Shown one piece after another: positions 1-34,652 of a stretch of DNA of 34,652 bases. The stretch covers positions 1 through 34,652 of the forward strand of contig PKTD01000205.1 in NCBI GenBank assembly GCA_002869315.1, read 5' to 3'. This DNA is from Marinilabiliales bacterium (GTDB lineage Bacteria; Bacteroidota; Bacteroidia; Bacteroidales; F082). How positions within the stretch are numbered: position 1 is the first letter of the stretch; each line of letters starts with the position of its first letter. The notes below the pieces were generated by a model, which was not told where the DNA came from, searched no databases, and saw only the letters and a list, made by a program, of their open reading frames with translations. A program made the translations under genes and the position numbers.

Positions 1-1
1 C

Positions 2-64
2 ATGAATTTGATAATAAATAACAATTGGTGGTGGCACAATAACTTATTCCATAGGGATAGTTAG
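2..64 (+). CDS. trpL: Putative trp leader peptide MNLIINNNWWWHNNLFHRDS* (20 aa)
   Basis: ATG at 2-4; three consecutive TGG codons at 26-34; TAG stop at 62-64; followed by a hairpin/T-tract and then trpB. The ORF is below the size cutoff of the supplied track. Confidence 0.75.
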   Translation: MNLIINNNWWWHNNLFHRDS

Positions 65-100
65 GTGTGATTTATTAATTGTTGGTAAATGATATTTAAA

Positions 101-129
101 GACGTCCCGTTTGGGTCGGCTTTTTTTTT
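101..129 (+). terminator. Putative attenuator terminator hairpin of the trp leader
   Basis: gacgtccc-gttt-gggtcggc imperfect stem (6 of 8 pairs) followed by nine T. A possible antiterminator pairing is GGGAT (54-58) with GTCCC (104-108). Confidence 0.6.
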
Positions 130-267
130 GATTAAAACTTAAATATAAACAGATGAAAAGTAAAATTCAATATTGGTTAAAAAAAGTAATCTTTCGATGG
201 CGTTTATCATTTTTCGAACCTGGAACCCTATAAATACAAATCATGATAAATTTTAAAATCGAAAAAG

Positions 268-1467
268 ATGAATACAATAACAATAGAAAAGGAAAATGAA
301 GTAAAACAATTTGATTCAATTAACGGAAGATTTGGTGAATTTGGTGGCATGTATGTACCACCTGTTTTAGAGTCGAAACTTTTAAATCTGGCAAGCGTTT
401 TTGACGAAATAAAAAATAGTAAAAAGTTTGAGGAGGAGTTTATATATTATTTAAAAACTTATGTAGGAAGGCCTTCTCCTCTTTACTATGCAAATAACCT
501 ATCTGATCTAGTGGGATCAAAAATATATCTTAAAAGGGAGGACTTAAATCATACTGGATCTCATAAAATTAATAATACTATTGGTCAGATATTAGTCGCC
601 AAACATATGGGAGCAACCGAGATAGTAGCTGAGACCGGTGCCGGTCAGCATGGAGTAGCTACTGCAACTGCAGCAGCATTATTTGGTATGAAATGTAAAA
701 TCTTTATGGGTGCCAAAGATGCTGAAAGGCAGAAAATGAATGTAAGCAGAATAAAGTTGCTTGGAGCAGATATGGTTCTAACTCATGAAGGCCGGGGAAC
801 ACTTAAAGACGCCGTCGATGCAGCCCTTGGATATTATATTGAAAACCCTGATGTTTTTTATTTACTGGGTTCACAAGTGGGGCCACACCCCTATCCGACA
901 ATGGTAGGATATTTTCAAAGCATCATTGGTAAAGAGGCAAAAAAGCAAATACTGGAAACAGAAGGCAGACTACCGGATAATTTGTTTGCATGCATTGGTG
1001 GAGGTTCAAATGCCATTGGTCTTTTTGGGGATTTCCTTTATAACGAAAATGTTTCCATATTTGCTGCAGAAGGTGGTGGTGAAGGTGCAATCCTAGGCAA
1101 AACAGCAGCTACTTTGAGCCTGGGTAAACCTTGAGTATTTCAGGGCACTTTCTCTTATGCTTTATCGGATGAGAACGGTGATGTTTATCCTACACATTCC
1201 ATAGCGGCAGGTTTGGATTATCCTGGAATAAGCCCGCAACATGCTTTGCTAAAAGACAGCAACCGGGCTGAATATCATTTAATTACTGACCAAGAAGCTA
1301 TAAAAGCTTTTAAAATACTATCCTCTCTGGAGGGAATTATCCCAGCAATAGAATCATCACATGCTGTGGCTTTAGCATTAAAAGTTTTGAAAGATAAACC
1401 TGATCAAATTAGCATTATTAACCTTTCGGGAAGAGGTGACAAGGATGTGGAGAGGAATTTGATGTAA
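268..1467 (+). pseudogene. trpB: Tryptophan synthase beta chain, interrupted by an in-frame TGA at 1132-1134
   Basis: N-terminal ORF (GRFGEFGGMYVPPVLESK, PLP lysine motif HTGSHKINN) and C-terminal ORF lie in the same frame. Read-through gives ...[42 protein letters not shown]..., about 400 codons, typical full-length TrpB. Confidence 0.9.
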
Positions 1468-1551
1468 GAGGATAATAGTTATGAGTTTTGAATTAATGTT
1501 TGGTGTTTATAATTTGTAAAAAATTTACTATTTTTACAAAAACACCTAAAA

Positions 1552-3648
1552 ATGCAGTGGTCGGTACGCCCTTTCGCTCGATTGATAATTTTTTATATTC
1601 TCGGCATTTTAGCCGCAAATAAGTTATTGTTTATTGAAATCAGGTTTGTTCCGACCATTGCTTTTTTTGTCCTCCTGCTTGCAGCATCACTACTCATCAT
1701 CATATTTTTTAATTCTTATAAAAACCGTTGGATTGCAGGAATGGTATTCTATGGATTAAGTTTTTTTGCAGGCTTTTACAATCTTTATTTTACAAACAAA
1801 CCTCTTTATCAGCAAATTGAAAACTCAGAAAATAAAACATATATAGGTGAAATTATTAGTGATATTTCTTTTACGGATAAGTCTTTAAGGTTTGAACTTA
1901 TCATTCATGAACTTAATTCAGATACGCCAGTTGAGGCAGAAAAAGTAATAGCCTATTTTAAACCCAACCAAAAAAGTATGGAACTTGTTTATGGCGACAA
2001 GATAATTCTTAATGCAATACCTCAACTTATTAATAACAAAGGGAACCCCGGAGAGTTCGATTATAAATCCTATTTAATTCACAAAGGAATTTCAAAATCC
2101 ATTTACCTTAAACCCAATGATTGGAAATACTTAAAACACGACCCTTCTAACTTACTTATAGCATACGCAAGATCCATAAGGAGAAACTTATTACGACGAC
2201 TTGAAACTCATTTGCTTTTCAAAAATACCTATGAGGTAGCCGCAGCAATACTGGTGGGCTACGACGTATTAATGGATGACGATACAGAAAAAAGTTATGT
2301 TCATGCAGGCGCCATGCATATTTTGTTTGTATCAGGTCTCCACGTTGGCGTAATATTCATCTTAATGAGTTTACTTCTGAAGTTTATGTTAAAAACTAAA
2401 ACCACAAGATTTTTGAGAATACTCTTATTGCTTACTAGTATATGGTCCTATGCTTTACTGACAGGAATGTCACCATCTGTTCAAAGGGCTAGTATTATGT
2501 TCTCATTTTTTGTAATTGGCCAAGGCTTGAAACGACCCAAAGACTCTTACAATACTTTGGCTGCTTCTGCTTTTGTAATGCTGGCAATAAATCCAAATTT
2601 ATTATTTCATGTTGGGTTTCAACTTTCTTATGCAGCAGTATTAGGAATAATTTCAGTTTACCCCTCACTTTACAGGATGCTCTATTTTAAAAATAAAGTA
2701 GTTGATTATTTTTGGTCGATAATATGTGTATCCATAGCAGCACAACTGGCTACCTTTCCAATAGGAACACACTATTTTCACTACTTCCCTAATTACTTTT
2801 GGATAACCAACCTATTAGTAATTCCAGCATCTTTTGGCATAATAGTCTCCGGATTTATATACTTTATTTTCAGTTGGGTACCATATATGTCAGCATTTTT
2901 GGGCGCAACAACTTCTTTATTGGTATTGTTGTTAAATTATTTGGTTGCCTTTGTGGAGTATTTACCGTATTACGGGACAGATAATATTTATATGCCATGG
3001 GTGAATACTATTCTTATTTATCTGATAATTATAATGCTTTTTCATATGCTAATGTATAAAAGAATCAGGCTTTTGATTTATTTTGCCTCTGTTTTATTAA
3101 TGCTGATTGGCATAAACACTATCGTTAAATACAAGCACAGCAAAAACTCAAAATTTATTATTTATAATGTTAATAATCAGGATGTGATTCAATTCGTTGA
3201 TGGAGTAAATTCATATGTTTTAACATCGGAAAATAAAGGAAATAAGAAGAAAATAAAGGAATTTGTCATAAGTCCATACAATATTAAAATCGGAATTAAA
3301 AATGAAATGATTTTTGGTTTAAATGAACTTTCAAAATACGATACTCCAAATTTAATGATTAAGGGTAATTTCATACAATTTAATCAAAACAGATTTATGA
3401 TTTTGTCGGATAAAGATATTTTCACAACCTCCGACAGTCTTAATAAACTAAAGGTAAACACTCTGATAATTACCGGAAAACACAAACTAGATTTAAGTTT
3501 GTTGAAATCATGTATTTTTTTTGATGAGATAATTATTTGTTCGGGTGTTCCCTATTGGAAAAGGAGGAAGTTGATTGAAGAATGTAAGATTCTAGAAATA
3601 AAGTATATTGATATTAAAAAAGAAGGAGGGAAAGTTTTCGAAATTTGA
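1552..3648 (+). CDS. comEC: ComEC/Rec2-family competence protein (DNA uptake channel)
   Basis: Multi-TM protein with motifs HAGAMHILFVSGLHVG, LLTGMSPSVQRASIM, and N-terminal OB-like region GNPGEFDYKSYLIHKGI. Confidence 0.88.
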   Translation: MQWSVRPFARLIIFYILGILAANKLLFIEIRFVPTIAFFVLLLAASLLIIIFFNSYKNRWIAGMVFYGLSFFAGFYNLYFTNKPLYQQIENSENKTYIGEIISDISFTDKSLRFELIIHELNSDTPVEAEKVIAYFKPNQKSMELVYGDKIILNAIPQLINNKGNPGEFDYKSYLIHKGISKSIYLKPNDWKYLKHDPSNLLIAYARSIRRNLLRRLETHLLFKNTYEVAAAILVGYDVLMDDDTEKSYVHAGAMHILFVSGLHVGVIFILMSLLLKFMLKTKTTRFLRILLLLTSIWSYALLTGMSPSVQRASIMFSFFVIGQGLKRPKDSYNTLAASAFVMLAINPNLLFHVGFQLSYAAVLGIISVYPSLYRMLYFKNKVVDYFWSIICVSIAAQLATFPIGTHYFHYFPNYFWITNLLVIPASFGIIVSGFIYFIFSWVPYMSAFLGATTSLLVLLLNYLVAFVEYLPYYGTDNIYMPWVNTILIYLIIIMLFHMLMYKRIRLLIYFASVLLMLIGINTIVKYKHSKNSKFIIYNVNNQDVIQFVDGVNSYVLTSENKGNKKKIKEFVISPYNIKIGIKNEMIFGLNELSKYDTPNLMIKGNFIQFNQNRFMILSDKDIFTTSDSLNKLKVNTLIITGKHKLDLSLLKSCIFFDEIIICSGVPYWKRRKLIEECKILEIKYIDIKKEGGKVFEI

Positions 3649-3688
3649 TAGTATGGAACCAAATTTTTATTAAAAACGATAAATGAAT

Positions 3689-4966
3689 TTATAATTTTAT
3701 TACTTTTCTACTAATAATATTATTTTCTGTAAAAATCTTAAGTTGATATAAACCAGTTTTATATGATGATAAATCTATAATAATTTTGGTTGCATTTGCT
3801 TTGTACTGTGGTGAGCACAACTGTCCTACTGAATTTATAATAGAAAAATGGATAAACTTATCTGCTTCAATTATCAATTGGTCAGTAAAAGGGTTCGGAT
3901 ATACCTTAAATTCAATTGAATTACTGAAGGATTCCTGGAAGTTAATTAATGGATTCACAATTTGTGAAATAGTATCGGCAAAATCACAATTTATGGCGAC
4001 CAAATTAACTAAGTATTCTCCAATTACATCATATGTATGTATAGGATTCTTCTCTTCTGAGGAATTACCGTCTCCAAAAGTCCAATAATAATTATTAGCA
4101 TTTTCCGATTTGTTAATAAATTCTACTACACCATTTTCGAAAATCGTATATTCAAAATTTGCTTGTGGATCGTATAATCCTATATACCAAGTGCTCAAAT
4201 CATCATAAACAACTTCCTTTACTGCTTGTCGGATACTCTCAGCTTCTGCTGAAGATAGAGTAAAATCATAATCTATCAATAAAGGATTTTTTCGAAATAT
4301 AGTGCTATAAAAACAACAGGCTGCAGCATAAGAACCAGCAGCAGAAGGGTGACTTTCATCTGACATATATAATTCAATATCTGGGAATTCAGTTCTTATT
4401 CGTTTCCAAACAGCCCCAACTGGAGAAACAATAGCATTATTAGTATCAGCCATAATCATATAACGTAATCTCAATAAACTATCCATTCCCAAATATGTGC
4501 ACACTGGAGGCCACCATCCACAGTTTGCTGCGTCTCCATTCTTCCTGCCCCATGTCATATAAAACATAGTTTCAGCGCAAGAATTGTGAGTATTTATTAT
4601 ACTATCGAGAATTTGTGCATAAGGATAAACGTCCTCTTCCACCACCTCATCAGGCCATGAAGGCCTCTGACTCTGTCCTTGCAACACTACAAAATCCCAA
4701 TTTCCCTGAGCTATTTTATCAATGGAAACAGCATTAGATGAGTGCTCCTCCAATGTATATCCACCCGGAGTATTTTTATCGAAAATTAAAGAATCTCCAT
4801 TGGAAGCAGCCACATCAGCAATAAGCTGAGGAAGATTATTAACTGCAGTATAACTATTTCCCAGGAACAATACTCTTTTGATTGACTGTGCTGATAACTG
4901 ATGAAATAATAAGCAAGGTAAAATGAGCAGAGAAATAAACCTCCATGAAATCCTGAATCTAATCAT
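3689..4966 (-). CDS. Secreted DUF4886/SGNH-hydrolase-like protein with PKD domain and T9SS type A sorting tail
   Basis: Signal peptide; VLFLGNSYTAVNNLPQLIADVA and VVLQGQSQRPSW; YYWTFGDGNSSEEKNPIHTYDVIGEY (PKD); VYPNPFTDQLII...GLYQLKIFTENNIISRKVIKL (T9SS tail). Confidence 0.8.
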   Translation of the reverse strand: MIRFRISWRFISLLILPCLLFHQLSAQSIKRVLFLGNSYTAVNNLPQLIADVAASNGDSLIFDKNTPGGYTLEEHSSNAVSIDKIAQGNWDFVVLQGQSQRPSWPDEVVEEDVYPYAQILDSIINTHNSCAETMFYMTWGRKNGDAANCGWWPPVCTYLGMDSLLRLRYMIMADTNNAIVSPVGAVWKRIRTEFPDIELYMSDESHPSAAGSYAAACCFYSTIFRKNPLLIDYDFTLSSAEAESIRQAVKEVVYDDLSTWYIGLYDPQANFEYTIFENGVVEFINKSENANNYYWTFGDGNSSEEKNPIHTYDVIGEYLVNLVAINCDFADTISQIVNPLINFQESFSNSIEFKVYPNPFTDQLIIEADKFIHFSIINSVGQLCSPQYKANATKIIIDLSSYKTGLYQLKIFTENNIISRKVIKL

Positions 4967-5090
4967 TATAGTTTTATTTAACTATTAAACATTAATATAG
5001 CAAATTTACTACTTTATGTCATTGAATTAGAAAGCGCTATTATTATAGCAATAGCAGGCTTAAATGCATTAAATAAATAAAAATCCGGGC

Positions 5091-5121
5091 AAAAAAAAAG
5101 CCTCACGATTTGCGAGGCTTT
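5091..5121 (-). terminator. Rho-independent terminator of tRNA-Asp
   Basis: On the minus strand AGCCTC-gcaaatcgt-GAGGCT followed by a T-tract (plus strand aaaaaaaaagcctcacgatttgcgaggct). Confidence 0.85.
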
Positions 5122-5199
5122 TGGCGGTCTGGACGGGACTCGAACCCGCGACCCCCTGCGTGACAGGCAGGTATTCTAACCAAACTGAACTACCAGACC
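5122..5199 (-). tRNA. tRNA-Asp (anticodon GTC)
   Basis: Reverse complement GGTCTGGTAGTTCAGTTTGGTTAGAATACCTGCCTGTCACGCAGGGGGTCGCGGGTTCGAGTCCCGTCCAGACCGCCA: 7-bp acceptor stem GGTCTGG/CCAGACC, GTTCGAGTC T-loop, anticodon GTC, encoded CCA. Confidence 0.95.
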
Positions 5200-5233
5200 A
5201 ATATTTTTTAGAACTTCCCTTTAAAAGAGGATG

Positions 5234-5264
5234 CAAAAATAAGCGCTTTTTCTTAATCTCCAAA
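5234..5264 (-). promoter_or_regulatory. Bacteroidota-type promoter for tRNA-Asp
   Basis: Minus strand TTTG (5261-5264), 19-nt spacer, TATTTTTG (5234-5241), matching the -33 TTTG / -7 TAnnTTTG consensus. Confidence 0.65.
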
Positions 5265-5281
5265 CAAAATTTTTATTTTTT

Positions 5282-5638
5282 TTAATCGAACATCCATCCA
5301 TTGGGAACTGGCTGTGCCTCAGCAAGATCTAAACGTTTCATTCCTTTGACACAACGTATTATTATCCAAACTGTCCAGAAAATTAATATAAAAATGCCAA
5401 TAATTATGATAGAAGTAATGGCTCCAACCACTAACATCAATAATCCCTTCCAAAAAGTACTGATAATAAATTGATAATGTGTCTTTAACCAATCAGGCAT
5501 CGGGTCGTCTTTGTTAATGTATGCAATTACTACTGCAACTATGGCTGTAACTCCGAAGGCCAGACCTACCAGCATGAGTATATACATCAGTCTGGTATTG
5601 TCAATTAACTTTTGTTCGGCATATCCATTCTGTTCCAT
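5282..5638 (-). CDS. Small integral membrane protein, possibly COG3671/DUF4870-like
   Basis: Multiple hydrophobic segments; LMYILMLVGLAFGVTAIVAVVIAYINKDD...WLKTHYQFIISTFWKGLL resembles that family. Confidence 0.55.
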   Translation of the reverse strand: MEQNGYAEQKLIDNTRLMYILMLVGLAFGVTAIVAVVIAYINKDDPMPDWLKTHYQFIISTFWKGLLMLVVGAITSIIIIGIFILIFWTVWIIIRCVKGMKRLDLAEAQPVPNGWMFD

Positions 5639-5677
5639 AAGGCTATAAAATTAATACGCCGATAAAGGTAATGAAAT

Positions 5678-6142
5678 TTACTTCTTAAACTCCAATGCAG
5701 CAGAATTTACACAATACCGCATTCCGGTAGGGTTAGGACCATCATTAAATAAATGTCCAAGGTGACCGTCGCATTTCTTGCACTTTATCTCAGTACGAAT
5801 CATTCCATAACTTTTATCCAGTACTTCTTTTATATTACTGGTATCTGCTGCAGCATAAAAACTAGGCCACCCTGAGCCGGAATCATATTTAGTTTCAGAA
5901 CTAAATAGTTTAGCCCCACATCCTGCACAATAATAATTACCATCTTCCTTAAAGTTTACGTACTTTCCTGTAAAGGCTGGTTCGGTGCCACACTCACGTA
6001 ATACTCTGTATTGTTCGGGGCTTAATTCTTTTACCCAATCCTGCTCCGACTTGTTTTTTACTTCTCCCATATTCTTATCATTAGTTTGTGCAATTATGCT
6101 TAAGTTGCAAATCATTAAAATTAGAAATATTGTAGTTTTCAT
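5678..6142 (-). CDS. msrB: Peptide-methionine (R)-S-oxide reductase with signal peptide
   Basis: [64 protein letters not shown]; two zinc CxxC pairs. Confidence 0.93.
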
Positions 6143-6284
6143 TTATTTAGATCTTTCTGTTAAACAACAAATTTACTATGAAAACGCAATAATTATTGTG
6201 CATATTATTTGAACAATGTTAATAAAGTCATAAAATAAATAATCTACTTTTGCAATACCAAAATCTTAACAAAAAGTAAAAATA

Positions 6285-7097
6285 ATGTTAGAAAAAATAA
6301 TCCAATCGGCAGAATATATAAAGAGCAAAGGAATTGATGGTTTAGACACCGGGATAATTTTAGGAACCGGCCTTGGAAGTATGGTAAAACATATCGACAT
6401 TGAAGTAAGTCTTGACTATAAGGATATCCCTAACTTTCCTGTTTCCACCGTAGAATTCCATTCCGGCAAACCTATTTATGGAACATTGTCAGGAAAAAAA
6501 GTTCTTGTAATGAATGGACGTTTTCACTTTTACGAAGGTTATAATATGCAGGAAGTTACCTTCCCCATTAGAGTTATGAAACTTTTGGGGGTTGAGAACT
6601 TGCTTGTATCTAACGCCTGCGGCGGAATAAATCCTGCCTTTAAACCTGCGTCTTTGATGATTATTGATGATCATATTAATATGATTCCGGGCAATCCTTT
6701 GGTAGGTAAAAACATCTCTGAACTGGGCCCTCGTTTTGTGGATATGAGTAGGCCCTATGATCCGGAACTCATCAAAAAAATGGAAAATATTGCTAAATCA
6801 AATGGTATTGAAATAAATAAAGGTGTTTATGTTTCATGGATAGGACCAAGTTTGGAAACCAGAGCCGAATATCGCTTCATTAAAATTATGGGTGCCGATG
6901 TGGTTGGTATGTCAACGGTTCCTGAAGTTATTGTTGCTAACCATATGAAAATGAAAGTTGCTGCTATTTCGGTTATCACGGACCTCTGTGACCCCGATAA
7001 TCTGGAAGTGGCTAATATTGATGACATATTAAAAAATGCAGCTATAGCTGAAAAAGATTTGGTGTTGATATTCAAACAATTAGTTAAAGAAATTTAA
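6285..7097 (+). CDS. Purine nucleoside phosphorylase
   Basis: GIILGTGLG, FHSGKPIYGTLSGKKVLVMNGRFHFYEGY, NACGGINP, GPSLETRAEYR, GADVVGMSTVPEVIVANH. Confidence 0.93.
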   Translation: MLEKIIQSAEYIKSKGIDGLDTGIILGTGLGSMVKHIDIEVSLDYKDIPNFPVSTVEFHSGKPIYGTLSGKKVLVMNGRFHFYEGYNMQEVTFPIRVMKLLGVENLLVSNACGGINPAFKPASLMIIDDHINMIPGNPLVGKNISELGPRFVDMSRPYDPELIKKMENIAKSNGIEINKGVYVSWIGPSLETRAEYRFIKIMGADVVGMSTVPEVIVANHMKMKVAAISVITDLCDPDNLEVANIDDILKNAAIAEKDLVLIFKQLVKEI

Positions 7098-7156
7098 AAT
7101 CAGGCTTTAAGAATACTGTTTATTTTTTCACAAAAAGCTTTATCAATTAAATTACA

Positions 7157-7164
7157 TATTTTTG
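7157..7164 (+). promoter_or_regulatory. -7 box (TATTTTTG) of a Bacteroidota promoter upstream of the acyl-CoA synthetase
   Basis: TATTTTTG located 18 nt before ATG 7183. No clear -33 box at the expected spacing. Confidence 0.4.
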
Positions 7165-7182
7165 TGCATCTAAATCAGATTT

Positions 7183-8814
7183 ATGCACAAATTTTCCAAA
7201 TTAACACTTCCCGCTTGATTTAATAAGTCGGTTGAATTGTACAGAGAAAACCCTGCCTTATCATTTGTTGGACAAAAACCATTTACCTATGGGGAGATGG
7301 AGACTAAGGTAAATTCTCTTATAGCATTTATGGAAAAACATAAAATAGAGCAAGGCGACAAAGTAGTAATACTTAGTACAAATATGCCTAATTGGGGGGT
7401 TGCCTATTTTGCAATTGCATCAATGGGAGCAGTTGTAGTTCCTATTCTTCCTGATTTTAGCGAAGATGAAATTAATAATGTTGTTGAACATTCAGAGGCA
7501 AAGGCAGCATTTATATCTGAGTCTTTATTGAAAAAATTTCCGGATAAGGAAATTAACTTTATAGTAAAAACGGACGACTTTTCTTTGGTTAAATCTGAAG
7601 AAAATTTTTCTTATGAAGAAGGTCTTAAACCTAAGAAATCATATAATGTTGCTGAGGATGATTTGGCAAGTATAATATATACATCTGGTACTACAGGCAA
7701 ATCCAAGGGAGTAATGTTAAGTCATAAGAACATTAGTTTCACAGCCTCGTCCAGCAGGAAGATTCAGGAGATACTTCCGAACGACAGATTCTTATCTGTT
7801 TTACCACTATCTCACACTTACGAAAATACAATTGGTTTTGTTCTGCCATTAATTTGCGGAGCATGCGTATATTATATCACAAAACCTCCTACACCAGCTA
7901 TTTTATTGCCCGCTTTAAAAGAAGTAAGGCCAACACTTATGCTAACAGTTCCTTTAATTATTGAGAAGATTTATAAGGGTAAAGTAATGCCTGCTTTCAA
8001 TGATAAATGGATAACTAAGTCATTATATAAAGTTCCGGTTTTAAGAAAGAAATTTAATCGCTTAGCAGGAAAAAAACTCATGCGTACCTTTGGTGGAGAG
8101 TTGAAATTTTTCGGTATTGGTGGTGCAAAACTTAACAAAACAGTTGAGAAATTTCTTATCGAAGCCAAATTTCCATATGCTGTTGGATATGGTCTAACCG
8201 AAACAGCACCTTTATTGGCTGGAATGGCCCCTTTTAAAACAAAATTACAATCAACTGGTCCTAAATTGGAAGGTGTCACTCTTAAAATACATAATCCTCA
8301 AAAGTATACTGGTGAAGGTGAAATATGGGCAAAAGGCCCTAATGTAATGAAAGGTTACTATAAAGAGCCTGGGCTAACCAGAGAAGTTTTAACCGAAGAC
8401 GGATGGTTTAAAACGGGTGATCTTGGTATTATTGACAACGACAACTATTTGTTCATAAGAGGCCGAAGTAAAAATGTGATATTAGGACCAAGTGGTGAAA
8501 ATATATTCCCTGAAGATATCGAGTCAGTGATAAATAACTTTAAGCATGTTGCTGAATCTTTGGTTATAAGTCAAAAAGGTAAATTAGTGGCTTTGGTACA
8601 TTTTAACCGTGAGGAGATTGAACAGCAGTATCAGCATATGAAAGAAGAAGTTACTCATTATGTTGAAAAGAAATGTGAGGAATTACAACACGAATTAAAG
8701 GTTTTTGTTAATTCAAAAGTTAATAGATTTTCTAAAATCCAAAGTGTTAAAGTTCAAAAGGATGAGTTTGTTAAAACTGCAACAAAAAAAATAAAAAGAT
8801 TTTTATATTCATAA
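7183..8814 (+). CDS. AMP-binding long-chain acyl-CoA synthetase; native start probably ATG 7183 with an in-frame TGA at 7216-7218 (track ORF begins at TTG 7237)
   Basis: YTSGTTGKSKGVMLSHKN, GYGLTETAPLL, GWFKTGDLG, RGRSKNVI. The upstream frame reads MHKFSKLTLPA*FNKSVELYRENPALSFVGQKPFTYGE, the usual N-terminus of this family. Confidence 0.85.
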
Positions 8815-8849
8815 AAAAAGCCCGTTAAACAATACGAAAAACGGGCTTC
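8813..8849. terminator. Bidirectional terminator between convergent genes
   Basis: aaaaaaAAGCCCGTTaaacaatacgaaaAACGGGCTTct; A/T tract strongest for the minus strand. Confidence 0.75.
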
Positions 8850-8866
8850 TACATAAAAATTAAATC

Positions 8867-9385
8867 CTATAATAACTTATCAATATCATTTTTAATAGCG
8901 CTATCGCTAGGTCTTTTAGCATTTGCATCAACTACATTTCCATCTTTATCAATTAAAACATAACGAGGGATATATTGAACGTTGAACAACTCATTCATCT
9001 GAGTATAGACATTTTTATTAACTCTGTAATGTTCACCAGTAATGGAAAGATTAGTAATGGCATTTTTCCACGCAGTAGCATTTCTGTCGGTTGAGATATA
9101 TACAAATGCAACATCTTTATCTTTATATTCTTCCTGTAAATTAAGAGAATAAGGCATTTCACCTTTACATGGTCTGCACCAACTGGCCCAAAAGTCAAGA
9201 TAAACTACTTTACCTTTATATGATTCTATTATATCATCAAAATTAGTAGCTGCAAGGTCTTCCTGATTTAAGTCTTTTATGTTAGCAGTAATATCACTCG
9301 TTTGAGCCTGTGAAATCATTGCTCCAAAAACTAAGGTAAATACAATTATAAGTCTTTTCATTTTCTCAATTTTTTTCATTTTCAT
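8867..9385 (-). CDS. TlpA-like thiol-disulfide oxidoreductase, secreted/periplasmic
   Basis: Signal peptide; KVVYLDFWASWCRPCKGEMPYSLNLQ; YIPRYVLIDKDGNVV. Confidence 0.88.
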   Translation of the reverse strand: MKMKKIEKMKRLIIVFTLVFGAMISQAQTSDITANIKDLNQEDLAATNFDDIIESYKGKVVYLDFWASWCRPCKGEMPYSLNLQEEYKDKDVAFVYISTDRNATAWKNAITNLSITGEHYRVNKNVYTQMNELFNVQYIPRYVLIDKDGNVVDANAKRPSDSAIKNDIDKLL

Positions 9386-9462
9386 ATTAATAACACAAGA
9401 TTAGTCAATATATTTTCCCATTCCTTACTGACTATTACAGTTTTATAAATTATTTAACAATT

Positions 9463-10110
9463 TTATTGGGTAAAGGCAAATTTTATAATGTTTGCTCCCA
9501 TTTCCAGAGCTTCCGTTCTTTTTATCCCAGAGTCGTTATGTACTTCGGCATCTTCCCATCCGTCTCCCAGATCGCATTCATAATCATAAAAACATACGAT
9601 TCGACCCTGATAAATTAATCCAAACCCCTGTGGAACTTTATTATCATGCTCATGAATTTTAGGCAGGCCTGAATTAAAAGCATATTTTTGGTGGTAGATA
9701 GGGTGAGTAAAAGGCAACTCCACAAACTCCAGTTCAGGGAATACTTTTTTCATTTCTCTTCTGATATATTCATCAAGCCCATAATTGTCTGATACATGTA
9801 AAAAACCACCAGAAATAAGGTAGGTTCTAAGGTTTTCTACCTCATCAGGAGAGAGAATTATGTTTCCATGACCTGTAAGATGTACAAAAGGATAGTTGAA
9901 TATATCGGTACTTCCCACTTCTACTGTGGGGACTTCCGTGTTAATATTGGTGTTTAAATTTTTATTGCAGAATTTAACCAGATTAGGAAGTGAGGTGGGA
10001 TTAGCATACCAGTAGCCACCGCCTTTATATTTAAGCAAAGCTATTTGCACTTCCTGGGAATATGACGATCCCATGAGAATTAAAAAAACGAAAAGTAGTA
10101 TTTTTCTCAT
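9463..10110 (-). CDS. DUF4159 domain-containing secreted protein
   Basis: Signal peptide; LLKYKGGGYWYANPTSLPNLVKF, PFVHLTGHGNIILSPDEVENLRTYL, GGFLHVSDNYGLDEYIRREMKKVFPE. Confidence 0.75.
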   Translation of the reverse strand: MRKILLFVFLILMGSSYSQEVQIALLKYKGGGYWYANPTSLPNLVKFCNKNLNTNINTEVPTVEVGSTDIFNYPFVHLTGHGNIILSPDEVENLRTYLISGGFLHVSDNYGLDEYIRREMKKVFPELEFVELPFTHPIYHQKYAFNSGLPKIHEHDNKVPQGFGLIYQGRIVCFYDYECDLGDGWEDAEVHNDSGIKRTEALEMGANIIKFAFTQ

Positions 10111-10156
10111 GAGGGCAAAAATAATTTAATTTACACTCGCTTATTTTTAATATTCG

Positions 10157-10861
10157 TTAAATACTATTGAGGATACTGATTGTATTGCATGCCACAACAG
10201 CTGCAGTTTCTGTTCTCAGGCGGAAATTACCAAGACTAATCGGGATGAAGCCTTTTTGTTTTGCCAGTTCTACTTCTTCAGGGCGAAAGTCTCCTTCGGG
10301 GCCAATAAGAATTAACACATCCTCTCCCTTTTTATATATGTAAGGCAGTTCCAGGGTTACATCCTCATCGATATATGCAATAAACTTTTGTCCTTTAAAA
10401 TCTATAGTAAGAAAATCTTTTAGTTTCTGTTGCTCATTAAGTTGCGGATGAAAGGATTTTAGAGATTGCTTAACAGCAGCAGTAATCACTTTTTCAAAAC
10501 GATCATGTTTAACTACTTTCCTTTCGCTTTGCTCACAAATTATGGGTGTTATTTCATCTATTCCTATTTCAGTGGATTTTTCCAGAAACCACTCTGTACG
10601 ATCATTATTTTTTGTGGGGGCAATGGCGATATGAAGTTTATAATTACGCTTATCATTGCCTTCGTAGGATTTCAGTATTTCTACCTCACATGCTGAAGGA
10701 ATTGCGCTGATAATCTGCGTTTCGAAAAACAATCCATTACCATTGGTGAAATGAATTATTTCACCCTCAGTTTTCCTTAACACTTTTATAATATGTTTCG
10801 ACTCCTCTTTGTTGAGAGTGTAGTACTTTCCTTCTATGTTTGGAGCGTAAAAGAGGTTCAT
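10157..10861 (-). CDS. rsmE: 16S rRNA (uracil1498-N3)-methyltransferase
   Basis: MNLFYAPNI...SKHIIKVLRKTEGEII, ILIGPEGDFRPEEVELAKQKGFIPISLGNFRLRTETAAVVACNTI. Confidence 0.92.
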   Translation of the reverse strand: MNLFYAPNIEGKYYTLNKEESKHIIKVLRKTEGEIIHFTNGNGLFFETQIISAIPSACEVEILKSYEGNDKRNYKLHIAIAPTKNNDRTEWFLEKSTEIGIDEITPIICEQSERKVVKHDRFEKVITAAVKQSLKSFHPQLNEQQKLKDFLTIDFKGQKFIAYIDEDVTLELPYIYKKGEDVLILIGPEGDFRPEEVELAKQKGFIPISLGNFRLRTETAAVVACNTISILNSI

Positions 10862-10881
10862 ATCAGAATATTAAAAAATAT

Positions 10882-13791
10882 TTAGTAAACTAATAACTTC
10901 TTTATTACAGACTTTTTCACCCCTTCAAACTTCAGAAAATAAATTCCTTTTGGATTTTTTGTTTCCAGTTTTATATCAAATTTATTTTCCAGTTGGTACA
11001 AATTAACTTCACGAATTTCCTGACCAAGATTATTAAGAAGTTTCACAAGTTCGTAGCCATGATTATCAGTTAGTTCGATATGTACAACTCCATTTGAGGG
11101 ATTTGGATAAACCTTTACTAAATCATCATCAATTATTTCCTCAAACCCCACAAACTGACTAACGCTCACATTATCAATAAACATAGGGTTACCATAAGCA
11201 TTATATGATTCGAAGGCTATACGAACCTGAGGTTGACCTGTCCATTGTGATAAATCAATATTTATACATTCTGCTCCCCAACCTGCAAGACACCAATCGA
11301 GTGATGATTCTGGCCAGAAATCAGGATTTAATTGAGCGGTTGCAAAATTACCAGTACCATCTTCTGCATCAGCGAAGACTCTAGTCCATGTATCACCACA
11401 ATCAGCACTTACCATAACTATCAAAGAATCCGGATCTTTAGTATGACGTTTTGCATAGGCATGTTCAAATTCAAGAACAGCACTGCTCATACCATTGAGA
11501 TTTAAAGGAGGTGTTATCAATCTGTCGCGGCCGCCCATAGGAAAATAATTGTTGAATTCTATTCCGGCTGCTGTAAAACCCGGATCATTTCCATTTACTG
11601 AATAAATATCCCAGGTAACTTCTCCATCAGGATTTTCAACCTGCCATAATTTTGTTTTAAAACCATCATCTTCAAAATTTTCCATAAAATAAGGAACAAA
11701 ACCTCCGACCATTATTTCGTCTTCTTTTGTCAGGCTTGCTGAACCATTTAAATTGGAAGTAGTTAACTTAACAGAATAATATCCAACTTCATCAAAAACA
11801 AGTTTAGGATTCTGACTTTCAGCAGTATATCCTTCCACAAAACGATAAGTATTCGGGGTAATTTCCCAACTCCATGCTATTGGACTGTAAATTGATTTAT
11901 CATAAAGAGTGATAGTATCAGCAAGGCAACCAAAGCGATTATCAACTTCGAAGTTTACTTCCGGAAGTATACTACTGCTAACTGTAATATACTCCGTCTT
12001 AGTAATCGTATTTTCACCTGCTGTATTTTGTGTAGTTAAACTAACACTATAAACACCTTCAGTTTCATATTTTATGTTTTCAGGATTCTGCACGTTTGAC
12101 GTGGATGGGTTTGCACCTTCAAAAGTCCATTCCCATTCAGCAGGAATGCCAACAGTTTCATCAAAAAAGTTCACAGTTTCACCTGTAGGGATTATTTCAT
12201 TATCAACTGTAAAGTTTGATTCAGGAACCTGAGTAAAGTCGAGAGAAGCAATTTGTGTTCTCCAAGACCACCCTCCATTTGTCCATTCAGTTGTAAACCA
12301 AAATGTTGTTCCATCGGATGGATCCACTGTCATACTTGAATAATCTCCCCATCGTGAAACACCTGTTTGCGACTTCTCCCCTTGCAGGATAGTAGTTTCT
12401 TCCACATCCAATACTCCAAGGCCCATTGAGGCTCCTGCCAATTGTCCGGCAAACCTTATGGAAGGATACGTAAACGGGCCGGAAACAGAATATCCCAGAG
12501 CAATATCACCATTATCATTCATGGCTATACTTCCCATCCATCGATTGTTACCATCATCAGGAGCAAATGTTCCTTCCTGATAAATTTCCCATTCACCTTC
12601 AGGGTATTTGCGCACTTCATACCATTTTACTCCTGCCCTGCCATTATCATCCACACGAACTGTATGGTTGGTAAGCATTACTTCATATTCTTCGAAATTT
12701 CGATATTGCAAACGATACATCAATCGGCCAGCCAAAGCGTCTAGTTTTTGTGATGTTCCTCTTTGTGATATACTAATATTGTTAGTAAAAAATTGCTCAG
12801 TAGACAAGGGAGTTAGAAAATTAGTTGTGGAATTTTCAGGATTTTCCCAGTCAATATCTACTTCCCAAATTCTGAGTGAATTATTACTCATATTCATAAA
12901 ATATTGTGGTGAACCTTCCGGAGGAGGAGTTGCACCATCAGCATCGGCAGGAAGCAGACTTCCAAAAGCAGTTCCTAAGTCAAAGAATACCATTTGGGCA
13001 TCGGGGTCACCTGCTAGCATCTTATCCCTATCAACAGCGCATATACCGCCACCAGCCCAATTCCAGTTATGAAACTGGTTGATACTGAAATAATAGGCGT
13101 CGTTCCAAATACCAAATTTAGGATAATCATTAAGGTTATCAAACTCATAGGCATATCTATACCACTCTCCTAAAGGATCGGGAGTTGCAGAAACAGCAAT
13201 CAGTTCATAATATTTTCCATTATTGGTGCTTAAGGCGAACTGGGTTGCTATCCATCTATCGGCATATTCATCGTATACAACTACTGGATCTCCATCATTG
13301 GCATTATCGAATGGTTGCCCATCATCAAAACCTTCCCATAGAGTTTGATTATCGGCAGGTGACATTAACTGATTACCATCCTTATCCCAAATTGAAAATG
13401 CTAGGTTTATCATTTGAAAGTAATGATTTGGACCTACATCGCCATCAGTATAAGGAGGTGCTACACCACTGAGATTAGGAACGCCCGGAAAATTATTTAC
13501 TATTTGAGGTGTTGCATATCCCTCACTTACAGTCTGTAATTTCAACTTCGATTTATCAAATTCCCCTTCATTTTCAAAATCATCCAAAAAATTATCAAAG
13601 TTTTTGATAATACTGTTTTTCCATGATCTCTCTCTCACTCCGGGAGGGATAGGCTCCACTTCCGAAAGTTTTTGAGACACATCGAAATGCACCGGTTTTG
13701 AAATTTTCTTTGGACTTAATGTTTGTGAAAACAAATTTTGATTTAATACTGCTATTCCTAAAACTACTAACAGCGTAAATAATTTTCTCAT
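10882..13791 (-). CDS. Giant secreted protein: propeller-like head, two PKD domains, jelly-roll/choice-of-anchor-like module, T9SS type A sorting tail
   Basis: Signal peptide; DGDVGPNHYFQMIN...RWGDYSSMTVDPSDGTTFWFTTEW; WEWTFEGANPSTSNVQNPENIKYETEGVYSVSLTT; FEDDGFKTKLWQVENPDGEVTWD...FIDNVSVSQF; VYPNPSNGVVHIEL...KKLLVY. Confidence 0.8.
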   Translation of the reverse strand: MRKLFTLLVVLGIAVLNQNLFSQTLSPKKISKPVHFDVSQKLSEVEPIPPGVRERSWKNSIIKNFDNFLDDFENEGEFDKSKLKLQTVSEGYATPQIVNNFPGVPNLSGVAPPYTDGDVGPNHYFQMINLAFSIWDKDGNQLMSPADNQTLWEGFDDGQPFDNANDGDPVVVYDEYADRWIATQFALSTNNGKYYELIAVSATPDPLGEWYRYAYEFDNLNDYPKFGIWNDAYYFSINQFHNWNWAGGGICAVDRDKMLAGDPDAQMVFFDLGTAFGSLLPADADGATPPPEGSPQYFMNMSNNSLRIWEVDIDWENPENSTTNFLTPLSTEQFFTNNISISQRGTSQKLDALAGRLMYRLQYRNFEEYEVMLTNHTVRVDDNGRAGVKWYEVRKYPEGEWEIYQEGTFAPDDGNNRWMGSIAMNDNGDIALGYSVSGPFTYPSIRFAGQLAGASMGLGVLDVEETTILQGEKSQTGVSRWGDYSSMTVDPSDGTTFWFTTEWTNGGWSWRTQIASLDFTQVPESNFTVDNEIIPTGETVNFFDETVGIPAEWEWTFEGANPSTSNVQNPENIKYETEGVYSVSLTTQNTAGENTITKTEYITVSSSILPEVNFEVDNRFGCLADTITLYDKSIYSPIAWSWEITPNTYRFVEGYTAESQNPKLVFDEVGYYSVKLTTSNLNGSASLTKEDEIMVGGFVPYFMENFEDDGFKTKLWQVENPDGEVTWDIYSVNGNDPGFTAAGIEFNNYFPMGGRDRLITPPLNLNGMSSAVLEFEHAYAKRHTKDPDSLIVMVSADCGDTWTRVFADAEDGTGNFATAQLNPDFWPESSLDWCLAGWGAECINIDLSQWTGQPQVRIAFESYNAYGNPMFIDNVSVSQFVGFEEIIDDDLVKVYPNPSNGVVHIELTDNHGYELVKLLNNLGQEIREVNLYQLENKFDIKLETKNPKGIYFLKFEGVKKSVIKKLLVY

Positions 13792-13842
13792 AGAAAAATT
13801 GATTTTTGTAATAATTCAGCAATGGATATAATTAAACTGAAA

Positions 13843-16740
13843 TTAATAAACAATAATTTTCTGGCTTTGCAATATGTCGGATCCCCGCAATCTTACAAAA
13901 TATATACCCGACTCAAGTTCTTCATTAATCTCAATCTCGCTAGTGTCGGACCCATTAAGTTTGTATGCACTAATTACTTTACCAAGCATATCCACAAGTT
14001 CAACGCTATTATATTTTGTTGAATTTAATATCCTGACAGTAAAACTTCCATCATTTGGATTAGGATAAACCTTTAGTTCCTCAGAAGTTAAGGCCTGGTT
14101 TTCAATACCCACGAATTGACTTATATGAACATTATCGATATAGATTGGGTTTCCATTTGCATTATATGATTCGAAGGCAATTTTTATATTCGATTTTCCG
14201 GCGTAATTATCAAGGTTTACTGAATAGCAATCGCTACCATAACCGGCTCCACACCAATCTTCCAGGCTGGAAGGCACAAAACCATCGGTTGTGAGAGGAT
14301 GAGTGGCAAAACTTCCATTTCCATCATCGCCAAGAGATAGCAGGCGGGTCCAGGATATACCGCAATCTTCAGAAATTAATACAATAAGAGAATCACTTAT
14401 CTGAGCATAATGCTTTGCATATGCATGGTCGAATTCAAGACTAGCATTAGTCATTCCTTCCATATTTATCGGAGGTGAAATAAGTCTGTCTCTTTCAGTA
14501 AAATCATAATATTCCAGAAGATTGATTCCAGCAGCATAACTACCATGGCCAAAACCTTCAAGAGGAAGGATTTCCCAGGTGATTTCTCCGTCAGGATTAT
14601 CTATTGTCCAAAATCTCAAATCCAGTCCTTGTTCAAAATCCTCATTAAAATAGGGCTGAAAACCTCCTGCATTAATAATTTCAAATTTTGTCAATTCTGA
14701 TGAACCATTTAAATTCCATGCAGTTAATGTTATAGAATAAATCCCTGCCTCATCAAAAACAACATCAGGATTCTGACTAAACTGGTCGGTACCATTTACA
14801 AAAGTAACTGTTGATGGATTAAATGACCATTCCCATTCCATAGGCATATAAAGTGATTCATCTTTAAACTCCATAACTTCACCCAAGCAAACAACTGACT
14901 TATCATAATCAAAATCAACTTCTGGTAAAATTGTTGAGCTGCTTGTAATAAAATCGCTTTTTACTAAAGTATCAGATCCATATATATTGGAAGTTATTAA
15001 TTTCACATCAAAACTACCTTCAGTTTCATATACTATATTTTCAGGATTTTGCTCTGAAGAATTTTCTGTACTAGCACCTGCAAATGTCCATTCCCATGAA
15101 CTTGGAACTCCAAGTGTATTGTCCTGGAAATTAACCGACTCTCCTACAGGGATAAGAATATTATCAGCTTCAAATTCAGTTTCAGGCTGAAAAGACGGAC
15201 GCATATATGCCCACCATGTTCCCCACTTTGTGGCGTTTGGTGAATATTCTGCATACTCCTGAATAGTCCAGAAATCCAAATCATTAGCAGGATCTACACA
15301 AGTATTTGAATAATCTCCCCAACGATTTCTTCCACCTCCAAAAGTTTTATAATAAGGACTAAGTCCATCCTTATACTGATAATACTCTCGCATGGAGTTT
15401 TCTTCGTCATAATGCGATTTATAAGCATATCCAGCACTTGCATATTGTGTTTCAGAAAAAACATCAAAACCAATAAACACATCCTCTTTAGAGTTAACTG
15501 CTATGGTAGGGAAAGCAAAACTAAATACATTGCTCGGATCATCAACGCGACCTCTTTCCAAAATATTACCATCAGTATCTAAACACCACCACTGAACTGC
15601 TGTGCGCTGTGGATTGTTAACAGGCAAAAATACATGGTGTACTGCCCAGAGTTTACCATTTCTGTAAATTACATTTTCCATGCGTGAATCAACTGAGTTT
15701 ATTAACTCACTACTACCTAACTGAGGCAGGAAGTTTCCATAATAACCAGCACCATTTTCCCAGGGCTCTGGAATTCCAATGGCACCCTCATATTGAAATT
15801 GAGGATCATCCAATGGCCCATCAAGTTTAAATTTCTGAATATAACCGTAGCCACCATTATTACCATTACTGGTAGAAATCAAATATTGATCTTCTGCCTC
15901 ATTATCGTAAGTTATAGAAGGCACCAATGTAAATCCCTGTGAAGTAGCAAAACGTGTGAAATCAACATTATCTTCACCATTATAAGCAGCCATTTTGTCG
16001 AAAACAAATACAGTTCTGTAATAATCATTTCCAAACATATTTCCACTAATAGTAATCCATTTTTTATTGAACCCAATACTCGGGTAGTCAAACCATGTTT
16101 GATTGGATTCATCCGGATCTATCCAGTACATATTCCACTCGCCAAGCGGGTCAGAAGTTTGGCTTACACCAAGATAAAGTTTTGAGTCAACTGAATTAGA
16201 GCCACTTGGAGTAACCATTATCCAGCGATCATTATGAGGATCATAAATAATTTTAGGGTCGAAAGTACCACCGTTTCCTGGCAAAGCATTCCACCAGTTT
16301 CCGAGTGAAGTATTAAACAATGTGTTGCCAATTCTATCTTGTATTCTCACACCGGTATTCAAAGTAATCATTAGGTGGTCAGGTCCAACACATCCGTTAA
16401 CATCCGGTGGTATTGAACTGCCATTATCTTCAAGAGCATGAAAAGTAGTATCCGGAGCTGGGGAAACCTCTCTTGTGGATTTCGGTGTTTTATAAGTTCC
16501 TGGTTCTTCTTTATAAATTATTTTACTCTCGTCAAAAGTCCAGTTAGGAACCTCCCAATTTTTGTTAGGTACTTTAAAGTTTAAACTAGGTTCGTTGTCA
16601 GGTATACCATCAAGTTGCTTAACATTAAGCTTGTAGTTTTTAGAAGTTTTTCCTTTAATTACAGTCTTGTTCTGCGCACTAATAAATTGAAAGGAAAAAA
16701 TGGCTAATAATAAAATTGAAAGTCTAGTAAATTTTACCAT
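13843..16740 (-). CDS. Giant secreted paralogue of 10882-13791: propeller-like head, PKD domains, jelly-roll-like module, T9SS sorting tail
   Basis: PPDVNGCVGPDHLMITLNTGVRIQD...RWGDYSNTCVDPANDLDFWTIQEY; WEWTFAGASTENSSEQNPENIVYETEGSFDVKLIT; RFWTIDNPDGEITWEI...IYIDNVHISQFVGIEN; VYPNPNDGSFTVRI...QKIIVY. Confidence 0.8.
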   Translation of the reverse strand: MVKFTRLSILLLAIFSFQFISAQNKTVIKGKTSKNYKLNVKQLDGIPDNEPSLNFKVPNKNWEVPNWTFDESKIIYKEEPGTYKTPKSTREVSPAPDTTFHALEDNGSSIPPDVNGCVGPDHLMITLNTGVRIQDRIGNTLFNTSLGNWWNALPGNGGTFDPKIIYDPHNDRWIMVTPSGSNSVDSKLYLGVSQTSDPLGEWNMYWIDPDESNQTWFDYPSIGFNKKWITISGNMFGNDYYRTVFVFDKMAAYNGEDNVDFTRFATSQGFTLVPSITYDNEAEDQYLISTSNGNNGGYGYIQKFKLDGPLDDPQFQYEGAIGIPEPWENGAGYYGNFLPQLGSSELINSVDSRMENVIYRNGKLWAVHHVFLPVNNPQRTAVQWWCLDTDGNILERGRVDDPSNVFSFAFPTIAVNSKEDVFIGFDVFSETQYASAGYAYKSHYDEENSMREYYQYKDGLSPYYKTFGGGRNRWGDYSNTCVDPANDLDFWTIQEYAEYSPNATKWGTWWAYMRPSFQPETEFEADNILIPVGESVNFQDNTLGVPSSWEWTFAGASTENSSEQNPENIVYETEGSFDVKLITSNIYGSDTLVKSDFITSSSTILPEVDFDYDKSVVCLGEVMEFKDESLYMPMEWEWSFNPSTVTFVNGTDQFSQNPDVVFDEAGIYSITLTAWNLNGSSELTKFEIINAGGFQPYFNEDFEQGLDLRFWTIDNPDGEITWEILPLEGFGHGSYAAGINLLEYYDFTERDRLISPPINMEGMTNASLEFDHAYAKHYAQISDSLIVLISEDCGISWTRLLSLGDDGNGSFATHPLTTDGFVPSSLEDWCGAGYGSDCYSVNLDNYAGKSNIKIAFESYNANGNPIYIDNVHISQFVGIENQALTSEELKVYPNPNDGSFTVRILNSTKYNSVELVDMLGKVISAYKLNGSDTSEIEINEELESGIYFVRLRGSDILQSQKIIVY

Positions 16741-16881
16741 GAAAATATTGTTTAATTGCTTTAATAATGATTACTCTGCAAAAATAGCAATAATGTAAAA
16801 CAATTGTAGCCCAAGGTATAAACCCCGAACTTCAATTGTTTTAAACCCAAAGAAAGTGTTTATTCTTCCGGGATTTATAAT

Positions 16882-19800
16882 TTATTGTATTATCAACTTT
16901 TCGGTTGATGATGTTTTAGAATTTCCAATATTGATAATATATATGCCTTTTGCCAGGTTTGCTATATCGATAAGGCTTTGGCCGGAAGTCAATTCCTGTT
17001 CAATAATTTGTTTACCCTGCAAATTAGAAATTGTTAGTTTATAATTATCTACCTCTTTTATAATTACAGTAATATTGTCTCTTGCTGGATTTGGGTAAAC
17101 TAGTAGTTCAGTATTATTATCAGTGTCATAAAGGCCAAGTGTATTACTTATTTCCACATTATCGATATAGAGGTTATTTCCATACTGATTGAAACTTTCA
17201 AACTGAACCTTAATATTTCCCATTCCAGACCACTGATTCAGGTCGATAATTGGTTTAGAAGCGCCATATCCACTACCAGCCCAGTCTTCAGTAATTGCAG
17301 GTGTAAAAAATGAAGTTTGTGGTTCTGTAGTTTCAAAAACTCCTTCACCATCAGGTCCGTTGGCATAGACTCTTGTCCATGTTTCTCCACAATCTGAAGA
17401 AACTTTAACGATCAAAGAATCCTTTTGATTATAACGCTGAGCATATGCATAGTCGAAAGAAAGTAATACATTATCGTAACCAACAAAACTCAATAATGGT
17501 GAGTTCATTTGATCTCTGTTACCCATATTTGTATAATCATAGAAGTTCATCCAGGCAGCATTCGTCATGCCTGAAGCCCCTTCAACCTCTGCTATATCCC
17601 ATGTTTTACTACCATCAGGATTATTTACTTCCCATCCAGAACTACCAAGGCTAACAGCATCAAAGCCATCTAAATACGGGATATTCTGACCACCTACTTT
17701 CACATAGTCATCTTTAGTCAATTCCGACTCTCCAGCCGAGTTTGTGACCTGTAAACTAACTGTATACATTCCTGCTTCAGAAAAACTAACTTCAGGATTT
17801 TGAGAATTTGCATCTGTTCCGTTCATAAAACTCACTGTAGCGGGTTCAAATGTCCATTGCCATGAAACAGGACAACCCTGTGAAAGATCAGTAAATACTG
17901 AAGATTGTGTACTACAAATAACACTATCAACAGTCATAAAATCCACCTCAGGCAACATTGCGGAATTAACTGTAATATAGGATGTTACAGTTTTTGTATC
18001 TTCACCTGCCGGGTTGGTGACAGTAAGAGTAACGGCAAAAGTTCCCTCTTCAGGATATTGAATATTTGTAGGGTTCCTATCAGTTGAAGTAGAAGGCGTT
18101 GCACCTTCGAAAGTCCAGTTCCATGAATGAGGAACACCACTTGATTTATCAAAAAAGTTGATCATACAACCACCAGGAACATCTGTTTCATCTGACTCAA
18201 AATCGGCTAAAGGGGTGCCATAATAAGAAGGTGATGACCATAAACCACGACCATAAGTTGATGTTTTTACAGCATCATTAGCCGGATTATTTTCATCAAT
18301 AAAAATTTCAATTTCAGTTATATTAGCCGAAACAGGGAAATTATTTGAAAATAATATCCATTCTGACATTGTTGCATTTTTATAATAAATTCCGGCATCA
18401 GTTCCTACATAAAGTCCTTCATTATCATTTTTATAAAACTCAATTGTGTTGGTAGAAACATTAGGTATATTCAAAGTAATATCATCCCAGTTAAGACCTC
18501 TGTCAGAAGATTTAAAAACTTTTGAATTAATGGTGATATAAACTACATCTTCATCGTAAGGATTAGTTTCAACATCGGTGGCATTACCACTACTAGGAAC
18601 CTGATCAGAAATATCTACCCAAGTAGGATTTGAACTTCCCAAATCATCAGTACGATATAAATTACCATTATATTTTGAAACATACATTATATCATTATTT
18701 GCCTCACTCTGCTCTAATACATTACAATTTCCGCCTCCGATGTTTGTAATTTTCTCCCATGTTACATTCCATGCCCGTATGTTAGTACTTTTCCATACAT
18801 TTTGCATTCCGACATACATAGTCTCATTTTCAGTCACATCCAGTGCAAACGGAGTTACCCAATCACCCGACTCACCAATTCCACCAGAAATACTTCCCTG
18901 ATTGGAATTATTTACTATTCTGGAAATGCTTTGGCCATTATAATACTCTCCATAGGCATATGTGTCATCTGTATGATCATATGTGCAATCCATTCCATCT
19001 CCACCCATAACAGTTAGGAAACCATTCTCAAGTGAGGTAGCAGAACCATTATCCTGATAACCATTCATTACCTTATTTACATCAGTTTTAGCCTGACCTA
19101 TTTTGTATATTTGAGAAATTGCAAGCCCAGAGGTAAGTTCAGTATAACTTACACCTCCATTATCACTAACATAAACACCACCATCATTACCTACGTATAA
19201 CTTTCCATCTGTTGGAGAAAATTCCAGAACATGTTGATCGGCATGAACAGCAGGTTTGCCACATCCACCATACCAATGTGAACTCATTATCCAACTGGAT
19301 CCACCATTTATTGAGTACCATATATTTACACCACCTGAATAGATAATGTCAGCATTATTTGGGTCTGCAGCCAAGTCCAGATCATACCATCCCTGGCCTC
19401 CTGAACCTCCATTACAATCCCAGGCCATGATATTAGGTGTAGATGATTTTAGAACAAAATTTAGACCTGCATCATCGGAGCGGTATATTCCTCCAAAAGC
19501 ACTTCCACTTGTAGTGTGAAAATAAACCACATCAGGATCTGCAGCACTAACGGCAATAACACCGCGTGAGGCTGATCCAATACCTGCTGTAATCTGAGTA
19601 AAAGTCTCTCCCCCATCAGCAGAGCGATAAAAATTACCACTTCCTGAAGCAAAAACAATATTAGGGTCATCTGCTTTGAATACAACTTCTTTAATATTTC
19701 CGGTTCTTACCTGATACCAGTTTGCTCCTGCATCAATAGTTTTGTATAGGCCTCCGCTGGTAGCAGCAAAAATCATATTGTTGTTGGTAGGGTGCATTAG

Positions 19801-20520
19801 CAATCTGCCAACGGTAGTATTACCCATTCCTGTATTCCATGGAACCCATGTTTCTCCGGCATCAGTACTTTTAAATACTCCCATTCCAGGAGCATCACCA
19901 GCATCACGGTCGCCTGTACCCATATAAATTAATGATGTATTAACATAATCAACTGCAATGGAAGAAACTCCCAAAGTTGGTAAATTATCAGTATGGCTCA
20001 CCCATGTATTTCCGCCATCCTGACTTATCCAGAATCCACCAGCAGGTGCTCCAGCATAAATAATATCTGGATTAACAGGGTCGAAGGCTAAAGCATTTAC
20101 CCTTCCATTTCCATTTGGCTGACCAGTACCAGAATTACCTGGTTTTTCTATTGGGCCCAGATTTATCCAATCGCCTTCAAAATCATTATCTCTGTTTGCA
20201 TAAGATTGCTTAAATTTTTGAAACTCATCAAAAACCTCCGATCCCATTCTTCTGGTGCCATCGTCATTTAATCGTGATCGCCAGTGGTATTCCCACCTTT
20301 TAAATGGTTTATATCCACATCCTCTTGTAATTTCTCTTCCTTCCCAATATTGGTTGAAGGCATCCACGGTTTCGTAAAAATTAGCAGAAGGATCCTGCAT
20401 CATTTCTATCCAATAAGGAGTTTCCTTATAATTCTTTTCGGTTTGGGTTGTTTGTGCACTCATTTGCATGCTAACTGAAAACAATATAGCAATAAGTACT
20501 AAAAATAATGATTTTTTCAT
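16882..20520 (-). CDS. Giant secreted protein: sortilin/BNR-like beta-propeller, PKD domains, jelly-roll-like module, T9SS sorting tail
   Basis: Repeated ISQDGGNTW, FKSTDAGETW, YKTIDAGANW, YRSADGGETF, YRSDDAGLNF; WNWTFEGATPSTSTDRNPTNIQYPEEGTFAVTLTV; VNNPDGSKTWDI...LYIDNVEISN; VYPNPARDNITVII...EKLIIQ. Confidence 0.85.
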   Translation of the reverse strand: MKKSLFLVLIAILFSVSMQMSAQTTQTEKNYKETPYWIEMMQDPSANFYETVDAFNQYWEGREITRGCGYKPFKRWEYHWRSRLNDDGTRRMGSEVFDEFQKFKQSYANRDNDFEGDWINLGPIEKPGNSGTGQPNGNGRVNALAFDPVNPDIIYAGAPAGGFWISQDGGNTWVSHTDNLPTLGVSSIAVDYVNTSLIYMGTGDRDAGDAPGMGVFKSTDAGETWVPWNTGMGNTTVGRLLMHPTNNNMIFAATSGGLYKTIDAGANWYQVRTGNIKEVVFKADDPNIVFASGSGNFYRSADGGETFTQITAGIGSASRGVIAVSAADPDVVYFHTTSGSAFGGIYRSDDAGLNFVLKSSTPNIMAWDCNGGSGGQGWYDLDLAADPNNADIIYSGGVNIWYSINGGSSWIMSSHWYGGCGKPAVHADQHVLEFSPTDGKLYVGNDGGVYVSDNGGVSYTELTSGLAISQIYKIGQAKTDVNKVMNGYQDNGSATSLENGFLTVMGGDGMDCTYDHTDDTYAYGEYYNGQSISRIVNNSNQGSISGGIGESGDWVTPFALDVTENETMYVGMQNVWKSTNIRAWNVTWEKITNIGGGNCNVLEQSEANNDIMYVSKYNGNLYRTDDLGSSNPTWVDISDQVPSSGNATDVETNPYDEDVVYITINSKVFKSSDRGLNWDDITLNIPNVSTNTIEFYKNDNEGLYVGTDAGIYYKNATMSEWILFSNNFPVSANITEIEIFIDENNPANDAVKTSTYGRGLWSSPSYYGTPLADFESDETDVPGGCMINFFDKSSGVPHSWNWTFEGATPSTSTDRNPTNIQYPEEGTFAVTLTVTNPAGEDTKTVTSYITVNSAMLPEVDFMTVDSVICSTQSSVFTDLSQGCPVSWQWTFEPATVSFMNGTDANSQNPEVSFSEAGMYTVSLQVTNSAGESELTKDDYVKVGGQNIPYLDGFDAVSLGSSGWEVNNPDGSKTWDIAEVEGASGMTNAAWMNFYDYTNMGNRDQMNSPLLSFVGYDNVLLSFDYAYAQRYNQKDSLIVKVSSDCGETWTRVYANGPDGEGVFETTEPQTSFFTPAITEDWAGSGYGASKPIIDLNQWSGMGNIKVQFESFNQYGNNLYIDNVEISNTLGLYDTDNNTELLVYPNPARDNITVIIKEVDNYKLTISNLQGKQIIEQELTSGQSLIDIANLAKGIYIINIGNSKTSSTEKLIIQ

Positions 20521-20662
20521 GCTTTAATAATTAGTTTCATACTGCTAGACAATCAAATAATAATTCTGGTTGTTTGCAGTTTTCAAAATAAATCTATAAT
20601 CGTATTTTATATCTTTTTCTGCTTTATTAAAGATTATTAAATGCAACTAATTATCACATAAT

Positions 20663-21298
20663 TTATGGAATTTTCATATACTTATGTGCCTGTAGCGACA
20701 CCTTCCATTTAGGATTTTCCATTACGTAATTAATGATTTCCTGAGTCATTTTTTCAGCTTTACTCCACTCCGGCTGTAGAAACAAAAGACAATCATCACT
20801 TACTTTAGCAGCATTTTTTTCAGCCCAATTAAAGTCCTCAGGCGATTCTATAATAACTTTTAATTCACTGGCTCTATCAAACATTGAAGAGTGTGGCGGT
20901 TTATTTTTTTTTGGTGAAACACATATCCAGTCCCATTCCCCATCTAAAACATTTGCCCCTGAGGTTTCGACCATAGTTTTTATTCCCTTCGACTTCAAAC
21001 TTGTAGTTAAATATTCCAAAGGGTATAAAGAGGGTTCTCCTCCGGTAACAACAACCGTTTTTCCATTAGTATTAACAGCATTTTCAATTACAGGGTCGAT
21101 GTTTACTGCAGGCCAGTTTTTGGGATTCCATGAGCGCTTTGTATCGCACCATTTACAACCTACATCACAACCACCAATTCGAATAAAATATGCCGCTGAC
21201 CCCATATTAAAGCCCTCTCCCTGAATAGTATAAAACTCTTCCATTACCGGCAGTTTGCGGCCTCCTTCAAATATTATATCGTTTTTATCGTACTTCAC
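20663..21298 (-). CDS. queE: 7-carboxy-7-deazaguanine synthase (radical SAM, queuosine pathway)
   Basis: MEEFYTIQGEGFNMGSAAYFIRIGGCDVGCKWCDTKRSWNP (CxxxCxxC), VVVTGGEPSLYPL; GTG start overlapping the upstream stop. Confidence 0.92.
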   Translation of the reverse strand: MKYDKNDIIFEGGRKLPVMEEFYTIQGEGFNMGSAAYFIRIGGCDVGCKWCDTKRSWNPKNWPAVNIDPVIENAVNTNGKTVVVTGGEPSLYPLEYLTTSLKSKGIKTMVETSGANVLDGEWDWICVSPKKNKPPHSSMFDRASELKVIIESPEDFNWAEKNAAKVSDDCLLFLQPEWSKAEKMTQEIINYVMENPKWKVSLQAHKYMKIP

Positions 21299-22551
21299 TA
21301 TTGCTTAATAAATTTTTTCTCTATTATTCCTTTTTCATTACTAACGCGAAGAAAATAGGTACCGGACTTAAGATTTTTGGTTTTAATTTTTAAGCGGTAA
21401 TCTTCGTCTTTTCTATCTACAGAATAATCTTTTGTTTTAACTATTCTGCCCATACTATCATAAACAGCAATATTGTAATTTCCGTCTGGGATTTTAGTAA
21501 AAACAATCTTAAGTTTTTTACTGCAAACAACTTGATTAGGATAAATATTGAAATCGAAATTAGCATTTAATCCAGAAACAACTAGAGATGCTCCATTATC
21601 AATCCATTGTGAAGTAGTAAAATTATACATTGTAGTATTAAAAAGAGGATTGCTTTCTGAACTTATAACACCTTTTCCATTGGCAGTATAACATATTCCT
21701 TCCGTTTGTGTTGCTGGTATATTTATCATGTCTATACGACGCTTATTTCCCGAATAAAAATCTTCATCTTCAAAGTCAAACATTAGCCATATAAAGGGTA
21801 TCCAACTGTTATTGGTGTAACCTACGAGAATCAATTCGTTTGTCTTTTTATTTAGGTCAGCACCGGTAATGAGCCCCGCTGTATTAAAGGTATTGACAAG
21901 TTCAGCCACATAATTTCCTTCTACCTTGGGTAGTTTATATAATTTACTTTGGTCGTCACCCCTGTTTTTAGAAAACAAATAGATATAATTTTCGCTTGCG
22001 ATCATTGCCTCGCAATCGAAATTATTGTCTTTTTTCTTTAACTGATTGCCAGCATAATCTTCATAAGTAAAAGAAATTCTGGTGGCCGAAACTTCCGTAT
22101 ATTCTTCAGTATTAATATCTGATTTATCAATTATATATACAGAAAGATCATCTCTGTTTCCATAATTATTTCCAAAATCACCTACATAAATAAAATCCTC
22201 ATCCTGAGCAATATCCTCCCAATCTACATTAGTTGAATTCACTATTCTAACTCTTTGTACAACTTCTCCACTTAGTGTGTCAAGTTTATAAATTACATTA
22301 TCGCCACCACTATCATTGTGAGTCCAGTATCCACCATCCCATAAGATCAAACCCGAAGTTTCTTCAACTTCATCGGGTAATAGAAATCTGAAATTAGGCT
22401 TGTAAACTGTAGGATTATAAGTACAACTACCATCGTTAATATTAGCTTCAGCATCAAAGTTATTTGCCTGAGGGTCTGTACAACCTGACACATCCTGAGC
22501 CTTAAGGCCAGTTGCAAATAATAATATTAATAAAATACTGAGAATTCTCAT
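21298..22551 (-). CDS. Secreted protein with T9SS type A sorting tail; one CTDPxAxNxD...DGSC motif
   Basis: Signal peptide; GCTDPQANNFDAEANINDGSC; SGLILWDGGYWTHNDSGGDNVIYKLD; NIYPNQVVCSKKLKIVF...GTYFLRVSNEKGIIEKKFIKQ. Confidence 0.72.
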   Translation of the reverse strand: MRILSILLILLFATGLKAQDVSGCTDPQANNFDAEANINDGSCTYNPTVYKPNFRFLLPDEVEETSGLILWDGGYWTHNDSGGDNVIYKLDTLSGEVVQRVRIVNSTNVDWEDIAQDEDFIYVGDFGNNYGNRDDLSVYIIDKSDINTEEYTEVSATRISFTYEDYAGNQLKKKDNNFDCEAMIASENYIYLFSKNRGDDQSKLYKLPKVEGNYVAELVNTFNTAGLITGADLNKKTNELILVGYTNNSWIPFIWLMFDFEDEDFYSGNKRRIDMINIPATQTEGICYTANGKGVISSESNPLFNTTMYNFTTSQWIDNGASLVVSGLNANFDFNIYPNQVVCSKKLKIVFTKIPDGNYNIAVYDSMGRIVKTKDYSVDRKDEDYRLKIKTKNLKSGTYFLRVSNEKGIIEKKFIKQ

Positions 22552-22605
22552 GAAGTAATATATTAAACTCCCATGCGATGGCTGAGAGATTTTTTTCTGA
22601 ATAAA

Positions 22606-23499
22606 TTATCCTTTTGGATAAATTTCGTGTTTGGATGCTTCAAATGTGTTTTTAAGAAGCATAGCTATTGTCATTAGTCCAACTCCACCAGGCACAGGAG
22701 TTATATATGAAGCCTTTTTCTTAACCTCCTCAAAATCCACATCTCCAACAATACGATATCCTTTCTCATTATCTGCAGGAATTCTGTGTATTCCAACATC
22801 AATAACAACAGCACCATCTTTAACCATATCTGCTTTTACATATTGGGGCTGTCCGATAGCACAAATTAAAATATCAGCCGACTTTGTTATCTCTTCCATA
22901 TTTTGAGTTCTGCTGTGGCAGATAGTAACTGTGGAATTTCCCGGATTAGTCTTTTTTGACATAAGAATACTTATAGGAGAGCCCACAATATTTGACCTTC
23001 CCAAAACGACACAGTGTTTTCCAGCTGTTTCTATTTTGTATCTATCGAGTAGCTCCATAATTCCTGCAGGTGTTGCAGATATAAATGCTTTTTGTCCGAT
23101 GGCCATTCTTCCAACATTTACAGGATGGAATCCATCAACATCTTTTGAAGGATCAATACTTGAAATAACCTTATCAACATCAATATGATCTGGAAGAGGT
23201 AACTGCACTATAAAGCCATCAACTTCATCGTCTTTGTTCAGAAAATCTATGGTTTGAAGAAGTTCTTCTTCAGTAGTATCGGCAGGAAATTTATATGTGG
23301 AAGAAGTCATCCCAATAAGTCTGGCATTTTTTTCCTTGCTTGCCACATAAGTCTGGCTTGCAGGATCTTCACCAACAATTACTGCTACAAGATGAGGCGC
23401 TTTCTCATCTGCATCAATAATCTTGGCAATTTCTGATTTTAACTCTTCCTTGATTTTTTTGGAAATTAATTTTCCATCGATGATTTTAGCTTCCTTCAT
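22606..23499 (-). CDS. folD: Bifunctional methylenetetrahydrofolate dehydrogenase/cyclohydrolase
   Basis: ASQTYVASKEKNARLIGM, GFIVQLPLPDHID, PSKDVDGFHPVNVGRMAIG, VVLGRSNIVGSPISILM, TPVPGGVGLMTIAMLLKNT. Confidence 0.95.
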   Translation of the reverse strand: MKEAKIIDGKLISKKIKEELKSEIAKIIDADEKAPHLVAVIVGEDPASQTYVASKEKNARLIGMTSSTYKFPADTTEEELLQTIDFLNKDDEVDGFIVQLPLPDHIDVDKVISSIDPSKDVDGFHPVNVGRMAIGQKAFISATPAGIMELLDRYKIETAGKHCVVLGRSNIVGSPISILMSKKTNPGNSTVTICHSRTQNMEEITKSADILICAIGQPQYVKADMVKDGAVVIDVGIHRIPADNEKGYRIVGDVDFEEVKKKASYITPVPGGVGLMTIAMLLKNTFEASKHEIYPKG

Positions 23500-23543
23500 T
23501 TTATTTTTTTTAATTCCCCCGGGTTTAACGCGGGGAAAGATTT

Positions 23544-24878
23544 TTATTTTCTTTTCATGGCATTCATCATGTTTGCCATTTTTCTACCACCACCACCTGT
23601 CATCATTTTCATCATTTTGCTGGTTTCGGCGAATTGTTTTATAAGTCTATTGACTTCCTGTATATTTGAGCCAGCACCATTGGCTATTCTTTTTCTTCGG
23701 GAACCGTTTAGTAATTTCGGGTTCTCTCTTTCTTCAGGAGTCATCGATTGTATTATGGCTTCAATACCTTTAAATGCATCATCTTCAATATCAACATCTT
23801 TAATGGCTTTGCTCATACCTGGAATCATCCCCATAAGGTCTTTCACATTACCCATTTTCTTAATTTGTTGGATTTGTTTCATAAAGTCGTTGAAGTTGAA
23901 TTGGTTTTTTGCAATTTTCTTTTGCATTTTCCTGGCTTCCTCTTCATCGAACTGCTCCTGTGCTTTCTCCACAAGAGTAACGATATCACCCATTCCGAGT
24001 ATCCTGTCGGCCATACGACTTGGATGGAACAGGTCGAGAGCATCCATCTTTTCACCAATACCAACAAATTTTATTGGCTTTTCAACTACCGATCTGATGG
24101 TAAGTGCGGCACCACCACGGGTATCACCATCGAGTTTGGTAAGCACAACTCCGTCAAAATTTAAAAGATCGTTAAAGGCTTTTGCTGTGTTAACTGCATC
24201 CTGACCAGTCATAGCATCAACCACAAACAATATCTCCTGAGGATTTACAGCCTTTTTAACATTGGAAATTTCGCTCATCATCTCCTCATCAATTGCCAAA
24301 CGACCGGCGGTATCAATGATAACTATGTTCTTTCCAAATTCCTTTGCTCTCTTAACTGCATTTTTAGCAATTTCTACTGGATTCTTATTTTCCTCTTCTG
24401 TATATACCTCGGCTCCAACCTGTTCTCCAAGAACCTTCAACTGGTTGATAGCAGCAGGACGATAAACGTCGCCAGCAACAAGCATTACCTGTTGGCCTTT
24501 TTTGCTTTTTAAGTAATTGGCAAGTTTTGCAGAAAAAGTAGTTTTACCAGAACCTTGCAGACCGGCAATAAGAATAACGGCGGGATCTCCTTTAATATTT
24601 ATTCCTACCTGCTCACCACCCATTAGTTGTGCCAGTTCATCATGAACTATCTTCACCATTAAATCTCCAGGTTTGATAGCATTTAAAACTCCCTGACCAA
24701 GGGCTTGTTCTTTTACTTGTGCGGTAAAATCCTTGGCAATTTTATAACTTACGTCAGCCTCAATTAATGCCTTTCGAATTTCTTTAATCGATTCGGCAAC
24801 ATTGATTTCCGTAATACTTCCCTGTCCTTTTAGTATTTTAAATGACCTATCCAGTCTGTCGCTTAAACCTTCAAACAT
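23544..24878 (-). CDS. ffh: Signal recognition particle protein (SRP54)
   Basis: MFEGLSDRLDRSFKILKGQG, GLQGSGKTTFSAKLA, DTAGRL, TKLDGDTRGGAAL, M-domain GMIPGMSK. ATG at 24878 preferred over the track's TTG at 24902; TACTTTTG box lies just upstream. Confidence 0.95.
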   Translation of the reverse strand: MFEGLSDRLDRSFKILKGQGSITEINVAESIKEIRKALIEADVSYKIAKDFTAQVKEQALGQGVLNAIKPGDLMVKIVHDELAQLMGGEQVGINIKGDPAVILIAGLQGSGKTTFSAKLANYLKSKKGQQVMLVAGDVYRPAAINQLKVLGEQVGAEVYTEEENKNPVEIAKNAVKRAKEFGKNIVIIDTAGRLAIDEEMMSEISNVKKAVNPQEILFVVDAMTGQDAVNTAKAFNDLLNFDGVVLTKLDGDTRGGAALTIRSVVEKPIKFVGIGEKMDALDLFHPSRMADRILGMGDIVTLVEKAQEQFDEEEARKMQKKIAKNQFNFNDFMKQIQQIKKMGNVKDLMGMIPGMSKAIKDVDIEDDAFKGIEAIIQSMTPEERENPKLLNGSRRKRIANGAGSNIQEVNRLIKQFAETSKMMKMMTGGGGRKMANMMNAMKRK

Positions 24879-25043
24879 ATTATCTGATTTTTTAGGCTGC
24901 AAAAGTATAAAAAAAAGGCTTATCCTATTATCACTATTTTAATGCTAAAACCTTGCTAAATTTTGTTATTGAGCGAACAATTTTTACTCGATAAATTATT
25001 TACTGTTTTTCCATACTTTTACATTTTCAATTATCACATAAAA

Positions 25044-26495
25044 ATGGACAGTAATCACATAAATAATTTGTTTCTCAGGAGCGCTCTTACTGAAGAGAAC
25101 CCTTTTATGTCCATTACTGATGTATTAGCCTGGATAGAGGATAGAAAGAAAGCTGTTTTTGTTAATATTGAAAAAATAAAATTTGCTGATTTAAAAGAAT
25201 GGAAACTCGACCAACACAAAGGAAATTTACATCACAACAGCGGGCGTTTTTTCAGCATAGAAGGTATAGAAGTAAATACTAATGCAGGTGAAGTAAAACA
25301 TTGGTGCCAGCCAATAATTAAACAGCCCGAAATTGGTTTACTGGGGATTCTCACTAAAGAAATTGATGGTATTTTGTATTTTCTGCTCCAGGCCAAAATT
25401 GAACCTGGCAATATTAATTTTGTTCAACTTGCTCCGACCCTACAGGCTACGGAAAGTAATTTCAAGCAGGTTCATAAAGGAAATAAACCCGAGTTTCTGG
25501 AGTATTTTATTAATCCTGATCAGGATGCGGTTATGTTAAATCAACTGCAAAGTGAACAAGGTGCAAGATTCTTAAAAAAGCGAAACCGAAATATAATTGT
25601 TTATACTAAAGATAAAATTAAGGAAAGAGACGACTTTATTTGGCTGACTTTAGGTCAGATAAAAAAGTTGATGGCACACGATAACCTGGTAAATATGGAT
25701 ACTCGTACAGTGATTTCGGGTATACCATATGGAAGATACAATTCAGATCAACTTGCACTTTTTGAGACTTATAATGTAAAGAACAATGAAAACACATTTA
25801 GTTACGACCTATTAAGGTCTTCCCTTGATTACGACTCGGCCTTACATTCTTATGATGAAATTATAGGTTGGTTTACTTCATTAAAAACAAAATATGAACT
25901 GGAAGTAAAGCAAAAATCATTGTTTGACCTAAAATACTGGGATATTGGAGAATGGGAAATAAGTAACAAAAACAATAAGTATTTTAAAATTTTTGTAGCC
26001 AATATAAACATAGAAAACCGAGAGGTTAGGAGTTGGCAGCAACCATTGATAAAACCAGTTGATGATGGCATAATAGCCTTTATTATCAAAAAGATAAATG
26101 GTATTATGCATCTATTAGTTCAGGCTAAATTGGAATGCGGGAATTATGATGTACTTGAAATGGCACCAAGTGTTCAATGTATTACCGACAGTTATGATGC
26201 ATCAGAAGGTTTACCATTTTTGAATTATGTTTTAAATGCAAGTCCCGAACAAATAAAACTCGACACATTACAATCGGAAGAAGGTGGAAGATTTTATCAG
26301 GAACAAAACAGAAATATGATTATTCAGGCTAATGAAGACTTTCCAAAAGAAATACCAGAAAACTACATATGGATGACTATCAGCCAGTTAAATATGTTTT
26401 TAAAGTTTAATAATTATTTGAATATACAGTCGAGGAGTTTGTTGGCTGCTGTTGATTTTTTACAGAAATTTGAATTCATTTCGGGAGATTTATGA
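25044..26495 (+). CDS. NDP-hexose 2,3-dehydratase family (EvaA-like), two homologous halves
   Basis: Repeat 1 VKHWCQPIIKQPEIGLLGILTKEIDGILYFLLQAKIEPGNINFVQLAPTLQAT and repeat 2 VRSWQQPLIKPVDDGIIAFIIKKINGIMHLLVQAKLECGNYDVLEMAPSVQCI. ATG at 25044 preferred over TTG 24963. Confidence 0.82.
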   Translation: MDSNHINNLFLRSALTEENPFMSITDVLAWIEDRKKAVFVNIEKIKFADLKEWKLDQHKGNLHHNSGRFFSIEGIEVNTNAGEVKHWCQPIIKQPEIGLLGILTKEIDGILYFLLQAKIEPGNINFVQLAPTLQATESNFKQVHKGNKPEFLEYFINPDQDAVMLNQLQSEQGARFLKKRNRNIIVYTKDKIKERDDFIWLTLGQIKKLMAHDNLVNMDTRTVISGIPYGRYNSDQLALFETYNVKNNENTFSYDLLRSSLDYDSALHSYDEIIGWFTSLKTKYELEVKQKSLFDLKYWDIGEWEISNKNNKYFKIFVANINIENREVRSWQQPLIKPVDDGIIAFIIKKINGIMHLLVQAKLECGNYDVLEMAPSVQCITDSYDASEGLPFLNYVLNASPEQIKLDTLQSEEGGRFYQEQNRNMIIQANEDFPKEIPENYIWMTISQLNMFLKFNNYLNIQSRSLLAAVDFLQKFEFISGDL

Positions 26496-27637
26496 AAATA
26501 CTATTAAATAAACCATATATAACTTCAAAGGAAGAGAAATACATTGTTGAGGCATTGCATTCAGCAAGGCATTCTGGAAATAATGCCTTTGGTAAAAAAG
26601 CCATTGATCACTTGAAAGGCAAATATGGTTTCAGCGAAATTTTTCTCACACCCTCTTGCACATCGGCAATGGAAATGGGAGCCTTACTGGCAAATATCAG
26701 CCCCGGCGATGAGGTAATATTACCTTCCTATACTTTCAGTTCAACAGTAAATGCAATAGTAATTTTTGGTGGTAAACCGGTTTTTTGTGAGATAGATTCT
26801 GAAACCTTAAATATTGATGTTACAAAAATAGAGGAACTTATAACATCCAAAACTAAAATGATACTTCCCATCGACTATGCTGGCATTTCCTGTGAAATAG
26901 ATGCTATTATGGACATTGCAAACAAACACAATTTAATTGTGATGCAGGATTGTGCCCAGAGTTTTGGTGGATTTTTCAAAGGCAAACCCAATGGTAGCAT
27001 CCCACATCTAGCTGCATTTAGTTTCCATGAAACAAAAAATATGAATGCAGGAGGAGAAGGTGGCGGATTAGTTGTAAATATGCCTGAGCAGATCCAAAGA
27101 GCATATTTTATGCAGGAAAAAGGTACCGACAGACGATTGGTTTTGGATGGCGTAAAAAGTAAATATTCCTGGGTTGAAAAGGGTAGTTCATATTTGCTTT
27201 CAGATATTTTGGCCGCCGGATTGCTTGGTCAACTTGAATGCGAGGATGATATTTTAGCAAAGAGAAAGCAAGTAACGGAAGTGTATTATGATGTTTTCAC
27301 AGATTATAAAAATGCAGGAAAACTAAATATTTATATCCCACAAAAGCATATACAAACAAACCATCACGCTTTTTGGGTTGTTTTTGATACCTCAGAAAAC
27401 AGAACTAAGTTTATGTCCCGATTGCGGGAAATTGATATCCATGTTTATATCGGCTACCTGCCACTTCACTCATCCCCCATGGGAATAAAATTTGGGTATA
27501 AAGCTGAGGACCTTCACATTACAGAAAGTATTGCATCAAGAGTCGTACGCTTGCCATTTTATGCAGGCATGGCAGATGAAGGACTTGAATATACAAAAGT
27601 AAATATGCAAAAGGTATTAAAAGAAATTTATGGCTAG
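26492..27637 (+). CDS. DegT/DnrJ/EryC1 family aminotransferase, WecE/RffA-like
   Basis: NKPYITSKEEKYI, LTPSCTSAMEMGALLANISPGDEVILPSYTFSSTVNAIV, catalytic lysine motif FSFHETKNMNAGGEGG; ATGA overlap with the upstream gene. Confidence 0.88.
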   Translation: MKILLNKPYITSKEEKYIVEALHSARHSGNNAFGKKAIDHLKGKYGFSEIFLTPSCTSAMEMGALLANISPGDEVILPSYTFSSTVNAIVIFGGKPVFCEIDSETLNIDVTKIEELITSKTKMILPIDYAGISCEIDAIMDIANKHNLIVMQDCAQSFGGFFKGKPNGSIPHLAAFSFHETKNMNAGGEGGGLVVNMPEQIQRAYFMQEKGTDRRLVLDGVKSKYSWVEKGSSYLLSDILAAGLLGQLECEDDILAKRKQVTEVYYDVFTDYKNAGKLNIYIPQKHIQTNHHAFWVVFDTSENRTKFMSRLREIDIHVYIGYLPLHSSPMGIKFGYKAEDLHITESIASRVVRLPFYAGMADEGLEYTKVNMQKVLKEIYG

Positions 27638-28595
27638 TGAAAATAAGATGAAATTTTGCGTTATAGGTTGCGGAAATATTTCCATGAAGTATTTTATCCA
27701 AGCTTTAATTACCTCAAAAAATAGTGATGTTGTTGTTTGTGTTGATCGAACTGAAAAGAAAAAACAACTAATTTATGAACAATTCGGTTTGCCGCTATTA
27801 ACAGACTTCTCAGAAGCATTAGAAAAACACAATTTCGATGCTGTATATATAGCAACTCCCACGGGGCTGCACAAAGATATGGCGCTAATGGCAGCCTCTA
27901 ATGGTAAACACATTTTATGTGAGAAATCCCTTGCTTCAAATCTAAAGGATGCGAGGGAAATGATTATCGCTGCGAAGGAAAATAATATCGCATTGTTTGA
28001 AGGTTTTATGTATCAGTTTCACAATCAGAATGTTTATGTGCAAAAACTTTTAAATCAAGGTCTTATAGGAGATGTTAAGAATGTTAATGCCTGGTTTGGT
28101 TTTCCTAAAAGGGATAAAAATGATTTTAGGTTAAACTTGGCAAAAGGCGGTGGCGGATTGATTGATGCTGGCGCATACCCAATTCATCTGGCAAGAAGCA
28201 TTTTTAGGTCTTACCCAACAAAAGTTTATGCAAATATTGTAGCAGTAAATGATGTGGATATAAGTGGGTCTGTTAGCCTGAGTTTTGGTGAAGATAAAAA
28301 TGCGCTTCTCTCCTACTCCATGGACACATTCTACAAAAACAAATATGAACTCTGGGGTGAAAAAGGAAATATAAGAGTAGAAAGGGCCTTTTCTGTAAGT
28401 CCGGATTATGTGCCAATAATAAACATTGAAACAGAAAAAGGCAAAAGAACATTAACCCTAGAAAGTGATAATCACTTTGTTAAAGAGATAGATTACTTTA
28501 TTGAAAATGCATCATTAAACCAAATGAAAGTAAAGTGGTATGATGAAATGCTCGGCCAAGCTAAACTATTAGAGGATATACGGAAACAAAACTAA
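27630..28595 (+). CDS. Gfo/Idh/MocA-family oxidoreductase, candidate NDP-hexose 3-ketoreductase
   Basis: VIGCGNISMKYF Rossmann motif, AVYIATPTGLHKDMALMAASNGKHILCEKSLA, GGGGLIDAGAYPIHLARSIF; overlaps the 3' end of the aminotransferase gene. Confidence 0.82.
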   Translation: MASENKMKFCVIGCGNISMKYFIQALITSKNSDVVVCVDRTEKKKQLIYEQFGLPLLTDFSEALEKHNFDAVYIATPTGLHKDMALMAASNGKHILCEKSLASNLKDAREMIIAAKENNIALFEGFMYQFHNQNVYVQKLLNQGLIGDVKNVNAWFGFPKRDKNDFRLNLAKGGGGLIDAGAYPIHLARSIFRSYPTKVYANIVAVNDVDISGSVSLSFGEDKNALLSYSMDTFYKNKYELWGEKGNIRVERAFSVSPDYVPIINIETEKGKRTLTLESDNHFVKEIDYFIENASLNQMKVKWYDEMLGQAKLLEDIRKQN

Positions 28596-28675
28596 TTTGT
28601 TGTTAATAAAGCAACAACTGGATACTAACCTATGTCGTTGAAAATTGCAATATTTGCAAAATTAAATTTTGAGGG

Positions 28676-29812
28676 TTGAAGATTGCTGTAAACACAAGAT
28701 TACTACTTAAAAATAAACTGGAAGGTATTGGCTGGTTTACTTACGAATCGTTTATTCGAATTGTAAAACAGCATCCCGAACATGAGTTTTATTTTATTTT
28801 CGACCGGAAATATGATGATAGTTTTGTGTTTGCTCAAAATGTTACGCCCATAGTTATTGGTCCGCCGGCCAGGCATCCGTTACTTTTTTATATATGGTAT
28901 GAGTTTTCTATTCCAAGAGTTCTGAAGAAAATTAATGCCGACCTCTTTATTTCACCGGATGCATTCGGATCTCTGCGAGCAAAAGGAAGAAAACTGACCG
29001 TAATCCATGATTTAAATTTTGAGCATTTTCCAAAAATCATGCCCACTTTATACCAGAAATACTATAAACATTTCACTCCAAAGTTTGCAAAAAGTGCGGA
29101 TAGAATCGCAACTGTTTCTGAGTTTTCTAAAAGTGATATTGTTAAGCAATACGGTGTTTCAGATGATAAGATAGATGTTGTTTACAACGGCGCAAACAAA
29201 GAGTTTAAACCCCTGGATGAAAGCACAAAGAGGGTTGTAAAAGATAGATATTCGAAATCATGTGATTATTTTGTTTTTATTGGAGCCCTAAATCCAAGAA
29301 AAAATCTCACTAACCTTTTCAAGGCATTCGATATTTTCAAAACAGAAAATGAAAGCAATATAAAACTTCTGATTGTAGGAGAAAAGATGTATTGGTCGGG
29401 TGAGATTAAAGAAACTTATGAAGAAATGACATATAAAGATGATGTTATTTTCACGGGCAGACTAGAGCCTGAAAACCTGCATAGTGTTGTTGGAGCAGCA
29501 ATTGCCTTAAGTTATGTTTCTATTTTCGAGGGTTTTGGAATACCAATAGTTGAAGCATGGTATGCAGAAACTCCGGTAATTACATCTAATGTCACCTCAA
29601 TGCCGGAGATAGCAGGTGATGCAGCAATAATTACCGACCCCTTTAAGCCGGAAAGTATTGCAGAGGGATTAAAAAGTATTACTTTTGATAAAAATCTAAG
29701 ATCTGAATTAATAGAGAGAGGAAGAAAAAGAAGGTCAGAATTTTCATGGCAAAAAACTGCTGATAAATTATGGGCTTCCATTGAAAAAACATTAAACCAA
29801 ACACCAAAATGA
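28676..29812 (+). CDS. GT4-type glycosyltransferase (TTG start)
   Basis: [100 protein letters not shown]. Confidence 0.88.
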
Positions 29813-31086
29813 ACATATTAATATTAGGATCAGGAGGAAGAGAGCATGCTTTGGCCTGGAAGATATCGCAAAGTAACAAAACGGAAAATTTATATATTGC
29901 CCCTGGAAATGCAGGTACAAGAGACGTAGGAAGTAACCTTCCTATCGATATAAATGATTTTTCGGAAGTAAAGAGAATTGTTGTAGAAAAAGATATAGAT
30001 ATTCTAGTAGTTGGTCCCGAAGTGCCATTAGTAAATGGTATTACTGATAAGTTTAAAAACGACCCTGCTCTCAAAAATGTTTCTATTATTGGGCCATCTA
30101 AAACCGGTGCTATGCTTGAAGGCAGTAAAGAGTTTGCTAAAGAATTTATGTACCGTCACGGTATTCCTACAGCAGCATACAGATCATTTAATGCCGGTAA
30201 TATCGATGAAGGATTTCAATTCCTTGAATCACTAAAGGCACCATATGTACTTAAGGCTGACGGACTTGCTGCTGGAAAGGGAGTGCTGATACTTAACGAC
30301 TTAGAACTTGCAAAATCAGAACTAAAAAGCATGATTGAGCAATCAAAGTTCGGTGAAGCTTCCGCTAAAGTTGTTATCGAAGAGTTTCTTGATGGCATTG
30401 AAATTTCAGTATTTGTATTAACTGATGGTAAATCATATGTAATTCTTCCGGAAGCTAAAGATTATAAACGTATTGGGGAGGGCGACACAGGACTAAATAC
30501 AGGAGGAATGGGATCTGTTTCTCCCGTTTCATTTGCTACTCCTGAATTTATGGGCAAAATCGAGCAGCAGATTATAAAGCCTACCATAAATGGTTTAATC
30601 AAAGAAAACATTGATTATAAGGGATTTATTTTCTTCGGACTCATCAAAGTTGATGGCGAACCCTATGTTATTGAATATAATTGTCGTATGGGAGATCCTG
30701 AAGCAGAATCAGTTATACCAAGAATTAAATCGGACTTAGTAGATGCATTTATTGCCGTAGATAAGCAAACTCTTCATGAGTATGAAATGGAATTTGACCA
30801 CAGGCATGCTGCAGCAATTATGCTGGTTTCGGGAGGCTACCCTGAGGCATATGAGAAGTCCAAAATAATAAGTGGTATTGAAAACCTCAGCGACTGTATT
30901 TTATTCCATGCAGGTACTTCAAAAGATATAAACACAAATCAGGTTAAAACCAGCGGAGGAAGAGTAATTGCAGTATGTTCCTACGGTAATACAATGGAAG
31001 AATCATTAACTACTGCTTACGATAAAGCAAAGCAAATTGAGTTTGAGGGTAGATATTTCAGAACTGACATAGGTTTCGACCTTTAA
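29809..31086 (+). CDS. purD: Phosphoribosylamine--glycine ligase
   Basis: [74 protein letters not shown]. Confidence 0.96.
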
Positions 31087-31097
31087 TAATATTATAA

Positions 31098-32084
31098 TTG
31101 CTAATACGACTATTTAAATCTGGCCATCCTATACATTCTATAGTCATTATCATAATTGCTATAGTTTTATGGTTACCCTCAATTCTTAAACAACAGATTT
31201 ATTCCCTAGAGGAATTTTCAGCACCTTTATTTGAATTATTTGTGCACCTAAGTGGCACTAATCACATAGTACAATCATGCATTAGTTTAGTACTAATTAT
31301 TGTTACAGCACTCATTACAAACTCATTAATAAGCAATTCTAACATAACTTCAAAAACCAGTTTACTGGGGTTTTTCTTTTTTATTTTCTTTATTTTTTCA
31401 AATACCAATTACCTTGAAAGTAATAGATTTCTAATCATTAACTTACTTTTAATAATTACACTTCATGAATTGTTTGGTTTGTTTAAAACCGAATTCACTC
31501 TAGCTCCTCTGTATAATGCATCATTATTATTAGGAATTGCTGCCATGTTTTACCTGCCATTACTCATAATGGTTTTATTTCTTTGGGCAGTACTACTTGT
31601 TTTGAGAATTAATAAATGGAGAGAATATATTGTAGGCTTAATTGGTATAAGTTTACCCTTGATTTTTATATTGGTCTGGCAATTTTATAATGATGAGTCC
31701 TATATTCTGATTAACAATCTGATATCACTCTTTAATTTAGAATTTGTAAATATTCAGCAAACTTACCTCAACCTCATAATTTTAATGCTCTTGGCTGGAA
31801 TCATCATTCCATCATTTCTCTATCAAATTAACACGCTTTTTGAGAAAAATATAGCATTACGACAAAAATTAACCATTAATATTTGGTTATTTGTTTTCAC
31901 CTTAATAGCTATACTAATCGATTTTAAATCAACAGTTTCATTATCACTTTTGGCAATCCCTTCTACTGTTCTATTATCTCATCTGAGTTTTAATATTAGA
32001 AAAATAAAATGGATTGATATATATGTAAGCATTGTTTTCCTAATTATTATTATAAACCAATATTCAAGTCTGTTTGATGCTTAA
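31098..32084 (+). CDS. Polytopic membrane protein, DUF6427-like (TTG start)
   Basis: About ten hydrophobic segments; [29 protein letters not shown]; located directly after purD. Confidence 0.6.
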
Positions 32085-32670
32085 ACTAACTCATTCAAAT
32101 AAAATTGAAGCAGGCTGTGATGAGGCTGGAAGAGGATGTTTAGCAGGCCCTGTTTTTGCAGCAGCAGTGATATTACCAAAGAATTTCAGAAATGATTTAA
32201 TAAACGATTCCAAGCAATTAAATAAAAAAAGAAGAGATGAATTGAGGTTTATAATTGAAACTGAAGCCTTGCATTGGGCTGTTGCCTCAGTGGACAATTA
32301 TGAAATTGATAAAATCAATATTTTAAATGCATCATATTTAGCAATGCACAGGGCTATTGACAAACTGGCCATAATTCCTGAATTGCTGTTAATAGATGGG
32401 AACAGATTTAATAAGTATAAACAAATTCCGCATCATTGTATTATAAAAGGAGATGGTAAATTCCTTTCTATAGCAGCAGCCTCAATACTTGCAAAAACAT
32501 ATAGAGATGAATTTATGGACAAGGCTTCCTTATTATACCCTCAATATGGCTGGGATAAAAACAAAGGATATCCTACTAAAGAACATAAGTTAGCTATTAT
32601 GAAATACGGATATACTGATTTACACCGAAAGTCATTTAATGCCAACATACAAATGAAAATGGAGTTCTAA
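32077..32670 (+). CDS. rnhB: Ribonuclease HII
   Basis: [65 protein letters not shown]. Confidence 0.95.
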
Positions 32671-34181
32671 AAATAATATGGTTTTTTAGGAGGTTTGAAC
32701 TTCTTTTTATAACCGTATTTAGGGTTCTCACAAGCTCCTCTTCCATTAGCTGAACATCTTCCTTTTTTAAGGCTGAATTTAAGAGCAACATATATATCCA
32801 AACCATCCAGATCACTTATTCCCAATAAAGTACCCAGCCTCTCTGTGCCTATTGTTAAAGGCCCCATCCTAACTGATGTACCTATTCGCATATACTTATA
32901 TTGAATAATCGACACTGGTATACTCAAAGCAAAATAGTCGTTTTCAAATCTTGGTGTAATTGCATACTGAACAGGTCGGAGTAGTTGTTTTTTACTAAAC
33001 CTTAAAGGCTGCATAATTAATGCAGATACATAAAGGTTTTTTTGGAAATGACCCTCAAACTGCAGGCTTAAAGTTGTGGGCAGTGGAATACTTATTTTTT
33101 CACCAGTATTAGATGCCAAAGGATCTCCGTAAAACGCCATGCTTAAATCCTGCATTGAAGCATTAATATTTCTATATTCCAGAGTATCAAATTCAGCCCA
33201 ATAAACATTTACATTATCAAAATTATGTTTTTGGGCATTATTACTAAATGATACAGCACCAATATCCAGTAATGAAACCCCCACTCGATAAATAAAATCT
33301 TCATAAGGCTTACTGCAAATACGACTACCACCTTTGTCTTGTATGCTGTTCTTTAATCTGGTATAAACTATACCAATATCAATTCCAGCACCAACTCCAT
33401 TAACAACAGGGCCATCTATTTCTATATCTTTAGAGTCATAATTTACGGGCAACGAATATCCCATTTCAGAATCATAATTATAGAATTGGATAGTCTGTGG
33501 ATCATAAACTATATATTTTGCATTATTATTAACATTATAGGCCCCGTGGTATCCTAAATTCAATTTTATGTTTGTCCCAAAAGTAAGTTTGGCTTTATAA
33601 GGTCTTGCAAAATCCCAGGCCCAACTTGCTGCAATTTCTATCCACGACATGGATGAAAAATTAAAATCATAGTCGTCGAAAATAATATTTTGTAAACTAT
33701 CATAAGTAAGGCCTTCATATAAAAATAAAGGCATTTCATAAGCTATATTAGTGGCATTTGTATTTGCACGGGCAGAAACACTTAAGCCAAAAGCATGGTC
33801 ACCGGTCTGAAGCATAAATGAAGGCCCCATGACTCTTACAGATTGATATACGTTCTTTGTATTCGTATTATTACGGTATGTGTAAAGCCCATTATATCTG
33901 TATTTACCATAAGTGGGTATAAGGGTATCCATAGAAAGCAGGTCCCAAATTGTTTTATCCTCTTTAGGAATGTATGCCCAATCATTTTTCACATAGGCAT
34001 CAGCCATTAATAAATTCACATTTAAATAGGCTTTTGAACCAGTCATTAATGCGGGGTTTATGATTGCTGAACTTATCCCATTATAATTACCGAAGGTAGT
34101 TCCTATCATCTCCTGTGACTGCACACTTTCGATAGAAAAAATAGCAGTAATAAACAATATTATAATGAGTTGTTTCTTCAT
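32667..34181 (-). CDS. DUF5723-family putative outer-membrane protein
   Basis: Signal peptide [40 protein letters not shown]; beta-rich; [63 protein letters not shown]. Confidence 0.65.
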
Positions 34182-34265
34182 TAACAATACATTAACTAAT
34201 TATATACCCCACATCAACACTTCGTATAAAACGAAACGCAAATCGACCAGGAACAATAAACTTAT

Positions 34266-34652
34266 TTACTTTCTTCTTTTATTGAATTTCAACTTTTGCT
34301 TGTCTGAGTAGCCATATTCAAGATTATAGCACTTATTATTTGATTTAACACGGCATTTCCCTTTTTCTAATCCAAATTTAAGAGAAAAATAAATATCCAT
34401 ACCATCCAGATTACCAGCACCTATCCAGGTTCCTAATCTTTCTGTTCCTATTGTTAAAAAACTAATTCTTAGGGCAGCACCTATCCGAGGGTATTGATAT
34501 TCATAAAGAGAAATTGGTAGTGAAAATTCCAAATGTTTAGTTTCATATCGGGGAATTATAGCCAGTTGAGCCGGACGACGCATAGTGTGGCCATTGAATC
34601 TTATTGGATGTATCCAATAAGCTCCTAAAAATATTTTTTCTTTATAATGATA
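34266..34652 (-). CDS. Second DUF5723-like paralogue, partial (N-terminus beyond the window edge)
   Basis: The open frame continues through the window end upstream of the track's M: YHYKEKIFLGAYWIHPIRFNGHTMRRPAQLAIIPRYETKHLEFSLP..., aligning with the C-terminus of the neighbouring gene. Confidence 0.7.
   Translation of the reverse strand, partial: YHYKEKIFLGAYWIHPIRFNGHTMRRPAQLAIIPRYETKHLEFSLPISLYEYQYPRIGAALRISFLTIGTERLGTWIGAGNLDGMDIYFSLKFGLEKGKCRVKSNNKCYNLEYGYSDKQKLKFNKRRK

Follow-up and report, generated by a model that had tools for sequence, protein, structure and literature searches.

In Enterobacteria, the tryptophan attenuator (RF00513) controls the trpEDCBA operon; its leader ORF starts from a Shine-Dalgarno site and no second ORF is present. 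In Sinorhizobium meliloti, the trpL attenuator is leaderless: its mRNA begins with the ORF for the leader peptide. The S. meliloti peptide peTrpL is the subject of PMC7298713. The closest known system to the locus described here is the Bacteroid-trp RNA (RF01692), the Bacteroidete tryptophan peptide leader RNA (Weinberg et al., 2010, PMC2864571), which belongs to the same phylum and in which tryptophan genes are likewise preceded by a leader ORF that has Trp codons in a row and by a terminator region. With the enterobacterial attenuator, the locus shares a leader ORF containing Trp codons, a terminator and, as a prediction here, an antiterminator. The window, by which we mean the whole analyzed stretch of 34,652 nucleotides, gave no match to RF01692 at E 1, and the best locus of the same solitary-trpB type (L182) scored 38.8 bits against a gathering threshold of 49. 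Since the window and every solitary-type locus missed this threshold, we did not file them as members of the family. The window also had no match to RF00513, for which the best solitary-type leader (L183) reached 35.9 bits against a threshold of 41. An Rfam scan of the window yielded a tRNA at gathering score and, at E 1, just a chance-level match to Phe_leader besides.

The window begins with the leader ORF1 (2–64, forward strand; MNLIINNNWWWHNNLFHRDS) of 20 codons, which ends with TAG at 62–64 and contains three consecutive Trp codons (TGGTGGTGG, all TGG, 26–34), the proposed stall site. An intrinsic terminator follows at 98–129 of the forward strand, with its hairpin stem at 98–123 and a run of nine T at 121–129, and farther downstream lies trpB, encoding the beta subunit of tryptophan synthase (TIGR00263) and thus a gene of tryptophan metabolism. 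An earlier note on this DNA had described the 20-residue ORF with its three TGG codons, the stop and the hairpin with nine T upstream of trpB, all of which are borne out at these positions, and had recognized in them the layout of classical attenuation. We consider it very probable that the locus is a ribosome-mediated transcription attenuator that restricts expression of trpB to conditions in which charged tRNA-Trp is scarce. The transcript would begin at or beside the ATG of ORF1. With plentiful Trp-tRNA, the ribosome would pass the three Trp codons, reach the stop codon and cover approximately nt 54–76, and the 98–123 hairpin would then end transcription. When Trp-tRNA is short, the ribosome would halt at the Trp codons, GGGAU (54–58) and the inner helices would form, the antiterminator would take GUCCC (104–108) away from the terminator and the polymerase would go on through a second small ORF, termed ORF2, into trpB.

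The predicted antiterminator (54–108, forward strand) consists of helices of 5 bp (54–58/104–108), 8 bp (61–68/92–99) and 9 bp (70–78/82–90). The pairing of GGGAT with GTCCC proposed earlier is present in the model, but it is the outer part of this larger structure and not, as had been assumed, an antiterminator of only 5 bp. With a ribosome modelled at the first Trp codon, the antiterminator fold of the window leader has an energy of -21.3 kcal/mol and occupies the 5' arm of the terminator. Compared with dinucleotide shuffles, folding of the window leader gave z-scores of -2.5 (nt 1–145) and -3.4 (ATG to terminator), and the mean over 27 homologous leaders was -5.1. In the modelled leaders of 27 loci, the median probability that the 5' arm of the terminator is sequestered was 0.56 with the ribosome stalled at the Trp codons versus 0.11 with the ribosome at the stop codon (Wilcoxon 7e-8), although some of this difference arises trivially, because more sequence is masked in one case than in the other. 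Against dinucleotide shuffles, fold energy was non-random with a combined p of 8e-5 and arm sequestration was marginal, with a combined p of 0.04 and 0.33 for the window alone; both combined values are optimistic because related rows are not independent. For L013, L016 and L017, the model predicted no useful switching. The classical layout is thus supported by the conserved Trp-codon ORF, the covarying terminator and the modelled difference in sequestration, and the caution with which the RNA model was originally offered still applies, given that sequestration barely exceeds that of shuffled sequences. Anatomy and conservation lend attenuation as such strong support, and the precise RNA switch, with its putative alternative-pairing step, is a model.

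The ATG of ORF1 lies only 1 nt into the window because the contig ends there. Another contig of the same genome, C210, ends with 99 nt that are identical to positions 1–99 of the window (L111, 950–1048), as is typical of contigs that adjoin each other in a k-mer assembly graph. The sequence upstream of the window, taken from C210, reads TATATTTG, then CTTC and then ATG, so that the Bacteroidota -7 box TATATTTG ends exactly 4 nt upstream of the start codon in this overlapping contig. In a flavobacterium, the box TAnnTTTG spans -12 to -5 relative to the transcription start (PMC9723704); the spacing found here predicts that transcription begins with the A of the ORF1 ATG as +1. ORF1 is therefore predicted to be leaderless, with transcription starting at or next to its ATG. 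The box or a TTTAG-like variant ended 4–6 nt upstream of the start codon in approximately 17 of 25 homologs with upstream sequence (counted by eye), and the distance between box and ATG was mostly 15–32 nt in operon-type Bacteroid-trp leaders. Transcripts of this kind are rare in the phylum: 5' UTRs below 10 nt make up about 3.7% in B. thetaiotaomicron (PMC7366714) and leaderless mRNAs 5.5% in F. psychrophilum (PMC9723704). Should the leaderless start hold, the locus would provide a clear example of leader-peptide translation beginning at the extreme 5' end, in a phylum with few leaderless mRNAs. Contigs of two species pairs (the window, 1–99, and L111, 950–1048; L011, 1–102, and L015) end at the trp leader, because approximately 100 nt are identical there between the related genomes, and trpB differs by 10–17% in these pairs. 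Between the window and L001, which belongs to the same genus, the first 99 nt are identical, and trpB shares 83% identity, uninterrupted identity there never exceeding 26 nt.

To assess conservation, relatives of trpB were fetched, the close ones with approximately 60–89% identity. A phylogenetic tree joined the solitary TrpB proteins, that of the window included, in one clade (support 100/100) that excludes the operon TrpBs found in the same order; 28 relatives of this clade have upstream sequence. ORF1 with a run of two or three Trp codons was present in 27 of the 28, one of them with the run degraded to WRW (L017/G026), and no Trp-codon leader was found in L019. The terminator was present in 26 of the 28, giving 27 loci when the window is counted, and was not found in L026; it usually lies 24–36 nt downstream of the leader stop codon. 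The terminator stems vary strongly in sequence and yet remain paired, with many compensatory base changes and up to five types of base pair at a single stem position. The earlier note had stated that a lack of conservation of the Trp-codon ORF or hairpin in relatives would refute its reading; both are conserved, and the reading was not refuted. At the level of the compared sequences, the arrangement of ORF1 and terminator is not due to chance, a point settled by its conservation. A decaying copy is seen in G026 (L186/L118/L222) and L017, where WWW has changed to WRW with an early stop, the last Trp codon of ORF2 is TGA and trpB contains a stop codon.

As the earlier note stated for the window, trpB is solitary and followed by a comEC-like gene (1552–3648, forward strand). 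The solitary state holds throughout the relatives, none of which has a trp gene downstream of trpB, and comEC occupies this position only in the window and L001–L003, with various genes in the others, and is not part of the system. Farther along the window, on the reverse strand (10882–20520), three consecutive genes encode large secreted proteins that look like paralogs, have similar C-terminal regions and, by eye, resemble type IX secretion cargo with PKD-like repeats. In a search of 61 genomes, trpE, trpA and trpC were absent from all 10 carriers of a solitary-type trpB within the family, with 14 of 14 control genomes positive for each gene. The more distant carrier G056 lacks the three genes as well, and only G060 combines a solitary-type trpB with a complete trp operon, so that trpE, trpA and trpC are missing from 11 of the 12 carrier genomes checked, which are mostly MAGs, most of them more than 90% complete. 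Without trpA and trpC, the trp pathway provides no internal indole, which makes the salvage of external indole the natural reading, and we infer that the stand-alone TrpB most likely converts external indole and serine to tryptophan. Use of indole by TrpB is known from other bacteria (PMC11085991). At the locus described here, Trp-responsive attenuation would be tied to indole salvage rather than to de novo synthesis, which suggests that Trp-auxotrophic Bacteroidota switch on the use of external indole only under Trp starvation. Leaders resembling Bacteroid-trp RNA were additionally observed upstream of a trpB2-type gene, encoding another stand-alone TrpB, in L109 (G049) and at G014:C119:8482-8600.

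Between the terminator and trpB lies ORF2 (153–233, forward strand; MKSKIQYWLKKVIFRWRLSFFEPGTL), with Trp at residues 8 and 16 and the core IxxWxxxxIFRW. ORF2 comprises 14–29 codons, its ATG is located 18–34 nt downstream of the terminator, and it was clear in 25 of the 27 loci, L122 being divergent and L123 doubtful. In 23 aligned cores, neither Trp residue varies; the first is missing from ORF2 of L014 and the second from that of the decayed L017. Synonymous differences outweigh replacements, with a pN/pS of 0.43 overall and approximately 0.27 in IFRW, rough values owing to saturation. A pattern search over the order gave mostly scattered matches and was superseded by a profile search within the family. 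The profile, built from 14 copies, found 19 matches below E 1e-4 in 173 genomes, one per genome and each directly upstream of a solitary trpB, and two of these (G458 and G461), which were outside the earlier set of loci, show the same leader and ORF2. The next 11 matches (E 0.002 and up) were inspected and have no trpB. The L018-type row of the profile was one residue shorter than the genome sequence, which does not affect the separation of matches. Downstream of the terminator, folding is no better than chance (mean z -0.15 versus -5.1 for the leaders), which rules out that the ORF2 region is an RNA structure and places the constraint on the peptide or its translation. Judged from the aligned copies, ORF2 is constrained at the peptide level. 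An overlapping ORF starting from an internal ATG in CGATGG was ruled out because the Arg codon varies (AGA, CGT) and TGG does not, and an amphipathic helix found no consistent support. No ORF2-like ORF is described in the part of the literature covered by our search, so that ORF2 is apparently a conserved mini-gene not described before. With 14–29 residues and an occurrence limited to solitary trpB, it is a clearly delimited candidate for a novel regulatory peptide, and one that is easy to test.

The function of ORF2 could be regulatory, if tryptophan acts in two steps, with ORF1 and the terminator governing transcription and the Trp-containing ORF2 adding translational or nascent-peptide control ahead of trpB translation, through a ribosome that stalls at its Trp codons or is arrested at IFRW. 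The two Trp residues so close behind the terminator, the excess of synonymous changes, the WWW of L122 and the WW of L022 and L025 are in line with such a role, as is the decay of ORF2 along with the leader and trpB in G026. However, the RNA downstream of the terminator is unstructured, the trpB start is not consistently masked and the distance between ORF2 and trpB ranges from 24 to over 100 nt, so that no route from stalling on ORF2 to trpB is visible; together with the missing first Trp in L014, this leaves two-step control possible but on balance doubtful. Constraint on the peptide, strict linkage to solitary trpB with absence elsewhere and the basic character of most copies would fit a microprotein that acts with TrpB, for instance by replacing the missing TrpA, or at the membrane, the attenuator simply controlling a two-gene unit. 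We consider such a microprotein rather unlikely, as ORF2 has merely 14–29 residues, a variable C-terminal half and an inconsistent amphipathic moment, and its core becomes ENRW instead of IFRW in one subclade. Only tentatively do we propose the complete picture of a lone indole-salvaging TrpB in Trp-auxotrophic Bacteroidota under a two-peptide leader, in which a leaderless Trp-codon ORF would control termination and the IxxWxxxxIFRW peptide would then serve either as another checkpoint for Trp or as a microprotein linked to TrpB.

The copy in the window itself looks impaired. Its terminator stem has mismatches at A102/G119 and T105/T116, both of which are paired in all close relatives, and an energy of -8.4 kcal/mol versus about -18 to -20 in L001–L003; the imperfect stem mentioned in the earlier note is peculiar to this copy. 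The trpB frame (268–1134, forward strand) stops at an in-frame TGA (1132–1134), codon 289, which encodes an invariant Gly in all homologs compared. The frame then runs to the usual stop, the homologous frame extending to approximately 1467, and L001 has a full trpB of 399 codons (TIGR00263, E 5.9e-158). Reading of TGA as Trp is not likely, as relatives have Gly and TGA ends other genes of the window. With its weakened terminator and truncated trpB, the window copy probably retains little or no regulation. It may be a decaying locus that now regulates nothing, although we consider this somewhat less likely than not: the two mismatches and the TGA, the lack of trpB in G001 of the same genus and the joint decay of leader, ORF2 and trpB in G026 point in this direction, but ORF1 and ORF2 are intact, assembly errors may account for single-base changes in a MAG and the branches leading to the window and to L001 carry nearly the same numbers of silent and replacement substitutions (54/19 and 54/20, respectively), which argues against long relaxation and leaves a long-term pseudogene unsupported. 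The damage to codon 289 and to the stem is either a recent mutation, a strain variant or an error of the MAG assembly. The earlier reading as an attenuator thus stands, but it had missed ORF2, the conservation of the solitary state among relatives, the prediction that ORF1 is leaderless and the apparent damage to the window copy.

Several features set the locus apart from described leaders. Operon-type matches of RF01692 precede trpE or trpB operons or trpB2 and lack ORF2. In L103 (G042, minus strand), two successive mini-ORFs with Trp runs (MNTNRLNNYWWWQFTYSFYREEGKLS and MNNSNLHIWWWHNSGIKP) were observed upstream of trpE, possibly representing tandem attenuators. The trpB motif (RF04312; PMC11109978) shares the name and a terminator but is a riboswitch candidate of Firmicutes and Fusobacteria, and identity was ruled out by a best score of 44.3 bits in the order against a threshold of 59. 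The leader of Salmonella mgtCBR (PMC3641672) likewise has two short ORFs before the regulated gene, but it responds to different signals and its ORFs are proposed to work through stem-loops, whereas the RNA around ORF2, past the terminator, is unstructured. With S. meliloti trpL, the locus shares the position of the leader ORF at the mRNA 5' end, here predicted, but phylum and regulated gene are unrelated. Compared with the known attenuators, what is new is the target, a solitary and probably indole-using trpB, the predicted leaderless leader ORF and the presence of ORF2.
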